Positions 1 to 64,000 of a DNA stretch of 64,000 nucleotides are shown here, in pieces. The first letter of the stretch is position 1. Each line of letters opens with the position of its first letter. Where the stretch lies: assembly GCF_008329965.1 (NCBI RefSeq), contig NZ_CP036150.1:248001-312000 (forward strand), written 5' to 3'. This DNA comes from Oceanispirochaeta crateris. GTDB lineage: Bacteria; Spirochaetota; Spirochaetia; DSM-2461. Made by a program: the position numbers and the translations under genes. The notes beneath the pieces were generated by a model, which saw only the letters and a list, made by a program, of their open reading frames with translations, searched no databases and had not been told where the DNA came from.

Positions 1-1
1 C

Positions 2-646
2 ACGACTCCTGGAATTAAGGGAGTTTTCTCATCCATGAAGGTCATCTTGAAAGAGGATAGAACCTTCAGATTCTATTGCATTGCCATAAATCTACTCTCT
101 TTATCTATCGTGATCATTCCTTTTTATCTCCCCTCTTTGATGAGGCATTTTTCTCTTTCCCCTCAAATCATTGGGACTATCGTTCTTCTCCAGATGGGCG
201 GGATGGTCCTTTCTAATCTTATTTGGCCGAAGATCATTAAGCCCCTCGGTTTTAAAGGTCTTTTGAAGATTCAGGCTACGGCCAGTCTGTTTATTCCTTT
301 CTTGTTGACCATCCTTCTTGTAAGCGGAATTGGCCCGGGTGTTATCTATGTTGTTTTCCCTCTCTTGGGAGCCCTGGCAGGGGCTCATAAAATGTGCGGA
401 GAAGCTGTTTTGGTTCAGATTAGTCAGGAAGATCGGAGGGCTCTATATTCCGGAATCTACGGTGCTCTGAATTTGAGTAGTGCTGTGGCGCCTCTCATTC
501 TTGGATTTCTCCTCAGGGATATTACATTCCTTCTGCTTTTCCCGATTCTGGGAGTTTTCTCTCTTTTAGCCATCCCAATTGTCAATAAAATGATATGCCC
601 AATAGATGTGGTAAAGGCTCAAGACGATATGATTTCAAGGAGTTGA
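2..646 (+). CDS. MFS transporter, C-terminal part (cut by window edge)
   Basis: The frame is open to the left edge, so the ATG at 35 is probably internal and the gene begins upstream. The visible 215 residues contain about six hydrophobic segments separated by short basic loops (for example KIIKPLGFKGLLK), which fits the C-terminal six-helix half of a major facilitator. The residues before Met35 (GIKGVFSSMK) look like the central cytoplasmic loop. The substrate cannot be read from this half. The last 12 bases overlap the convergent ECF S-component gene. Family call is from hydropathy and loop pattern only. Confidence 0.7.
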   Translation, partial: TTPGIKGVFSSMKVILKEDRTFRFYCIAINLLSLSIVIIPFYLPSLMRHFSLSPQIIGTIVLLQMGGMVLSNLIWPKIIKPLGFKGLLKIQATASLFIPFLLTILLVSGIGPGVIYVVFPLLGALAGAHKMCGEAVLVQISQEDRRALYSGIYGALNLSSAVAPLILGFLLRDITFLLLFPILGVFSLLAIPIVNKMICPIDVVKAQDDMISRS

Positions 647-1222
647 GCTTGTCCTATCCATTTTTGAAAAATGGCGGTAAAGAAAGTAGGTAAGGAGTAC
701 GGCAATGCCTTTATCGGTAAAATTGATCAGAATACGGGTAAACAGGGCCGAGGTGAATATAGAATTCCCCGTATGTATGATGGCCTTGACGATATCATCG
801 GCTACCAGGTTGGTGAAGCCTTCAAATAGAAATGTCACAATGACAGCCCCCAGGATGGAATTTCCAAGGGTCAATACAAAAATAATCCAGATGACTCCTA
901 TGGGAGTATTGAGAAACCCTTTTCTTACCATTACAGCTGTTGCTATGGCAGTGAACATATTGACCAAAGCAAAGGGATAGAAATTGCCGGGGAACCCCAT
1001 TAACACTTCGTAAAAAAGATTTGACAAAAGTCCTGTGATAATCCCCGGGACCAGACCAAAGAAGGCTGAAATCATGATTGTAAAGAAAGAGTCAAAAAAT
1101 AAGGGAAGGGACAGAGCGTCGTTCATCATGAACAGGAGTCCATTCATTCCTACTGCTACAACAATGACGGTCGTCGTCACAGGCAGAGGTTTTTTTATGG
1201 GTAAATTACTATTGATGACCAT
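635..1222 (-). CDS. ECF transporter S component-like membrane protein
   Basis: A 195-aa integral membrane protein with five or six predicted helices. The segment LPLFFDSFFTIMISAFFGLVPG followed by a GLLSNL element is the pattern of S components (substrate-capture subunits) of energy-coupling factor transporters. These proteins bind a vitamin or similar small molecule and pair with a shared ATPase/T-component module, which is not in this window. The ligand is not predictable from sequence. No strong Shine-Dalgarno precedes the ATG, so the start is uncertain. It is divergent from the hybrid kinase, with 244 bases between them, and convergent with the MFS gene. Confidence 0.65.
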   Translation of the reverse strand: MVINSNLPIKKPLPVTTTVIVVAVGMNGLLFMMNDALSLPLFFDSFFTIMISAFFGLVPGIITGLLSNLFYEVLMGFPGNFYPFALVNMFTAIATAVMVRKGFLNTPIGVIWIIFVLTLGNSILGAVIVTFLFEGFTNLVADDIVKAIIHTGNSIFTSALFTRILINFTDKGIAVLLTYFLYRHFSKMDRTSSTP

Positions 1223-1466
1223 GAATAAAAGATACCACGTACGCTATTCTGGGTAAATATTTTTCGCAGGAAACAAACAGCCCAATTTGTATTTTTTTCT
1301 TTTGACTCTGTTCCCATTCGGTCTTGTAGGTTCACATTTAAATTGAAAATTCTGTTGAATATCTACCTGATCGTGGATTTTGTTTAAAAAAGAGAGTGAA
1401 TCAAATCTCCCCTAAGGGAGCTTCTCATGGTAATATGTTGAAGTTTCCTGTTTTTTCGGAGGGTTA

Positions 1467-4400
1467 ATGAGGGGTCCTTTCAGATACATACTATTATTCT
1501 TGCTCCTCCTACAAATGCCTTTCTTAACAGCCCAGAATCAAGAACTTGAAAAGTCCCCTCATTCAGTTTTGTTTCTCTTTTCTTATCATCCCGGACATGA
1601 GTGGGAAGATGTTCTGTATAAGACTCTCCTGGAAGGGATGAAAGAGAATCTTCCCGGTGTGGATCTCTTTGTGCAGTACATGGACAGCAAACGCTATTCC
1701 CTGGAGGAGAGAGCTGATTCTATTTTGACTCAACTCAGAACTGATATCCCTTCGGATTTGCTCCTCATTGTGGCTGTCGATGATAATGCACTTCATTTCC
1801 TGACGAATAAGGGGCAGGATCTATTTCCCGGGGTTCCCATAGTTTTCTGTGGAATCAATGATTACCCCCAATTTCAGGACAAGCTGAAATCTCCACATAC
1901 GGGTGTTATCAGCCGGGTCAATCTTCAAGATACTCTGAAATTGGCACAGAGTCTGATTCCCGGGGTTAAAAAAGTTTTTGTAATATCAGATGCCACTCCC
2001 ACGGGCTATGGGAACAAACAGATGGTTGAAGATCAGGCCCGTGATTTACAGGGAGATCTGACTCAACTTGACTTCCACTACATTGACCATCATCATTTTA
2101 GTACAGATGAATTGCTCTCATGGAGTGGAACCCTCAAAAAAGATTCTATTATACTCCTAACCAGTTGGTATCGTGATGAACGCGCTACGTTTATTAGTGA
2201 AAAGGAGTTTGTCAGGAGATTGCAGAGGGCCACTTCAGTTCCGGTTTTTAATCTGCTCCACATTCGTCAGGGAGTTCTGGGAGGAAAGGTTACATCTGGA
2301 GAAAATCAGGCAAAAATAGTTCTGGAGCAGATCAACAGCATTGTGAAAGGATCAAATCCTTCCTCTATTCCTATCGTTGATACAGATACCTCTATTTATG
2401 TCATTGATCATGAGAGGATGAACTACTGGGGATTCAGGGAGTCTCTCCTTCCAGAGGATGTCCTGTTATTGAACCAGTCTCCTGTTACGAGTTACAGAAT
2501 CACAATACAGCTGCTGGGATTCTCAATCCTGGTACTTCTTCTCATAATGCTGACACTTATCAGGCAATCTATACTCTTAAATAAATCTTCTATAGAAGTG
2601 GAAAAGCAAAAACAAATACTATTTACGACCCTGAATTCTATTGGGGATGGTGTGATCTCAACAGATCGTGAATCCACTGTGACCTTTCTAAATGAAGTTG
2701 CCCAAAGAATAAGCGGTTGGAGCCTTGAAGAAGCGCTCAGTCAGCCACTGTCTCAGATCCTCTCCCTCCAAAGAGATCCTAACGGAGAGTCGCTGATAGA
2801 TCCGGTTCAGAGGATTTTAAGGGGCAGCCCCGTTCATGTGCAGGAACAGGATACAATGCTACTTAATCGTCATGGACTGAACATCCACATCTTGGTTCGT
2901 ATTTCTCCTATCCATGATCCAGAATCAGGGACTCTTTCGGGTGTCATTATCGTATTCCGAGATATCTCAGATTCTGATAAGATGCAGCAGAAACTGCACA
3001 ATGAGCAAAGGAGACTGAGAGATGCCCAGGCCATGGCCATGGTGGGTAATTGGGAGTATGATCCCGAATTTGACCGCTACTGGTACTCTAAAGAGGTTTT
3101 CACCCTGACAGGAATTCATCCCAATGATGATGAAATACCCGAGTCGCTTGATCTGATGAAAATAATATTTTCCCAATGGAAGAAAGATGTGCCCCTTTCC
3201 GCAATGTTTCATAATGAAGACAGTCTCGTTAAATCGCTGATGACCATTCCCTCTAAGGATGGAAGCCGCATTCTTCATCTCATGGCCCGCCTTGCCAGAA
3301 ATCCTGAGTCTGGAAAAATCATTGTCACAGGAATCATTCAGGACTTTTCTGAGTTAACCCAGACCAGGGCCGCCTTGAAAGCCAGTCAGGAACAACTTCG
3401 TCAGGCGGCCAGAATGGAAGCCGTTGGTAAACTGGCGGGAGGCATTGCACATGAATTCAATAATCTTCTCCAAATCATTCTGGGGTATAGTCAACTCCTG
3501 AAGGATGAAGCGGCAGGACAGCAGATAGTGGAGTATGTGGAACCCATACTCAAAACAGCAGCCAGCGCCCGGAATCTTACGAGACAGCTGCTGCTGTTCA
3601 GTAGAAAAGAAAATCTGGATATGGAAGCTTTTTCAATGTCTCGTCTCGTCTATAATCTGATTCCCATTTTTAGCCGGCTTTTAGAAGAAAATATTCAGCT
3701 GAAGTCCGATCTCCAGGGCGGAGATGATTGGGTTCTTGCAGATCAGCATCAGATAGAGCAGGTTCTGATCAATCTCTGTCTGAATGCCCGGGATGCCATG
3801 CTTCGCGGGGGAATCCTCACAATCAGCCAGTCTATTGAATCTACTTTCAGGTCTTTTCCCGGTATTGATGGAACCATTCCTGCAGGGGATTATGTCCATC
3901 TAACGGTCCAGGACAATGGATCTGGAATCGATGAGAGTATACTTCCAGAAATCTTTGATCCATTTTTTACCACGAAAGAGAGAGAGAAGGGGACAGGCCT
4001 CGGCCTCTCAATTGTCTATGGCATCATCAGGCAGCATAAGGGGTATCTTAACGTAAAGACGGACCCGGAGAAGGGTAGTAGTTTTCATATTTACCTGCCA
4101 AGAATAGAACCCATTGTCAGCACTTCCAAGAAGGTGACACTTCATGAGAATCATGAAGAACCAGTGGTGGATACAATCGTTTACATGGCAGAGGATGATC
4201 CAATGGTCAGGCAGTTGACGGAGACGATGCTAAGAAACAGCGGCTATATAGTTAAGAGTTTTATGAATGGGAAAGACCTGATTGAAACTCTTGAAAAGAA
4301 GCAAAAGGACGCAGAACAGATCGATTTATTCCTTTTAGACGTTATTATGCCGGAATTAGGCGGTGTTCAGGCATATCACAACCTCAGATCTTCAGGGTAT

Positions 4401-4538
4401 GATGTGCCCGTATTATTTATGAGCGGTTATACGGAAGAACGATTGAAGAATCTGCCTGAGTTTCAGAATGTCGGTCTCATTCGCAAACCCTTTACATTGA
4501 AAGACCTGACCGCTCGTATACAGGCGCTGCTGGCTTAG
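1467..4538 (+). CDS. Hybrid sensor histidine kinase with periplasmic ABC-substrate-binding-like sensor
   Basis: A 1023-aa membrane-bound hybrid kinase. A signal/anchor helix (about 5-22) precedes a periplasmic region (25-345) resembling ABC_sub_bind proteins ([25 protein letters not shown]). A second membrane helix (about 350-367) leads to two PAS domains (about 375-490 and 505-630). The HisKA H-box has His662 (GGIAHEFNN). The ATPase has an N-box ([11 protein letters not shown]), DNGSGID and a GTGLGL lid. A receiver domain (910-1020) has phospho-acceptor Asp958 (LLDVIMPE). It should autophosphorylate on ligand binding and relay internally to the receiver; no separate response regulator is adjacent. 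The ATG follows GGAGGG. A small hairpin (CTCCC-CTAA-GGGAG, 1407-1420) lies in the leader. Confidence 0.92.
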
Positions 4539-4642
4539 ATCCTTAGTTAGGACACGAGCATGAACCTGCAAGACTCCCAAGGGGACAAGGCAGTGAAATA
4601 TCCGGGGCTCCTTTGGAGCCTATAGAGTATGAAAGGAAAATT

Positions 4643-5380
4643 ATGGAACGTATTATAAGCTCCTATCACAGCATCATGGAAAGCATGAAAACCGGTGAAG
4701 GGACCCTCTATGTTTGCAAGAGCAATAAACGCATCAGTGATTTAGAGTCATTGGCTAAATCTAAGAATATTACAGTGACGGACATTACTCCCGATCAGAT
4801 GAATAAAATGAGTGGATCTGATGGTCATAAGGGTGTTCTGTTTGTCCAGACAGTCCCCAAAAATTCGCCTGGGTCGACTCAGAAGTACGGAGATCTTAAG
4901 AACTTTCTCCAGTGTAAAGAGGGGGAAGAACAGCTCCTTGTTCTTCTATTAGATGGAATTACAGACCCCCATAATCTGGGAGCCATTCTAAGATCTGCCG
5001 ATCTCTTTTCAGTAGACCTTGTTTTGATTCCTGGAAACAGAAGCGCCGGGATCAATGCTACCGTTGCCAAAGTATCAGTGGGGGCCCATGCCTGGGTTCC
5101 CTCGCTGCAGATCAGCAATTCCGCCAGGGCTCTTGAAACTTTGAAAGAGAATGGGTTTTGGGTCTACGGTGCCGATATGGGGGGCTCTACAGCAGCCAAG
5201 ACAGACTTAAAAGGCAGAACCTGTCTGGTCCTTGGTTCTGAGGGGAAGGGAATCTCCCGTCTGCTGAAAGATAAATGTGACACCATGGTCAGCATACCCA
5301 CTTCCGGGCATGTGGACTCCCTCAACGTTTCTGTTGCGGCGGGTATTCTAATGTATGAAGTTATCAGACAAAGAGGCTGA
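4643..5380 (+). CDS. rlmB: 23S rRNA 2'-O-ribose methyltransferase, TrmH/RlmB family
   Basis: A SPOUT-class methyltransferase that would modify rRNA ribose with S-adenosylmethionine. The N-terminal third is the substrate-binding domain. The C-terminal SpoU domain carries the three family motifs: DPHNLGAILRSA, LVLGSEGKGIS and PTSGHVDSLNVSVAAGI, which form the trefoil-knot cofactor site. RlmB (G2251) is the best match by length, but other TrmH-family targets are possible. I chose the ATG at 4643 because GAAAGGA precedes it at good spacing. A TTG at 4613 would add ten residues without a clear ribosome site. The 3' end overlaps the convergent patB-like gene by 33 bases. Confidence 0.85.
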   Translation: MERIISSYHSIMESMKTGEGTLYVCKSNKRISDLESLAKSKNITVTDITPDQMNKMSGSDGHKGVLFVQTVPKNSPGSTQKYGDLKNFLQCKEGEEQLLVLLLDGITDPHNLGAILRSADLFSVDLVLIPGNRSAGINATVAKVSVGAHAWVPSLQISNSARALETLKENGFWVYGADMGGSTAAKTDLKGRTCLVLGSEGKGISRLLKDKCDTMVSIPTSGHVDSLNVSVAAGILMYEVIRQRG

Positions 5381-6532
5381 GATCCTTTCGAGGCCCTCTC
5401 TTAATAAGGAGCGGGGGCAGCCGAAATTCAGGCGGAAAAACCCTTCACCACCCTGACCAAACCAATGCCCCTCAACCATAGCAATTTTCCCTATGCTGAG
5501 GAGGCGTTCTTCAATCTCTTTGTGGCTGAGTCCCATGTTTCTGAAATCCAGCCATCCTATGAACCCTGCATCGGGTCTCATCAACTTAACACCGGGCATT
5601 TCAGTTTCAAGAAAACGTTCAATGAGAGAGACGTTTTCCCTCAGGTACGCTTTCAGTTCCAAAAGCCATTCTGATCCCTCTTTGTAGGCTGCTTCACCAA
5701 TGGCCAGAGCCAGTGCTGATCCCTCTTCACAACTGAATGCCAATTGAGCATCTGTATAAGCCTTTCGTTTTTCCTGGGAGCCAAAAACGGCAACGGATAG
5801 TTTTTCCCCTGCGATATTAAACGTTTTTGATGGTGCCATCAGTGTCATTGCATTATTCGCACATTCATCCGAGAGGGAAGAGAAGGGGATATGCGGTCTA
5901 TTTCCCAATACAAGGTCAGCATGGATTTCATCTGAAATTACAAAAACTCCATATTTAAGGCAGATTCGGGATAGTTCTGTAAGCTCTTTTTTGCCCCAGA
6001 CTCTGCCTCCCGGGTTATGAGGACTGCAGAGCAGCATCAGGGAACAGTCCCGACTGGAAACTTTTTCTTCCAGATCATTATAGTCCATGACATAACGGCC
6101 GGCTTCCATTTTCAATTCATTGATCAAAGGCCTTCTGTTATTTCTGATAATCATATTTCTAAATGGCTGGTACACAGGTTCCTGGATAATAACCGATTCC
6201 CCTGGTTTTGAGAAAAGATGAACAGCCAGGCTCATGGCGCCAACAATTCCCGGTGCAAAGCAGACTTTAGAAAGAGGAACATGCCAATTGTGTTCGGTTG
6301 CTGTCCAGGTCTGCCAGGCTTTGAGGAATTGATTGGAGGTTGCCGGGTAACCGAAAATTCCGTGGTCGGCTCGTTGTTTCAGTGTTTCGCTGACAATGGA
6401 AGGAGAAGCAAAATCCATATCGGCCACCCAGAAGGGCAGGACATTTTCATCTCCGAAACGATTTTTGAGAGTTTTACTGTCCCATTTGGCTGCGTTGCTA
6501 TTTTTTCGGTCAATTATTCTATCAAAATCCAT
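5348..6532 (-). CDS. patB: PatB/MalY-type PLP-dependent C-S beta-lyase
   Basis: A fold-type I aminotransferase-like enzyme of the PatB/MalY group, which cleaves cystathionine or related C-S bonds to pyruvate, ammonia and a thiol. The opening (MDFDRIIDRKN, KWD, LPFWVADMDF) is diagnostic of the group. The PLP lysine lies in APSKTFNIAG, and the phosphate/ring residues in HNPGGRVW and SDEIHADL. I chose the ATG at 6532 with AGGAG eight bases upstream, giving 394 aa. The more upstream start at 6553 lacks a good site. It follows the AEC transporter gene on the same strand with 17 bases between, so the two are probably co-transcribed. In vivo substrate unknown. Confidence 0.87.
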   Translation of the reverse strand: MDFDRIIDRKNSNAAKWDSKTLKNRFGDENVLPFWVADMDFASPSIVSETLKQRADHGIFGYPATSNQFLKAWQTWTATEHNWHVPLSKVCFAPGIVGAMSLAVHLFSKPGESVIIQEPVYQPFRNMIIRNNRRPLINELKMEAGRYVMDYNDLEEKVSSRDCSLMLLCSPHNPGGRVWGKKELTELSRICLKYGVFVISDEIHADLVLGNRPHIPFSSLSDECANNAMTLMAPSKTFNIAGEKLSVAVFGSQEKRKAYTDAQLAFSCEEGSALALAIGEAAYKEGSEWLLELKAYLRENVSLIERFLETEMPGVKLMRPDAGFIGWLDFRNMGLSHKEIEERLLSIGKIAMVEGHWFGQGGEGFFRLNFGCPRSLLREGLERISASLSDNFIH

Positions 6533-6549
6533 TCTGTACTCTCCTGAGT

Positions 6550-7482
6550 TCAAAGACTGTTTATTATACTGATACCTATCAGTGTTGTTACAGCAGCCAG
6601 AGAGGTCGTCACCATGATGATTAACGCCGCAAGATCGCCGTCATTGTCCATGGATTCGGCCATAATATGGCTGGATAGGGCAGTGGGAGCACCCATAAAA
6701 AGAAATACTAATCCCAGTTCCTCCTGATTATATCCCTTATTGTAAAAAATTATGACAGCTATTACGGGCAGGATGACAGTTTTTATCAAGGCGGAATACA
6801 GGGCCAGTTTTCCTTTCTCCCTAAATCCTTTGGCAGATAGAGATCCTCCGATATTGATCAAAGCCAGAGGCAGAGCCAGGTCGGACAGGTAGGCCAGGAG
6901 CCGTCCTAGGATCACAGGGACGGGTATTTTTAAAAGGGAGAATCCCAATGCTGCCAGAACGGAGAGAATAATAGGGTTTTTAATTATGTTTTTCAGAGAT
7001 GTTACAAGGCCTTTTACAGACATACCGTGTTGGGGAAGAGTAAGGGCTATGACAGATAGAATATTAAAGACGGGTAACATGACAGAAACGATCATGGCTC
7101 CCCGTGCCGCTAGATCCTCACCGTAGAGGTTCAGTACGAGAGCCAGTCCTATGATGGCTATATTCCCTCTGAATGCTCCCTGTGAAAAAGGTCCTCTTTG
7201 TGATACATCTGACAGCTTTAAGCTGACGAGGAGAGTCACGATCATAGTCACGACGGTGATGCTCAGCATGATGAGTATTTCGTCAAAATTAAAAACACCT
7301 GAGAAATCTAGCCCGGCAATCTTTAAAAAGATCAAAGCCGGTAATCCCAGTTTGAAGCAGATAATGGATGAACTCTTTTGAAAGGCTGGACCGATTACTT
7401 TTTTATGTTTCAGCATCGTTCCAATGACTATGAGAAGGAATACCGGGACGACACCCTGTAGTGTTTGGATTAAAACATTCAT
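6550..7482 (-). CDS. AEC family transporter (auxin efflux carrier fold)
   Basis: A 310-aa inner-membrane protein with about ten helices. It opens with the family's VVPVFLLIVIGTMLKHKKVI pattern and has the internal PALIFLKIAG motif. It ends in a second half containing FLFMGAPTALSSHIMAE, typical of AEC transporters that move organic or amino-acid-derived anions. The substrate is not predictable. GAGG sits almost against the ATG, an unusually short spacing, so the exact start is slightly uncertain. It is upstream of and probably co-transcribed with the PatB-like lyase, so an amino-acid or thiol compound is a reasonable guess for its cargo. That link is inference. Confidence 0.85.
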   Translation of the reverse strand: MNVLIQTLQGVVPVFLLIVIGTMLKHKKVIGPAFQKSSSIICFKLGLPALIFLKIAGLDFSGVFNFDEILIMLSITVVTMIVTLLVSLKLSDVSQRGPFSQGAFRGNIAIIGLALVLNLYGEDLAARGAMIVSVMLPVFNILSVIALTLPQHGMSVKGLVTSLKNIIKNPIILSVLAALGFSLLKIPVPVILGRLLAYLSDLALPLALINIGGSLSAKGFREKGKLALYSALIKTVILPVIAVIIFYNKGYNQEELGLVFLFMGAPTALSSHIMAESMDNDGDLAALIIMVTTSLAAVTTLIGISIINSL

Positions 7483-7576
7483 ACCTCAGTTTTATCATTT
7501 GATGAAGCTCAGGGTAAAGCAATTGCTTAAAGCTTTATTTTCTTCCTGAAATATTCTGACATAAATAGCGAATGTG

Positions 7577-7604
7577 TAGACTTCTCATAGCAGATTATTA
7601 TAGT
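7577..7604 (+). promoter_or_regulatory. Candidate promoter of leuAB
   Basis: TAGACT and TATAGT hexamers are separated by 16 bases, about 75 bases upstream of the leuA start. Seen by eye; match is moderate. Confidence 0.4.
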
Positions 7605-7638
7605 ATTTGCTACACAAACCAATATTATTTAGTTTTGG

Positions 7639-7662
7639 CGGGTTTCCCAAGGGAAAATCCCG
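7639..7662 (+). promoter_or_regulatory. Hairpin in the leuA leader
   Basis: CGGG-TTTCCC, two bases, GGGAAA, two bases, CCCG form a bulged stem that ends nine bases before the GGAG of leuA. No T-run follows, so it is not a terminator. It could tune mRNA stability or ribosome access. I see no leader peptide with leucine codons and no T-box. Confidence 0.4.
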
Positions 7663-7680
7663 TACAACAAGGAGAGCTCA

Positions 7681-9375
7681 ATGAGTTATGATTACAGGAA
7701 GTATAAACCCTTCCCCCCAGTCTCACTGCCTGACCGGACATGGCCTGATAAGACCATTACAAAAGCACCATACTGGTGCAGCGTGGATCTACGCGACGGA
7801 AACCAGGCCCTACCCATTCCCATGAGTGTGGAAGAAAAGCTGGAATTATTTGAGCTACTACTAAAAATTGGTTTTAAAGAAATTGAGATCGGATTTCCAT
7901 CTGCTTCTCAAACAGAATTTGATTATCTCAGAACCCTGATCGATAGGAACCTGATTCCTGACGATGTTACCATACAGCTGTTGACTCAGTCCCGGGATCA
8001 TTTGATCCGCCGGTCATTTGAGGCGATAAAGGGTTGTAAAAATGTGGTTATGCATTTTTATAACTCCACGTCTACAGTTCAAAGAGATGTTGTCTTTCAA
8101 AAAGATCAGAAGGAGATCATCAAAATTGCCGTGGAAGGTGCAACGCTGATCAAGAAAATTGCGGCAGAGTATCCTGAGACCAATATCCGGTATGAATACA
8201 GCCCCGAGAGTTTTACCGGTACAGAGCTGGAATTTGCCAAGGAAATCTGCGAAGCCGTGATGGATGTTCTTGAACCAACTCCTGAGAATCAGCTGATTCT
8301 CAATCTTCCGGCTACAGTCGAAATGCATACGCCCAATATTCATGCTGATCAAATTGAATGGTTCAGCAGGAATATCAAAAATCGGGACTGTGTGCTCATC
8401 AGTCTCCATACACATAACGATAGAGGTACCGGTGTCGCCGCGGCTGAGCTGGGTCTTATGGCCGGAGCGGACCGAGTGGAAGGAACTCTTTTTGGAAACG
8501 GAGAGCGGACCGGAAATACGGATCTTATTACCATGGCTATGAATCTTTATTCCCAGGGTGTTAATCCGGAGCTGGATTTTTCTGATATAGAACACATCAC
8601 AAAGGTATACAAGAGCTGTACCCGCATGAATGTGCACGAACGACACCCCTATGTGGGTGAATTGGTCTATACCGCCTTTTCAGGTTCTCATCAGGATGCC
8701 ATCAAGAAGGGCTTGGATAAGTATAAAAGCGGTACTACAGGATTTTGGGATATTCCATACTTGCCTCTGGACCCTTCCGATATGGGGAGAGAGTATGAAG
8801 CCATCATCAGAATCAACAGCCAGTCCGGTAAGGGTGGAGTTGCCTTTATCCTAGATTCTCAGTTTGGCTATAAGTTGCCCAAGGCGATGCATCCGGAGTT
8901 TTCCAGGAAAATCCAGATGATCACCGATGAAACGGGGAAAGAACTCAAGGGAGCTGAGATCTTTGAGGAGTTCAGCAAAGAGTATCTGACTGTGAAGTCC
9001 CCCTGGTCTCTTGTGAAGTATGAAATCAAGGCCAGCATGGATGTGGATACGAACGGAGAAGAGAAAAATACTGTAGGAATCAGCTGCAGCCTGAAATACA
9101 AGGGTGAGCTGATGACTGTGGATGGGCAGGGGAATGGTCCCATCGATGCCTTTTTTCATGCTCTGCAATCAACATCGGCTCCCAAAGTACATTTTCTATC
9201 CTATGATGAGCATGCTCTTTCAGAAGGAGCGGACTCTCAGGCCGTTTGTTATATTCAGGTCGCAGATAGTAAGGGCCGCTCCTACTTCGGAGTCGGAGTA
9301 GACAGCAGCATCAATGCGGCGTCCCTTAAGGCTCTGCTCTGTGCTGTAAACAGGATTGAAGCCAACAGTAAATAA
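7681..9375 (+). CDS. leuA: 2-isopropylmalate synthase
   Basis: This 564-aa enzyme condenses acetyl-CoA with 2-oxoisovalerate, the first committed step of leucine synthesis. The N-terminal HMGL-like TIM barrel has SVDLRDGNQAL with the metal-binding Asp, the EIGFPSAS motif, and the metal-binding HTHNDRGTG pair. The C-terminal portion (about 430-564) is the LeuA dimer/allosteric domain that normally gives leucine feedback inhibition. The length and the N-terminal KYKPFPP match the long class-2 LeuA. The ATG has AAGGAG upstream. It is followed 41 bases later by leuB. leuCD are not in the window. Confidence 0.95.
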   Translation: MSYDYRKYKPFPPVSLPDRTWPDKTITKAPYWCSVDLRDGNQALPIPMSVEEKLELFELLLKIGFKEIEIGFPSASQTEFDYLRTLIDRNLIPDDVTIQLLTQSRDHLIRRSFEAIKGCKNVVMHFYNSTSTVQRDVVFQKDQKEIIKIAVEGATLIKKIAAEYPETNIRYEYSPESFTGTELEFAKEICEAVMDVLEPTPENQLILNLPATVEMHTPNIHADQIEWFSRNIKNRDCVLISLHTHNDRGTGVAAAELGLMAGADRVEGTLFGNGERTGNTDLITMAMNLYSQGVNPELDFSDIEHITKVYKSCTRMNVHERHPYVGELVYTAFSGSHQDAIKKGLDKYKSGTTGFWDIPYLPLDPSDMGREYEAIIRINSQSGKGGVAFILDSQFGYKLPKAMHPEFSRKIQMITDETGKELKGAEIFEEFSKEYLTVKSPWSLVKYEIKASMDVDTNGEEKNTVGISCSLKYKGELMTVDGQGNGPIDAFFHALQSTSAPKVHFLSYDEHALSEGADSQAVCYIQVADSKGRSYFGVGVDSSINAASLKALLCAVNRIEANSK

Positions 9376-9416
9376 TTGCTAAAGCATTTGAGGGCTTTAG
9401 TTGTATAGGAGAATAT

Positions 9417-10478
9417 ATGTCGTATAAAGTAGCCGTCCTTCCAGGGGACGGAATCGGACCGGAAGTCATGGAATCTGCGCTGAAGGTTCTAAACAGAATA
9501 GAAGAAAAATTTGGTTTCAAAATGGAACTGATCTTTGGACTCATCGGAGGGAGTGCCTATGATGAAACAGGCTCACCCCTGCCGGAAGAGACAAAGAAAA
9601 TATGTTTAGGGGCAGATGCAGTTTTATTGGGTAGCATCGGAGGACCCAAGTGGGATGGCCTTCCTCCCGAAAAAACACCCGAATTGGGTGGTTTGCTGGC
9701 ATTGCGCAAAATGCTTAAACTCTATGCCAACCTCAGACCCGCCGTCATCTATGAAGAGTTGAGAGCCATGAGCCCTCTGTCTGAAAGGGTTCTGCGGGAC
9801 AAGGTGGATATTCTAACCGTTAGGGAACTGGCTCATGGTATTTATTTCGGTGAGCCAAAAGAACTGACCGATACCATGGGACTGGATACCATGGTGTATA
9901 CATCCGATCAGGTTGAAAGGATTGTCCGTAAGGGTTTTGAAGCGGCCCAGAAACGGGGTAAAAAACTCTGTTCTGTGGACAAGGCTAATGTCCTTTCCAG
10001 CTCTAAACTCTGGAGACGGGTTGTGACAGAATTGGCTCACGAGTATCCCGATGTGGAACTGAGTCACATGTATGTGGATAATGCCGCCATGCAGTTGATG
10101 CTCAATCCCCTTCAGTTTGATGTCATCGTGACATCAAACCTCTTTGGAGATATTCTCTCCGATGAGTCAGCCGCCATCTGCGGTTCTCTGGGAATGTTGC
10201 CTTCAGCCTCATTAGGTGAAGAAATCAGTCTTTTTGAACCATCCGGAGGTTCTGCTCCGGATATAGCCGGCAAAGGCATTGCTAACCCCATAGCCCAAAT
10301 CCTTTCACTGGCCATGATGCTGGAGTACTCCTTTGATTTGAACGAGGCGGCCGCTGCCATTCGCAGTGCCGTTGACGACTGTGTCAAGAGTGGTATCCGC
10401 ACAGGAGATATCCTTAGTGCAGGTATGACCGCTGTGTCAACTAAAGAGATGGCCGACGCAATAATCAGTCGTATTTGA
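9417..10478 (+). CDS. leuB: 3-isopropylmalate dehydrogenase
   Basis: NAD-dependent oxidative decarboxylation of 3-isopropylmalate to 2-oxoisocaproate. The protein has 353 aa, as expected. It opens with VAVLPGDGIGPEVM. It keeps the substrate arginines (LRKMLKLYANLRPA), the VRELAHGIYFG loop, the catalytic lysine in SVDKANVL, the metal aspartates in DVIVTSNLFGDILSDE, and the NAD-binding GSAPDIAGKGIANP. AGGAG precedes the ATG. It forms an operon with leuA and ends at a strong intrinsic terminator. Its product, after decarboxylation, is a potential primer for the fusion enzyme encoded next. Confidence 0.96.
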   Translation: MSYKVAVLPGDGIGPEVMESALKVLNRIEEKFGFKMELIFGLIGGSAYDETGSPLPEETKKICLGADAVLLGSIGGPKWDGLPPEKTPELGGLLALRKMLKLYANLRPAVIYEELRAMSPLSERVLRDKVDILTVRELAHGIYFGEPKELTDTMGLDTMVYTSDQVERIVRKGFEAAQKRGKKLCSVDKANVLSSSKLWRRVVTELAHEYPDVELSHMYVDNAAMQLMLNPLQFDVIVTSNLFGDILSDESAAICGSLGMLPSASLGEEISLFEPSGGSAPDIAGKGIANPIAQILSLAMMLEYSFDLNEAAAAIRSAVDDCVKSGIRTGDILSAGMTAVSTKEMADAIISRI

Positions 10479-10501
10479 TTTTATTTTAATAACTCTATAA
10501 A

Positions 10502-10530
10502 AAAGCCGCCTGGTAAAGGCGGCTTTTTTT
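10502..10530 (+). terminator. Intrinsic terminator of leuAB
   Basis: AAAGCCGCC, a seven-base loop, GGCGGCTTT and a run of T. Perfect GC-rich stem directly after leuB. Confidence 0.93.
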
Positions 10531-10704
10531 ATTTTCAATTTCATAGGGATAATCAATATTCTTTGTCCTCTTTTCAGTCAAAAAATAATGAGTTGTCAGG
10601 TGAATTTCCCATTTTCTTAGATCTAGGAAACATCATATTACCTAGTGATTTCATACTAATCGTGCATTCCCCCCTTTTCAGACCACTTAAAAGCTTATAA
10701 GGTA

Positions 10705-10739
10705 TAGATATTAAAATGACACATATCTATAATGTGTCA
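10705..10739 (+). promoter_or_regulatory. Promoter overlapped by a perfect inverted repeat (candidate operator)
   Basis: A consensus -10 TATAAT lies at 10728-10733 with TAGATA 17 bases upstream as a partial -35. The -10 sits inside TGACACAT (10717-10724), seven bases, ATGTGTCA (10732-10739), an exact 8-base inverted repeat. A dimeric repressor bound there would block RNA polymerase. The predicted transcript starts about 17 bases before the ATG, leaving only room for AAAGGAGG. The regulator is unknown; one that senses lipid or branched-chain metabolites would fit the gene, as inference. Confidence 0.6.
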
Positions 10740-10756
10740 ATATAAAAGGAGGCACA

Positions 10757-13700
10757 ATGGACCTACAAACCTTCCGAAAAAATTACACCACTATGGTGAC
10801 AGCACGAGAAATGGATCTTTTGGAGCAAAGCTACACCGGCAGAGGTGAAGCATTCTTTCATGTTTCAGGAGCCGGTCATGAGGCTACCTGTCTTCTCCAG
10901 GATGTTCTCGGTCCCCAGGACTGGCTGCACTGCCATTACAGAGATAAAGCCCTTATGCTGGCTAGAGGCATTTCACCTGAAATGTTCTTCATGTCCCTTT
11001 TTAATAAAGACGGTTCCCACTCCAGAGGCCGTCAAATGAATGCTCATATGAGCGACCCCGCTAAGAAGGTTCTGAGTATCGTCGGACCTGTCGGCAACAG
11101 CGCTTTGCAGGCGGCAGGAGTGGCCGAAGCGGTCAAAGATCATCAGGATCATCCAATCGTCCTGTGTGGATTGGGAGATGGTATGTCTCAGCAGGGAGAA
11201 GTTCTTGAAGCCGTGGCCCATGCCGTCCGTAAAGAGTTGCCTGTCCTGTTTTTTATTCAGGATAATCAATTTGCCATATCAACCAAAACGGAGGGGCAGA
11301 CCTTCTTTTCCAGACCCGATGGACCTGCAGATGATTTTTACGGCATTCCCATAACAAGACTGGATGGCCGTCATCCCATGACTCTTCCCGAGGCTTTTGA
11401 AACTCTGGTAGGTGAAATGAGAGCAGATCGGAACCCCCGGATAGTCGTTTTTTCAGTTGAACGCCTTCATAGCCATACAAATGCGGATGACCATCGAGTC
11501 TACCGCTCTCAGGATGAAATCCAGAGTGCTCATGAAACAGGTGACCCTATAGTTCATTTGGGAAACTGGCTCATCGAACAGGGAATATCGGCGGAAGAGC
11601 TGGATCAGGAAGTTGAACAGATACGGGTTGCTCTGGCAGAAACAGCCCGGAAGGTTCAGCAGTCCGCAGACCCCCAGCCTGTCTTTAGCGCCAAGAGAGA
11701 GTTGCCGGCCCAGCTATGCGATCCGGAACAGGAATACAGAGGGACTCCTGGAAAGGAATCGCTTACAATGATAGAAGCCTTACGGGAAACCCTCCGGTTT
11801 CAAATGGGCCGAAATCCCGGAGTGGAGCTTCTGGGTGAAGATCTTGAAGATCCTAAAGGGGATGTTTTCGGTGTTACAAAGTCGCTGAGTCAGGAATTCC
11901 CAGGCCGGGTTCAGAACAGCCCCCTCACAGAATCTACAATCATCGGTCTATCCGTTGGCCGGGCCCTTGCCGGAAAACAGCCCGTGGCCTTTCTGCAGTT
12001 TGCGGATTTTCTTCCCATAGCCTTCAATCAGTTATGGGCCGAAGCGGGCAGCATGTTCTGGAGGACCGATGGAGGATGGCAGTGTCCCATGATCGTCATG
12101 GTTTCCTGCGGTGGTTATAAGCCGGGACTCGGTCCATTTCATGCCTCCAGCATGGAGGCTGTGGCCGCGCATATTCCCGGTGTGGATGTGGTCATGCCTT
12201 CCACGGCCGGTGATGCCGCTGGTCTGCTGAATGCCGCCTTCGAATCTAAAAGACCTACCATCTTCTTTTATCCCAAGGCCTGTCTGAATGAGGCTGTCAG
12301 CCGTACCAGCGGGGATGTTTCCCGACAGCTCGTACCATTAGGAGTCGCCCGGAAGCTCAGCGAAGGGGAACATATCAGTTTTGTGAGCTATGGAAATCCG
12401 GTCAAACTCTGTGTTAAGGCCGCCCAGACCCTTCTAGAACAGGGGATCACCAGCGATGTGATTGATCTTCGGTCCATCAGCCCTTGGGACAGGAATCAGG
12501 TTTTTGCATCCGCAGAAAAGACTGGACGGGTCATTATTGTCCATGAAGAGAATCGAACGGCTTCAATGAGCTCCGAGATTGCCGCCGAGCTGGCGGAGCA
12601 TGTAAAAGGACCGCTTATGGTTCGGCGCCTTGTGAGAGAAGATACCTTTGTTCCCTGTAATTTCGATAATCAGCTAGTCCTGCTGCCTTCCTATCAGAAA
12701 ATCCTGGAAACTGCAGTCGATCTGCTGGGTGGAAAAATCAGCTGGACAAAAGAGAAGGACAGTCATTCTGGACTTTTTACCGTAGAAATCATTGGGACCA
12801 GTCCTGCGGATGAAACTGCTGCCATCATTGAATGGAAGATCAAAGCCGGAGATACAATCACAGAAGGTCAGCTTATTGCCGATTTTGAAGCGGATAAAGC
12901 CGCAGCAGAGCTCAAATCTCCCGTTAGCGGTATTGTTGAAGAACTGTTGTTGGATGAAGGTGAAGCCGTTGAAATCGGTACACCGGCATTGACTGTCAAA
13001 ACCGATGCGGGAGGAGAGCTCCTCCTCAAGCCCAAGACGAAAGAAGAGCCTGGAGAGCCCCATATTTCCGGTATGAATCCCGATACCGGGAGGATTCTGC
13101 AAACTTCGGCTGCGCCATCGGAGGATAGGCGCCCTTGGATCTTGGATGTTGAGGGTGTCTTAGGTAGCCGGATTGTTGATAATGCTGAAATCATGGAGCA
13201 ATGTCCCGGTTGGGAGGAGGGTGAAATCTTCAAAATGACGGGCATTGAAAGCCGGAACTGGATTGCGGAAGGGGAAGACATCATCAGCCTTTCTGAAAAA
13301 GCGGTGAAAACTGTTCTGTCGCGAAACAATCTTAAACTGGAAGATCTGAGCCTGATCCTCGTTACTTCTGGAACACCAGGTACGATTACCCCCTCCTTGG
13401 CAACCCGGATTCAGCACACATTGATCCCCGAGGGAAAACACGGACTCTTCTGTCCTGCTTTTGATATAAATGCCGCTTGTTCGGGGTATCTCTATGCTCT
13501 GCAGAGTGCCTGGGATTTTCTCAATACCCGTCCGGACGGGATCATCCTTGTCGTGACGGCCGAAGTACTCTCTCCCTTGGTAGATCGAAGTGATAAATCA
13601 ACCTCACCCATTTTCGGTGATGCCGCTACGGCCACCATTGTGACAGGTTCACAGAGCCCGCTCCAGGGAAAAGCCCGTGTCTTCCGTCCAGTAACATCCG

Positions 13701-14089
13701 CCGCCGGTGAGGCTGGTACCATCCTCACAGTCCCTGCGGATCCAAATCAGACAATTTTTATGAATGGACCCAAAGTTTACCTAGAAGCCGTTCATAGTAT
13801 GATTTCCCTATTGGAAAATGCCTGTGATGAGGGTGGTATTGCCCTGGATGAACTGGATCTGATTGTGCCTCACCAGGCTAACCAGAGGATCATCAATGCG
13901 GTAAAACAGCGATTGAAACTTCCAGAAGAGCAGGTATACAGTCAGATCAAGAATAGGGGAAATACCTCTTCCTGCACGATCCCTCTCTGCCTTGAAAGTA
14001 TCCTTCAGGGATCTACAAAAGGTCTTTTGGGACTGACGGCTTTTGGTGGCGGATTCACATCTGCCGGCGGACTGGTGGAAATTGTTTAA
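10757..14089 (+). CDS. Four-part fusion: 2-oxoacid dehydrogenase E1-alpha / E1-beta / lipoyl domain / KAS III (FabH)
   Basis: One uninterrupted 1110-aa frame. Residues 1-325 are E1-alpha with the thiamine-diphosphate motif GDGMSQQGE (140) to DNQ. Residues 334-655 are E1-beta with the GEDLEDPKGDVFGVT and LGPFHASSMEA segments. Residues 672-755 are a biotinyl/lipoyl domain with Lys714 in the EADKA turn. Residues 791-1110 are a full KAS III with Cys908 (NAACSG), His1039 (PHQANQR) and Asn1069 (NRGNTSS); their 131 and 30 residue spacings match FabH. E1 would decarboxylate a 2-oxoacid and acylate the lipoyl arm. KAS III could then condense that acyl group with malonyl-ACP to prime branched-chain fatty acids. 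No E2 acyltransferase or E3 is nearby. The function as a whole is inference; the domain calls are firm. Confidence 0.9.
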   Translation: MDLQTFRKNYTTMVTAREMDLLEQSYTGRGEAFFHVSGAGHEATCLLQDVLGPQDWLHCHYRDKALMLARGISPEMFFMSLFNKDGSHSRGRQMNAHMSDPAKKVLSIVGPVGNSALQAAGVAEAVKDHQDHPIVLCGLGDGMSQQGEVLEAVAHAVRKELPVLFFIQDNQFAISTKTEGQTFFSRPDGPADDFYGIPITRLDGRHPMTLPEAFETLVGEMRADRNPRIVVFSVERLHSHTNADDHRVYRSQDEIQSAHETGDPIVHLGNWLIEQGISAEELDQEVEQIRVALAETARKVQQSADPQPVFSAKRELPAQLCDPEQEYRGTPGKESLTMIEALRETLRFQMGRNPGVELLGEDLEDPKGDVFGVTKSLSQEFPGRVQNSPLTESTIIGLSVGRALAGKQPVAFLQFADFLPIAFNQLWAEAGSMFWRTDGGWQCPMIVMVSCGGYKPGLGPFHASSMEAVAAHIPGVDVVMPSTAGDAAGLLNAAFESKRPTIFFYPKACLNEAVSRTSGDVSRQLVPLGVARKLSEGEHISFVSYGNPVKLCVKAAQTLLEQGITSDVIDLRSISPWDRNQVFASAEKTGRVIIVHEENRTASMSSEIAAELAEHVKGPLMVRRLVREDTFVPCNFDNQLVLLPSYQKILETAVDLLGGKISWTKEKDSHSGLFTVEIIGTSPADETAAIIEWKIKAGDTITEGQLIADFEADKAAAELKSPVSGIVEELLLDEGEAVEIGTPALTVKTDAGGELLLKPKTKEEPGEPHISGMNPDTGRILQTSAAPSEDRRPWILDVEGVLGSRIVDNAEIMEQCPGWEEGEIFKMTGIESRNWIAEGEDIISLSEKAVKTVLSRNNLKLEDLSLILVTSGTPGTITPSLATRIQHTLIPEGKHGLFCPAFDINAACSGYLYALQSAWDFLNTRPDGIILVVTAEVLSPLVDRSDKSTSPIFGDAATATIVTGSQSPLQGKARVFRPVTSAAGEAGTILTVPADPNQTIFMNGPKVYLEAVHSMISLLENACDEGGIALDELDLIVPHQANQRIINAVKQRLKLPEEQVYSQIKNRGNTSSCTIPLCLESILQGSTKGLLGLTAFGGGFTSAGGLVEIV

Positions 14090-14119
14090 TTTATCTGTTC
14101 AATAAGGGCTGTTCAATAA

Positions 14120-14156
14120 GGCTGATTCTGGTGTAAACCCAGATCAGCCTTTTTTA
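14120..14156 (+). terminator. Terminator after the E1-lipoyl-KAS III gene
   Basis: GGCTGAT...ATCAGCC stem with a short loop and six T residues, 30 bases after the stop. The T-run reaches the 3' end of the convergent dus gene. Confidence 0.85.
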
Positions 14157-15158
14157 TTCCTGCATACTTTCCAGATATTCCTTAAAAATCTTTTTATAGG
14201 TTGTGAAATTTTCTGAATGGACCATTTTATTTCTGATCTCCGATGATCCAGGCAGGCCTTTTGTATAGGCACAAAGCTGCTTTTTCATCTCATTAACGGC
14301 TGTTCTCTCATCCTTATAATGGACGGCAAGAGACAACTGTTTGAAGGCCATCTCCATTTTCTCAAGGGGAGTAGGCCCCGGAAGATGCTCCCCTGTTTGT
14401 AGGAAATGACGGGTTTCTCTAAATAGGAAGGGATTTCCTATGACGCCTCTTGCCAGCATTACACCGTCAATTCCAGTTTGAAGGAGCATATCTGCCACAT
14501 CCTGATCCTTAAAAAGGTCCCCTGAACCCAGAACCGGTATGCCTCCCAGTTCCTGTTTCAGTCTTTTAAGATGATTCCAGTCAGCACTGCCTCCATAGGC
14601 CTGGCTTCGGGTCCGGGCATGCATGGTTACTACAGAGGCTCCTGCCTTGACGGCTTGCTCTGCTGCATCAATATAATTTAGAGAAAGTGCATCCCAACCC
14701 GTTCTTATTTTAACTGTAACCGGAATGTCTGTATTGTCTTTCATAGCCCGGACGATGTCCCCTATCTTTTTGGGGTGACGCATCAGATCCGACCCGGCTC
14801 CGGACTTAATAATTTTGGGAACGGGACATCCGCAATTCAGATCGATCAGGAGTGGTTTTAGCCCTGAAATCATCCGGACGGCTTCTCCGGCGGCTTCGGC
14901 TGTCCCAGAGAAAATCTGAACCGCATAATTCCTCTCTCCCTCAGCCTTTTGGAGAAGCTCTTCGGTTTTACCGCTTCCCCTCACAAGGGCTTCACAGGAG
15001 ACCATTTCCGTATAACAAAGGTCGGCACCCAGTTCGGTACTCACCGTACGAAAGGCTCTGTCGGTGTAACCGGCCAGGGGGGCTGCGAAGATATTTCCCT
15101 CCACTTCAAGCTTTTCGTTGATGCGGAGGGGTCTATACAGGCTGGGAGGGTGACTCAT
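14154..15158 (-). CDS. dus: tRNA-dihydrouridine synthase
   Basis: A flavoprotein that reduces specific uridines of tRNA with NADPH. The 334-aa protein opens its TIM barrel with FAAPLAGYTDRAFR. It has the signature LNCGCPVPKIIKSGAGSDLM containing the catalytic Cys, and later GADWNH-like (GSADWNH) and FMN-phosphate elements (GVMLARGVIGNP). It is the DusB-like class by overall pattern, but the target position cannot be assigned. The start ATG overlaps the tatD stop by four bases (ATGA), so it is translationally coupled to tatD. Confidence 0.92.
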   Translation of the reverse strand: MSHPPSLYRPLRINEKLEVEGNIFAAPLAGYTDRAFRTVSTELGADLCYTEMVSCEALVRGSGKTEELLQKAEGERNYAVQIFSGTAEAAGEAVRMISGLKPLLIDLNCGCPVPKIIKSGAGSDLMRHPKKIGDIVRAMKDNTDIPVTVKIRTGWDALSLNYIDAAEQAVKAGASVVTMHARTRSQAYGGSADWNHLKRLKQELGGIPVLGSGDLFKDQDVADMLLQTGIDGVMLARGVIGNPFLFRETRHFLQTGEHLPGPTPLEKMEMAFKQLSLAVHYKDERTAVNEMKKQLCAYTKGLPGSSEIRNKMVHSENFTTYKKIFKEYLESMQE

Positions 15159-15931
15159 GAGAGACCGAAGAGTGTCCTTGCATTTTCAAAAAGAGCTTCA
15201 TAAACCTCTTCTTCCGGCTCTTCCCTTAAAGAAGCGACAAATTCAGCAGTGGAAGGCAGATAGATGGGCTTATTTCTTTTGCCTCTAAATGCGGCAGGGA
15301 CCATAAAGGGACTTTCACTTTCAATTACAATTCTATCCAGAGGCAGGTATCTGACAGTATCGTGCAGATTTCTTGCATTTCTATAAGTCACATTACCAGC
15401 AAAAGAGAAGTACATGTTGTCATGTTTATCCAGAATCTTTTTGGCATATTCCCAATCTTCTGAATAACAATGGAGAACTCCTCCCTTGGAGGGCATTCTT
15501 GTGCTGAGAATTTCCTGTATGTCCTTTCCTGCATTTCTGTTATGGATGATAACAGGAACATCATTCTGGTCTGCCAGTTCCAACTGGGATATAAAAAGTT
15601 CAACCTGAGAACTCTTGTCCCCAAATTTCCTGTAATAGTCCAGACCTGTTTCTCCCAGAGCAACGACCTTGTCCATATTAAGGCCTTCGGATATTTTCTG
15701 CTCCCAGTCTGGACCAGGATTCTGTACTTCCGACGGAGAAACTCCTATGGCAAAAACCACATTGGATGCAGAGGACAGGTTGTTGTATAGATCAAAAAAA
15801 TCATACAGGTTGTTACAGATGCTCATAATATAAGAGACATTGTCCTGCCTGGCTTCCTGAGTTATGATCAATTGCTCGATCGGATCTTCATGAATTAACC
15901 CGATGTGGGCGTGAGTATCAAAATACTGCAT
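15155..15931 (-). CDS. tatD: TatD-family metal-dependent hydrolase/DNase
   Basis: A 258-aa amidohydrolase-fold protein. Visible metal ligands are DTHAHIG at the N-terminus, GETGLDYYRKFG, VIIHNRN, LHCYSE and ESESPF. TatD proteins act as 3'-5' exonucleases or other phosphodiesterases in DNA repair and turnover. The gene is first in a two-gene operon with dus. The Shine-Dalgarno before the ATG is weak. It is somewhat divergent from the Escherichia protein (for example VPAAFRGKRNKP near the end is conserved). The cellular role is not deducible. Confidence 0.87.
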   Translation of the reverse strand: MQYFDTHAHIGLIHEDPIEQLIITQEARQDNVSYIMSICNNLYDFFDLYNNLSSASNVVFAIGVSPSEVQNPGPDWEQKISEGLNMDKVVALGETGLDYYRKFGDKSSQVELFISQLELADQNDVPVIIHNRNAGKDIQEILSTRMPSKGGVLHCYSEDWEYAKKILDKHDNMYFSFAGNVTYRNARNLHDTVRYLPLDRIVIESESPFMVPAAFRGKRNKPIYLPSTAEFVASLREEPEEEVYEALFENARTLFGLS

Positions 15932-16379
15932 GTTATTACCACTTATAATTAAAATAGGATGTAAGGAGTCTAAATCTTCGGAATGTTTAACATATCCAGT
16001 CTGGACAAGTCAACCAATTCCGTAAATCCCATCAGGGCTTAAAGAATGATTTAGAGAACCCTGCTATATCCTATTATTATCCCACTATTCAGACAAAAAC
16101 AAGGAAAATATTCAAAAACAGGTTTTGCCTTCATGGATAATAATTAAATAAATGATATAAAAGTTTATAACTAGCAAAAATCAGTATTTTAAGGATAAGG
16201 GGAATTCTCCATTCATAAGGGACTATTCTTGTTAAACCCCGGTTTCGGGGGTATAATGGAAAAAATTGAGTGTAAATGGCCATGATAGACTCTGTTATGG
16301 CGGAATCATCCTTGTCTATTCCTCAAGGATTGGTGTACATTTGACGATATTAGAACTGATATAGCCTCAAGGAGCAGTC
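15932..16379. other. 448-base intergenic region between tatD and the M23 gene
   Basis: No supported gene. It holds the promoter at 16229-16257 and a leader of about 115 bases. In the leader, TCCTTG (16309-16314) can pair with CAAGGA at 16324-16329 or with the CAAGGA of the M23 ribosome site at 16368-16373. The left part (15932-16200) is AT-rich and should contain the divergent tatD promoter, which I could not fix. Confidence 0.5.
16229..16257 (+). promoter_or_regulatory. Promoter of the M23 peptidase gene
   Basis: TTGTTA, 17 bases, TATAAT. The spacer contains a small palindrome (CCCCG-GTTT-CGGGG), which may bind a regulator. Confidence 0.65.
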
Positions 16380-17405
16380 GTGGCTGGCAAAAGAATAAAA
16401 AAAATGTCCGTATCATCTTCAGCGAAGCGCAACTCCACCGTTCTAGGACGTTTTGGCAGGGTTAGCCGGCAAAAACTGACAATCATGCTCATTCCCCATT
16501 CGGAGAAGAGAGTTTTTAATTTTCAAATATCCATCCTTGCTCTCAGTTTTATCAGTATCCTCCTCATCTCCCTGGTGGTGACATTTGTCTGGCTTACCGC
16601 CGATTTCTCAGGAACTACTGATCTCCTAGCCTCCCGTTCCCGTGATCTGGAGCATTCGGAAGCCAGTTTAGAAGTTCTCAGAAATGAGGTGAATCAGCTG
16701 ATCAGCTCTACCGAGACCTTTCAAAAATCGCTATCCGGCACATTGGAATCTTTAGGTATTGAATCTGCGGGAAGGGATGCAGCAAGTAGTAGGAGCGGAG
16801 ACCTCACATCCTTCTTTAATGTTGAGTCTTCAGAAAATGGTTCTCTTAGTGAGACCGTTGAAATTCAAAAGTTAAAAACCGCCCTGGATCAATCAGTTGC
16901 TTCTTTGGATGAAATAGGGCAAATTCTGAATTCACAAAAAAGTCTCCTTTCTGATATTCCTACCATGTGGCCTCTTAAGGGAGTGCAGGGGTATGTGACA
17001 GCCGTATTCGGTCCCTCAATCCATCCATTTTCAGGTCAGTGGTATCTTCATAAAGGGATTGACCTGGCTTATGGGTATGGAGTCCCAATCATTTCTACAG
17101 CAAACGGGAAAGTGTTGGAAGTTGATTCTGATGAAGGGTATGGAAACTATGTGGTCATCAGACACAAGTATGGTTTTTATACTAAATATGCCCATCTACA
17201 GCGTGTCTATGTAAGGCCCGGTCAGGATCTTTCACAGGGTGATGTTTTGGGTACCATGGGAAATACCGGTCTGTCTACGGGGCCTCATCTACATTATGAA
17301 GTCCGGATTGGCTCTCAGGTCGTTGATCCTGTCAAATACATCAATATGACAGACAACCATGATATTTTTAACCGTGTCACACGGAATCTTCAAAAGTACA
17401 AGTAA
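16380..17405 (+). CDS. Membrane-anchored M23 (LytM-type) peptidoglycan endopeptidase
   Basis: A 341-aa protein with a basic cytoplasmic N-terminus, one membrane helix (about 55-77), a periplasmic coiled-coil stretch (about 85-185) and a C-terminal Peptidase_M23 domain (about 215-320). Zinc ligands are visible in HKGIDLAYG and in HLHYEV, with the KYAHL element between. It should cut peptide cross-links of the cell wall. It starts at GTG behind AAGGAG. Bactofilin and YaaR genes follow directly, an arrangement seen where bactofilins position M23 enzymes to shape the cell. That functional link is inference from neighbourhood. Confidence 0.88.
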   Translation: MAGKRIKKMSVSSSAKRNSTVLGRFGRVSRQKLTIMLIPHSEKRVFNFQISILALSFISILLISLVVTFVWLTADFSGTTDLLASRSRDLEHSEASLEVLRNEVNQLISSTETFQKSLSGTLESLGIESAGRDAASSRSGDLTSFFNVESSENGSLSETVEIQKLKTALDQSVASLDEIGQILNSQKSLLSDIPTMWPLKGVQGYVTAVFGPSIHPFSGQWYLHKGIDLAYGYGVPIISTANGKVLEVDSDEGYGNYVVIRHKYGFYTKYAHLQRVYVRPGQDLSQGDVLGTMGNTGLSTGPHLHYEVRIGSQVVDPVKYINMTDNHDIFNRVTRNLQKYK

Positions 17406-17533
17406 AGTACAGTCTAAACTTCATAATCCTCCCCTTTTTTAAAAAACTGACAATAAATTCTCAAGCATGACTGTTTTGTTTTTTTTGGAATCGGGTTAGA
17501 CTATTTTAGAATTTGAATTGTAAAGGCTGATAA

Positions 17534-17980
17534 ATGAGCGATTATATAAAAAACCATTCCTTTATAAATTCCATCATCGGAGAAGGCACAAAGTTCAATG
17601 GTGAGCTGGTGTTAAATGGCCTTCTCAGGATTGACGGTGATTTTTCAGGAAGTATCAATACAAGCGGTAAAGTTCTTATTGGTAAAACTGGCCGAGCTGA
17701 ATGTAATATCATTGCCGGTACTGCGGTCGTGGGTGGTGTTGTCCATGGCAACATTTTTTCATCAGGGAAAGTTGTCATTCTGGCAACAGGCATGGTCGTA
17801 GGAAATATTCAGGCCAAGAAGCTGGTTGTTGAAGAAGGTGTTCTTCTTCATGGAAGCTGTGTTATCAAGGGTGAATCTGAATCAAGCGAAGATACTCCCA
17901 CTCCGGCCGTTGGCAGCAGTTACTCCGTAGATTGGCAATCCGATTCCAAAGATACGGGTGTCTCTGGAGAAAGCCGCTGA
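17534..17980 (+). CDS. Bactofilin (polymer-forming cytoskeletal protein) 1
   Basis: A 148-aa protein with the bactofilin core of hydrophobic beta-helix rungs: SIIGEGTKFNGELVLNG, LRIDGDFSGSI, GKVLIGKTG and GNIFSSGKVVIL. Bactofilins polymerise without nucleotide into filaments on the inner membrane and guide cell-wall enzymes. A Ser/Asp-rich tail follows the core. AAGG lies upstream of the ATG. The stop overlaps the next start (TGATG), so it is coupled to the YaaR-like gene, and it follows the M23 peptidase gene. Confidence 0.9.
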   Translation: MSDYIKNHSFINSIIGEGTKFNGELVLNGLLRIDGDFSGSINTSGKVLIGKTGRAECNIIAGTAVVGGVVHGNIFSSGKVVILATGMVVGNIQAKKLVVEEGVLLHGSCVIKGESESSEDTPTPAVGSSYSVDWQSDSKDTGVSGESR

Positions 17981-18480
17981 TGGATAAGCTGGGGATTCTT
18001 GGAGGCTCTATGGCCCCTCTCTCCGGTAAAGCTCCTAATAAGAAGAAAATTACCGGGAAAAAATCCTCCCCAGTCCGTTTTAAAGGCAGTCTCAGAGAAG
18101 TTGAAGAGTCTCGGGATCTCTTGCCCGGTTCTTTAAGCGAAGGGTTGACCGGTCTCGAAAGAGCCGAAGATCTGTTGGATGATGTATATCAGCTGGGTGA
18201 AGAGTTGAAACAGGACGGAACACTTGGGACTCTCCATAAGTATCGTAATGCTGTAAAAAAGTTTTATAAGTATGTTGTTACCAGAAGCCTTGAGGCTTCT
18301 CAGATGGAGGGACGGTTAAATCCCAAGACCATGTCGAGGAAGCAGTATACTCTTATATCAGTGGTGGATGAAAAGCTGGAGAAGCTGGGCGCCGCGGTAT
18401 TACGGAATCAAAAAGAGCAATTAGATATTCTAAAAAAAATTGAAGAAATCTATGGTATACTTGTCGACTTGACACGGTAA
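17980..18480 (+). CDS. YaaR/DUF327-family protein
   Basis: A 166-aa, mostly helical, charged cytoplasmic protein. Its C-terminal half (RNAVKKFYKYVV, KQYTLISVVDEKLEKL, ILKKIEEIYGILVDLTR) matches the DUF327/YaaR family of Bacillus and spirochaetes. The role is not established. The ATG at 17980 overlaps the bactofilin stop, and I prefer it to the in-frame start at 17932, which would lie inside the bactofilin gene. The next gene encodes a RicT/YaaT homologue, recalling the yaaR-holB-yaaT order of Bacillus, here without holB. Confidence 0.8.
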   Translation: MDKLGILGGSMAPLSGKAPNKKKITGKKSSPVRFKGSLREVEESRDLLPGSLSEGLTGLERAEDLLDDVYQLGEELKQDGTLGTLHKYRNAVKKFYKYVVTRSLEASQMEGRLNPKTMSRKQYTLISVVDEKLEKLGAAVLRNQKEQLDILKKIEEIYGILVDLTR

Positions 18481-18586
18481 ATCTCAAGGCTGTGCCGAAT
18501 AGAATGACAGTCCTTGGATGATTCTGTTAGATTTTGGAACACAATAAAAGAGACAACAGGTCTAGTGATTATATAGGAGAAACCCG

Positions 18587-19486
18587 ATGGGATCGGAAAA
18601 GAATAAAGAGCAGAGCAAGACGGGCAGTGCCCTTGATATAAGTCAATATCCAGACGGTCTATACATGACAAAGATCCTTCATTCCAGTGAAACTGAGGTC
18701 TGTATTCCAAGTGATGGAGTGCAGATGGAGCCGGGAGATATGGTTATCATCAAGACCCGATATGGGAATGATATGGTCAAGGTTCTTGGTCCTGTAACAG
18801 ACTTAAGGCATGTCCGGAAGGGCGATCTGCGTGAAATCGTCAGAAAAGCCAGTGAAGAAGACCTAAAGAAAGCCGAGTCTTTCAGGATCAAAGAAGATGA
18901 GGCCTTTAAGGTTTGCCGCGAAAAGATTGAGAAACATAAATTGGATATGTCCCTGGTTTCTGCTCACTATCTACTGGATGAGCCTAAGGTCATGTTCTTT
19001 TTTACAGCTGAAAACAGAATTGATTTTCGGGAACTTGTCAAAGATCTTGTTGCCATATTCAAAATGCGCATTGAACTCCGTCAAATCGGTGTACGGGATG
19101 AATCAAGAGTCCTGGGAGGGCTTGGAGTCTGCGGCCGTGAGTATTGCTGTCATAGTCTCACCGATCATTTGAGCCCTGTTTCCATCAAAATGGCAAAGGA
19201 GCAAAATCTCTCTCTCAACTCAATGAAAATTTCTGGTCCCTGCGGGAGACTCCTTTGCTGCTTGTCCTATGAGTACGACTATTACCAGGAAGAAAAACGG
19301 AAACTTCCTAATGAGGGTGTCCGCATCAATTGGGATGGTGTCAGTTTCAAAGTGATAGAGGTCAATATTTTTTCAAAACGTCTCAGGCTCATAGGATCTG
19401 ATGGGCGTATGTTGGATATTGGGACCTCGGAAATTTCTTATAATAAGGAAACAAGGAACTGGGAGTTAAATCCTTTGGAAATTTAG
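18587..19486 (+). CDS. ricT: PSP1-domain protein RicT/YaaT
   Basis: A 299-aa protein with a PSP1 domain. It carries two cysteine clusters of the form CGREYCC and CGRLLCC, the iron-sulfur ligands of RicT. In Bacillus, RicT (YaaT) with RicA and RicF forms a complex that modulates RNase Y cleavage and development. No ricA or ricF is in the window. The ATG follows AGGAGAAACCC. It lies 106 bases after the yaaR-like gene and is probably in the same transcription unit. Confidence 0.88.
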   Translation: MGSEKNKEQSKTGSALDISQYPDGLYMTKILHSSETEVCIPSDGVQMEPGDMVIIKTRYGNDMVKVLGPVTDLRHVRKGDLREIVRKASEEDLKKAESFRIKEDEAFKVCREKIEKHKLDMSLVSAHYLLDEPKVMFFFTAENRIDFRELVKDLVAIFKMRIELRQIGVRDESRVLGGLGVCGREYCCHSLTDHLSPVSIKMAKEQNLSLNSMKISGPCGRLLCCLSYEYDYYQEEKRKLPNEGVRINWDGVSFKVIEVNIFSKRLRLIGSDGRMLDIGTSEISYNKETRNWELNPLEI

Positions 19487-19496
19487 GTACCTCTTG

Positions 19497-19526
19497 TTGA
19501 CAGTGGCTTTGCAAACCTGTTAATAT
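19497..19526 (+). promoter_or_regulatory. Promoter for the 59-aa gene and rpsT
   Basis: TTGACA, 18 bases, TAATAT, about 110 bases ahead of the small gene. Consensus -35. Confidence 0.6.
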
Positions 19527-19639
19527 CCATCTGCTAATGAATTAAGTAATGGTAGCAAGGGTGCTTGATGCATGTACTTTTCTTATCGTGAACAACTGCA
19601 GTTTTGTAAAAGCTGTTAAAGTGTTATAGGAGTCAAATT

Positions 19640-19819
19640 ATGGCAGGAGTTAGTAAGAACGCCCGTATCGGATCTGGTACACATAAGTTTGTCCATTCAG
19701 AAGACGGCGGCGAAATTAAAATGAAGTCTATTTTCCAAAATGGACGGATGAGACATGTTGCTGAATGTGAAAAATGCAAACGTCAGGAAAGAAGACCAAG
19801 CGATTTCGATTTAGCGTAA
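19640..19819 (+). CDS. Small basic CxxC protein, 59 aa, unknown
   Basis: ATG to TAA encodes 59 residues (MAGVSKNARIGSG...DFDLA) with a CEKCKRQERR element near the C-terminus. TATAGGAGTC lies upstream of the ATG as ribosome site. A clear promoter lies upstream and rpsT follows 98 bases later. The single CxxC plus a basic patch would suit nucleic-acid or ribosome contact, possibly as a half zinc site in a dimer. I do not recognise the family. The good ribosome site, promoter and sensible amino-acid composition make it a likely real gene. Confidence 0.7.
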   Translation: MAGVSKNARIGSGTHKFVHSEDGGEIKMKSIFQNGRMRHVAECEKCKRQERRPSDFDLA

Positions 19820-19917
19820 ATTAAAATGATTAACAGAGTAGAGCATTTTTTCCATTAGGGTAAAGAATGCGAAAGGTTATCTGTTAATGACACAAAAAAC
19901 CATAGGAGGTAGTAGAA

Positions 19918-20181
19918 GTGCCAAATTCACTTAATGCTGCTAAGAGACATCGTCAGAATCTCAAAGCCAGAGCACACAATCGTACTATCAGAAGTACTGT
20001 CAGAACAAGTATCAGAACTTTTGAAGCGGCTGTAACAGCCAAAGACAAGCCAAAAGCGGAAGCAGCTTATGCTCAGTTTGTTAAACTGATCGATACAGCT
20101 GCAGGTAAGGGATTGTATCACAAGAATATGGCTGCAAGAAAGAAGTCCAGACTTCATAAAATTCTTGCTGCAATGGCTTAA
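19918..20181 (+). CDS. rpsT: 30S ribosomal protein S20
   Basis: An 87-aa, highly basic helical protein starting with the S20 hallmark NSLNAAKRHRQNLKARAHN, with the later KGLYHKNMAARKKSRL. It binds 16S rRNA in the body of the small subunit. It starts at GTG with a strong AGGAGGT site. The HU gene follows 35 bases later and is likely co-transcribed. Confidence 0.97.
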   Translation: MPNSLNAAKRHRQNLKARAHNRTIRSTVRTSIRTFEAAVTAKDKPKAEAAYAQFVKLIDTAAGKGLYHKNMAARKKSRLHKILAAMA

Positions 20182-20216
20182 TAATCATCAAATCCTAATT
20201 TTTTTAGAGAAGAGAT

Positions 20217-20519
20217 ATGTCAGAAGAAAAGCTAACAAAGGCTGAGATAATTGAGCATATATATGACAATTCATCTATCAGCAGAAAAGATATTCACAAT
20301 GTGATTGATTCTTTTTTTGAAGAAGTGAAAGAAGCTCTGGAAGATGACAGGGTCGTAGAGTTGAGAGGTTTCGGAACCTTCGAAATCCGGACCAGAAAGG
20401 GTCGGGAAAAAGCCAGAAATCCTAAAACCGGTGAGATCGTGCCTGTAGAAAGTCACGGAGTTACTGTTTTCAGACCTGGTAAAGAATTGAAGAAACTGGC
20501 CTGGTCCTTGCGCAAGTAG
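20217..20519 (+). CDS. HU/IHF-family DNA-binding protein
   Basis: A 100-aa nucleoid protein. It has the N-terminal helical pair beginning KLTKAEIIEHIY, the ELRGFGTFEIRTRKGREKARNPKTGE beta-arm signature (with the arm-tip proline after RN) and a basic C-terminal tail. It bends DNA as a dimer. HU and IHF subunits cannot be separated here. The gene ends ahead of two successive hairpins, the second a clear terminator. Confidence 0.93.
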   Translation: MSEEKLTKAEIIEHIYDNSSISRKDIHNVIDSFFEEVKEALEDDRVVELRGFGTFEIRTRKGREKARNPKTGEIVPVESHGVTVFRPGKELKKLAWSLRK

Positions 20520-20562
20520 GTTCTCCGGGGTCTAGAAATAGATGTCCTTAAGACAAAATACT

Positions 20563-20600
20563 CAGATTCCTCATTCATTGGGGAATCTGGTTCTTTTATT
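20563..20600 (+). terminator. First hairpin after the HU gene
   Basis: CAGATTCC, 11-base loop, GGAATCTG, then a T-rich stretch. Weaker than the next one. Confidence 0.5.
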
Positions 20601-20628
20601 TGAATCAGCGGTTTTACCGCCATTGAAA

Positions 20629-20652
20629 GAATGCCTTCGGGCATTCTTTTTT
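20629..20652 (+). terminator. Intrinsic terminator after the HU gene
   Basis: GAATGCC-TTCG-GGCATTC followed by six T. UUCG tetraloop. Confidence 0.9.
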
Positions 20653-20737
20653 AAATTTAGTTCATCTACGGCATCAATTTTCAGACACAAGAGTTGTGCT
20701 TTGAATTTGTTGTGCACAGTCCAGCGCTGCAGTAAGA

Positions 20738-20766
20738 TTGACAATCCAATCAAGAAGTAGGACAAT
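20738..20766 (+). promoter_or_regulatory. Promoter of the TPR-bactofilin-pncC operon
   Basis: TTGACA, 17 bases, GACAAT; 33 bases ahead of the first gene's start codon. Confidence 0.6.
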
Positions 20767-20799
20767 AAGTGCAGGGGATAACCCTTCCGGAGGAATCGT

Positions 20800-21021
20800 A
20801 TGATCTCTGAAACCAAAAGAGAAGTGCTGAGTCTTTTTGAAGAAGGCCGGGAACTGTATAAGTCCAGGAAATTTAGCGAAGCAATGGGAAAATTTGCCCA
20901 TGCTCTGAAGCTAGATCAGGAAGATGGCCCCTCCAAAGTATATTATGCCAGGTGCAAAATGTATCTGGAAAATCCACCCCCTCCTGAATGGGACGGTGTG
21001 TTTATCATGACAACTAAATAG
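20800..21021 (+). CDS. Single-TPR small protein resembling the C-terminal tail of class III cyclases
   Basis: A 73-aa cytoplasmic protein. Residues 10-60 form one TPR-like helix pair (EEGRELYKSRKFSEAMGKF), and the protein ends ENPPPPEWDGVFIMTTK. That ending is familiar from the TPR tails of bacterial adenylate/guanylate cyclases, but there is no cyclase domain here. CGGAGGAATC precedes the ATG. The bactofilin gene starts eight bases after the stop, so it may be a partner of the bactofilin. Function unknown. Confidence 0.7.
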   Translation: MISETKREVLSLFEEGRELYKSRKFSEAMGKFAHALKLDQEDGPSKVYYARCKMYLENPPPPEWDGVFIMTTK

Positions 21022-21028
21022 GAATAAT

Positions 21029-21436
21029 ATGACATCATCATTGAAGGATATTGAATCTATTTCCACAATCCTTGGAAGTGAAACTGTTTTCAAGGGTACA
21101 ATGAAATTTAACAAACCTCTTAAGATTGACGGAAAATACGAAGGCCGTATTGAGTCAGAAGGGTTCCTTTATATTGAAGAAGGAGCCGAAGTCCGGGCAG
21201 ATATTCAGGTCGGTTCTATCGTTGTAGGCGGTATTGTCTATGGTGATATTGAGGCTTCAGAGAAACTTGAAATGCTTTCAACCGGTCAGGTTATTGGTAA
21301 CATTCGCACGGCAAAATTGAAAATTGCCGATGGAGTCAAATTTGAAGGGAAGTGCGATATGATCAGTAATCCCGAATCTGTGGATGTATTCTCAGTTCCT
21401 GTAGAACAACTCAAACAAGACCACAATGACCTTTGA
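21029..21436 (+). CDS. Bactofilin 2
   Basis: A 135-aa second bactofilin, with the rungs TILGSETVFKGTMKFNKPLKIDGKYEGRI (short segments), GSIVVGGIVYGDIEASEKLEML and VIGNIRTAKLKI. It is clearly paralogous to the bactofilin at 17.5 kb and shares its rung order. It sits in a small operon between the TPR protein and PncC/CinA, and its 3' end overlaps the next gene by 11 bases. Two bactofilins within 4 kb suggest hetero-filaments or distinct positions in the cell. Confidence 0.9.
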   Translation: MTSSLKDIESISTILGSETVFKGTMKFNKPLKIDGKYEGRIESEGFLYIEEGAEVRADIQVGSIVVGGIVYGDIEASEKLEMLSTGQVIGNIRTAKLKIADGVKFEGKCDMISNPESVDVFSVPVEQLKQDHNDL

Positions 21437-21935
21437 CGTCCCTGTACGCTCTCTATTAGATCTCTGCCGTTCCAGAAAAAAAACAATAGTTACGGCTGAA
21501 TCCTGCACTGGGGGGCTTATTTGCGCCGCTCTCACTGAGGTATCGGGGAGTTCTGATGTCGTTTGGGGCGGCTTTGTGACCTATGCCAACGAGGCAAAAA
21601 CAACCGTCTTGGATGTTCCGGAATCGTTGCTCCGTGAGAAGGGAGCCGTTTCAAGGGAGGTTGTGGAAGCCATGGCAAGGGGGGCTCTTGTTAAAAGCGG
21701 AGCCAGTCTCTCCGTTGCTGTGTCCGGAATCGCCGGCCCTGGCGGTGGAAGTCCTGACAAACCTGTAGGCACAGTGTGGATTGCGACTTCCCTCAAAGAG
21801 GGAGATGTATATTCAGAGCAGTTTTTGTTCACCGGTGATCGTACTCAGGTCCGCCGTGATACTGTTCATAATGCGTTGAGAATTTGTGAAAAAATAATTT
21901 TGAATGAATCTTCTCTTGACAGTAAACTAAGCTGA
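21426..21935 (+). CDS. pncC: Nicotinamide-nucleotide amidase, CinA C-terminal type
   Basis: A 169-aa stand-alone CinA_C domain that deamidates nicotinamide mononucleotide for NAD recycling. The motifs TAESCTGGLICAAL (with the catalytic Ser), GGFVTYANEAK, SVAVSGIAGPGGGSPDKPVGTVW are all present (quoted in short pieces). The length fits PncC/YgaD rather than full-length CinA, which adds an N-terminal molybdopterin-like domain. The ATG at 21426 lies inside the bactofilin gene, so translation is probably coupled. Confidence 0.92.
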   Translation: MTFDVPVRSLLDLCRSRKKTIVTAESCTGGLICAALTEVSGSSDVVWGGFVTYANEAKTTVLDVPESLLREKGAVSREVVEAMARGALVKSGASLSVAVSGIAGPGGGSPDKPVGTVWIATSLKEGDVYSEQFLFTGDRTQVRRDTVHNALRICEKIILNESSLDSKLS

Positions 21936-22086
21936 TAATATATTTGATTCATAAATGTTTTCCTAATTTCCGGGAAACATACCTTGAAAGCAAGTCTTAA
22001 TCTTCACTTTTAAACTTATACAAAGAAAAATTTTGAAGAAGTTGACATATATTTATTTTAAATCAACATTATAATTTGGAGAATTT

Positions 22087-23946
22087 ATGGCGATAATCCG
22101 GAAGAATCTGGACGATCCTCAGGTCGGGTCCGATGTATCCGAGACTTCTGAGAGTCAGAAAGAACTTGATCTTGGAAGTGAAAAAGAGCAGGTGATTGAT
22201 TCTGACGAATCTATCGCCGAAGAACCGGTCAAAGAAAAGACAGTCACAGTCAAGAAGGCTGCTGTCAGGAAACGAAAGGTTGTTAAAAAGAAAGATCTGC
22301 CAGAGGCAACTGTGGCAGAAACGTCTGAGACTGCCGAAGGGGAGTCTGTTGTCCCTGTCAAAAGAGGCCGTCGCAAAACGACAGTTAAAGAAACAGTCAC
22401 AGCCGTACTGAATGAAGCTTCGGCTGATGCCCCAGCTGTAGAGACTCCCTCTAGCGAGCCTGTTACAGTGAATACCCCGCCTGAAACAGCGAAAGAAAGC
22501 GAAAGCAGTGATGAGGATAGTTCCAGGAATGACAACTCCAGGAACGATAATTCGAACCGACGCAATAATTCCTATAACAAACGAAAAAATGGTAAAGGCA
22601 GAAGGGATCAAAATCAAAACAGAGACCAGAACCGGGATATGAACCGTCAAATGCGAAACCAGCCCCTCCCGACTCCCGATCAGCCTCGAATCACCATCAA
22701 TGATCTCTCTCTTATGACCATGCCTGATCTTAGAAAGTATGCAGAAGGCATGGAATTGGGCCGTGATGATATGATCACCCTGAAAAAGCAGGAAATCATC
22801 TTTACAATTCTAAAGGCGCATATCGAAAATAACGGTGTCATTTTTGCCTATGGTTCCTTGGAAATCCTACCCGATGGATATGGATTTCTACGATCTCCTC
22901 AAAACTCCTATCTTCCAGGAAGTGATGATATTTACATTTCACCTTCCCAGATCAGGCTGTTTAACTTAAAAACCGGAGATACCGTGTACGGCCAGATCCG
23001 TTCACCCAAAGAGGGCGAGCGCTTTTTTGCCATGCTGCGTGTTGTCAATGTCAACTTTGATGAACCAGGAGTGGCCCAGTCCCGCGTCTCCTTTGAGAAT
23101 CTGACGCCCCTATATCCCACAAAGCGACTGAATATGGAGACCAAGATTGCGGATCCTTCAACGAGGATGATCAATCTTTTCTGCCCCATCGGAATGGGAC
23201 AACGGGGACTCATTGTGTCTCCTCCACGGTCGGGTAAAACAGTTATTCTTCAAAAAATAGCGAATGCCATCACAGAAAATCATCCAGGGGTTCAACTCAT
23301 TGTTCTTCTGATTGATGAACGTCCTGAAGAAGTTACCGATATGAAGCGTAGCGTACAGGGAGAAGTCATCGCCTCTACCTTTGATGAACAGGCCAGTCGA
23401 CACGTACAGGTTGCCGAAATGGTCCTTGAAAAGGCAAGACGCCTTGTAGAGCATAAAAAAGATGTGGTCATTCTCCTTGACTCTATTACACGTTTGGCAA
23501 GAGCTTATAACCAGACTGTTCCAACCTCCGGCAAGATCTTGTCCGGTGGTGTGGACTCTAATGCTCTGCATAAACCCAAGAGATTTTTTGGAGCGGCCCG
23601 TAATATTGAACATGGTGGAAGTTTGACTATTGTGGCGACAGCCCTTGTTGAAACAGGAAGCCGTATGGATGAAGTCATCTTTGAAGAGTTTAAGGGTACG
23701 GGAAATATGGAACTGGTTCTGGACAGGCGCTTGGCCGATAAACGAGTCTTCCCGGCTATCAATATTAAAAAATCCGGTACGAGAAAAGAAGACCTACTTC
23801 TCAGCAGTGAAGAACTGAACAAGATGTGGCTCTTAAGAAAAGTCATGAATCCCATGGATGATATGGAATGTACCGAAATGATTGTTGACAAAATGAGGAA
23901 AACCAAGAATAATGAGGCGTTCCTGAAGTCGATGAATTCGGCCTAG
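22087..23946 (+). CDS. rho: Transcription termination factor Rho with disordered N-terminal extension
   Basis: A 619-aa hexameric RNA helicase. About 195 N-terminal residues are low-complexity: acidic and Lys/Val-rich first, then an Asn/Asp/Arg-rich stretch (about 138-190, such as [11 protein letters not shown]). Then come the Rho N and CSD RNA-binding domains ([29 protein letters not shown]). The ATPase follows with Walker A PPRSGKTV (about 380), the [11 protein letters not shown] element and the secondary-site [18 protein letters not shown] precedes the ATG. Many convergent gene pairs here lack hairpins, so Rho may matter for termination. Confidence 0.97.
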
Positions 23947-23994
23947 GAAGTTTTAGGTTCTTTGAAGCGGAGAACCGACGGAGGATAAAGAATT

Positions 23995-24204
23995 ATGAAA
24001 GAAGGAATACATCCCGAATATCTGGATGCTACGATCAAATGTGCCTGTGGAAATGTGATTCAAACTCGTTCTACTCATGGGGATATGGAAGTTGAAATCT
24101 GCAGTTCCTGCCACCCTTTTTATACGGGTAAACAGAAACTGGTAGATACAGCAGGACGTGTTGAAAGATTCAACAAAAAATACGGAATCAAAAGCAAAGA
24201 CTGA
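23995..24204 (+). CDS. rpmE: 50S ribosomal protein L31, zinc-binding (C+) form
   Basis: A 69-aa protein with MKEGIHPEY at the start. The C-x-C (KCACGN) and C-x2-C ([10 protein letters not shown]) pairs mark the zinc-binding form. It ends [20 protein letters not shown] precedes the ATG. It follows rho by 48 bases and ends at a strong terminator; rho-rpmE adjacency is widespread in bacteria. Confidence 0.97.
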
Positions 24205-24238
24205 ATTAAGCTTTTTAGATTCGATGAATGTACTAAAT

Positions 24239-24266
24239 CCACTCCTTTTGAGGAGTGGTTTTTTTT
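24239..24266 (+). terminator. Terminator after rho-rpmE
   Basis: CCACTCC-TTTTGA-GGAGTGG followed by eight T. Confidence 0.94.
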
Positions 24267-24361
24267 GGCCTAAATTTTTGTCTCTGGTTTTTTGATTGAA
24301 TTCTTGATGAACATGACTTACTATGATAGTGGGTTTTTAACATCAGAATTTAAGGCTGAAC

Positions 24362-25516
24362 ATGGAAGATTTACATACCCTTCATAAGAATATCTATGGA
24401 AAAGAACCGGATGTCATCGTTCGGGTACCCGGAAAGCTTAATCTTATGGGGGAGCATACGGAGTACTTTGAAGGATTTGTCCTTGCCGTAGCCGTGAACA
24501 AGTTTCTTGAAGTTTCTATTTCGGAACGGGACGACAATTCTCTCAGAGTATATTCTGCTACGTATAACGAAAGAAAAAAGTCCTCATTATCTGGTCTAAA
24601 GTACAAGAGAGAGGATCGCTGGGCAAATTATGTGAAGGGAGCCGTGGCGGTTATGTTGCAGCTCGGATGTCAAGTTAAAGGACTGGATATCGCGATCCAA
24701 AGTGAAATTCCAGAGCAGGTTGGCCTCGGTTCATCCTCTTCATTGACTTTAGCGTTGGTTTCGGCTCTCAAAAAGCTCTATGACTTTACTATCTCCGACA
24801 TACAACTTGTCGAATCTGCCCGTTTATCAGAATTGAAATTTATGAACAAGGACCCGGGTTTGGCAGCCTGTGCTGTGTCCTATTTTGCAAAAGCTGACCA
24901 AGCTCTGCTGATCGATACGAAGACAATGGATATCCATACCATAGACATGGATTTTAAGCCTATCATTCTTCTGGTTACCGATTCCAATGTTCCCAATGGT
25001 ATAGGGTATGGAGAGGCGGATGATCTAAAGCATGATTTTGATGAATGCAAGACGCTGCTGAACAGCTATGGGCGTCATATTGCTCTAAGGGATGTTACCA
25101 TCCTTGATGTGAGGTCCGAACTGGATCAGCTTCCTGAACATCTCAGACGGCGGGCAATTCATATTATTGAAGAGAATAACCGGGTTAGGGAACTCAAGAC
25201 AGCCCTGGAACATAATGATTTGACCCTGGCTGGTAAGCTGATGTATCGATCCCATGAAAGTTTGAGAGATATGCTTGAAATCTCCTGTCCCGAGTTGGAC
25301 TGGCTTGTCAAGAGGGCCTTTGAGACCAATGGTGTTCTGGGTTCCCGCATGATTGGGAACGGGTTTGGCGGCTGTACAATCAACCTGATAAATGTTAATA
25401 ATATTCCATTATACGACGAGCATCTTGAAGAATATGACCGGATATTCGGTTTCAAGGCGGATTATTTCATCTGCACTCCCGTATCAGGTCTCAAAGCGTT
25501 ACAGGAAAAAGAGTAA
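24362..25516 (+). CDS. Galactokinase-like GHMP kinase with altered catalytic residues
   Basis: A 384-aa GHMP-superfamily kinase with galactokinase architecture. Motif 1 is VPGKLNLMGEHTEYFEG, motif 2 VGLGSSSSLTLAL (ATP loop), and motif 3 GSRMIGNGFGGCTIN. Two positions differ from true galactokinases. The catalytic Arg of PGRxN is Lys25. By spacing from the conserved proline, the catalytic Asp of PCGIMDQ aligns with Cys170 (DPGLAACAVSYF). It may phosphorylate another sugar, use another mechanism, or be regulatory. No galT/galE is nearby. It starts a run of co-directional genes, with surE six bases after its stop. Calling it galK would overstate the evidence. Confidence 0.8.
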   Translation: MEDLHTLHKNIYGKEPDVIVRVPGKLNLMGEHTEYFEGFVLAVAVNKFLEVSISERDDNSLRVYSATYNERKKSSLSGLKYKREDRWANYVKGAVAVMLQLGCQVKGLDIAIQSEIPEQVGLGSSSSLTLALVSALKKLYDFTISDIQLVESARLSELKFMNKDPGLAACAVSYFAKADQALLIDTKTMDIHTIDMDFKPIILLVTDSNVPNGIGYGEADDLKHDFDECKTLLNSYGRHIALRDVTILDVRSELDQLPEHLRRRAIHIIEENNRVRELKTALEHNDLTLAGKLMYRSHESLRDMLEISCPELDWLVKRAFETNGVLGSRMIGNGFGGCTINLINVNNIPLYDEHLEEYDRIFGFKADYFICTPVSGLKALQEKE

Positions 25517-25522
25517 AATTTC

Positions 25523-26272
25523 ATGAAAATATTAATCACCAACGATGACGGGATTCAAAGTCCCGGTATATTGAGTCTCAGAGATATATTATCCCGTGAT
25601 CATGATGTCTGGGTCATGGCTCCCGATGGAGACCGTAGTGGTTATTCTCATTCCATTACTCTGAAAGAACCAGTTAAAATTAAGCAGAAGGAACCGCGTT
25701 TATTCAGCTGCTCCGGAACTCCCGTTGATTGTATTGTCTACGGTCAGGGTGGCTATCTGGAGGAAGAGTTCGATGTGATTTTATCTGGAATCAATATTGG
25801 ACCGAATATGGGAACCGACATCCTTTATTCCGGCACGGCTGCAGCAGCCAGGCAGGGGGCTTTAAAAAACACTCCTTCCATTGCCATTTCAATGAATAAG
25901 TTTGTTCCTCCCTTTGATTTTGATTCGATTTCCGAATATATATCGACCTCTTTGGAAAAACTGGTATCCCTTTGGGAAGAGGGTTGTTTCCTTAATATGA
26001 ACTTTCCAGAGAAAATGGATGTTACCTGCGAAATGAAATGGTGCCGGCCTGCCCGGAGAATCTATAAAGATGAAGTTGTTATGTTTCAATCTCCCAGAGA
26101 CGAAGGGACTTATTGTTTTCTCAAGGGAAACCTGATTCAGTCGGAAAACGACGAAGGATCTGATGTTAAGGCCGTACAATCGGGTCATGTTTCTATTTCT
26201 GCAATTTCCCTGGCACCGTCTATCGTTCCTCATATCGGGAAACTCTCTGAAAAAGCCGGGTCTGTCTGCTGA
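25523..26272 (+). CDS. surE: 5'/3'-nucleotidase SurE
   Basis: A 249-aa phosphatase acting on nucleoside monophosphates in the cytoplasm. The N-terminal MKILITNDDGIQSPG carries the metal-binding Asp pair. DGDRSGYSHSIT and SGINIGPNMGTDILYSGTAAAARQG (in pieces) are the other signature segments. It lies six bases after the GHMP kinase gene, and its stop overlaps the TPR gene's start (TGATG), so the three are coupled. Confidence 0.94.
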   Translation: MKILITNDDGIQSPGILSLRDILSRDHDVWVMAPDGDRSGYSHSITLKEPVKIKQKEPRLFSCSGTPVDCIVYGQGGYLEEEFDVILSGINIGPNMGTDILYSGTAAAARQGALKNTPSIAISMNKFVPPFDFDSISEYISTSLEKLVSLWEEGCFLNMNFPEKMDVTCEMKWCRPARRIYKDEVVMFQSPRDEGTYCFLKGNLIQSENDEGSDVKAVQSGHVSISAISLAPSIVPHIGKLSEKAGSVC

Positions 26273-26943
26273 TGACTTTTCGGGAAGACGGGCTGAATCT
26301 ATATAATAATGGCTTATATCAGGAAGCTCTTGATACTTTGCTTTCGGAGGATATCGACCCTGTGGATGATCCTGAGTTGGCTTATTTGATGGGGCTTTGT
26401 TACACACGACTGGAAGAGTTCAGTGCCGCTGTCTTTTATTTAGAAAAAGCCGCGGAAAGGGACAGTTCGCTTATCCGGATCTATCAATGCCGAATGGTCC
26501 TCAGTTATGTCTATAATATAACTAAGAATTTCAAGGGTGCAGAAAATCAGCTCAAAAAAGTCTTGAAGGACGGATTCGAATCCTGCCAGATTTTCACTTC
26601 TCTGGGGTATGCCCTGTGGAACCAGAAGAAAGTGGAAGAGAGCATTGACTTTCTTTCGCGCTCATTGGAGTTAGACCCTGAGAATGCCAATACATTGAAT
26701 TCTATGGGTTATATCATGGCCGATGAGGGCATTAATCCGGAAAAAGCTGTTGAATATTGTCAGATGGCATTGTCCATCCAGCCTGATAATGGAAATTATA
26801 TGGACTCTCTGGCCTGGGCACTGTTTAGAACAGGGAAATTAAAAGAAGCTAAAATTTATGCTGAAAAGGCCTTGAAAGCCGGTGGGGATGAACCAATTTG
26901 TAAGGGGCATTTGAAAATGATAGAGCAGTATGATCGATTTTAA
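26272..26943 (+). CDS. TPR-repeat protein
   Basis: A 223-aa cytoplasmic protein without a signal peptide. It is built of about five or six TPR units (for example LGYALWNQKKVEESIDFLSR, ALSIQPDNGNYMDSLAWALF). These are helical protein-binding scaffolds. The start overlaps the surE stop, and the 3' end overlaps the next gene by 14 bases. The tight coupling suggests it works with the NHL/VWA envelope protein, but the partner is not proven. Confidence 0.8.
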   Translation: MTFREDGLNLYNNGLYQEALDTLLSEDIDPVDDPELAYLMGLCYTRLEEFSAAVFYLEKAAERDSSLIRIYQCRMVLSYVYNITKNFKGAENQLKKVLKDGFESCQIFTSLGYALWNQKKVEESIDFLSRSLELDPENANTLNSMGYIMADEGINPEKAVEYCQMALSIQPDNGNYMDSLAWALFRTGKLKEAKIYAEKALKAGGDEPICKGHLKMIEQYDRF

Positions 26944-28969
26944 GCCACTTATTCTCCTCTTCTTTTTCTTCTTCTCGGCTCTTCTTCCGGCTCAGCAGAA
27001 TCAGGTTTCCGATTCTGTGGCAATCCGGGCCGCAGAAGAGTTGCGCTGGGGTGTCATCTCTTACCATCAGGGACTCTATAATAAGGCCATACTCTCTTTT
27101 GAAAAATCTTTAGCCATGGATAATGATAATGATCTGACCCGTTTCTGGCTGGGAAGAAGTTATTATCAGTCGGGATTTGAAGAAGCGGCTCTGAATGAAT
27201 GGGACAATATTATCTCCGGAGGAAATGCCGGTTCTGCACTGCTTAGTTTTGTCGAAATTATCACAGACCGCAGAGGTCTGGCCAGAGAGTTGAAGTCCAG
27301 TGGTAAACTTGTAGAACTCTTCGAAATACCCAGGGAACAGGCCGGTATCAACTACTACAACAGACCGGTGTCTGTGGCAGCCTCTCCCAAGAGGGACGGA
27401 AGCTTTTATCTTCTGTCCTATCTTAATGGGAATCTTATAAGAATCACAACAACGGGGCGAATCCATCACGTTCTGGCCGGTGGCTTGCTGGGATTTGACA
27501 GACCCTGGGACATCGCCTTTCTACCCGATGATAACCTTGTTATTTCAGAATATGGGGCTGATCAAATTTCAGTCTGCAGTCCGGATGGTTTCAGAGTCCT
27601 GACAATCGGTTCAAAAGGCCGGGAGCCTGGTCAGCTTCTGGGCCCTCAATATTTGGCAGTCTCCGAGGACGGTTATATCTATGTCTCAGAGTGGGGGAAC
27701 AGAAGGATCAGTAAGTTTAACCTGGAAGGGGAATTCATCCTAAGCTTTGGTGAGCGGCGGGCGGATTATTCCGGTTTGGCAGGTCCCAGCGGAATTGCCT
27801 TGAGAAACGGCAATGTTTATGTAGCCGATTCAAAAACCGGACGCATTGAGGTTTTTGATGAAAGTGGAAACTATCTGAAACCCCTTATCCGCGAGGGTTT
27901 GACATCCCCAGAAGGACTCCTGTTTACATCAGATGATTCTCTTTTAATTGCCGATGCGGGCAGGATCATGGTCTATAACCTGGAAAACGACGTTCTTGCC
28001 GTCTCCTCCGATCTTGGAGGGAAGGGGAAGCGGGTTCTCAGCATCTGTCAGGATGAAAACGGGAATATCATTTCAGCCGATTTTGACAGGAACTCTGTGT
28101 CTGTTATGACAGATGTTTCCACCCTATATGCCGGTCTTTTTTTGAGGATTAACCGTGTAGTCACAGATGAATATCCTCAGGTTCACGTGGATTTTACAGT
28201 GGAGGACCGCTGGGGAAAACCAGTTGTCGGTCTGGATAAATTGAATTTCTTTATAAGAGAAAAAGATCGAAACATTGAAAATTTTGAGATGTCCTATACA
28301 GGATACGATAATAATGATTTGAGCCTGGCTGTTGTTGTGGACAAGAGCAGTCGTCTCCAGAGCCGTGATGAGGTCATGAGAGACGGTGTTAGGGAATTAT
28401 TCCGTCATTTGAATCCAGGAGATGAGCACTACCTCATTGGTGCAATGGATGCACCCCAACTGCTGGCAGAACCCGGAGATAATACTCTTGATGCTCTAGA
28501 AAGGATGATGGATGGCTGGAGTCCAGAAAGTGATGTTGCCTCAAGTCTCAGGCTGGGAGCCTCCCATCTGATTCCCGGTAGAAAGAGGAAGGCTCTTGTC
28601 TTTCTCACCGATGGAAATATTCATCCCGACACCTTTATCCGCTATGGTCTGCAGGACATGGCTCAGTATATGAAGAATAACGGTATTTCATTTTATCCAG
28701 TTTATCTGGATGCCCAAAAAAGAAATGATGAGCTGGATTTTATCGCCAGAGAAACAGGTGGTACCAGTCAGTACCTCTTTCAACCCCGCGGAATTCTGCC
28801 CCTTCTGGAACAGGTCAGAAGTGATGTGAATGGTTATTATACTGTGAGTTATGATTCATTGGCCTATACCGATTTTGGTAGAGCCTATATCCCTCTTTCC
28901 CTTGAGGTCAACTTTATCAAGAAGAGTGGCAGGGATGAAATGGGGTTTTATGCTCCTTTGGAATACTGA
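26930..28969 (+). CDS. Exported TPR / NHL beta-propeller / VWA-like protein
   Basis: A 679-aa protein. A signal peptide (1-22, FFFFFSALLPAQ) is followed by a TPR-like segment (25-110) and an NHL-type six-bladed propeller (about 130-400, with blades such as LAVSEDGYIYVSEWGNRRISKF). A linker follows, then a VWFA-related domain (about 460-650). The metal site is degenerate: the first Asp and one Ser of DxSxS are present (VVVDKSSR) but the final Ser is not. It probably acts in the periplasm or at the outer membrane in protein-protein contacts. It overlaps the TPR gene by 14 bases. Family members are uncharacterised as far as I know. Confidence 0.75.
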   Translation: MIDFKPLILLFFFFFSALLPAQQNQVSDSVAIRAAEELRWGVISYHQGLYNKAILSFEKSLAMDNDNDLTRFWLGRSYYQSGFEEAALNEWDNIISGGNAGSALLSFVEIITDRRGLARELKSSGKLVELFEIPREQAGINYYNRPVSVAASPKRDGSFYLLSYLNGNLIRITTTGRIHHVLAGGLLGFDRPWDIAFLPDDNLVISEYGADQISVCSPDGFRVLTIGSKGREPGQLLGPQYLAVSEDGYIYVSEWGNRRISKFNLEGEFILSFGERRADYSGLAGPSGIALRNGNVYVADSKTGRIEVFDESGNYLKPLIREGLTSPEGLLFTSDDSLLIADAGRIMVYNLENDVLAVSSDLGGKGKRVLSICQDENGNIISADFDRNSVSVMTDVSTLYAGLFLRINRVVTDEYPQVHVDFTVEDRWGKPVVGLDKLNFFIREKDRNIENFEMSYTGYDNNDLSLAVVVDKSSRLQSRDEVMRDGVRELFRHLNPGDEHYLIGAMDAPQLLAEPGDNTLDALERMMDGWSPESDVASSLRLGASHLIPGRKRKALVFLTDGNIHPDTFIRYGLQDMAQYMKNNGISFYPVYLDAQKRNDELDFIARETGGTSQYLFQPRGILPLLEQVRSDVNGYYTVSYDSLAYTDFGRAYIPLSLEVNFIKKSGRDEMGFYAPLEY

Positions 28970-28976
28970 ATCCTAA

Positions 28977-29333
28977 ATGCTGAGTGAAGAAATGAGTGTG
29001 AAAAAAATAGCCGAAGCCTGGAATGAGAAATGGGAATTATTGTGCCATGGCTGTGGTAAATGCTGCTATGAAAAACACTTCATTCCCGGGGGATCTCTTG
29101 TCATTGATTATGACAAGCCCTGCCGGTTTCTGGAGGAAGAAAGCAAGCGTTGTACAGTTTATGTCAATCGGTTCAATGCCTGCAAAGAGTGTCAGAAAAT
29201 AACACTGTGGACAGCGCTCTTCTCCCGGGCATTACCTCCGGACTGTGGATATGTTGTAAAAGTAAGGGGTGCCATAAAGCACCCCGTAAAAAATATAAAA
29301 TCTATACTGTCTATTCGGCGCTCACAGCGATAA
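28977..29333 (+). CDS. YkgJ/YcgN-type cysteine-cluster protein
   Basis: A 118-aa protein with a CHGCGKCC motif near the N-terminus and further cysteines at CRFLE, RCTVY, CKECQ and PDCGY. This spacing is typical of the CxxCxxCC family, thought to bind a metal cluster. The role is unknown. Either ATG at 28977 or at 28992 is possible and neither has a strong ribosome site. It is eight bases after the NHL/VWA gene and overlaps the convergent gene at its 3' end by 23 bases. Confidence 0.75.
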   Translation: MLSEEMSVKKIAEAWNEKWELLCHGCGKCCYEKHFIPGGSLVIDYDKPCRFLEEESKRCTVYVNRFNACKECQKITLWTALFSRALPPDCGYVVKVRGAIKHPVKNIKSILSIRRSQR

Positions 29334-30015
29334 GCCGCCAACCTTCTCTGTATTCTCTAAAGTAAAATTTTTGAAGAGTTCCGTAGAAGCCAAACTCCCT
29401 ATCAAAAACATTGATGCCCTCTTCTGTCAAATTAACACTGGCTACCCAGGAATTACCTTCTGATCTAATGAAAATCCTATCCAGTTTATAGATAGATGCC
29501 GGATCGGTCTCATCCAAAGGGTATTTCATGAAGGCTTTATGAATGAATTCCTGAACATCATTTTTGGAGACACCATCATCATAACCAGGCAGATAGAGTC
29601 TGGTTGAGAGGAGTGAAGACAGGTCTTTTTCATTTTCTGAAAAAACGGCTCTCATCAATTTACCAAAGAAATACTGTACTGCCGCCGATTCTTTGCCGCT
29701 GGGTCTTACAGGAGCAGAAGCGTTTATCTGTCCGGTTTCCTCAGGGGCTTTTAGAGGAATGACTTCCTTTGATTCTATTCCAGGGAAAATCTCATCGGCC
29801 ATGCGTTTATATGCTGATGCCTTATCGCTTTCTCCCAATTCACTGTACTGTTCTCCCACTGCCAGATAGGCCCCGGCAATAACAAGCCTTTCGCTTTCAG
29901 AGTAATCACTATAAAAGCTTTCATTCGCAGTCAGACTAATGGTCAGGGAAAAAAACATCAAAACCAGAAGACTCAGAGGCCTGATATTGAAGAAACATTT
30001 TTTGATATATGTCAT
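29311..30015 (-). CDS. Exported protein of unknown function, NTF2-like C-terminus possible
   Basis: A 234-aa protein with a signal peptide (about 1-30, SLLVLMFFSLTISLTA). A helical segment (35-75) recalls a TPR unit (AGAYLAVGEQYSELG). The C-terminal half (115-234) alternates strands and a long helix and ends YREGWRLIAVSAE, a pattern seen in NTF2/SnoaL-like domains. I do not recognise the family. GGAGAG precedes the ATG at good spacing. It is convergent with the cysteine-cluster gene and divergent from clpS. Confidence 0.65.
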   Translation of the reverse strand: MTYIKKCFFNIRPLSLLVLMFFSLTISLTANESFYSDYSESERLVIAGAYLAVGEQYSELGESDKASAYKRMADEIFPGIESKEVIPLKAPEETGQINASAPVRPSGKESAAVQYFFGKLMRAVFSENEKDLSSLLSTRLYLPGYDDGVSKNDVQEFIHKAFMKYPLDETDPASIYKLDRIFIRSEGNSWVASVNLTEEGINVFDREFGFYGTLQKFYFREYREGWRLIAVSAE

Positions 30016-30194
30016 AACATTCTCTCCGCATTGAATCTTTTCTTACTCAAGTATAGTACCAGGAATGTTAAAAGTAAATCATGTCTCACAGATTATCCCG
30101 AAGATGATTCTAATTACTTCTTTTTCCTCTTTAAAAAAGAAGAGGCACATTCAAAAAGATTGATAGAGGCCCAAAAAATCAGTACATTAAGAAT

Positions 30195-30506
30195 ATGGCA
30201 GGACAAAACAGCTTTGACAGCGAATTTCTAAACCAGGTGGACGACGGCCTCAAAGAGCCGGATATGTACAGAGTCCTCCTTCTAAATGATGATTACACTA
30301 CTCAAGATTTTGTAGTTGAGGTCCTCGTGACTATTTTTCATAAGCAGCCCGTAGATGCAACCAGGATCATGTTGGATGTGCATAAGAAGGGCCGGGGTAT
30401 GGTAGGTCTGTATACCTACGATATTGCTTCGACGAAAGTTAAACAGGTGAAAGAGCTTGCAAAACGACGCGAATATCCTCTGAAATGCGTCATGGAGAAG
30501 GCTTAA
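30195..30506 (+). CDS. clpS: ATP-dependent Clp protease adaptor ClpS
   Basis: A 103-aa adaptor that binds N-terminal Leu, Phe, Trp or Tyr and hands substrates to ClpA. The folded domain begins MYRVLLLNDDYTTQDFVVEVL and contains the conserved MLDVHKKGRG helix. The flexible N-terminal 20 residues needed for ClpA remodelling are present. The ribosome site is weak. The clpA start lies three bases after the stop. Confidence 0.95.
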   Translation: MAGQNSFDSEFLNQVDDGLKEPDMYRVLLLNDDYTTQDFVVEVLVTIFHKQPVDATRIMLDVHKKGRGMVGLYTYDIASTKVKQVKELAKRREYPLKCVMEKA

Positions 30507-30509
30507 TCT

Positions 30510-32819
30510 ATGGATATCAGTCAGGAACTTCAGATTATCGTTAATGCGGCTTATCAGGAAGCCAGAAGCAGAAAGCATGAATATTTTACCCCTGAACATC
30601 TGCTTTTCACGACTCTAGATTTTGATGCTCCCCGGGAATTGATTGAATCCTGCGGGGGAGACCCGGACCTTATTCTAGAAGAACTTGAAGAGTTCTTTTC
30701 TAAAAACATTGAGGTTGTCACCGGGGCCGAACCGATACAATCCGAGGGGCTACAGAACATCATAGAACGCTCCATGCTGCAGATGAGTTCTGCCGGCAAA
30801 GATATTATCAACATTGGTGATTTGCTGGTGGCCATATTGGATGAACCGGAAAGTTTTGCTTCTTATTATATGAGAAAATCTGGAGTGAACCGCTTGGAGC
30901 TTCTCAGTCTCGTGTCCCATCCCTATGAGGAGCCGGTGGATGAAGAGGGCCTCATGGACTCCGATTCGGAAGAGGCGGCCGAAGAGATCTCCTCCCAAGA
31001 GAGCCGGGGACACAGGCAGGACCGGAAGAGTAAGTCAGCTCTGGCTCAATATACAACCGATTTGACCCGTTTAGCCGAAGAAGGCAAACTTGAGCCGCTT
31101 ATCGGACGGGATGAAATTCTTGAAAGAACCATACAGATTCTCTCTCGCAGGCTCAAAAATAATCCGGTTCATGTAGGAGAACCGGGTGTTGGGAAGACCG
31201 CCCTGACCGAAGGATTGGCATACAGAATCGTGAATGATCAAGTTCCTTCCTTTCTAAAAGGTTTCAAGATCTTTTCTCTGGATATGGGCAGCCTTCTGGC
31301 AGGAACACGCTTTCGGGGAGACTTCGAAGAGCGGATGAAGAGGGTCCTTAAGGACCTGGAAAAAGTAAACAAATCCATTCTATTTATTGATGAAATTCAT
31401 ACCATTATCGGAGCCGGAGCGGTTTCCGGCGGCAGTATGGATGCGGGGAACTTATTAAAACCCGCTTTGGCTAAGGGGCAGCTGCGCTGCATTGGCAGTA
31501 CTACCTATGATGAGTATTCAAAGCATTTTGAAAAAGATCACGCCCTTGCCAGACGGTTTCAAAAAGTTGATATACCGGAAACAACCGTTGATGAGACCCT
31601 TCAAATTTTGAAAGGTCTTCAGGATGTGTATGAAATTCATCATGGAGTGAAGTTCTCAGATGAGGCTCTGGAAGCTGCTGTCAGACTTTCAGATCAGTAT
31701 ATAAATGAAAAGCATCTTCCCGATAAGGCAATCGATCTGATTGATGAGGCAGGAGCCTGGAAGGCGCTGAAACAGGAAAAAGAAAAGGCCGATGGAGATT
31801 CTCCCGACAGTGAGATTCTACCGGAAGTGTCTGAGCAGGATATTGAAAAAGTGGTGGCTTCTATTGCCAGAATCCCGGAAAAGAGCGTGTCTGCCAATGA
31901 AACAGATAAACTGAGGGATTTGGATAAACAGTTAAAGAAGAACCTCTTTGGCCAGGATGAGGCCGTAGATGCGGTTACTCTGGCGATAAGACGGTCTAGA
32001 GCCGGGTTCAGGCAAGACCATAAGCCTGTTGCCTCCTTCCTGTTTGTTGGACCCACAGGGGTTGGTAAAACTGAATTGGCCAGGTTATTGGCGTCTGAAC
32101 TGGGGGTCTCTCTTCATAGAATTGATATGAGTGAATACCAGGAGAAGCATACGGTTTCAAGGCTCATAGGATCTCCTCCCGGCTATGTGGGATATGAAGA
32201 GGGGGGTCTTCTTACGGATACGATTCGTAAGAATCCCCATGCTGTACTGCTTCTGGATGAAATTGAGAAAGCTCATCCAGATGTGTTTAATATTCTTCTC
32301 CAGATGATGGATTATGCCACGGTCACAGACAATATGGGACGCAAGGCGGATTTCCGTCATGCCGTTATCATCATGACTTCTAATGCGGGAGCCAGAGATC
32401 TGGGGAAAAGCCAGATTGGTTTCGGTGATAGGATCATCAATGCACAAGTTGTCAATGATGAGGTGAATAGAATCTTTACACCCGAGTTCAGAAACAGACT
32501 GGACCAGATTATAACCTTTGGCAATCTTCCCGATGATGTTGTCATTTCCATTGTTAAAAAAGAACTGTCCAGTTTTGAGAAGCAATTGGCAGCCAGACAT
32601 GTGACCCTGGAGGTGAGTGACAGCTGTATTGCCTATCTGGCGGCTGAAGGATACTCCCGGGAATATGGGGCCCGTAATATTTCCAGGCTCATAGATGATA
32701 AGATTAAAACCTTCTTTGTAGATCAAGTTCTTTTCGGTAGTCTGGTGTCGGGGGGAAAGGCAAAAGCCGATCTGAAGGACGGTGTTGTCACGATCGAGGT
32801 CCTTCCCAGTGAGGGATGA
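30510..32819 (+). CDS. clpA: ATP-dependent Clp protease ATP-binding subunit ClpA
   Basis: A 769-aa two-ring AAA+ unfoldase that feeds ClpP. The Clp_N double repeat (1-140) is followed by an acidic, disordered linker (about 145-175). AAA1 has Walker A GEPGVGKTA (about 225) and Walker B LFIDEIHTI. AAA2 has Walker A GPTGVGKTE (about 515) and Walker B LLLDEIEKAHP. It lacks the ClpB middle coiled coil, which supports ClpA. GAGAAGGC precedes the ATG. clpP is not in the window. It sits in a clpS-clpA-aat operon. Confidence 0.95.
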   Translation: MDISQELQIIVNAAYQEARSRKHEYFTPEHLLFTTLDFDAPRELIESCGGDPDLILEELEEFFSKNIEVVTGAEPIQSEGLQNIIERSMLQMSSAGKDIINIGDLLVAILDEPESFASYYMRKSGVNRLELLSLVSHPYEEPVDEEGLMDSDSEEAAEEISSQESRGHRQDRKSKSALAQYTTDLTRLAEEGKLEPLIGRDEILERTIQILSRRLKNNPVHVGEPGVGKTALTEGLAYRIVNDQVPSFLKGFKIFSLDMGSLLAGTRFRGDFEERMKRVLKDLEKVNKSILFIDEIHTIIGAGAVSGGSMDAGNLLKPALAKGQLRCIGSTTYDEYSKHFEKDHALARRFQKVDIPETTVDETLQILKGLQDVYEIHHGVKFSDEALEAAVRLSDQYINEKHLPDKAIDLIDEAGAWKALKQEKEKADGDSPDSEILPEVSEQDIEKVVASIARIPEKSVSANETDKLRDLDKQLKKNLFGQDEAVDAVTLAIRRSRAGFRQDHKPVASFLFVGPTGVGKTELARLLASELGVSLHRIDMSEYQEKHTVSRLIGSPPGYVGYEEGGLLTDTIRKNPHAVLLLDEIEKAHPDVFNILLQMMDYATVTDNMGRKADFRHAVIIMTSNAGARDLGKSQIGFGDRIINAQVVNDEVNRIFTPEFRNRLDQIITFGNLPDDVVISIVKKELSSFEKQLAARHVTLEVSDSCIAYLAAEGYSREYGARNISRLIDDKIKTFFVDQVLFGSLVSGGKAKADLKDGVVTIEVLPSEG

Positions 32820-33570
32820 GGATTTTCCCTGGCTGGAATATGATCAGTATTTTCCTTTTCCTCCAGAGGAGACCTGGGAAGATGAAATTGTCGGAGTCGG
32901 TGGAAATTTGTCTCCCGGTCTACTACTTTCCGCCTATGTCCAGGGGATTTTTCCCTGGTTTAATGAAGGAGAGGAGATCCTCTGGTGGAGTCTTGATCCC
33001 CGATTTGTCTTATACCATGAAAATCTGAAGGTCAGCCGGTCCATGAGAAAAGTCTTGAAATCCGGAAAGTTTACGCTAACTTTGGACCGGGCTTTTAGAG
33101 ATGTCATGACAGGTTGTGGCAAAGTTCCAAGGAAAGGCCAGGATGGAACCTGGATTTCATCTGAGATGCTCGAGGCCTACTGCTCTCTTCATGAACTTGG
33201 CTTTGCCCATTCGGTGGAAGTCTGGGAAGCGGGACGTCTTGCCGGCGGTCTTTATGGACTCTCTTTAGGACGTGTCTTTTTTGGAGAATCCATGTTTGCT
33301 CTCTCTGCCAATGCTTCTAAAACTGCCTTGATTGCCTTGAGCTGCTTTCTCCAACATAAGGGGTTTGCATTTATCGACTGTCAGCAGCATACGGAACATC
33401 TAGGCTCTCTGGGGGCCTGTGATGTTCCCCGCAGCCGTTTTCTAAAAGAGCTGAAGGAGGCCTTGACGGAGGGGACTGTCCGGGGAAATTGGTCTCTTCT
33501 TTTTCCCGGTTTTCCAGAGTCTCCGGTATGGACGGGGTTCGCAGGGCAGTCTGAGGAGGCTCCAGGCTGA
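32809..33570 (+). CDS. aat: Leucyl/phenylalanyl-tRNA-protein transferase
   Basis: Transfers Leu or Phe from tRNA to proteins with N-terminal Lys or Arg, creating ClpS-recognised degrons. The motifs FPPPEETW-like (FPFPPEETW), GVGGNLSPGLLLSAY, GIFPWFNEGEEILWWSLDPR, and ESMFALSANASKTAL are conserved (each quoted in part). I chose GTG at 32809, which has GAGG upstream at sensible spacing and overlaps the clpA end by 11 bases. GTG at 32782 is the longer alternative. The gene completes an N-degron operon with clpS and clpA. The C-terminus overlaps the start of the next gene. Confidence 0.92.
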   Translation: MRDEDFPWLEYDQYFPFPPEETWEDEIVGVGGNLSPGLLLSAYVQGIFPWFNEGEEILWWSLDPRFVLYHENLKVSRSMRKVLKSGKFTLTLDRAFRDVMTGCGKVPRKGQDGTWISSEMLEAYCSLHELGFAHSVEVWEAGRLAGGLYGLSLGRVFFGESMFALSANASKTALIALSCFLQHKGFAFIDCQQHTEHLGSLGACDVPRSRFLKELKEALTEGTVRGNWSLLFPGFPESPVWTGFAGQSEEAPG

Positions 33571-34625
33571 AACAGTGTGTTCTATTAGGCCTTTTTATCT
33601 TATATCCTCTGTTTTTAATCACGGCACAGACAGGGACGTCCTTGGAATCAGATTTTCTGGAACAGGAGTATAGAAAGGATAGTCTAATCGACCTGGCTCT
33701 GGGTGAAATTTCCAATGGCCGATACAAAAATGCCCTGGCCTATTTGGATGCAGCTACAGCACTGGCGCCCAATGAGCGTTCACTCCAGGAGTTAAGACAA
33801 TCTGTTTTTGAGATCATTCTCTTGGATGAAGGGCAGGATACGGGTTCTGAAATAGACACGGAGACTCCGAACTTCACCGATTTTTATATCCCTGAAGAAC
33901 AAGAGATCATCTCTCCTGATTTTGCCAGAGAACTGTTATCTGAAGCACAGAGAGAGAATCCAGGACTTTATAGAAGGTCTTTTGCTTTCACTTTAGGCGG
34001 TTCATATGGATTGACTCAGCCCGTCTATGTGGAGAACGGCCTGGTCTTGACCGGAGAAGTCAGTACTCCGGAACATCCCTTTTCCCGGATTTTTGCAGAG
34101 ACAGAATATTTCTTTAATGAATCGGAACGCAAATTTGGAGTTGCCGCCCGTTACCGGGGAGCCGTTCATAACGACGATAACATCGATATGTTAGACCATC
34201 AATTCGATATGACTCTTCATATCCGGGGTTATTTTGCCGAAACCATGGAGAACCGGCTCATTTTGGGAGCTAAGATGGGCATCGGATACCTTTTCCTTCA
34301 TGAAGACAGCACGCAGCAGGATGGTCGTGGGGATCTTGAGATCAGCAGCGCCTTTGTTGCAGGTGTCTACTTTGAGGATGCCCTGTTGAGGTACCTCTTT
34401 AAAAATCAGGCTTTGTTCAAAAAACTTCTGGTAGATTTAAATTTTGATTTCTTTTTTCTGAGTGAATTGAATGATGTCAGTATGGCCCAGTATTCCATAG
34501 GAGCAGGGTATCAGTTTACTGAAAACTGGAAACTGGGAATCTTCAATGAAGTTTCCAATGGAACTACGAATATTCAGGAAACGAATTCATGGGAAGCCGG
34601 GATGAAATTAAAATACAGCTACTGA
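33567..34625 (+). CDS. Exported beta-barrel-like protein, probable CTG start
   Basis: The frame has no ATG, GTG or TTG early enough to include the signal peptide: the first usual start is TTG at 33642. Reading from CTG at 33567 gives KQCVLLGLFILYPLFLITAQ, a clean signal peptide. GAGGAGG sits seven bases before that CTG, and CTGA overlaps the aat stop. I therefore call a CTG start, 352 aa. Residues 30-85 resemble a TPR pair (GEISNGRYKNALAYLDAAT). The rest alternates aromatic and polar residues like an outer-membrane barrel and ends in Tyr. Function unknown. Confidence 0.65.
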   Translation: MKQCVLLGLFILYPLFLITAQTGTSLESDFLEQEYRKDSLIDLALGEISNGRYKNALAYLDAATALAPNERSLQELRQSVFEIILLDEGQDTGSEIDTETPNFTDFYIPEEQEIISPDFARELLSEAQRENPGLYRRSFAFTLGGSYGLTQPVYVENGLVLTGEVSTPEHPFSRIFAETEYFFNESERKFGVAARYRGAVHNDDNIDMLDHQFDMTLHIRGYFAETMENRLILGAKMGIGYLFLHEDSTQQDGRGDLEISSAFVAGVYFEDALLRYLFKNQALFKKLLVDLNFDFFFLSELNDVSMAQYSIGAGYQFTENWKLGIFNEVSNGTTNIQETNSWEAGMKLKYSY

Positions 34626-36145
34626 TGGTCCTCTAGCTGCATGAAGTGTGAGATTCGGCCCGGTTGAGCCCAATTACAGGTTCCCTCCATATTCTGTTGT
34701 TTTAAAATTCTATTAATGCCTGGATGCTTCAATTCACTCAGGACTCTCGTGGCTTCTTCTTCTGTTTCAAATGAACAAGCTGCCTGAAGCGCCTGGTTTG
34801 GAATCCATATCTTTCCCTCATAGTTGTTGAAAATCCGTGGATTGAACTCTTTTTTACCATAGGCTTCCCAGACAATTTTCCAGGATGAGAAGGTGTAGGG
34901 GCCTACGCCTAAGAGTGTCCAGAATCTTCCATTTTTCATGGTACTGCCCAGCATACTTCCTTTTCTGTTGGTTAGCTGATCCTTGTGGTCCTGCAGGTAT
35001 TGCCAGGCGTGAGGATAGGATTTGAGTTCTTCTTCATCAAGGGCCTTACCCATTTTGTTGTAGGGAAGAAAGACAAAGCGGTTGGGAGGGGCATCGTTTC
35101 TAAACTGACGGTTTGTGATAAGAGGATAAACAAGATCTTCCGGTAAAAGGAATTCTCCCCTCTTATTCTGCATCCGCAGGATACCCGCATTGAGTTTTTC
35201 CATTGCATCGAAGATAAAAATATGATTTCGGCCACCAGTGTTGATGCCCTGTCTGGGACGGGAGTCACGAGATATCCGGATCAGGGACGGTGGGAGAATA
35301 TCGTCCTGTATCCTATAGGAGCTTCCCGCTTCTCCTACGGGAGCACATATTTCGCTGGTCCACTGGCCTGTTTCAGAGAGGGTCAGGTAGGGAATCCTCT
35401 CCTCTTGGGGTTCTGATTTCTTTAGGACCGAGAAACCGCAGCGTGTACTCACTTCCTGGAAAACCCTGTTGGTACCAAAGTCTCTGATTTCCTGGAAACA
35501 GAAGCGATCTCCTTGGAGGATTCCTTTGCGGAAGGCATTATGTGCCCCTTCATTGAGAAGTAGGGATAGGGGAATGAAGAAATAGCCTTCTCCTCCTGGT
35601 TTGAGATGATCCTGCATCGCTTTTTGAATGATCAAGGCTGCCAGATCAATTCTGGAATGACCCAGGAGAATTTTTTTTCCACTATTGATGAGTCCATACC
35701 GTTTAAACCAGACCTTGAGTTCTTCTTTGTCCTCATCGGGCACATCTGTAAAATTCAACCAGGGTGGATTTCCAAGAAGAATATCCCATGATTGAGGGGA
35801 TACCTTCAGAAAATCTTGATGGACCAGAATCTCCTTTTGGATCTTCAGTTCATACTCGTTTTCCATCCTGTCGTTGAAATCCAGGGTAAAGGCTTTTTCT
35901 CTTTCATACCCCCTGAGCCGATTAAGCATGGGGGAGGTCAGAGGAACCCTGTCCTTCTGACAAACCCTGATCAGGGCTTCCAGAAGTCTGCCGTTTCCGG
36001 CTGTGGGATCAAGAACAGAGGCTCCAGATGCCCACTTCTTGTGTATATCATAGGCTCTGATCATCTCCTCTGCGATCCAGAGAGGCGTGAAGAAAGCTCC
36101 GATTTTTTTTCTGTCTTTTTTGCTTTTCGGGGATACTTTATTCAT
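34619..36145 (-). CDS. N6-adenine DNA methyltransferase, Eco57I/TaqI-like
   Basis: A 508-aa class I methyltransferase. Motif X/I are FFTPLWIAEEMIRAY and VLDPTAGNGRLLEAL, and catalytic motif IV is GNPPW. A C-terminal half of about 250 residues is likely the target-recognition region. No nuclease domain (PD-ExK) is visible and no restriction gene is adjacent, so it looks like an orphan methylase, or the modification half of a system whose partner is elsewhere. The ATG at 36145 overlaps the BrkB-like stop by eight bases, implying translational coupling to a membrane protein, an odd pairing. Confidence 0.85.
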   Translation of the reverse strand: MNKVSPKSKKDRKKIGAFFTPLWIAEEMIRAYDIHKKWASGASVLDPTAGNGRLLEALIRVCQKDRVPLTSPMLNRLRGYEREKAFTLDFNDRMENEYELKIQKEILVHQDFLKVSPQSWDILLGNPPWLNFTDVPDEDKEELKVWFKRYGLINSGKKILLGHSRIDLAALIIQKAMQDHLKPGGEGYFFIPLSLLLNEGAHNAFRKGILQGDRFCFQEIRDFGTNRVFQEVSTRCGFSVLKKSEPQEERIPYLTLSETGQWTSEICAPVGEAGSSYRIQDDILPPSLIRISRDSRPRQGINTGGRNHIFIFDAMEKLNAGILRMQNKRGEFLLPEDLVYPLITNRQFRNDAPPNRFVFLPYNKMGKALDEEELKSYPHAWQYLQDHKDQLTNRKGSMLGSTMKNGRFWTLLGVGPYTFSSWKIVWEAYGKKEFNPRIFNNYEGKIWIPNQALQAACSFETEEEATRVLSELKHPGINRILKQQNMEGTCNWAQPGRISHFMQLEDHQ

Positions 36146-37355
36146 ACTTTTCGAGTATTTCTTCAATTTTTTTATCACCAAGGCAATCTGTGACTTCTGA
36201 AAACACAGCTTTGATCAGAGGATCTTCTTCGTATCCCGGTATGGGATTGCTATAATTGCAAAGGGCATGGAGCAGTGATCTTAATTCAATAGTATTGAGG
36301 GGTCTCGAAGGGAGAAAGCCAGTATTTTTGTTTTCAAGAATGACCTTGTAGAGAATTCCCTGTTCCAATAAGGGTAAAAGCAGTTTTTCAGCATTCCTTT
36401 CGGGCATATTTAGGATTTGGGACAGTTCAAATAAATCGGGAGGGGCCTGTCCGTTTTTAAAGGCCCTGGTAATCATCGAGAAGAGCCTGAGGCTATTTAT
36501 CAGAGCTTCTGCAGGAGCATTTGTTTTTATACTCTTCAGGGAGAAATAGCTGCGGTGTTGGTGAACATAAGCCAGTTCTGCCATGAGAAGGAGATTCATC
36601 CAAACCAGCATCAGCCATATCAACATGAGGGGGACCATAAAGAGTGATCCGTAGATGATCGATAGACGGACGGACTGGGTTGCCCAGAATCCAAAAAGCC
36701 GTTTGGAGAGCTCCCATAAAATGGTTCCAGTTGTGGCAGCTACAAAGACACTCAAGGAATGGATTCTGCGACCGGGTATGATGGTCAGAAGAATAAACTG
36801 TCCCAGAAAAATAAAGAGAAATGAAGCCATCCTCTTTTGGAAAAGGGGATAGAACCAGGAGTACCCCAATTTTTGAAGAACCAGATTGATCATATCTCCC
36901 GAAAGAGTGATGCTGGCGGATATGAACATACCCGCGAATATGATGACCGCCGTATAGGTGGCAATGCGGTTGATAATTTTTCTATCGGTGCCCACTCTGA
37001 AAATATGATTCAGAGTTAATTCTATGTTATTCAATAGATTCAGTACTGTGATAATGAATATGGGAGTTCCAAGGAAACCCAATCGTTTACTGTTCTCTGC
37101 AAAATCGAGGATTGCGTTTTTAATGGGATCTTGCATTACAGGCAGGAGTGTTTCGGCAATAAAAGATTGTACCGAATCATCTGTCATGATAGGACCGCCA
37201 AAACCTATGAGAATGGCCAGGAGAGGAACAATTGCCATTAGGGTAGAGTATGCCAGACCGGCTGCCCTTTGAGGCCCCGCATCATCGATAAAGCGCTGAA
37301 CGATTTGCCGCAGGAAGTGAATGTACTGAAATATGCGCGAAGAATCTTTTTTCAT
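36138..37355 (-). CDS. YihY/BrkB-family inner-membrane protein
   Basis: A 405-aa protein. The N-terminal 270 residues contain six helices with the family pattern AAGLAYSTLMAIVPLLAIL and the later GSLFMVPLMLIWLMLVW. The C-terminal cytoplasmic region (about 290-405) looks like a winged-helix extension (LSQILNMPERNAEKLLLPLLEQ), as in the long YihY variant. The function is not settled; the historical annotation as ribonuclease BN is incorrect for this family. It is the upstream partner of the DNA methyltransferase. Confidence 0.88.
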   Translation of the reverse strand: MKKDSSRIFQYIHFLRQIVQRFIDDAGPQRAAGLAYSTLMAIVPLLAILIGFGGPIMTDDSVQSFIAETLLPVMQDPIKNAILDFAENSKRLGFLGTPIFIITVLNLLNNIELTLNHIFRVGTDRKIINRIATYTAVIIFAGMFISASITLSGDMINLVLQKLGYSWFYPLFQKRMASFLFIFLGQFILLTIIPGRRIHSLSVFVAATTGTILWELSKRLFGFWATQSVRLSIIYGSLFMVPLMLIWLMLVWMNLLLMAELAYVHQHRSYFSLKSIKTNAPAEALINSLRLFSMITRAFKNGQAPPDLFELSQILNMPERNAEKLLLPLLEQGILYKVILENKNTGFLPSRPLNTIELRSLLHALCNYSNPIPGYEEDPLIKAVFSEVTDCLGDKKIEEILEKYE

Positions 37356-37429
37356 ATGAATCTAAAAGGATTATAGGCCAGGAAGAAAAAGTGCTCAAGA
37401 GAAGGGGGCAGGGAGGCCGTCTCAATTGG

Positions 37430-37463
37430 AAAACCTCCCCTTGGAATTAAAATCTAGGGAGGG
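37430..37463 (-). terminator. Terminator after the aldo/keto reductase gene
   Basis: On the minus strand CCTCCC, a long AT-rich loop, GGGAGG, then TTTT. The first arm includes the last codons of the gene. Confidence 0.55.
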
Positions 37464-38491
37464 GTAATTTCCCCACTCATGTCCCAGAGGTCTTCCCAGG
37501 TCTGGCCATCTTTCCAGAGAAATACATGTCCTTTGATGAGGCGGCAGTTCTTATCAATTTTGGAGAGTTCCGCCATGTCCTCCTCGCTGAGGAGATTTTC
37601 AACAGTGAGTTTCAAATTGCTCAGATATTTATCCCTATGGACTGAAAATGGGATTGGAATCTGTCCTCTTTGGACTGCCCACTTCAGGCAGACTACGGCA
37701 GGATGAACTCCCAGACGGGCCGCGATCTTCTTGACAACAGGGTCTTCAATATCCACAGTGTCCTTATCCGTCTTGTCTCTGTCTGGTCTGTTGGGTGATC
37801 CAATAGGGCAGAACCCGATAGGAACAATATTGTTTTCTCTTACATAGTCAAATAACTCCTGTTGTTGAAAGTGTGGATGGAGCTCCATTTCATTGCAGGC
37901 AGGCTTGATTTTTGCATCTCTTAAGACCAGTTTGAGTTTAGGAATTGTCATATTGGACGTTCCGATGTGTTTGACAAGTCCCATTTCAACCAGTTTTTCC
38001 ATCTGTCTCCAGGTTTTCATGTAGTTTTCATGGATGTAGGGCTTTGCATCGGGGCTTCTTGAATCGACATCACATCCTGGAGCATGAAAATTAGGAAAGG
38101 GCCAATGGATAAGGTAGAGGTCAAGATAATCCAGCTGCAGATCTTTTAGAGACTTTTTACAGGAATTGATGACATCATCATGCTTATCGTTCCAAACCTT
38201 GGAAGTGATCCAGAGCTCTTCTCTTTTGATCCCCCCATCCATGGCTATTTTTAGTGAATTTCCTATAAGGTCTTCATTTCCATACACTGAAGCGCAGTCT
38301 ATGTGTCTGAATCCTACTTCAATGGCTCCTAGAACAGCATCGGCTATATCCTGCATGTTAAAACGATCGGATCCAAAGGTTCCAAGGCCAATGGCCGGAA
38401 TCTTCTTGCCGGTCCAGAGTTCCCTAGTGGGGACCTTGGCGGGGTCTACACCATCTGGGGCTATTGAGAAAGTTTTTGTAGTTTTTGACAT
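37454..38491 (-). CDS. Aldo/keto reductase
   Basis: A 345-aa NADPH-dependent carbonyl reductase of the AKR TIM-barrel superfamily. The catalytic tetrad is visible: Asp and Tyr in DCASVYGNE, Lys in WITSKVW, and His in LIHWPFP. The LGTFG opening and cofactor region VPIGFCPIGSP and PIPFSVHRDKYLSNL fit AKR. Substrate unknown. The gene stands alone with its own promoter and terminator. Confidence 0.9.
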   Translation of the reverse strand: MSKTTKTFSIAPDGVDPAKVPTRELWTGKKIPAIGLGTFGSDRFNMQDIADAVLGAIEVGFRHIDCASVYGNEDLIGNSLKIAMDGGIKREELWITSKVWNDKHDDVINSCKKSLKDLQLDYLDLYLIHWPFPNFHAPGCDVDSRSPDAKPYIHENYMKTWRQMEKLVEMGLVKHIGTSNMTIPKLKLVLRDAKIKPACNEMELHPHFQQQELFDYVRENNIVPIGFCPIGSPNRPDRDKTDKDTVDIEDPVVKKIAARLGVHPAVVCLKWAVQRGQIPIPFSVHRDKYLSNLKLTVENLLSEEDMAELSKIDKNCRLIKGHVFLWKDGQTWEDLWDMSGEITPP

Positions 38492-38541
38492 ATTTTCTCC
38501 TTGACAGTTTTAGTGTGTTAGAACACCTGCTGCTTGAATCC

Positions 38542-38570
38542 TTTATACTATGCTTTTCAAAGTTTGGCAA
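38542..38570 (-). promoter_or_regulatory. Promoter of the aldo/keto reductase gene
   Basis: On the minus strand TTGCCA, 17 bases, TATAAA. Its -35 coincides with the -35 of the divergent promoter. Confidence 0.55.
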
Positions 38571-38592
38571 ATGGTTTTAATCTTTTTTAAAT
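38564..38592 (+). promoter_or_regulatory. Promoter of the PAS-HATPase sensor gene
   Basis: TTGGCA, 17 bases, TTAAAT. It shares its -35 with the divergent promoter, so only one may be bound at a time. Confidence 0.45.
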
Positions 38593-38697
38593 ATTAAGTT
38601 CTAAAAGGAATTAAAAAAAGAATAAGATGTAAAAATTATAAGGATGCTATGGTATTTTCCCTGTATAATACAACAATACCAACTCGTGGAGTCTTTG

Positions 38698-40392
38698 ATG
38701 AATTGGGATTATTCTCTTTTCGATGCCATCCAATTAATGATCCCTATTTTCTGTTTCTTTATGACCATGTCGGTTGTTATAATCTATCTGTTTCTTTACA
38801 AGAATTTTCATAATAAAATTTATTCAACTGGTTTTCTGTTCAGTCTAACCGCCATGTTCTTCGTCTTTTTTGAGTCCTTGCTCATCATCTATGGCTGGTT
38901 GGGGTTGTATGAAGAAGGCCGGATATTTCATTTCGCCGGGCAGATGACCGCCTCTTATTTTATGTTCACCCTGCTTATGTTCTCATCGGCACTGATGGAG
39001 AAGGCCACGCTCATTTCAAAGGCCGTTGAAAAGATGGCCTATATCGGCTTAGGTGCCGCCGTACTGTTGACTGTTGTGAGTCTCATTAAGCCGGAACTAT
39101 TTATCTCTCTCAGCGAGGCATCGGATATTGCCCAGTTGACACCAGGAAATTTTGCCCGGGGAAAGGAGGGAATACTCCTCTCAGTGCGAGACCTCGTTAT
39201 GGGATTTTGTATCTTTGTTCTGGTCATCATGTCGGCTATTTCCATCGTTATAAATAAGGCAAATATAAAAACAATTCTCATAGCTTTCGGGAATTTTATA
39301 GCCACATTTACGGCCATCGATGATCTGATCTTTTTTCATTTCGGCCACAGTTTCTACTTGAATGGTTTTAGGTTTTCACGTCTATCAGTAGGACTGTCAT
39401 TTATGTCGTTCATCATAATCATTGCCATCCTTGTGGACTATATAATGACCCAAAACCGCTTGAATGACACCCATGATATCCTTCAGTCAACCCATAAGAA
39501 GCTTCAACTGTCTGAGCAAAAATACAGACATCTGGCCGAAGGGGTCGATCAGGCTGTTTTTTCCCTATCCAAAGATTATAAATTCCTTTCCTATAATAAA
39601 AAAGCCAGCCAGTATTTTCATCTGGCGAAAGAAGAAATTGACCTTTCCTTTCCCGATCTCCTGGGGAAGTTTTCTAACATAGAAAATAAGGGTGTCTCGA
39701 GGCAAATCCTTCTTGAAAACCTCAGACAGTTGAGCAGCGAGAAGGAGTCTGCCTTTTTCCATTCCGTTATTAATGACCCCAGGACGGGAGAACCGGAGGA
39801 GTTGGAATTCCATATTGATTATGTAGATTCCGATGATGGAGAAATCGAGTACATCTGCAGGGCTGAGAAGATGAAGGCTAACCGTCTTATCCGCTGCATT
39901 GAGCAGGAGAAACTGCAGTTATCCATCGAAAATTACATCATTGCCATTGATGATGTCACGACCAGACTCACCAGTGCCTTAAATAAGTATATGGATTCAG
40001 GGAGTTCCCTTATGATTAAGATGGGTCTTCAGGAAATTATCATCAATGCTATTGAGCATGGAAATTTGAACATAACATTTGAAGAAAAGTCCCAGGCCTT
40101 GAAGGAAAACCGCTATCTTGATTTTATCAGAGAAAGGCAGGTTGATCCTCTATACAAGGATAGAATGGTCAGGATTGACTATGTTTTGAATTCGGATTAT
40201 GTCCAGTACCTGGTACGCGATGAAGGGGTTGGCTTTGATTATAAATCTACCATGAGAATGGTGGATCACTCGGTGGAACAGGAATTTATGACCCATGGTA
40301 GAGGAATTAATATGACCCGGGTTCTTTTTGATAAAGTAGAATATAACAGCAAGGGAAATCAGGTCTTGCTTGTTAAAAATTTCAAGGAATAG
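38698..40392 (+). CDS. Membrane sensor with PAS and HATPase domains but no HisKA
   Basis: A 564-aa protein. About seven or eight membrane helices (10-250) precede a short coiled coil, a PAS domain (about 275-400) and a C-terminal ATPase domain (about 430-564). The ATPase has an N-box (QEIIINAIEHGN), DEGVGFD and GRGINMTR. No H-box histidine is visible before the ATPase, so it resembles RsbW/SpoIIAB-type Ser kinases or anti-sigma factors more than a classic His kinase. I chose ATG 38698 with GGAG six bases away; the track's longer start has no site. No partner sigma or anti-anti-sigma gene is adjacent. Confidence 0.78.
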   Translation: MNWDYSLFDAIQLMIPIFCFFMTMSVVIIYLFLYKNFHNKIYSTGFLFSLTAMFFVFFESLLIIYGWLGLYEEGRIFHFAGQMTASYFMFTLLMFSSALMEKATLISKAVEKMAYIGLGAAVLLTVVSLIKPELFISLSEASDIAQLTPGNFARGKEGILLSVRDLVMGFCIFVLVIMSAISIVINKANIKTILIAFGNFIATFTAIDDLIFFHFGHSFYLNGFRFSRLSVGLSFMSFIIIIAILVDYIMTQNRLNDTHDILQSTHKKLQLSEQKYRHLAEGVDQAVFSLSKDYKFLSYNKKASQYFHLAKEEIDLSFPDLLGKFSNIENKGVSRQILLENLRQLSSEKESAFFHSVINDPRTGEPEELEFHIDYVDSDDGEIEYICRAEKMKANRLIRCIEQEKLQLSIENYIIAIDDVTTRLTSALNKYMDSGSSLMIKMGLQEIIINAIEHGNLNITFEEKSQALKENRYLDFIRERQVDPLYKDRMVRIDYVLNSDYVQYLVRDEGVGFDYKSTMRMVDHSVEQEFMTHGRGINMTRVLFDKVEYNSKGNQVLLVKNFKE

Positions 40393-40453
40393 CTAAAATC
40401 AGCGGTCTATTCTTTAGGTCATATCATCGGGTAGAAGGGCGCTTTGTGAATCT

Positions 40454-40467
40454 GCCGGTCTTCCGGC
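40454..40467. repeat. Hairpin between convergent sensor and dgt genes
   Basis: GCCGG-TCTT-CCGGC inside a wider AATCTG...CAGATT pair. It lies between two convergent genes and may act as a weak terminator, but no T-run follows on either strand. Confidence 0.4.
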
Positions 40468-40472
40468 ATTCT

Positions 40473-41651
40473 TCAGATTTTGAATCCGAAATTCTCGGGA
40501 ATGACCCTGCGGCGAAAATCTTCATTAAAATAACGGTCTGTCATGTTGGCAATATAGTCTATGGCGATCCGTTCGGGTGGATTGTCTTTGATATAAGAAG
40601 GCTTCATCTTAAGATGTGCCCATTTGTGGATATAGCTGTTTTCATCCTGGGTGATGAGTTCTTTCAGATAGGCCTGATAGAGGTAACGAAACATCTTTTC
40701 TATTTTTCCGTCTTCTGTCTTTTTATCGGGATTCATATAAATTCTTTTGTAGTTGAATTGAAGAAGTTCACTCATGGACTTGTGGATCTCCTTTGAGAAA
40801 GAAAGTCCTTTTTTTCCATAGCTCTGTTCGATGAGGTCAAAAGACAGGGCCCGGATGATTCTGTCGTTTCTGTCTCCCAGAATCTTTCGCACCTCAGTAG
40901 GTATTTCTTCCCGTTTTAGCATCCCAATGGTAATGGCATCCTCAATATCTCTTCCAATGCAGGCAATGATATCAGAGACCCTGACAACACAGCCTTCCAG
41001 GGTCATGGGACGCAGTGTTTTGGAGGCTCCCCTGACTGTGAAGCAGCTGTGGTATTCTTCCATGACTCTGGCGGCATTTTTATTTTTTTCCGGCAAATAG
41101 ATCTCATGCAAAAACTCTCCCTGATGACAAAGGATGCCGTCAAGAACCTGTATTGTCAGATTCAGACCTCTGCCGTTGTTTTCCAATTCTGTTAGAGTTC
41201 TGACGCTTTGACCGTTGTGTGTGAAATACCCGATGTTCTGCTCTTCACAAAGAGCATTCAGATGGCGTTCGCCGTCATGTCCATAAGGAACGTGTCCTAA
41301 ATCATGTCCCAGAGCGATGGCTTCTATGAGATCTTCGTTGAGTTTGAGAGCCCGCCCAATATGCCTGGCAATTTTGGATACTAGCTGAACATGGAGAACT
41401 CTGTGGGTGATATTATCATTTTGAAAGAGATAAAAGACCTGGGTCTTGTCGACATATCTTGTATAGGAGGACGAGTGTATGATCCTGTCTGTATCTCTTG
41501 TAAAAGAACTGCGGATATCATCCTGATTCCTGTTTTGGTTTTCCGGAGTGAACCGGAGTCCCCTGCTGCTGGGGCAGGCTTCATCTGAGAGTGTCAGTTC
41601 TTCTCTTTGTTTGTTCTGTGCCAGAATTGTAGATACGAGTCTGCTGTTCAT
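40473..41651 (-). CDS. dgt: dGTP triphosphohydrolase-like HD protein
   Basis: A 392-aa HD-domain protein that would hydrolyse dGTP or other dNTPs to the nucleoside and triphosphate. HVQLVSKIARHIGRAL carries the first His and LGHDLGHVPYGHDGE the HD pair with its extension. SRDTDRI-like (FTRDTDRI) and the SSYTRYVDKTQVF stretch are conserved. Downstream partner in an operon: its ATG overlaps the stop of the uracil-DNA-glycosylase-like gene by four bases. Confidence 0.92.
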   Translation of the reverse strand: MNSRLVSTILAQNKQREELTLSDEACPSSRGLRFTPENQNRNQDDIRSSFTRDTDRIIHSSSYTRYVDKTQVFYLFQNDNITHRVLHVQLVSKIARHIGRALKLNEDLIEAIALGHDLGHVPYGHDGERHLNALCEEQNIGYFTHNGQSVRTLTELENNGRGLNLTIQVLDGILCHQGEFLHEIYLPEKNKNAARVMEEYHSCFTVRGASKTLRPMTLEGCVVRVSDIIACIGRDIEDAITIGMLKREEIPTEVRKILGDRNDRIIRALSFDLIEQSYGKKGLSFSKEIHKSMSELLQFNYKRIYMNPDKKTEDGKIEKMFRYLYQAYLKELITQDENSYIHKWAHLKMKPSYIKDNPPERIAIDYIANMTDRYFNEDFRRRVIPENFGFKI

Positions 41652-42349
41652 TCCGCTTCCTCATAGGCCTTAGTCAGTTCATCTTTATAAATGTTTAGGT
41701 AGTTTTCTTTGTCCTTGAGGCGGTACTGCATGATCCACCGGGGATGCGGGAGGGGGAGTATCTTGTCAAAAAAATGATATTCCCTGTTCAATTCAGTTAT
41801 TATTTTGAAGTTCTTTCCCTGGCCCAGCGAAAAGGCTATGTGCCTGTAGGCTCCCATATCAAGTTGATTCTGAAAACTTTTTACAAGCCAGGGTTTCAGG
41901 GCTTTCATCAGGGCAGGAGTATCGTAGTAGTTTCTATTCTTACCCCTCCAGGTAAAACCGAGGGGAGACAGGGATGTCAGAAAATAGCGGCTGAAAAAGT
42001 GATCCGTTCCTCCGCAATAATCAACCATATCGTAGATAAAACGGGACGAGAGTTCTCTTCCTCCGGTAAAATTATGATCTAGGAAACAACGGCTTGTAAG
42101 GGCTTCTGGATCTGTAAAGGGAATTCCTGTGACGCCTCCGCCGAAACGGCCCGGATTGATCCCAATGAGAAAGATCCTTTTCTGCTTGTCTCCATAATAC
42201 TTGTGATAATAAAGCTTCATGACCCGCTGTACTTCATGATTCTCATAGGGGTACAACAGTTCTGTCTCATCCGGTAACGGGACGGAAATCTCGGTGGAGC
42301 TGATAAAGGAGAGGTATCTGGCAGCAAATGTATTGTGTGGGGAAGGCAT
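41648..42349 (-). CDS. SMUG-like uracil-DNA glycosylase family protein
   Basis: A 233-aa protein with a UDG-fold signature: GINPGRFGGGVTGIPFTDP is the active-site water and base-binding loop of the SMUG-like (SMUG2/DUF4918) group. LPHPRWIMQYR at the C-terminus provides the intercalation loop region. It would excise uracil or oxidised pyrimidines from DNA. The ATG at 42349 gives the usual family start (MPSPHNTFAARYL). A start at 42394 would add 15 basic residues. It is coupled to dgt, linking removal of uracil from DNA with dNTP pool control. Confidence 0.83.
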   Translation of the reverse strand: MPSPHNTFAARYLSFISSTEISVPLPDETELLYPYENHEVQRVMKLYYHKYYGDKQKRIFLIGINPGRFGGGVTGIPFTDPEALTSRCFLDHNFTGGRELSSRFIYDMVDYCGGTDHFFSRYFLTSLSPLGFTWRGKNRNYYDTPALMKALKPWLVKSFQNQLDMGAYRHIAFSLGQGKNFKIITELNREYHFFDKILPLPHPRWIMQYRLKDKENYLNIYKDELTKAYEEAE

Positions 42350-42396
42350 ACTCTCTTTTACCTTATTTTTCCATTTTTTTCCAGTTGATTTCAAAT

Positions 42397-42425
42397 TTTA
42401 CATTGGCGGAACAACCGGGTATAAT
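42397..42425 (+). promoter_or_regulatory. Promoter of the methionine sulfoxide reductase gene
   Basis: TTTACA, 17 bases, TATAAT (consensus -10), 29 bases ahead of the GTG start. Confidence 0.65.
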
Positions 42426-42454
42426 CGAAGCAATTGAGGGCGGGGAGGCATCGT

Positions 42455-42940
42455 GTGTTTGAACCTTTTAAAATCACAGGCAAAAGAGAGGAGGATTATT
42501 CTTCTCTCATAAAGGCCCTATCATACCTTGTGCAGGATGAAACAGACAGAATTGCTGTTTTAGCGAATGCCTCGGCTCTGTTAAACTGGTATTTAAATGA
42601 TATTAACTGGTTGGGATTCTATCTTTTTAACCGCAAAGAGAATCTTCTGATCTTAGGACCCTTTCAGGGCTTGCCTGCCTGTGTCAGAATCACCCCGGGA
42701 AAGGGGGTCTGCGGTACAGCCTTTGAGACGGCCGAAACTCAGATCGTAGGGGACGTCCTATCCTTTCCTGGTCACATTGCCTGTGACAGTGCCAGCCGGA
42801 GTGAACTGGTGATACCCTTAATTCAGGATGCTGTGGTTCTGGGTGTTCTGGATATCGACAGTCCATTGCTGGACCGCTTTGACAAGATTGATGCTTTCTG
42901 GCTGGAACAGGCCGCAGAGTTGATTACAGAGCTGCTCTAG
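42455..42940 (+). CDS. msrC: Free methionine-(R)-sulfoxide reductase (GAF type)
   Basis: A 161-aa single GAF domain. Cys76, Cys86 and Cys110 are spaced 10 and 24 residues apart, exactly as the catalytic and resolving cysteines of fRMsr (PACVRI, GKGVCGTAFE, HIACDSASRSE). It reduces free Met-R-sulfoxide in the cytoplasm. It starts at GTG 42455 with GGGGAGG upstream; the in-frame TTG 42434 lies before that site. Its 3' end overlaps the convergent gene by four bases. Confidence 0.92.
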   Translation: MFEPFKITGKREEDYSSLIKALSYLVQDETDRIAVLANASALLNWYLNDINWLGFYLFNRKENLLILGPFQGLPACVRITPGKGVCGTAFETAETQIVGDVLSFPGHIACDSASRSELVIPLIQDAVVLGVLDIDSPLLDRFDKIDAFWLEQAAELITELL

Positions 42941-43596
42941 AATCTGATTCCACCGCTCAGTAGAAGTTCTACTGTTTTCAAGGTGACCCTGTTTCCAAGC
43001 TTGTCATCATAACTCAGTCTATCGCTGAAGGGGATCATCAACCTCATATCACCAAGCCAGTTTCTTTTTTCCTGCCTTTTAAACTCCATGCCCGAAGCCA
43101 GCATGAATCCCAGAGAGAGGGGTGACTGGTTTTTCATTTTACTTTTTTGTTTTATGCCATTTAGCCGGCTGGTTTCAACCAGATTCCTGGAATAAAGAAT
43201 CTGAAACCCTCCAGAAAGTCGAAAGATTTTATCTTCCGATGAGAGGGGGAATATCCTCGTTACGGGCAAAATCAGCTCGAGGGAGTTCAGAGCCGCGATT
43301 TTAATGTATTCATCTTTGCCGTTGGAGAGGTGGATTCCTCTGTTGATCACATAGTTCAGCTCCGGAGAAAAGAAGTTGACAGAACTCAGGGGAATCTCGG
43401 CAAAGCAGCCCAGGCCGAGAGTTCCCAGTGAGTCGGCAAAATCTCTGTTTCCCACTTCATCAAGGAGTTCCTGCCAATCCTGTCCAGCTCCTGTACTGAT
43501 TCCCAGATTCAGTTTGATCCCGTAGTCCAGAGCCCATAAGCCTGAAGTCATGAGACTCAGCAGTATAAGAATTAGTGTTTTATTGACAAATGGCAT
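42937..43596 (-). CDS. Exported outer-membrane-like protein
   Basis: A 219-aa protein with a signal peptide (about 1-22, LILILLSLMTSGLWA). The mature part alternates hydrophobic and polar residues (for example GIKLNLGISTGAG, RIFPLSSEDKIFRLSGGFQILYS) and ends LLLSGGIRF, with the terminal Phe common in outer-membrane barrels. It resembles small porin-like or OMP-beta-barrel proteins. Family not recognised. It is convergent with msrC and has the asd terminator just upstream. Confidence 0.65.
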   Translation of the reverse strand: MPFVNKTLILILLSLMTSGLWALDYGIKLNLGISTGAGQDWQELLDEVGNRDFADSLGTLGLGCFAEIPLSSVNFFSPELNYVINRGIHLSNGKDEYIKIAALNSLELILPVTRIFPLSSEDKIFRLSGGFQILYSRNLVETSRLNGIKQKSKMKNQSPLSLGFMLASGMEFKRQEKRNWLGDMRLMIPFSDRLSYDDKLGNRVTLKTVELLLSGGIRF

Positions 43597-43636
43597 CCAT
43601 TCCTCCGGGAAAAACAGTGTATATGCCTATTATAGC

Positions 43637-43666
43637 AAAAAACCTGCCTCATAAGGCAGGTTTTTT
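43637..43666 (-). terminator. Terminator after asd (bidirectional sequence)
   Basis: AAAAACCTGCCT-CATA-AGGCAGGTTTTTT, a near-perfect stem with A and T flanks that would work in both directions. It lies after the asd stop. Confidence 0.9.
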
Positions 43667-43694
43667 AAGCTGATTCATCTCTGGCTGTTTTGTT

Positions 43695-44816
43695 TTAACC
43701 TTCCAGGTAATCCAGAGTAATGTTCAGCATACGGCGAACCGGTTCTGCAGCACCCCAGAGAAGCTGGTCTCCTACGGTGAAGGCCGTAAGATAATCGGGT
43801 CCCATATTGAGTTTTCTAACTCTTCCGACAGGGATGGTTAATCCGCCGGACACGACTGTGGGTGTTAAAGCCGCTAGTGAGGCTTCCTTGTAGTTCGGTA
43901 CCAATTTGACCCAATCATTACCACTTTTGATAATATCTTCGACCTCATCCAGGGGAACGTTCTTTTTCATCTTGACTGTGAGAGCCTGAGAATGGCACCT
44001 CATTGAACCTATGCGGACACAGAGGCCGTCAATGGGGATGGCCGGATCGTTCATCAATATTTTATTGGTTTCGGCAAACCCCTTCCACTCTTCCTTGGTC
44101 ATGCCGTTGTCCATGGCTTTGTCTATCCAGGGAATCAGGCTCCCTGCCAGGGGAACACCAAATTGTTCTTTGGGAAATTCGTCACTTCGGAGAGTCTCGG
44201 TTATCGTTTTATCCAGTTCGAGGATCACCGAGGAAGGGTTTAACAAATTTGTCGCACTCTTACCCAAGACATCCATCTGTGATATCAATTCTTTCATATT
44301 CATGGCGCCAGCCCCGGAGGCCGCCTGGTAGGTCATTGAGGTCACCCACTCAATCAGGTTTTCTCTGAATAGACCGCCCATGGCCATCAGCATCAAACTG
44401 ACAGTGCAGTTGCCGCCCACGAATGTTTTGATTCCTGAATGAAGGCCATTCATTATGACGTCGAGATTGACCGGGTCCAGGACAATCAGGCTGTCATCTT
44501 TCATTCTCAAACTTGAGGCAACATCAAGCCAATAACCTTTCCATCCGGTTTTCATCAGGTCTGGATAGATTCTATTTGTATAAAATCCTCCCTGGCAGCA
44601 GAGGATTATATCTTGTTGTTTTAGTGTTTCAAGATCAAAAGCATCCGCTAAAGGAGGTAGCTCTCTACCAAAATCTGGGGCATTCTGACCAACCTGGGAT
44701 GTGGAGAACAATAAGGGGTCCATTGTTTTTCTATTCAAATCGCCTTCAGACATCATTCTGTCCATCAGTACGGATCCGACCATTCCTCTCCATCCAATTA
44801 TCCCGACTTTTTTCAC
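43695..44816 (-). CDS. asd: Aspartate-semialdehyde dehydrogenase
   Basis: Converts aspartyl phosphate to the semialdehyde, the branch point to lysine/diaminopimelate, threonine and methionine. The 373-aa protein opens [18 protein letters not shown] (NADP loop, quoted in part) and has the catalytic Cys137 in [20 protein letters not shown], the substrate arginine in [14 protein letters not shown] and SCRMH-like elements follow. The length and GWRGMVGSV pattern match the proteobacterial Asd type. It starts at GTG with GGGAGA upstream. Confidence 0.95.
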
Positions 44817-45130
44817 TCATCTCTCCCGGTACATTTAAATTAGGAAAACTATACGTTTTTATGGATTGATCTGTAAATAGGAGGAGGAAGATGGTTGGGG
44901 ATTTCCTTTACAGCGGAATGCTCTAATATTATAATGAAAGATGAGTAAAAGTGGGAAAAGTGAGAGTTGAAGGACTCTTTCAGAGTGAGAACTGGTAGAA
45001 TTCTGTAAAAAACACTTTGACCATAACCGTGTTTAGCGTACATTATGTATGAAATATGGGGCTGGGAGCATGAACTCCGGCCAAAATAAAATCTTTAAAA
45101 AAATAATAATCCGGAGGATAGAAACATAAT
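44817..45130. other. 314-base intergenic region between divergent asd and acyl-CoA synthetase
   Basis: Divergent promoter region. The synthetase promoter is at 45017-45046. A strong AGGAGGAGGAAG precedes an 11-codon frame at 44891, which I do not call a gene. I could not fix the asd promoter. Confidence 0.45.
45017..45046 (+). promoter_or_regulatory. Promoter of the acyl-CoA synthetase gene
   Basis: TTGACC, 18 bases, CATTAT, about 85 bases before the ATG. Confidence 0.5.
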
Positions 45131-46861
45131 ATGGCATATCAACTGACAAAGTTTACCTTGAGTGAAGCATGGTCAAAGAGCCGCGAACTTTATAAGGATT
45201 TACCTTTTCTGGGATATGCCGGTGAATCCGGAATCAGCTATGGACAGGTCGCTCAGAATATCAGAGAAATCCAGTCTTACCTTGTTTCTCAGGGCGTGAG
45301 CCGGGGCGATAAGGTGGCCCTCATCAGCGAGAGCCGCCCCGAATGGGGGCAGGTCTATTTGGCAATCAATACAATGGGTGCCGTAGCTGTCCCCATCATG
45401 GCAGATTTTTCTTCTACACAGATGTGTCATATTCTGGAGCACTCTGACTCGGTCTATATCTTTGCATCGGATAAGACGATTCCCCGTCTCCTGACTGCTC
45501 CTCTGGTCATATCGGGTAAACTGGTCATGATCAAAGACGGCTTAAAGACAGGGATAGTGAAGGTTGAAGGAGATAGTTGGAGCTTTGCGGAAGAGTCCGA
45601 TCTTTTCAACCCTGCCTCTCCGGTGCAGGAAGATTTTCTGTACATGTCTGAAGAAGATGATATCGCCTCAATACTATACACCTCTGGAACAACGGGAAAC
45701 TCCAAGGGCGTGATGCTCACTCATAAAAACATCAGCCATAATGCTTATGTTGGTATTGATATCTGCTACGCTGCTGAAGAAAGCAGATTCTTATCTGTTC
45801 TGCCACTGGCGCACTCCTATGAATGTACTTTGGGGCTTATTATTCCTATGATGAGCGGTTCTTCCATACATTATATCAAAGGAGCTCCCACTGCCCGGGT
45901 GATGCTGAAGGCCCTGGAATTGGTTAAACCCCATCAGATGCTGACAGTTCCCATCCTGATTGAAAAAATTTATAGAATGAGTATTGCTCCTAAGTTCGCA
46001 TCCAAAAAGGTCCTAAATTTTCTTTATAACAAGCGGCCGACTCAGTTTCTGTTGAACCGTTTTGTTGCCGGGAAAAAGCTTAAGGCTCTATTTGGCGGAA
46101 GGCTTGAGTTCTTCGGTATCGGCGGGGCTCCACTGGCTCCGGATGTAGAAGTTTTTCTTCGTGATGCCCGATTTCCCTATTCTGTAGGGTACGGTTTGAC
46201 CGAAACAGCCCCCTGTCTGGCTGGAGATGTCCCTTCCCGTTCTGTTTACAGGGCCATAGGGAAAGCCTTCCGCGATGTGGAACTCCGCATTGCCGATGTC
46301 AGTCCCGAAACAGGACACGGAGAAATTCAGGCCCGGGGACCAAATATCATGGCCGGGTATTACAAGGATGAAGAAAAAACTGCGGAGGCCTTCAGCGAGG
46401 ACGGGTGGTTCAAAACCGGAGACCTGGGATATCTTGATGAGAATGGTGTCCTATTTATCAAGGGACGTCTGAAAAATATGATCCTTGGAGCCAACGGAGA
46501 GAATATCTATCCCGAAGAGATTGAGGCGGTTTTGAACAAAGACCCCTATGTCATGGAGTCCCTTGTGACCCGTATGGAGAATACACTGGTGGCCAGAGTT
46601 CATCTGAATGCGGAAAAGCTGGATGAATTTTTAAAAGGCCTGAAGCATACTCCCGAAGAGCTGCACAGGATCAAAGAAGAAACTCTCGAGAAAATTAGGC
46701 AAACAGCCAACAGCAGTTTAAATACCCTGTCCCGCTTGGGGAAAATGATTGAACAGGAAGAACCCTTTGAGAAAACGCCATCCATGAAAATCAAGCGCTT
46801 CCTCTATTCTAAAATCATCTCCAAGAAGGATGGGGCTGATAAGAAAAAAAGCAGTCATTAA
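45131..46861 (+). CDS. Long-chain fatty acid-CoA ligase / AMP-dependent synthetase
   Basis: A 576-aa adenylating enzyme that activates a carboxylic acid to an acyl-CoA. The AMP-binding P-loop is LYTSGTTGNSKGV, the linker and A5/A7 motifs are GYGLTETAP and GWFKTGDLG, and A8 is FIKGRLKNMI. A10-type Lys lies in PSMKIKRFLY near the C-terminus. The lineage is that of long-chain acyl-CoA synthetases such as those of spirochaetes, but substrate chain length is not resolvable. GGAGGA lies 12 bases from the ATG, a slightly long spacing. Confidence 0.9.
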   Translation: MAYQLTKFTLSEAWSKSRELYKDLPFLGYAGESGISYGQVAQNIREIQSYLVSQGVSRGDKVALISESRPEWGQVYLAINTMGAVAVPIMADFSSTQMCHILEHSDSVYIFASDKTIPRLLTAPLVISGKLVMIKDGLKTGIVKVEGDSWSFAEESDLFNPASPVQEDFLYMSEEDDIASILYTSGTTGNSKGVMLTHKNISHNAYVGIDICYAAEESRFLSVLPLAHSYECTLGLIIPMMSGSSIHYIKGAPTARVMLKALELVKPHQMLTVPILIEKIYRMSIAPKFASKKVLNFLYNKRPTQFLLNRFVAGKKLKALFGGRLEFFGIGGAPLAPDVEVFLRDARFPYSVGYGLTETAPCLAGDVPSRSVYRAIGKAFRDVELRIADVSPETGHGEIQARGPNIMAGYYKDEEKTAEAFSEDGWFKTGDLGYLDENGVLFIKGRLKNMILGANGENIYPEEIEAVLNKDPYVMESLVTRMENTLVARVHLNAEKLDEFLKGLKHTPEELHRIKEETLEKIRQTANSSLNTLSRLGKMIEQEEPFEKTPSMKIKRFLYSKIISKKDGADKKKSSH

Positions 46862-46992
46862 AGATGCGTCATATTGTATGAGAGACGGGCAGAGCGGTGG
46901 GGGCCAAAGGGCATGATAAACTTCAGATCTTTCCATCAGCTTAATAGGCGGCAGGAGCTGGACATTCTCTGTCCTCTTAATGAAGGCTGTTC

Positions 46993-47607
46993 ATGAAAAG
47001 CGGAGAAATTCTATACCATGATATCCGCTCCTCCCTAAATGGAGTTATCTGCATGGGGAGTCTTTTGAAAGACACAGATCTGACGAATGAACAAGCGGAT
47101 CTGCTCAAATATATGTTGCTATCTGCGGAAAAAACCCTGTCATTACTTAATGAACAGCAGAAAAAAATTAAAACATCCAAACAGGATATTCCCTCTCATG
47201 TCTCTTCGCCGGAATTGACCTCTTTTCCCGATGGTTCTTCTGCGGGGCGTCCTTTATCGATTCTGGTAGCCGAGGACGATGAGGTCAACCGCCTTTATCT
47301 TACGACTCTTTTGAAGAGGGAACACTGGCAGATTGACGAAGCTGCCAATGGAGTGGAAGCTCTTGAGTTCTTTACACAGAAAGACTATCAGGTGATTCTT
47401 ATGGATGTGAGCATGCCTCTGATGGATGGAATTCAGCTTGTACAAAAAATAAGGGAAGACAATTCTGATATTCCCGTATTGGCCATTACGGCTCATGGTG
47501 AGGTGGATCTTCAGGAAGAACTACTCCAGGCCGGAATGACCGAGGTCCTGCTCAAACCCATTCATGATGAGTATCTTTTGGGGAGAATAAAATCCCTCTG
47601 TTTTTAG
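46993..47607 (+). CDS. HisKA-like / receiver protein without ATPase
   Basis: A 204-aa protein. Residues 1-62 read like a HisKA dimerisation/H-box domain (YHDIRSSLNGVICMGSLL with His9, then a long helix), but no HATPase follows. A Ser/Pro linker (65-85) leads to a receiver domain (88-204) with acidic pocket AEDDEVNR, phospho-acceptor Asp138 (LMDVSMPLMDG) and Lys in LLKPIHDE. It looks like the core of a hybrid kinase with the ATPase removed, and may act as a phosphotransfer or docking protein. AAGG precedes the ATG. Confidence 0.8.
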   Translation: MKSGEILYHDIRSSLNGVICMGSLLKDTDLTNEQADLLKYMLLSAEKTLSLLNEQQKKIKTSKQDIPSHVSSPELTSFPDGSSAGRPLSILVAEDDEVNRLYLTTLLKREHWQIDEAANGVEALEFFTQKDYQVILMDVSMPLMDGIQLVQKIREDNSDIPVLAITAHGEVDLQEELLQAGMTEVLLKPIHDEYLLGRIKSLCF

Positions 47608-47658
47608 CTTGAGTCTCCCTTTATAAAAACAGAGGCTGTCACAACGTAACAGCCTCTG
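47595..47658 (-). terminator. Overlapping inverted repeats; minus-strand terminator of umuDC
   Basis: On the minus strand CAGAGGCTGT, nine bases, ACAGCCTCTG, then TTTTTA make a terminator after umuC. On the plus strand CCTCTGTTTTTA (47595-47606, including the receiver gene's stop) pairs perfectly with TAAAAACAGAGG (47624-47635), an alternative stem that excludes the first. Confidence 0.75.
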
Positions 47659-47832
47659 AAATGGAGAAAGTAAAATGAAAAAATCTTTAACCAATCTTAT
47701 CTTTTGGCTTTAATATCTAAATAACAATACTGATTCATTCATGTTACAGAATATTAGGCTATCAATGTGTGCATCTTGTGATTATCCCATGACTATTTTC
47801 TGAATCGTAAACAAATAAAGAGTAGAGGTCCT

Positions 47833-49113
47833 TTATCCTGGCCCCCTCTGCTTTAAAAGTGGTGCTCCACAACGGACCACCGGGAGGTCTTTCCAACTGG
47901 TGGTGTAGAGGGGCGAGAGCCTTTCACGCTTCATCTGCCACCGGCTTCCGGGGCGCAGAGGCATGCAGTGGAGACTGTGCCGGCCGTAGCGGTTGTTGAT
48001 CCGGTCTACCGCTTCCATTACCGCATCGTTTCTGCTATCTTTTTTGTAAAACAGATCCAGCTGTCCTTCCCGGGCCGGCTCTATTTCACTGAGAAAAACA
48101 GCAATCTTCTTGTAGCGGAATCCGGGACGGTAGAGTTTTTCAAGTTGCCGGTGCACGACGGATACGATGGAAGGCGTGTAGGAGAGGGGAAACGAGAGTT
48201 GCTCCGTCATACCCCGGGCGTACTGTCTGTCTGATTCCCGGAAGGGGTTGGTCATGACAGAGCAGTGTATCACCCTGCAGGCCGAGTTTTGAGCCCTGAG
48301 TTTTTCGGCTGCCCTGGAGGCGTAATCGGCCCCGGCTTCCATGATATCTTCCATTTCGGTAACAGGAAATGAGAAGCTCCTGGAACTCATGATACCCTGT
48401 TTGGGGGGAGGGGTCTCCTCCAGGGTGAAACTGGGTTTTCCCCGGAGTTCCCAAAGAGTTTTCAACCCTACGAGGGTCATGTTCTTCTTGACCCAGCTGT
48501 CTTCCTGCAAGATCAGGTCGGCCGCTGTATGGATTTCTTTGCTGTGGAGCTTCTGTCCGTACTGGCGTCCGATTCCCCATATCTCTTTTACATCTGTTTC
48601 TTTTAATATATCAGGCCATTGGGAGGGGGTGGGAATACAGATATTTCCGGCATTTTTTTTGGCCCTGTGGCTGGCTATCTTGGCCAGTGTTTTGGTCTCT
48701 CCTATGCCGACAGAGACGGGAATCCCCACCCAGGAGAATACTCTGTCTCTGATGGTGCAGGCCTGATCTTCCAGTTCTTCCAGACTGCCCCGGAGCTCCA
48801 GAAACGCTTCGTCGATGGAGTATACCTCCAAATGAGGAGTGAAAGATTCAAGGATCTCCATGATCCTCCTTGAGAGGTCCCCATAGAGGGTATAGTTGGA
48901 TGAAAATACGACGGCACCGGCCTGATCGAGTAGCTTCTGCACCTTGAACAGGGGGGCTCCCCGGGGCAGATTCAGCTCCTTGGCTTCCCGGCTCATGGCC
49001 ACGATACAACCGTCGTTATTGGATAGAACTACCACGGGGCGGTCTTTTAGATCGGGGCGGAAGACACGCTCACAGGAGGCATAAAAGCTGTTACAATCCA
49101 CCAAAGCGGTCAT
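47833..49113 (-). CDS. umuC: Y-family DNA polymerase, UmuC type
   Basis: A 426-aa translesion polymerase. The fingers/palm open with [18 protein letters not shown] (metal Asp), [18 protein letters not shown] and the [10 protein letters not shown] catalytic pair. The thumb's [12 protein letters not shown] and [10 protein letters not shown] are conserved (in pieces), and the C-terminal little-finger part follows. Start ATG 49113 overlaps the umuD stop (ATGA), so the two are coupled. With UmuD' it would form Pol V. A terminator lies after it. Confidence 0.94.
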
Positions 49114-49604
49114 GAGAGGGCCGACCTTCCCGCTAAAAAGCGGTGAATCACATGGCTCACAACCCCCCACACTTGGAATTCCATCTCCAGTTCAATTCTC
49201 ACTGGATCGAAGGCTGGATTCCCTGGATAAAGCCAGAGACGACCGCCTTTGCGGACCAGTTTTTTTACGGTGAATTCACCGTAGAGAATGGCGACTATGA
49301 CCATTCCGTCTCCCGGGGGGATGCTGCGATCGACGATGAGAAGATCTCCGCTGCGGATTCCTTCGTCGATCATGGAGTCGCCCTCCACCCTGACGGTGAA
49401 GGTGGAGGCAGGATTCTGTACCAGATAGGCGTTAAAATCTAGAATCTCTTCCCGGTAGTCTGCTGCCGGGGAGGGAAACCCTGCCTTGATGAGGTCCGCG
49501 TAGCAGGGGATGCCCCGGGTGTTCTCCTTTTCCGGAATCTCCCATTGTACGGGAGGGTCAGACAGGAAATAGGCCGTGGGAAGTGATTTTGGATAACTAT
49601 TCAT
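49110..49604 (-). CDS. umuD: UmuD, LexA-like autoprotease subunit
   Basis: A 164-aa S24 peptidase-like protein. The cleavage site is Ala41-Gly42 (IKAGFPSP). The Ser-Lys dyad is Ser77 (EGDSMID) and Lys114 (FTVKKLV). The spacing Ala41-Ser77 (36) and Ser77-Lys114 (37) matches E. coli UmuD. RecA-stimulated self-cleavage would activate it. The N-terminal 40 residues are longer than in E. coli. No Shine-Dalgarno precedes the ATG and the promoter -10 is six bases away, so it appears leaderless. Confidence 0.93.
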
Positions 49605-49610
49605 ATGTGT

Positions 49611-49640
49611 AGTATAATTGGCTCAGATATGAATCGTCAA
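49611..49640 (-). promoter_or_regulatory. Promoter of umuDC, apparently leaderless
   Basis: On the minus strand TTGACG (49640-49635), 18 bases, TATACT (49616-49611), then six bases to the ATG. ATTCATAT (49599-49606) and ATATGAAT (49627-49634) form an 8-base inverted repeat around the -10 and start, a possible operator. It does not match a LexA box I recognise. Confidence 0.6.
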
Positions 49641-49691
49641 TTCCCCCGGGACTCTTCTTTTCCCTATTCTGCAATTTCCTCTTTTATCCTC

Positions 49692-49720
49692 ATGACAAAA
49701 GGTGTCCTCTTCGGTAGAAT
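49692..49720 (+). promoter_or_regulatory. Promoter of the MATE gene
   Basis: ATGACA, 17 bases, TAGAAT, 25 bases before the chosen ATG. Confidence 0.5.
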
Positions 49721-49745
49721 GCCACCCATGCTCAGGGAAAAAGTC

Positions 49746-51089
49746 ATGCAGATCAAAAAGAATGAGACTCTCCATCCCCTGCTCAAGGTTGCCATCCCTG
49801 TGATGATGGCCAACGGTGCCGAGACCATTTACAACTTGACAGACAGCTGGTTTCTGGGCCAACTGGGACCTCGTGAAGTGTCGGCTCCCTCCATCGCTTT
49901 TAACCTGATTATGCTCATCATCCTAGCCGGGCTGGGGATTTCCGCCGCGGGAAGTACACTGATTTCCAGGGCGATCGGGCAGAGTGATCGGAAGAAGGCT
50001 GAGTTTTTTCTAGGACAGGTCTGTTCTCTTCTGATTTTAACTTCCCTGGTTATTGCCGTGGTTGGGTGGTTCCTGGCCGGACCTTTTCTGCGTGCTGTCC
50101 AGACACCGCCGGATTTGTATGGACTCACCGTGGAGTACCTCAGGATTATCTGCCTGGGAGTGCCTTTCATGTATGGTTTTTTTTCTCTGCAGAGCGCCAT
50201 GGAAGGCACGGGAAACACCGCCGCATCCTTGAGGATTCAGCTTCTGGCTGTTGCTGTGAATATTCCTTTGGACGCGATTCTTATTTTTGGGGTCGGAAGT
50301 ATCCCATCCCTGGGAGTCCGCGGGGCGGCTCTAGCTACGGTTCTCTCCCGGGGAGTCGCTGCCATCAGCGCCTTTGTGATCCTTTTGAGAGGACATCAGG
50401 GAATCCGCCTGAATCTGCCCAATCTCCGCTTCGATTCTGTTGCCCTGAGACTTCTGTTGAAGGTCGCGGTTCCCTCTTCTCTGTCCCAAATGGCTTCAAC
50501 CCTTGGTTTCACAGTGCTTCAGGGGCTTGTAAACTCCTTTGGTACAGCCGTAATAGCCGCTTTCGGCATTGTGAACCGCATACATGCCCTGTTTTATATG
50601 CCCGTACAGGGACTCGCCCGGGGCAGTGCTACCCTGGTGGGGCAGTCTCTGGGAGCCGAAGAACCCCTCCGGGCGAGGAAAACAGTGACCACAGGAGTCG
50701 TTCTCGCTTTGATGTATATTATTCCCGGTATGATCTTTTGCTATTATTACGGTGCTCACTTCATTCGTTTTTTTGTGAACGATCCCGGAGTGATCAAAGA
50801 GGGAAGTCAGCTCTTCCGGATCATGTCCCCTTCTGTTATAGTATTTGCAGTGTTCATGATTCTGGCAGGGGCCTTTCAGGGTGCCGGTGACACCCGGTCC
50901 CTGATGATGATGCATGTAGGACGGCTCTGGGTGTTTCGGCTCCCCCTGGCCTGGCTGCTGGCCTTTCCCCTGGGGCTGGGTATTCGAGGCATATGGTACG
51001 CCATGGTTTTTTCCAACTTGATGATCACCTTTATTGGAATTCTCCGCTTTAAAAGCGGACGCTGGGTTCATGCCCTGAAAGGGGTCTGA
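49746..51089 (+). CDS. MATE-family efflux transporter
   Basis: A 447-aa, 12-helix multidrug/toxin antiporter. It opens HPLLKVAIPVMMANGAETIY and has PSIAFNLIMLIILAGLGISAAGSTLISRAIGQ (in pieces), then an internal repeat with the same features (VAVPSSLSQMASTLGF). It exchanges Na+ or H+ for a drug or metabolite. I chose ATG 49746, which has AGGGA seven bases upstream. Longer frames begin at ATG 49605, which overlaps the umuD promoter, and are unlikely. The SNF2 gene follows 57 bases later. Confidence 0.9.
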   Translation: MQIKKNETLHPLLKVAIPVMMANGAETIYNLTDSWFLGQLGPREVSAPSIAFNLIMLIILAGLGISAAGSTLISRAIGQSDRKKAEFFLGQVCSLLILTSLVIAVVGWFLAGPFLRAVQTPPDLYGLTVEYLRIICLGVPFMYGFFSLQSAMEGTGNTAASLRIQLLAVAVNIPLDAILIFGVGSIPSLGVRGAALATVLSRGVAAISAFVILLRGHQGIRLNLPNLRFDSVALRLLLKVAVPSSLSQMASTLGFTVLQGLVNSFGTAVIAAFGIVNRIHALFYMPVQGLARGSATLVGQSLGAEEPLRARKTVTTGVVLALMYIIPGMIFCYYYGAHFIRFFVNDPGVIKEGSQLFRIMSPSVIVFAVFMILAGAFQGAGDTRSLMMMHVGRLWVFRLPLAWLLAFPLGLGIRGIWYAMVFSNLMITFIGILRFKSGRWVHALKGV

Positions 51090-51146
51090 TACCATGATGA
51101 AAATAATGTCTGTAGCCGCATCCATATTCAAACTCAGAGGATCTTT

Positions 51147-54100
51147 TTGAAAGTACTGCAACCCGCCTTTTCCGATCATTTCAAACCCGCTGTCCTGCCT
51201 GAAGCCCGGGGACTCTGCAGGGAAAACAGGGTGTATAATTTGAAAGAAGAGGACAACCGTCTCCGAGGCTTTGTCTTAGATGGTCAGTCTATGCCTTTTG
51301 AAGTTCAACTTCACAGCCGGTCTGCTCAGATCTACTGGAGCTGTGAATGCGGCAGCTCCGAACCCTGTGTTCATCTGGCGGCTTTCCTGATCAAGGCAGG
51401 GGAGCGCAGTTTTGCAGAAGGTCATTGGTTTCATCAACTGCCTCGCTTGGATATAAACATCGAAAAATTTAAGCCTGAAGTCTCTGATTCCTCCCAGGGA
51501 GATCTCTTTGCTGCTTCTTCTCAGGCTCCAAAAGACTCCTCCGGAAAAAGCGGGCCGACTTTGGGAGACCAATGGTCATCCCTCGATGATATTCCCTTAT
51601 TTCAGGGACTCTCGGATGAGGATTTCCACATTTCCGGAGAAGTCCCCCGGTATGATGTTGTTTTTACGCTTTCAAGGAACGACGATAATGGCATACTGGT
51701 TCGTCCGGCTCTGCTGCGTCTGAGAGAGGGACTGAGGAGCGGGGGGATTCTTCGTTACAAGGCGTCCCGTCCTGTATCCCCGCTTTCTATTCATCAGAAA
51801 AAACTGCTGGAAAAGATGCAGCTTCATAAGGAGAGCATCAAAGAGGACCGCAGTGATCTCTCTCTTCCTCTGGAGGACTGTCTTGATGAGGTCCTCTCTC
51901 AAAAAGAGCTCTTCACAAGCGCAAGGGTTGCGATCACATGTCACCGGGCAGACTCTCTGGAGGTTTCCTTTCTGTTTCAGGAACTCCTTCATGATGACAG
52001 ACCCCTGTATTACCCTGTTTACCGTTTTCTTGATGATAAGGAGAGTGTTCTACACTTGCAGCGTGAGCGGTCCGGCCTCATTCTCAGGAACAAGAGAGTC
52101 TTTTGCCTTAATGAAGAGGCAGGTGTTCTGGCCTTCCTTCCTGAAGACTCCAATACCTCCTTCTTCGTTAACCTCCTTCTCTCCAAAAATCAGGGTTTTC
52201 TCCCTGCAGACATACAGGGCATTCTCAGGCTGACAGAAAAGATGAAGAATCATGCCCTGGTTCTCAGAGATGACTATTCTCCTATTTCGGTAAGACAGGC
52301 GGATCCCCGACCTATTTTGAAACTCAGAAGCCGTCAGGATAAGACGGAAACATTTTTCTTCTTTCGCTATGGCCATAAGGACATTCCCTACCAATCTCCT
52401 GTGTCCTGGATTCCTCCGGAAGAATCGGAATCTGCTGCCGTTCTGGTGATTCAGAAACGAAACAAAGAAAAAGAAAGTTCATTGGTCAAGGATGTCATAT
52501 CCGGGATTACCAACCATCTCAGTTTTGAAAAAGGGTATTATGCAGGGCTCGTCAGCGGCAATGAAGAGGGAGACCTGAGGCTGGATCTCCCCCTGGAAGA
52601 GTTCCTGACCTATTACTGCACCATGCTCAACGACAGAGGTATTGAGTTGCAGCTGGAAGACAGGAAGATCAGTTCTACAGCATCGGTACAGTTCAATGTG
52701 GGAAATACCACCGACTGGCTGGATGTGGATGCCATGGTAAAAGAGCCGGACACTCAGGAGCTGAAGTCGCTGTTTTTTGATGATCATTATCAGACACTGG
52801 GACTCATCAGCACTGGAGACAGCTATGTTCGACTCAGCGAGAGTGATCTCAGGAAGCTGGAATTTCTCCGCCGTCAAGGTATGAATGATGACGGCAAACT
52901 AGAAACCTCTGTCCGTAATTTTTCTATAATCGATCAGATTTATGAACAGATTGCCGAGAGGGATGAATCCCCGGCTGATGAGATTCAGGAACAGGCACGA
53001 TTAATTAGGGAGGCCGTAGGGGAGGATCATGCCATTCAGCCCTCGGGCCTGAAAGCCACTCTCAGACCCTATCAGAAGTCTGGGTTTTCCTGGTTGCTGA
53101 GACTGCATGAGAATAATTGCCACGGCTGCCTTGCTGATGATATGGGACTGGGAAAGACCCTCCAGACTCTATGCCTTCTGCAGCATCTCAAGGAGACTCA
53201 GAATTTAAAAACCAGCCTCCTTGTGGCACCCGTTGTCACTTTGTCCAATTGGGAGAGTGAGTTAGAAAAATTTACCCCTACCTTGACCCATGTCCGGCAT
53301 GCCGGAGCCGGGCGGATCAACGATGCCCTGCGTTTTAAAGAGTTTGATCTGGTCATTGTGAGCTATCATACCCTCAGGAACGACGTGGATCTCTTTTTAG
53401 AATTTGCCTTTGACTACATTATTCTTGATGAAGCCCACTATATTAAAAATGCGGGTTCCCGTATTTTTAAGGCGATCCGTTCCCTGAAAAGCAAACATCG
53501 CCTGTCTCTCACAGGGACACCCTTGGAAAATAATACCATGGAGCTCTGGTCTCAATTTAGTTTTCTTAACCCCGGTCTCCTGGGGGGAAAGAAGGATTTT
53601 TTCAATCGTTTTGCCCAGCCCATAGAGAAGAAAAAAGACAGTGAAGCCCTTGCCATCCTCCGGGATACGGTGTCTCCTTTTTTACTCCGCCGTAAAAAAG
53701 AGGAGGTTTTGGATGAACTTCCTCCCAAGGAAATCATCGTCCATTACAGTGAGATGACACCAGAGCAGGCCGCATTGTATACCCGGTACAGAGATTTCTA
53801 CCGGGCGAGAGTCACAGGCCTTATCGGCGACAAAGGGCTGGCCGGTTCTTCCGTTGAAATCTTTCAATTCCTCTTGAAACTCCGTCAACTGGCCATCTAC
53901 CCTCCCATGACTGGGGATGATGATGCCATGTCTGTGGGGTCCTGTAAGATGGATGCCCTGAAGGATCTCCTGGACGAGGTGCTTCAGGAGGATCATAAAA
54001 TCCTGATTTTCTCTCAGTTTCTGGGAACCCTGGAGGCCATCGGTGATTTTTGCCGGGACCAGCATTGGGATTATTCTCTCATCACAGGCCAGATTAAAGA

Positions 54101-54446
54101 CAGAAGCGAGGAAATCAGAAGATTTCAGGAGGATGAAGATGTGAAGATTTTTCTTCTCAGCCTGAAAGCTGGAGGGGTGGGGATCAATCTGACAGCTGCT
54201 GATTATGTGGTTCTATTTGATCCTTGGTGGAATCCCGCTGCCGAAAGGCAGGCTATCGACAGAGCCCACAGAATGGGACAGAAACGCAAGGTTATTTCCT
54301 ACAAGATGATTGCGAGAGGCACTATAGAAGAGAAAATTCTCAGGATGCAGGAGCAGAAAACTGCTCTTATGGACGGCATCATACAGGATGATCAGAACAT
54401 CTTCGGTTCCCTGGGTGAGGATGAGGTGATTGGGCTCTTTGAGTAA
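51147..54446 (+). CDS. SWIM zinc finger / SNF2-family DNA helicase
   Basis: A 1099-aa ATPase. An N-terminal SWIM finger (CECGSSEPCVHLAAF, about 63-80) is followed by a long SNF2-N-associated region (about 100-640), then the helicase core. The core has Walker A ADDMGLGKTLQ, the box II DEAH (ILDEAHYIKN), LTGTPLENN, and in the second half SLKAGGVGINLTAAD and DRAHRMGQ. These proteins remodel protein-DNA complexes or translocate on duplex DNA in bacteria; the exact role is unknown. It starts at TTG with AGAGGA upstream. It follows the MATE gene and is convergent with the CPBP gene. Confidence 0.9.
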   Translation: MKVLQPAFSDHFKPAVLPEARGLCRENRVYNLKEEDNRLRGFVLDGQSMPFEVQLHSRSAQIYWSCECGSSEPCVHLAAFLIKAGERSFAEGHWFHQLPRLDINIEKFKPEVSDSSQGDLFAASSQAPKDSSGKSGPTLGDQWSSLDDIPLFQGLSDEDFHISGEVPRYDVVFTLSRNDDNGILVRPALLRLREGLRSGGILRYKASRPVSPLSIHQKKLLEKMQLHKESIKEDRSDLSLPLEDCLDEVLSQKELFTSARVAITCHRADSLEVSFLFQELLHDDRPLYYPVYRFLDDKESVLHLQRERSGLILRNKRVFCLNEEAGVLAFLPEDSNTSFFVNLLLSKNQGFLPADIQGILRLTEKMKNHALVLRDDYSPISVRQADPRPILKLRSRQDKTETFFFFRYGHKDIPYQSPVSWIPPEESESAAVLVIQKRNKEKESSLVKDVISGITNHLSFEKGYYAGLVSGNEEGDLRLDLPLEEFLTYYCTMLNDRGIELQLEDRKISSTASVQFNVGNTTDWLDVDAMVKEPDTQELKSLFFDDHYQTLGLISTGDSYVRLSESDLRKLEFLRRQGMNDDGKLETSVRNFSIIDQIYEQIAERDESPADEIQEQARLIREAVGEDHAIQPSGLKATLRPYQKSGFSWLLRLHENNCHGCLADDMGLGKTLQTLCLLQHLKETQNLKTSLLVAPVVTLSNWESELEKFTPTLTHVRHAGAGRINDALRFKEFDLVIVSYHTLRNDVDLFLEFAFDYIILDEAHYIKNAGSRIFKAIRSLKSKHRLSLTGTPLENNTMELWSQFSFLNPGLLGGKKDFFNRFAQPIEKKKDSEALAILRDTVSPFLLRRKKEEVLDELPPKEIIVHYSEMTPEQAALYTRYRDFYRARVTGLIGDKGLAGSSVEIFQFLLKLRQLAIYPPMTGDDDAMSVGSCKMDALKDLLDEVLQEDHKILIFSQFLGTLEAIGDFCRDQHWDYSLITGQIKDRSEEIRRFQEDEDVKIFLLSLKAGGVGINLTAADYVVLFDPWWNPAAERQAIDRAHRMGQKRKVISYKMIARGTIEEKILRMQEQKTALMDGIIQDDQNIFGSLGEDEVIGLFE

Positions 54447-54464
54447 GGCATAATCCTTTCTATT

Positions 54465-55268
54465 TCATTGTGAAGTCATTATTCTTTTACGATTCCATAG
54501 CAATATTGCGATAACTCCATAGAATAATGCCAGTCCAACCCCAAAATCAGTAGTGAAATACTTAGTGATTCCTGTATCATTTGTCAGGCCGTCAAATACG
54601 CTCTGGATAAAAAGGTTATGACTTGAATGGAGGATGATCGCAGGCCACAGACTCCCTGATTTTATCCACAGCCATGTCATAATAAAGCTCAGGCTCATAA
54701 TCTGAAGGGTGAAAAACAGGACAGCATACCAGCTTTCTGTTCCGCTGGTATAGGATGAAAAGAATATTCCCGGATAATGATAAAGTGCCCAGATTACTGA
54801 CACTATCAACGAAGTTTTTAGCGGTGAATAACGCTTTAAAAGTTCAGGTACCAGAAACCCCCGCCATCCTATCTCTTCTCCCGCTGCAGTCAGCATGCTG
54901 ACTAACACACCCAGTGTTGCTGCCATGAGAATTCTAACCATGAAGTTTTCTGATAGCCTTTCCATGTTCAACTCACCTGCGCCTGTCATCCAGACAACAC
55001 CATAAACAAGGAGCCCTCCCATGAGGGGTAGAGCATATCCAACACTCAGGAATTTGAGCCGGCCAGGTTTCCACCCGAAGCCTCGGAGATTCTTATCAAG
55101 AGCAAGCTTCACGATGATTGCGGCCAGTCCCGGAGTCCACATAATCATGATCACCGAAGGTAAATAAAATTTAGCTGAATTATGGGACATGAGAATATAA
55201 AATGGTAGACAGATTAGGAACATTAGTGCAAGGAAAGCAGTGGTTTTTTTAGTTTCTTTGTTCATCAT
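54465..55268 (-). CDS. CPBP-family intramembrane metalloprotease (1)
   Basis: A 267-aa membrane protein with about eight helices and the CPBP (Abi/Rce1-like) signature: GEEIGWRGF with the Glu pair and Arg, then WALYHYPG with His, and HSSHN. Such proteases process membrane or prenylated peptides, and some act in bacteriocin maturation or self-immunity. Only a nitroreductase-like remnant lies between it and the rest of the minus-strand cassette. Substrate unknown. A second, related copy lies 1.3 kb away. Confidence 0.88.
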   Translation of the reverse strand: MMNKETKKTTAFLALMFLICLPFYILMSHNSAKFYLPSVIMIMWTPGLAAIIVKLALDKNLRGFGWKPGRLKFLSVGYALPLMGGLLVYGVVWMTGAGELNMERLSENFMVRILMAATLGVLVSMLTAAGEEIGWRGFLVPELLKRYSPLKTSLIVSVIWALYHYPGIFFSSYTSGTESWYAVLFFTLQIMSLSFIMTWLWIKSGSLWPAIILHSSHNLFIQSVFDGLTNDTGITKYFTTDFGVGLALFYGVIAILLWNRKRIMTSQ

Positions 55269-55665
55269 TCGTTCTTCTTTCCGCAGCTTTTCACCTGCAT
55301 TTTGTAAACGACAAGGCTTATCTTCGCTAGATATTAACAGTATTCACCTCTTTTATCAAATTTCCGTATTGATTTTCTTTTAAAAACCATATTGTACAAT
55401 TCCATTTATTCCTCCTTCTTCCTTCGTTGCACTTAGAAGATAGAGTTTTGAGGCTTAGTAAAAAATCGGAAAATTGTCGTAATCGAACAGAAAAAGACTA
55501 AAAGTTTAATCGTAGAAGTGATTGGAAATCGTTTAAACTCTGATGACACAATCAAGTTCTGGGTATGTGTAGTTTATGAGAATGCTGCAACTGTGTAGAT
55601 TAAAGCACCAAAGGATGAACAAATATCAAGAGGAGCTGTTTTGCATAACTTTTTTAATAGCTTAT
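55269..55665. other. 397-base gap with remnants
   Basis: It holds the nitroreductase-like fragment at 55334-55405. On the plus strand, from about 55498, an open stretch reading KSLIVEVIGNRL...ENAATV is interrupted by TAG and continues in frame toward 55640, which suggests decay, but no family is recognised. No promoter was fixed. Confidence 0.4.
55334..55405 (-). pseudogene. Truncated nitroreductase N-terminus
   Basis: A strong GGAGGAATAA site precedes ATG, giving 23 residues (MELYNMVFKRKSIRKFDKRG..) and then a stop. LYNMVFKRKSIRKFD is the typical start of flavin-dependent nitroreductases (RxSxRxF, FMN-phosphate contact). Nothing downstream continues the domain in any frame I read, so it looks like a deletion remnant. 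It could instead be a short peptide read by chance. Confidence 0.55.
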
Positions 55666-56424
55666 TTAATAGTCCTCTAACCAGGTTTTCCAGTCATTGA
55701 ATACTTCTATTTCAGACTTTCCGGTGATCATTTCAAATGATTTTTCAGGATCGAGAAATCCTATAATTCTTTCCCATCCGAATTCATTTTTCAGATATTC
55801 CATGAATGTATAGGATAGAGAATATCCACCGACCCCGGCGAATTTTATTGGATTTTGAGTCTTATACTCGGAAAATGTTATGTCCTTAAATTTGAAAATC
55901 GAAGATCTTTCAGGTTTCTGATTTGCTAGGTATAATGCAAAAGCCTCTTTCATCCAATAATCTATTTTTTTGTTCTTTCGATCGGTCAAAGCATGAACAT
56001 ATTCATGAACAGCTGCTTTTTTGATTGATTCTCTTGTATGTTGGGGGCCTGGTTCCGAAGGTGATGTTATCATGACATAGTTTTTGGTATTCTTGCCTAT
56101 GTACCAATCAGGTAGGAACCAGCCGGCATAACCAAAAGTTTTACGATGCAAGACCTTTCTATTCGGATAAATGATGATATCCACATTTTGTTCCTCTGCA
56201 AAGCGTAATGACGCATTTATTTTTTGACTGCTATTTTTGATTTTCTCGACAATAATTTTCCCCTCCGCTAAGTCCTTTTTTTCGGCATATACAATAATTC
56301 CTTCCAAATTGTAAGCTTGCATATTTCTTGTTTTCAAATCGAGTAGAGGCAAAAAGTTCAATGCGCCTAAGCTGAGTGTTGTTCCTAGTATAATTTTTAC
56401 GGTGTTTCTTGTTTTATGCTTCAC
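55666..56424 (-). CDS. HExxH zinc-metallopeptidase-like membrane protein
   Basis: A 252-aa protein. A signal-anchor helix (about 10-28) is followed by a globular extracytoplasmic part. Zinc motif HEYVH lies in AAVHEYVHALTD, and the third ligand Glu probably in WMKEAFALYLANQ 26 residues later, a gluzincin/peptidase MA pattern. I chose GTG 56424, with GGGAGA six bases upstream, instead of the ATG at 56442, which has none. Substrate unknown. It lies between two CPBP protease genes on the same strand. Confidence 0.75.
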   Translation of the reverse strand: MKHKTRNTVKIILGTTLSLGALNFLPLLDLKTRNMQAYNLEGIIVYAEKKDLAEGKIIVEKIKNSSQKINASLRFAEEQNVDIIIYPNRKVLHRKTFGYAGWFLPDWYIGKNTKNYVMITSPSEPGPQHTRESIKKAAVHEYVHALTDRKNKKIDYWMKEAFALYLANQKPERSSIFKFKDITFSEYKTQNPIKFAGVGGYSLSYTFMEYLKNEFGWERIIGFLDPEKSFEMITGKSEIEVFNDWKTWLEDY

Positions 56425-56533
56425 TATATTTCTCCCATTCATTTTTAGAATGACTATAGGATTCTTAAGAGTTGATTGGTATCGGACAGGTGTATGATTT
56501 TCTTCATATTGATTAGATTTTAGCTGTTTTAGA

Positions 56534-57334
56534 TCAATATTTTGACAGTTCTAGCTTTTCTTTAAAAGAAGCTTCCTCCAGGTTTCCCCAACGAACGATT
56601 CCATAGGTAAGAATTGTCAGAAGTCCACATAAAATATACAGGGGAAGTCGGTCTCCTCCTGTTTCCTGAGGGAGTACTGGTAATAACCCCAGAGTTGTGT
56701 TACTTGCAGCATGAAATATATGAACCAGGAGGAGACTTCCTCCAGTCTTGTTATAGATCCAGCTTATCACGATTGAGATATAAATCTCTTGAAGAATAAA
56801 AAGCCAGAGGGGTATTTCTTGGTGAAAGTTTCCCTCAATAAAAAAGAGGGGAGAGTGCCAAAAGGCCCAGATCAGTCCAATAATGAAACTGGCCTTCAAG
56901 GTTCCATACTTCTCCTGTAATTTCGGGAGGGCAAACCCTCTCCAGCCGGTTTCTTCTCCTAAAACACTGAATATGAGAACATATATAAAAATAGGGATAG
57001 AAAGGAATAATTGGCTAGGATCATTAAAAAGCAGTTTGTTTCTATCTAGAAGAGAATAGATCCCTAGGGCTATCAATGCTAGAACTGCGGTCGAAAAAAA
57101 ACAGAATACATACCAGATGAGTCCTGTTTTCCATAGAAGGAGAGAGCTTAACAGCTTCTTTAGTCCCTTTAATCCCTCCCTGTTTGCTGTTAATAATACA
57201 GCTGCCGTTAAGGGACCATAAGTTCCTGCAACTCTCAATAGAAAATGATCTTCGCCCACCATTATCATGGGTAACCAGAATATCCAAGACAGACAGAATG
57301 TGAGCACAAAGAATTTTCTTACTGGTTTGTCCAT
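56534..57334 (-). CDS. CPBP-family intramembrane metalloprotease (2)
   Basis: A 266-aa, eight-helix membrane protein. GEETGWRGFALPKL supplies the Glu/Arg catalytic motif, WAFWHSPLF the His and HAASN the third site. It is clearly related to the CPBP protein at 54.5 kb (GEE.GWRGF). I chose ATG 57334, with AGGAGTGGAGTT upstream; the longer start at 57397 lies inside the preceding gene's stop region and lacks a site. The gene starts 10 bases after the DUF6920-like gene ends, so co-transcription is likely. Confidence 0.87.
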   Translation of the reverse strand: MDKPVRKFFVLTFCLSWIFWLPMIMVGEDHFLLRVAGTYGPLTAAVLLTANREGLKGLKKLLSSLLLWKTGLIWYVFCFFSTAVLALIALGIYSLLDRNKLLFNDPSQLFLSIPIFIYVLIFSVLGEETGWRGFALPKLQEKYGTLKASFIIGLIWAFWHSPLFFIEGNFHQEIPLWLFILQEIYISIVISWIYNKTGGSLLLVHIFHAASNTTLGLLPVLPQETGGDRLPLYILCGLLTILTYGIVRWGNLEEASFKEKLELSKY

Positions 57335-57344
57335 AACTCCACTC

Positions 57345-58325
57345 CTATTGGTAATGAACTTCTCTGACAGTGAACTGAGCGTAGCTGTGTTCTCCATCAG
57401 GCAGTTTCCAGAAGGCTTCTATTCTCATTGGAATCTTCATATGATTGATCTCTTGATAGCTTCCAACACGGCCTATCCATGTTTCGATTTTTTCTTCGCC
57501 CATGAACCTTTGAGTTTCCAGCTCTGTGATCTCTCCAGTCGCATTAAAACTGACCTTATATGATAGCTTCTGATTCTTGTATGTGAAGGAGAGTTTTGCT
57601 CTATCCTCATCTATCTCTGTCCATTGCAAGCGGGAACTTGGCAGCAAATTTGTGGGGAACCAGACACTTTCACCTAACCATCTAAGGAGTTCTCCCTGAT
57701 CATATTCAGGGCCATTTCCGTCAACCACTTTGAAAATGTTAAATAGAAATACCTTAATTTGCCCCCTTCCGGCTATATACATATCCTGTACTGCGTATAG
57801 TGATGTTTTGCCATTCCATAAGAACCCGGGATCTTCGCATGTAAAGTACTGTTCTCCCTCAATATTGATCCATTCTTTATCCAGTGCTGTCTTGAACCGG
57901 CCGTCATGTTTAAGATAGGTTGTGCTGATGTAAGGTTGTCCGTCGGTTAAGACATTTCTGAAATAGCGCTGTACTGGCGCAGGAAGTCCAATAATTTGTT
58001 CTTCTCTGTATATTTTGTGGGAAATATCAGCAGAAAGTGATCTTAACAGTTTTCTTTCCCTTTCTTCCATATATTGCATATGAATCTTTCCGGCAAAGGG
58101 AATCAAGGACATTGAAATTAAGATAATCATTATTATGGGGAACATCTTTTTTGTCTCCTCTGGTTGAAAATATTTCTTAACCAATTTTATCATTCTTCTT
58201 ATCCAGTGTATTTCTCTAGTATTAATATAAACTTTATCAAACTGGTATTTCATCTCTACTTTCTGCCGCAGTTCTTCAGCATGCATTATTCCCATTTTCT
58301 CAATTATATAGATGTTTTCAAACAT
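57345..58325 (-). CDS. Membrane-anchored DUF6920/DUF6544-like protein
   Basis: A 326-aa protein. A cytoplasmic N-terminus (1-60, charged) and one membrane helix (about 62-84) precede an extracytoplasmic domain with the family pattern GLPAPVQRYFRNVL, PGFLWNG, RGQIKVFLFNIFKVVDG and WFPTNLLPS. The family name is from memory and the role is unknown. I chose ATG 58325, with GGAG upstream, inside the ATPase gene's 3' end (22-base overlap). The longer start at 58430 would overlap much more. Its position between ABC ATPase and CPBP protease suggests an accessory export or protection role. Confidence 0.65.
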   Translation of the reverse strand: MFENIYIIEKMGIMHAEELRQKVEMKYQFDKVYINTREIHWIRRMIKLVKKYFQPEETKKMFPIIMIILISMSLIPFAGKIHMQYMEERERKLLRSLSADISHKIYREEQIIGLPAPVQRYFRNVLTDGQPYISTTYLKHDGRFKTALDKEWINIEGEQYFTCEDPGFLWNGKTSLYAVQDMYIAGRGQIKVFLFNIFKVVDGNGPEYDQGELLRWLGESVWFPTNLLPSSRLQWTEIDEDRAKLSFTYKNQKLSYKVSFNATGEITELETQRFMGEEKIETWIGRVGSYQEINHMKIPMRIEAFWKLPDGEHSYAQFTVREVHYQ

Positions 58326-59116
58326 TTCTTTTTCTCCATTACTAATGACACATTTTGAGTATCCATGAGCCATTGAGAGAGGTCTTTTTCCCTTGAAATG
58401 GCTTCTTTTTTTCCCCCCATATAACGGCATATTCTTTTCTCTGAAACAACTTGGCCATCTACCATGTAGAGTACACGATCACTTCTTGAAGCTACTTTTG
58501 GATCATGAGTGACAAGGAAGACAGTTGTTCCTGCATGATTGATACGTCTTAGTAACTCCATGATTTCATAGGATGATTGAGAATCGAGAGCCCCGGTAGG
58601 TTCATCTCCGAATATTATTTCAGGATCATTTATGAGAGCCCGACAGATTCCCACCCGTTGAAGTTGTCCTCCTGATGCCTGGGTTATATCGTTCTGCGCT
58701 AAAGATTCTATTCCGGTCATTTCCATCAGCATTTGAGCTCTTTTAACAATATCCTTCCGATTTTTTCTACCACAGAGGTATCCAGATAAGGTAATGTTAT
58801 CTTGTATGCTTAGGTTATTAAGAAGATGAATCTGTTGAAAAATAAACCCCATATCCTTTAGCCTGAGGGCCGATAATGATTTTTCTGATAAACTAGACAG
58901 CTCTTTTCCATTAAAAATCACTCGGCCCGAGCTTACCTGGTCCATTCCGGATAGGTTATACAGAAGAGTCGATTTTCCAGAACCTGATGGCCCCATGATC
59001 GTTACAAACTCTCCCCGTAGAACCTCAAGGTTCACATCTTTTAGCACTTTAATTCTGTTCTTTTTTCCAAGATTGTAGTGTTTATTCAATTTCTTAGAAT
59101 CTAGTAAAATATTCAT
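58304..59116 (-). CDS. ABC transporter ATP-binding protein, MacB/LolD type
   Basis: A 270-aa ATPase. Walker A GPSGSGKSTLL, Q-loop GFIFQQIHLL, signature ASGGQLQRVGICRAL, Walker B IIFGDEPTGALDS and the H-loop VTHDPK are all present. The MacB/LolD class pairs with FtsX-type permeases. A C-terminal extension (about 230-270) is unusual. AAAGGAGAAAG precedes the ATG. It is 12 bases after its permease gene and would energise that permease. Confidence 0.95.
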   Translation of the reverse strand: MNILLDSKKLNKHYNLGKKNRIKVLKDVNLEVLRGEFVTIMGPSGSGKSTLLYNLSGMDQVSSGRVIFNGKELSSLSEKSLSALRLKDMGFIFQQIHLLNNLSIQDNITLSGYLCGRKNRKDIVKRAQMLMEMTGIESLAQNDITQASGGQLQRVGICRALINDPEIIFGDEPTGALDSQSSYEIMELLRRINHAGTTVFLVTHDPKVASRSDRVLYMVDGQVVSEKRICRYMGGKKEAISREKDLSQWLMDTQNVSLVMEKKKCLKTSI

Positions 59117-59128
59117 TTTCTTTCTCCT

Positions 59129-61471
59129 TTATTCCGCTACGGCTGCGGCAATTGTGTAGTCTTTTATTCCTGTTATACTTAGGACTGTGGTGAATGCAAC
59201 GGCCCAAGTCAGTAGAACTGGAAGTAGAAAAGAGGAGTACAGAGGGTTTATAATCAATTGGATATGGGCCACTCCTATGAAGGAAACTAGAACGCTTATG
59301 AAGGCTTGTCCTGCGGTGTTTGTGAAAATAGTTCCGCCAATGATTCCCATCAACAGGAGTAGCAATGTGGTACTCAAGTATTGCAGATGTAGATGTCTCA
59401 GAGAAAATCCAAGGCTTCTCATGATGGCAATTCGATCCTTATCCCGGCAAATCATCATACGGAGAAAGAGTGAGGTTATTAGCGTGACTATAGTCAGTCC
59501 TATAAGGATGGTTATAATTGTAATTTTTCGGACCTTGGAAATCATATTTCCAAGTGTCTGTGAGATATAGGTATCAAGATCAGTGACTCTTGCCGGAGTG
59601 AAGAGTTTGGCGTATTCACCTACCTTTTCTTCAATAGAGATCCCTGGTTTCATGTCCAGACTCAGGGTATACCACAGAACCTTGTCTCTATTATAAGGAA
59701 TTGAAGCTTTGGCAGTGTGTCCCCCATTGGTTATATCCTGATAGACTCCGCATACAACCATCTCCTGCTTCTTTCCTTCTACTTCTAGAATCAGGATATC
59801 CCCCATAGCTTTGTTTAGATCCTGGCTGTTCAGATAGGAGAGGGCTATCTCTCTGTTGTTTTGAGGTTCCCGGCCCTCTATATAATCCAGAGGGAATAGG
59901 GTGAAATCTCCAGTCTCAATAGTCAGATGTTCGCTTTCTCCATTTTCTTTGATCATGGAGAACTGGGATGTGATAAGAGGGGATACAAGATCTATCTCTG
60001 AATCTTGTTTTAAAAAATCTATCATATATTTAAAACGTTCCTTAATATTCTCTGTCTGATGCAGATCAATCCTGATGTCACTCCGACCAATTCCCATATA
60101 AGAGATAAACCCCGTAGATGAAATCGTGGACAGGAAATTAACAGGAAGGATGGTGATGAAGCTGGCGATGAAATAAATGAGTGTTAAAAGACCGTAGTTT
60201 TTAAATCTCACAAAAACATCCCTGATACCCATGAATAGATTTATATTCATGGCCCCGCTATTTTTGAGCGTCCATGTTTTGATTTTCCAGGATCTTTCCA
60301 TTTTCTCCTCTGCCTGAAAAGCCTGAATTGCAGAAATAGTCTTAAAACGTCTGAGAATGAGGATGACCGAGGAAATTAGAAAAAGAAAAATAGAAGATAC
60401 AGCCATTAGAGGTATGACCACAGAGAGTACTCCCGAAGCTGCTTTCCCCAGGTAGTCCATACTGTTTGCCATCAAAAACCGGTTGGTACTTAATGAAATC
60501 AGATAACCGGAAATTGTGGCTGCTCCACCCACAGCCATATATTTAAATAGATAGATCTGCTTTATTTTACGCTGGGGCATCCCCAGGGCTTTCATCACAG
60601 CAATCTCTCTATAATCCTCTTCTATGGCTGTAATCACTGTGAATCTTAGGCAGAGTACGGCAATCAATATCAATAAAAGGCTCAGTAAATTAATAATCAT
60701 AGCAACAATTCCATCGCTTAATCCGTTGAGGACCTTAAACAAGCGGTGGTCAACAGTCGGACCCTTCTGAGGCATCCCCTGGGACAGATAGTCATTTGTG
60801 AATCTCTCTAGGTTATCTTCATCAGTCAGTCTGAATTCAATAAGATATTCAGTCTCAGGAAATAGTGTTCTCATTGTTTCGAAGTCCCTATCATTAAGGA
60901 GAAAGCGTTTAGAATGGACAATCGCAGGATTCATCTGAGCGTCCCTGATTATCTCTGTGACTCTAAATTCTTGTTCCTTATCTCCTGTCCCTACTTTTAT
61001 AAAGTCACCAAACTGGATATTTTTTTGTTGAGCATAGTAGATGGGGATTCCAATTTCTCCCTTTGGTAGTTGAATGATCCTATTTTCCTTATCAAGGAGA
61101 AAATCAAAAGATTTATTCTGCTTGACAAAGCTGATATCCATAATGCTGTTTTCCTCACTTTCTTTGTTCTCACTCAGGAACAGCGAAGACCCATCAATCG
61201 AGATCATTTCAACGATTTGCATTTCGTCTATGATTTGGTTTTCATCTGACCAATCCTTCAGTTTCTGGTGATCAAGGTAACCGGAATGCATCTGAACAAA
61301 ATGGGGTACTTTAGCTGCCCTAAATAGGGCATCCAGGGCATTGTTCAGCTCCAAGACCATTCTAGAACCACTTGAAATCAAGAGGGATGAAAGCATGATA
61401 AATATAAATATGACAATCATACTCACTTTTTTTCTGCTCAATTCTTTTCTGAAAATTTTAAAAAGCATCAT
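59129..61471 (-). CDS. FtsX-family ABC permease (MacB/LolE-like, duplicated)
   Basis: A 780-aa permease. An N-terminal membrane helix is followed by a MacB-like periplasmic domain (about 40-240), an FtsX three-helix unit (about 250-370), then a second helix/periplasmic/FtsX repeat (about 415-780). EEDYREIAVMKALGMPQRKIKQIY and the later IAIMRSLGFSLRHLHL are the coupling-helix motifs of the two halves (quoted in part). Such transporters move lipoproteins, peptides or drugs across the envelope. The start ATG 61471 overlaps the MFS stop (ATGA) with AGGAGGG upstream. Confidence 0.9.
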   Translation of the reverse strand: MMLFKIFRKELSRKKVSMIVIFIFIMLSSLLISSGSRMVLELNNALDALFRAAKVPHFVQMHSGYLDHQKLKDWSDENQIIDEMQIVEMISIDGSSLFLSENKESEENSIMDISFVKQNKSFDFLLDKENRIIQLPKGEIGIPIYYAQQKNIQFGDFIKVGTGDKEQEFRVTEIIRDAQMNPAIVHSKRFLLNDRDFETMRTLFPETEYLIEFRLTDEDNLERFTNDYLSQGMPQKGPTVDHRLFKVLNGLSDGIVAMIINLLSLLLILIAVLCLRFTVITAIEEDYREIAVMKALGMPQRKIKQIYLFKYMAVGGAATISGYLISLSTNRFLMANSMDYLGKAASGVLSVVIPLMAVSSIFLFLISSVILILRRFKTISAIQAFQAEEKMERSWKIKTWTLKNSGAMNINLFMGIRDVFVRFKNYGLLTLIYFIASFITILPVNFLSTISSTGFISYMGIGRSDIRIDLHQTENIKERFKYMIDFLKQDSEIDLVSPLITSQFSMIKENGESEHLTIETGDFTLFPLDYIEGREPQNNREIALSYLNSQDLNKAMGDILILEVEGKKQEMVVCGVYQDITNGGHTAKASIPYNRDKVLWYTLSLDMKPGISIEEKVGEYAKLFTPARVTDLDTYISQTLGNMISKVRKITIITILIGLTIVTLITSLFLRMMICRDKDRIAIMRSLGFSLRHLHLQYLSTTLLLLLMGIIGGTIFTNTAGQAFISVLVSFIGVAHIQLIINPLYSSFLLPVLLTWAVAFTTVLSITGIKDYTIAAAVAE

Positions 61472-62712
61472 CGTTTCCCTCCTGATAAAGCTGTAAGAAA
61501 TAGACCAAGACCACAAATCATCAATATTAGCGCTTGCCCACGTCCGGGTTCTGAACCTACGATGTGTCGAAGATTGAAGGCCAGTACACCTTGGTCCTGA
61601 AGTAGGGGATTGAATAATTTATCCGTCAGAAATCCGGCACTGAGATAGGCTGCAACATAACCGATCTGGGTCAGGAATCCCGTTAGTCCCCAGGTTCGGC
61701 CCTGCTTTTGATTTGGAACTTTTGTCCTTATCAGAACTTCAGCGCTGATATTGATCAAAGGAAGGCAAATAAAAAATAGAAATAGGAAAATTGAAATTAT
61801 GACCAGATGGGTACTCATTCCCATGATCGTTAAAAAAATACCTCCCAGGGCGAGACCTAAGCGCAAGGGGACATATAAGTCTTTTCCCAGACCGGTGACA
61901 CTAATGATCAGACTACCTACAACCATTCCTAGAGCACTTAAAGACAGAATTATGCCTAGGGTCTTCGCAGTTGTTAGGGATAGCATCATGGGTGTGAAAA
62001 GAGTCTGTATGCATCCAATAAAAAAAGTGACTGTTGTGAGTTTAATGACTATTTGCATTACTTCGGGGGTCTCTATGAGACTCTTCCACCCGTTTCTCAT
62101 TTCATTGAAAAAGTGAAATCCTTTACGGTTCTGACTCATTATTTCTACGGCTGGCACAAACACTACTGCCATAATAGCAAAGGCAAAGGTCAATATATCC
62201 AGAAGCAATACACATTCAATTCCTGCATAAGCAAGCAGAAATCCCCCACAGATTGGGGCTAGAAGATGCTTAGCTGAAGAAGCCAGCTGCATTAATCCAC
62301 CAGCCTTTGAATATTGGGATTTTATGAGCATGTCAGAAAGTAAAGCCTTATATGCAGGTCCCTGTAGTGCTGTGAATGCTGAGCTCATAGCGATTCCAAG
62401 GTAAATATTCCAAAGGAAAAGCCGGCCAGAGAGGGTGAAGAATAAGAGAAACATAACCGCAACTGCCGATCCGGTATCCCCTATAATAATCATCACTCTC
62501 CGGTCAAACCGGTCGGCAAATACACCACCTATGGGTCCAATGAGAATTGCAGGAACAAAGAGTGTTAACATGACCATGGCAAAGCTTATGGTGCTGTTGG
62601 TCTGATTAAAAACATAAATTCCAAAGGTAAATGCTGTTATCCCTGTTCCTAGGCCCGACAACAACTGACCTGTCCACACAATGAGAAAGGGGGTAAACGA
62701 TTTTTCTTTCAC
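61468..62712 (-). CDS. MFS exporter of the EntS/MFS_3 type
   Basis: A 414-aa, 12-helix transporter. It opens with FLIVWTGQLLSGLGTGI and the GPIGGVFADRFDRRVMIIIGD loop signature, with an ALQGPAYKALLSDM segment typical of macrolide/enterobactin-type MFS_3 exporters. It starts at GTG with AAGG upstream and is translationally coupled to the ABC permease (ATGA). Cargo unknown; a natural product or peptide is plausible given the neighbours. Confidence 0.87.
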   Translation of the reverse strand: MKEKSFTPFLIVWTGQLLSGLGTGITAFTFGIYVFNQTNSTISFAMVMLTLFVPAILIGPIGGVFADRFDRRVMIIIGDTGSAVAVMFLLFFTLSGRLFLWNIYLGIAMSSAFTALQGPAYKALLSDMLIKSQYSKAGGLMQLASSAKHLLAPICGGFLLAYAGIECVLLLDILTFAFAIMAVVFVPAVEIMSQNRKGFHFFNEMRNGWKSLIETPEVMQIVIKLTTVTFFIGCIQTLFTPMMLSLTTAKTLGIILSLSALGMVVGSLIISVTGLGKDLYVPLRLGLALGGIFLTIMGMSTHLVIISIFLFLFFICLPLINISAEVLIRTKVPNQKQGRTWGLTGFLTQIGYVAAYLSAGFLTDKLFNPLLQDQGVLAFNLRHIVGSEPGRGQALILMICGLGLFLTALSGGKR

Positions 62713-62722
62713 TCTGTTAACC

Positions 62723-63667
62723 TTAGAATTGGTATAAAACCTGGAGATTCATAAAATATCCATCTCCACATTCTGATAGAGATTCCTCTCCTAATCTCTC
62801 TTGGCCCTTAAACGAATATCCACCGGAGATTTTGATGAGGGTCAAGTCAAGTTCGGTAAAGGCTGAGTAATACTGAATTTCATAAGGCTTATCAGACCCG
62901 CCGGGGGTAAAACCGAAATTACTATTCTTGATTCCTACAGATACTCCAGCCATTTCATCTGTTCCATCTGCGCTGGTAAGGAAGCGATATTGGAGAGCTG
63001 TTGTAAAAATAAGATCTTGCATATCCCGGTAATCGCTGATCTCAGCCTCTCCATGGAGTTGAATCTTTCTTTCCGGGAAGATTGTTACACTTAGGACTGG
63101 GCCAACGATAAAGCTGAAGTCAGCCTTCATGGCACGGGAGTTATACTCAACACTCAGAAATGGTATAGGAACAAGGGGCCAGTTTTCTCCATTTTTAAGG
63201 TCGATTCCAAAATCACCAAGAGCGGCTCCCAAGCCGAGTTTTAAGTTGATTTTTTCACTGTTTATGAATTGAAAATTATAGATGCCTGCCAACTGGAGGG
63301 TTGCCCAACCACCTGTTATAGGTTGGTCAGATTCAGTTTTAAAACAGGAAATAAATTGGTGATTTCCCTTATGCGTTTCAAATATCGTATCAATAGAATG
63401 GTAATGATCCGGGAATCCTTGAGGAGACTCTTTTGAAAATGAATCATATTTATAAATTCCTGAAATGAAAAAATCATCTCCTATGACAATGGCTCCCACT
63501 CTTGGAGAATGAATAGCCCGTGTGTGGAGATTTATATATTCATATCCAGCTAAGGGAATATAAAAACTCTTTTCTTTTGCCATAATTGGGAAGGCTGTAA
63601 GGCAGAGTAGACCCGATAACATTAATACAGTCCAGTTTTTGAATAGGATGTTCAATTTATCCTCCAT
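62723..63667 (-). CDS. Exported outer-membrane-like protein
   Basis: A 314-aa protein with a signal peptide (about 12-32, VLMLSGLLCLTAFPIMA). The mature region alternates strands rich in Tyr/Phe/Gly (for example YNFQFINSEKINLKLGLGAA) and ends LQVLYQF, the terminal Phe being typical of outer-membrane barrels. I chose ATG 63667, as the longer start at 63706 adds a non-signal extension. It is 10 bases before the MFS start, so it belongs to the same operon and could be its outer-membrane partner or an unrelated barrel. Confidence 0.65.
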   Translation of the reverse strand: MEDKLNILFKNWTVLMLSGLLCLTAFPIMAKEKSFYIPLAGYEYINLHTRAIHSPRVGAIVIGDDFFISGIYKYDSFSKESPQGFPDHYHSIDTIFETHKGNHQFISCFKTESDQPITGGWATLQLAGIYNFQFINSEKINLKLGLGAALGDFGIDLKNGENWPLVPIPFLSVEYNSRAMKADFSFIVGPVLSVTIFPERKIQLHGEAEISDYRDMQDLIFTTALQYRFLTSADGTDEMAGVSVGIKNSNFGFTPGGSDKPYEIQYYSAFTELDLTLIKISGGYSFKGQERLGEESLSECGDGYFMNLQVLYQF

Positions 63668-63855
63668 GTTTACTTCTATTGTTCTGAGAATAGAGGGCCA
63701 TGGCATGGATTTACATCGGATAAGAGTCGTAATTCTAATGAGAATGGACTAATACATTCGTCGTAGAACCACTCCAGGATTGAATTATTCCTTTCTGGAT
63801 TGTAAATATGATCTTTAAAATTTTATTGAATGATTTTCAAAGCTGTGAACTTGGA

Positions 63856-64000
63856 CTAGTTTTTCAACATATTAAGAAGTTCTATCCTACTACCTGCTCC
63901 AGTCTTTTGATAGAGGTTGTAAATATGAGTCCGTACTGTTGCCGGAGAAATGAAAAGTTGTGCGGCAATTTCCTTGTTGGTAAGACCTTGTCCAATCATC
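63856..64000 (-). CDS. LuxR-type HTH regulator, C-terminal part (cut by window edge)
   Basis: The frame is open to the right edge, and the visible 47 residues are the recognition half of a LuxR/NarL helix-turn-helix: GLTNKEIAAQLFISPATVRTHI, then YQKTGAGSRIELLNML (in pieces). The N-terminal sensor or receiver domain is outside the window. It is upstream of and co-directional with the export/protease cassette, so it is a natural candidate for its regulator; 188 bases separate them. Inference only. Confidence 0.85.
   Translation of the reverse strand, partial: MIGQGLTNKEIAAQLFISPATVRTHIYNLYQKTGAGSRIELLNMLKN

Follow-up and report, generated by a model that had tools for sequence, protein, structure and literature searches.

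Textbook fatty-acid synthesis starts from free acyl-CoA. A gene of the spirochaete Oceanispirochaeta crateris raises the question of whether a fatty acid can also be started from the lipoyl arm of a 2-oxoacid dehydrogenase. It lies in the stretch of 64,000 nucleotides analysed here (the window; contig NZ_CP036150.1, positions 248,001 to 312,000) and joins both E1 parts of such a dehydrogenase, a lipoyl domain and a condensing enzyme of the KAS III type in one chain, which a first-pass annotation had read as a possible machine for making fatty-acid primers directly from 2-oxoacids.

The gene is a single open frame of 1110 codons, with its parts in the order E1-alpha, E1-beta, lipoyl and KAS III; it starts with ATG, preceded by AAAAGGAGG, and ends with TAA (Table 1). 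Pfam matches, all above the gathering cut-offs, placed E1_dh at residues 11–308, Transket_pyr at 335–510, Transketolase_C at 529–638, Biotin_lipoyl at 688–743, ACP_syn_III at 902–966 and ACP_syn_III_C at 1024–1108. That every catalytic part is present in one frame, as first proposed, was borne out: Lys714, Cys908, His1039 and Asn1069 are where they had been placed and are identical in all 28 aligned members of the family, which are not all independent (the Cysteiniphilum sequences are nearly identical), and the E1 active-site residues H240, E392, Q414 and H462 are invariant in the family alignment. Pfam searches of the chain, including its linker, retrieved neither 2-oxoacid_dh (E2, PF00198) nor an E3-binding domain, and no PP-binding (ACP) match was obtained for the protein; the earlier statement that an E2 acyltransferase is lacking therefore holds for the chain and fails for the genome, where three E2 genes are found. 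In an AlphaFold model of the single chain (mean pLDDT 82, pTM 0.67), residues 789–1110 adopt the thiolase-type fold of FabH (best Z 39.4, rmsd 2.2, 310 residues aligned) and residues 333–659 that of E1-beta (Z 38.8 against the Thermus branched-chain E1); what the fold search on this model confirms is limited to the folds of KAS III and E1-beta, the docking of the lipoyl domain being beyond its reach.

Table 1 Features of the fusion gene and its flanking regions (positions in the window)
Feature	Position	Strand	Evidence
Intrinsic terminator between leuB and the fusion gene	10499..10529	+	13-pair stem and T run
Inverted repeat TGACACAT-N7-ATGTGTCA overlapping TATAAT; possible operator	10717..10739	.	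Sequence, genome count
Whole fusion gene, E1alpha-E1beta-lipoyl-KAS III, 1110 aa	10757..14089	+	ORF and Pfam
E1 alpha (thiamine diphosphate-binding dehydrogenase) domain, residues 11-308	10787..11680	+	PF00676, 1e-39
E1 beta domain, residues 335-638, pocket motif QFADF	11759..12670	+	PF02779, PF02780
Lipoyl domain, residues ~672-750, family motif EAIGSSPSDE	12770..13006	+	PF00364, 1.1e-14; alignment
Lipoyl Lys714 codon	12896..12898	+	Invariant 28/28
Variable linker from lipoyl to KAS III, residues ~751-790, low model confidence	13007..13126	+	Pfam, model, alignment
KAS III (FabH-like) domain, residues 795-1108	13139..14080	+	PF08545, PF08541; FabH fold
Glu823 at FabH Trp32 position (CoA adenine stacking)	13223..13225	+	Alignment; PMC4606726
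Active-site Cys908	13478..13480	+	Invariant 28/28
Lys947 at FabH Arg151 position (CoA adenine stacking)	13595..13597	+	Alignment; PMC4606726
Active-site His1039	13871..13873	+	Invariant 28/28
Active-site Asn1069	13961..13963	+	Invariant 28/28
Terminator-like hairpin 3' of the fusion gene	14118..14155	+	Read from sequence

A search for this domain order elsewhere, which the first-pass annotation had suggested, revealed a conserved family. A scan of named genomes retrieved 19 loci with 45–79% identity, distributed among Spirochaetota, Accumulibacter, Cysteiniphilum, Marinobacter, one Burkholderiales MAG and one Verrucomicrobiota MAG; one of these (L021) is cut by a contig end, and the match at another (L022) was retained despite a longer antisense frame at the same place. 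The fusion is present in 14 of the 393 genomes sampled from the spirochaete phylum, of which 11 carry a full-length copy, one a copy cut by a contig end, one (G130) a copy aligned piecewise within one open frame and one (G203) a copy with two frameshifts. Because full-length homologues at this level of identity occur in several phyla, a chance open frame or an assembly chimera is excluded. No description of the architecture was found in the literature searched, which does not prove that there is none, and a plasmid search gave no full-length match.

We then compared the donor site of the fused KAS III with that of FabH, in which Thr28 holds the CoA adenine, Trp32 and Arg151 sandwich it by stacking, and Arg36 and two Asn residues hold the pantetheine (PMC4606726), with Arg36 and Arg249 likely to bind ACP (PMC9040583). 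The 28 fused domains were aligned with free FabHs, namely those encoded by the 14 carriers and that of E. coli (19 rows, two of them the same gene, leaving 18 distinct proteins, 17 from the carriers plus that of E. coli). The position of Trp32 is occupied by Trp in all 18 free FabHs and by Asp or Glu in 25 of the 28 fused domains (Asp in 18, Glu in 7, and Lys, Gly and Ala in one each). Similarly, Arg151 is Arg in every free FabH and is replaced in the fused domains by Pro (11), Phe (6), Lys (5), Tyr (4), Thr (1) or Val (1), while Thr28, again constant in the free FabHs, is retained in only 6 of 28. The free FabH of O. crateris itself keeps both Trp32 and Arg151. The Cys/His/Asn triad, Asn247 and the ACP-docking Arg249 (R1044 in the window protein) are found in 28/28 fused domains, and Arg36 in 22/28; the donor site has therefore lost what is specific to CoA and kept what serves pantetheine and ACP in general. 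As the 28 sequences share ancestry, the loss of the clamp may represent one or a few events. In the window protein, Gly818, Glu823, Met827 and Lys947 stand at FabH positions 28, 32, 36 and 151; the change from Arg151 to Lys is a mild one, and Arg36 has become Met. The fused domain thus has in common with FabH its fold, its triad and its ACP-docking Arg, but differs in the absence of Trp32 and Arg151 (28/28), in being joined to E1 and lipoyl parts, and in scoring below the NCBIfam cut-offs for FabH (PRK09352, 227 against 249; TIGR00747, 189.5 against 292.1). Judged by these residues, it is KAS III-like, yet it is not classed as an acyl-CoA-using FabH, since the clamp is absent.

The relatives of the E1 part shed further light on how this arrangement may have arisen. 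Outside the KAS III fusions, the best relative is a single chain from another spirochaete genome (G211, contig C108, locus L087), 37% identical over residues 13–751, which has the same first three parts but a 2-oxoacid_dh catalytic domain (8.8e-40) at its end, so that an E2 catalytic domain occupies the slot held by KAS III in the fusion. The next relatives are single-chain E1s on Streptomyces plasmids, where the adjoining gene begins lipoyl-E2-ACP-ketosynthase. In these PKS/NRPS loading modules (NZ_CP061282, NZ_CP108424), the related E1 (~36%) feeds a ketosynthase line with no evident CoA step; they differ from the fusion in having E2-like and ACP domains between lipoyl and ketosynthase, and their ketosynthase is of the modular PKS type. 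In the E1-beta tree the fusions fall into a single clade, whose closest neighbour is G211, followed by the E1s beside the Streptomyces PKS loading modules, and a branch with support of 1.0 separates all of these from the E1s of pyruvate dehydrogenase (PDH) and branched-chain 2-oxoacid dehydrogenase (BCKDH). The fused KAS III domains also group together, with modest support (0.72), and E1 divergence correlates with KAS III divergence across the family (rho 0.74, 351 pairs). These relationships suggest that the acyl-accepting domain was replaced within an E1 line serving carrier-protein pathways. On balance, we favour the view that the protein is a 2-oxoacid dehydrogenase without an E2, whose lipoyl arm would pass its acyl group to KAS III itself, giving a CoA-independent start to fatty acids, and that it came about by a swap of E2 catalytic domain for KAS III in an E1-lipoyl-E2 chain, followed by loss of the CoA-adenine site.

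We consider it likely that this one chain takes a 2-oxoacid directly to a fatty-acid primer, probably without free acyl-CoA. In the proposed cycle, E1 alpha/beta would decarboxylate the 2-oxoacid on thiamine diphosphate and reductively acylate the lipoyl group on Lys714, whose arm would carry the acyl group to Cys908 of KAS III in the same or a neighbouring chain. KAS III would here stand in for the E2 acyltransferase, free acyl-CoA not being involved, and with malonyl-ACP it would form 3-oxoacyl-ACP, the first fatty-acid intermediate, after which the lipoyl arm would be reoxidised by a shared dihydrolipoyl dehydrogenase (E3). We infer all of these chemical steps, and the substrate of the cycle, from what is observed at the sequence level: the parts are intact and co-inherited, the clamp is lost while the triad and ACP-docking Arg are kept, and E3 (TIGR01350 above cut-off) and lipoate ligase genes are present in 14/14 carriers. 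The direct transfer from lipoyl arm to KAS III envisaged at first sight is supported by the loss of the clamp in all fused domains, its retention in all free FabHs and the E2 of G211 in the same slot. Overall, the original interpretation stands in part, and its central idea appears better supported than a reading of the sequence alone allowed.

What the substrate might be was at first linked to the neighbouring leuA and leuB, which make a suitable 2-oxoacid. This link was not upheld: a terminator intervenes, and leu genes do not adjoin the fusion in most relatives, whose neighbours are unrelated (serS, NeuB-like, acnA, dusB, dxs, lysA). With this terminator on the 5' side, a repeat overlapping TATAAT and a hairpin on the 3' side, which the terminator scan missed because its stem is imperfect, the gene is probably transcribed alone, and leuAB therefore provide no evidence for the substrate. 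The 23-base inverted repeat upstream occurs in perfect form only once in the genome; a degenerate form also lies upstream of the genes of close relatives (L009, L010 and L015). As a marker of a regulon it was rejected, with degenerate matches numbering 13 per strand against 6 in the control (about twofold). An Rfam scan of the window gave no match, no conserved gene neighbourhood was found across phyla, and a link to 2-oxoglutarate through an acnA neighbour was dropped, the next genes being serS and a neuB-like gene.

Judged by the E1 parts themselves, branched-chain 2-oxoacids, leading to iso and anteiso chains, would be the most likely substrates. The best solved relative of E1 beta is the Thermus branched-chain E1 beta (5.6e-54), and those of E1 alpha are human BCKDH alpha and the Thermus E1. 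Compared with BCKDH as known from the Thermus and human E1 structures, the fusion has the same E1 alpha/beta folds, active-site His, Tyr-Arg and Gln and a single lipoyl domain, but has KAS III in the place of E2 and neither an E2 catalytic nor an E3-binding domain. Its pocket motif QFADF resembles the QFADY of BCKDH, where the PDH E1s of spirochaetes have WMTF/I/H-x-F. Among the carriers, we take G130 to be Spirochaeta africana and G203 to be Salinispira pacifica. Salinispira pacifica, with a genome of 3.78 Mb, contains 11.7% iso-C15:0 as well as anteiso-C15:0, and S. asiatica and S. dissipatitropha have been set apart by a unique lack of iso-C15:0, so that by implication S. africana contains it (PMC4511686). 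These reports fit branched products, as a correlation only that rests on inferred species identities. The fusion gene of G203 is frameshifted in the assembly, which qualifies its link to iso-C15:0. Alternatively, pyruvate or 2-oxobutyrate could supply the acyl group passed directly, as acetyl or propionyl, respectively, and the chains started would be straight or odd rather than branched. The E1 clade lies between the known types, Phe418 occupies the position of BCKDH Tyr102 as in Bacillus PDH, and one Accumulibacter homologue is about 3 kb from citramalate synthase and LeuC, a route to 2-oxobutyrate; we nevertheless regard these substrates as unlikely, since acetyl priming is already provided for in the carriers by PDH and FabH and, for E1 alpha and E1 beta alike, the best solved relatives are branched-chain enzymes.

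CoA-dependent channelling, in which a separate E2 moves the acyl group from the fusion's lipoyl domain to CoA, KAS III uses acyl-CoA like FabH and the fusion merely co-locates two enzymes, was weighed against the gene content of the carriers. The genome of O. crateris (a single contig of 4,012,482 bases, searched by family) holds one free FabH, two genes of the lipoate ligase/transferase family and three E2 genes, which belong to a PDH set (aceE-E2-Lpd), to 2-oxoglutarate dehydrogenase (sucAB) and to a third set (E2-E3-E1). Separate FabH, E2 and E3 genes, for which the first-pass annotation had advised a check, are thus all present, yet each E2 lies beside its own E1 and has its own lipoyl-domain region, and so there is no sign of an E2 using the lipoyl domain of the fusion. 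With a separate FabH and the third E1-E2-E3 set, the ordinary acyl-CoA route may run too in O. crateris. Every carrier genome tested holds at least one E2; in three (G130, G096 and G381) it is the only one and adjoins E1 genes of the PDH type (their E1 alpha scores above the cut-off of TIGR03182), and thus no BCKDH-type E2 was found in these. The availability of E2s and the otherwise FabH-like active site of KAS III speak for channelling through CoA, but the clamp missing from every fused domain, the pairing of the O. crateris E2s with their own E1s and a chain in which no E3/E1-binding domain or other docking part is seen that could bring in an E2 make it quite improbable.

A role in a special product pathway, with an ACP-bound acyl donor or a condensation other than with malonyl-ACP and the lipoyl arm serving another acceptor, recalls KAS III relatives in the structure list (for example, PqsD and BioZ) and the PKS loading by Streptomyces relatives of the E1, but is very unlikely given that neither in the window nor in most relatives is the gene embedded in a biosynthetic gene cluster, and that the family shows no variation at the ACP-docking Arg or at the His and Asn of decarboxylation.

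Direct hand-over from lipoyl arm to KAS III, which we prefer, has its closest known counterpart in Photorhabdus BkdABC, where a 2-oxoacid dehydrogenase set and a ketosynthase make a 5-methyl-3-oxohexanoyl thioester and iso-fatty acids (PMC4578411, PMC3838401), and where the ACP domain of BkdB depends on a phosphopantetheinyl transferase (PMC4578411). Compared by description, the two would be alike in leading from a 2-oxoacid to a 3-oxoacyl thioester by way of an acyl carrier and not CoA only; however, BkdABC are separate proteins with an ACP, whereas the fusion has its E1 and KAS III parts within one chain, with no ACP and no E2 domain. The fusion is thus a variant of a theme known from Photorhabdus BkdABC (PMC4578411), and what seems new is the single chain, the lack of E2 and ACP, the KAS III without a CoA-adenine site and the wide spread. 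Since the same genomes pair a free FabH that has the CoA site with a fused KAS III that has none, the claim of direct transfer is readily testable. If true, it would put a lipoyl arm to the unusual use of forming a C–C bond and could offer a single-gene tool for branched fatty acids. For the organisms themselves, the hand-over from lipoyl arm to condensing enzyme would constitute a second way to start fatty acids, in which branched-chain composition would be set by a dedicated enzyme and not by the acyl-CoA pool.

In the sampled spirochaete genome G211, the entire E1/E2 was found to be contained within one protein, in which ANKG occupies the lipoyl site and DHRPING represents the E2 motif. The third 2-oxoacid dehydrogenase set of O. 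crateris itself (genome G000, single contig C1) also includes a fused E1, of 830 aa, with MYCDF as its pocket motif. In two Streptomyces plasmid loci, a single-chain E1 gene adjoins a PKS/NRPS gene.

Analysis of the fusion gene in other genomes showed that its copy in the spirochaete G203 carries two apparent frameshifts, the first within the E1 alpha part and the second within the lipoyl part, which may reflect either sequencing error or decay. In a Burkholderiales MAG, where the fusion is possibly plasmid-borne, a Rep3 replication initiator gene (L024:8998-9738) adjoins it. We also found the fusion near citramalate synthase and LeuC genes in one Accumulibacter MAG (L013:5125-8413).

Features located in the window and in other loci (L, with local coordinates)
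Feature	Location	Remark
Third 2-oxoacid dehydrogenase set	L029:1514-6735 (G000:C1 about 3,646,500-3,651,700)	Gene order E2-E3-E1
Fusion gene, frameshifted	L091:7826-11342 (G203)	Broken by two apparent frameshifts
E1alpha-E1beta-lipoyl-E2 catalytic domain	L087:1602-4835 (G211:C108)	One chain
PKS/NRPS	L085:13963 onward	Streptomyces plasmid; loading part lipoyl-E2-ACP-KS
PKS/NRPS	L086:9908 onward	Streptomyces plasmid; loading part lipoyl-E2-ACP-KS
Inverted repeat TGACACAT-N7-ATGTGTCA	window 10717-10739	Overlaps -10-like TATAAT
Bactofilin-family gene	window 17534-17980	PF04519
Second ORF	window 21029-21436	Similarity cluster shared with bactofilin-family gene at 17534

Elsewhere in the window, an M23 peptidase gene precedes the bactofilin-family gene.

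The inverted repeat 5' of the fusion gene occurs as a single perfect copy in the O. crateris genome, and degenerate versions of it lie upstream of the fusion gene in close relatives. The repeat is a candidate operator, possibly for a dedicated regulator.
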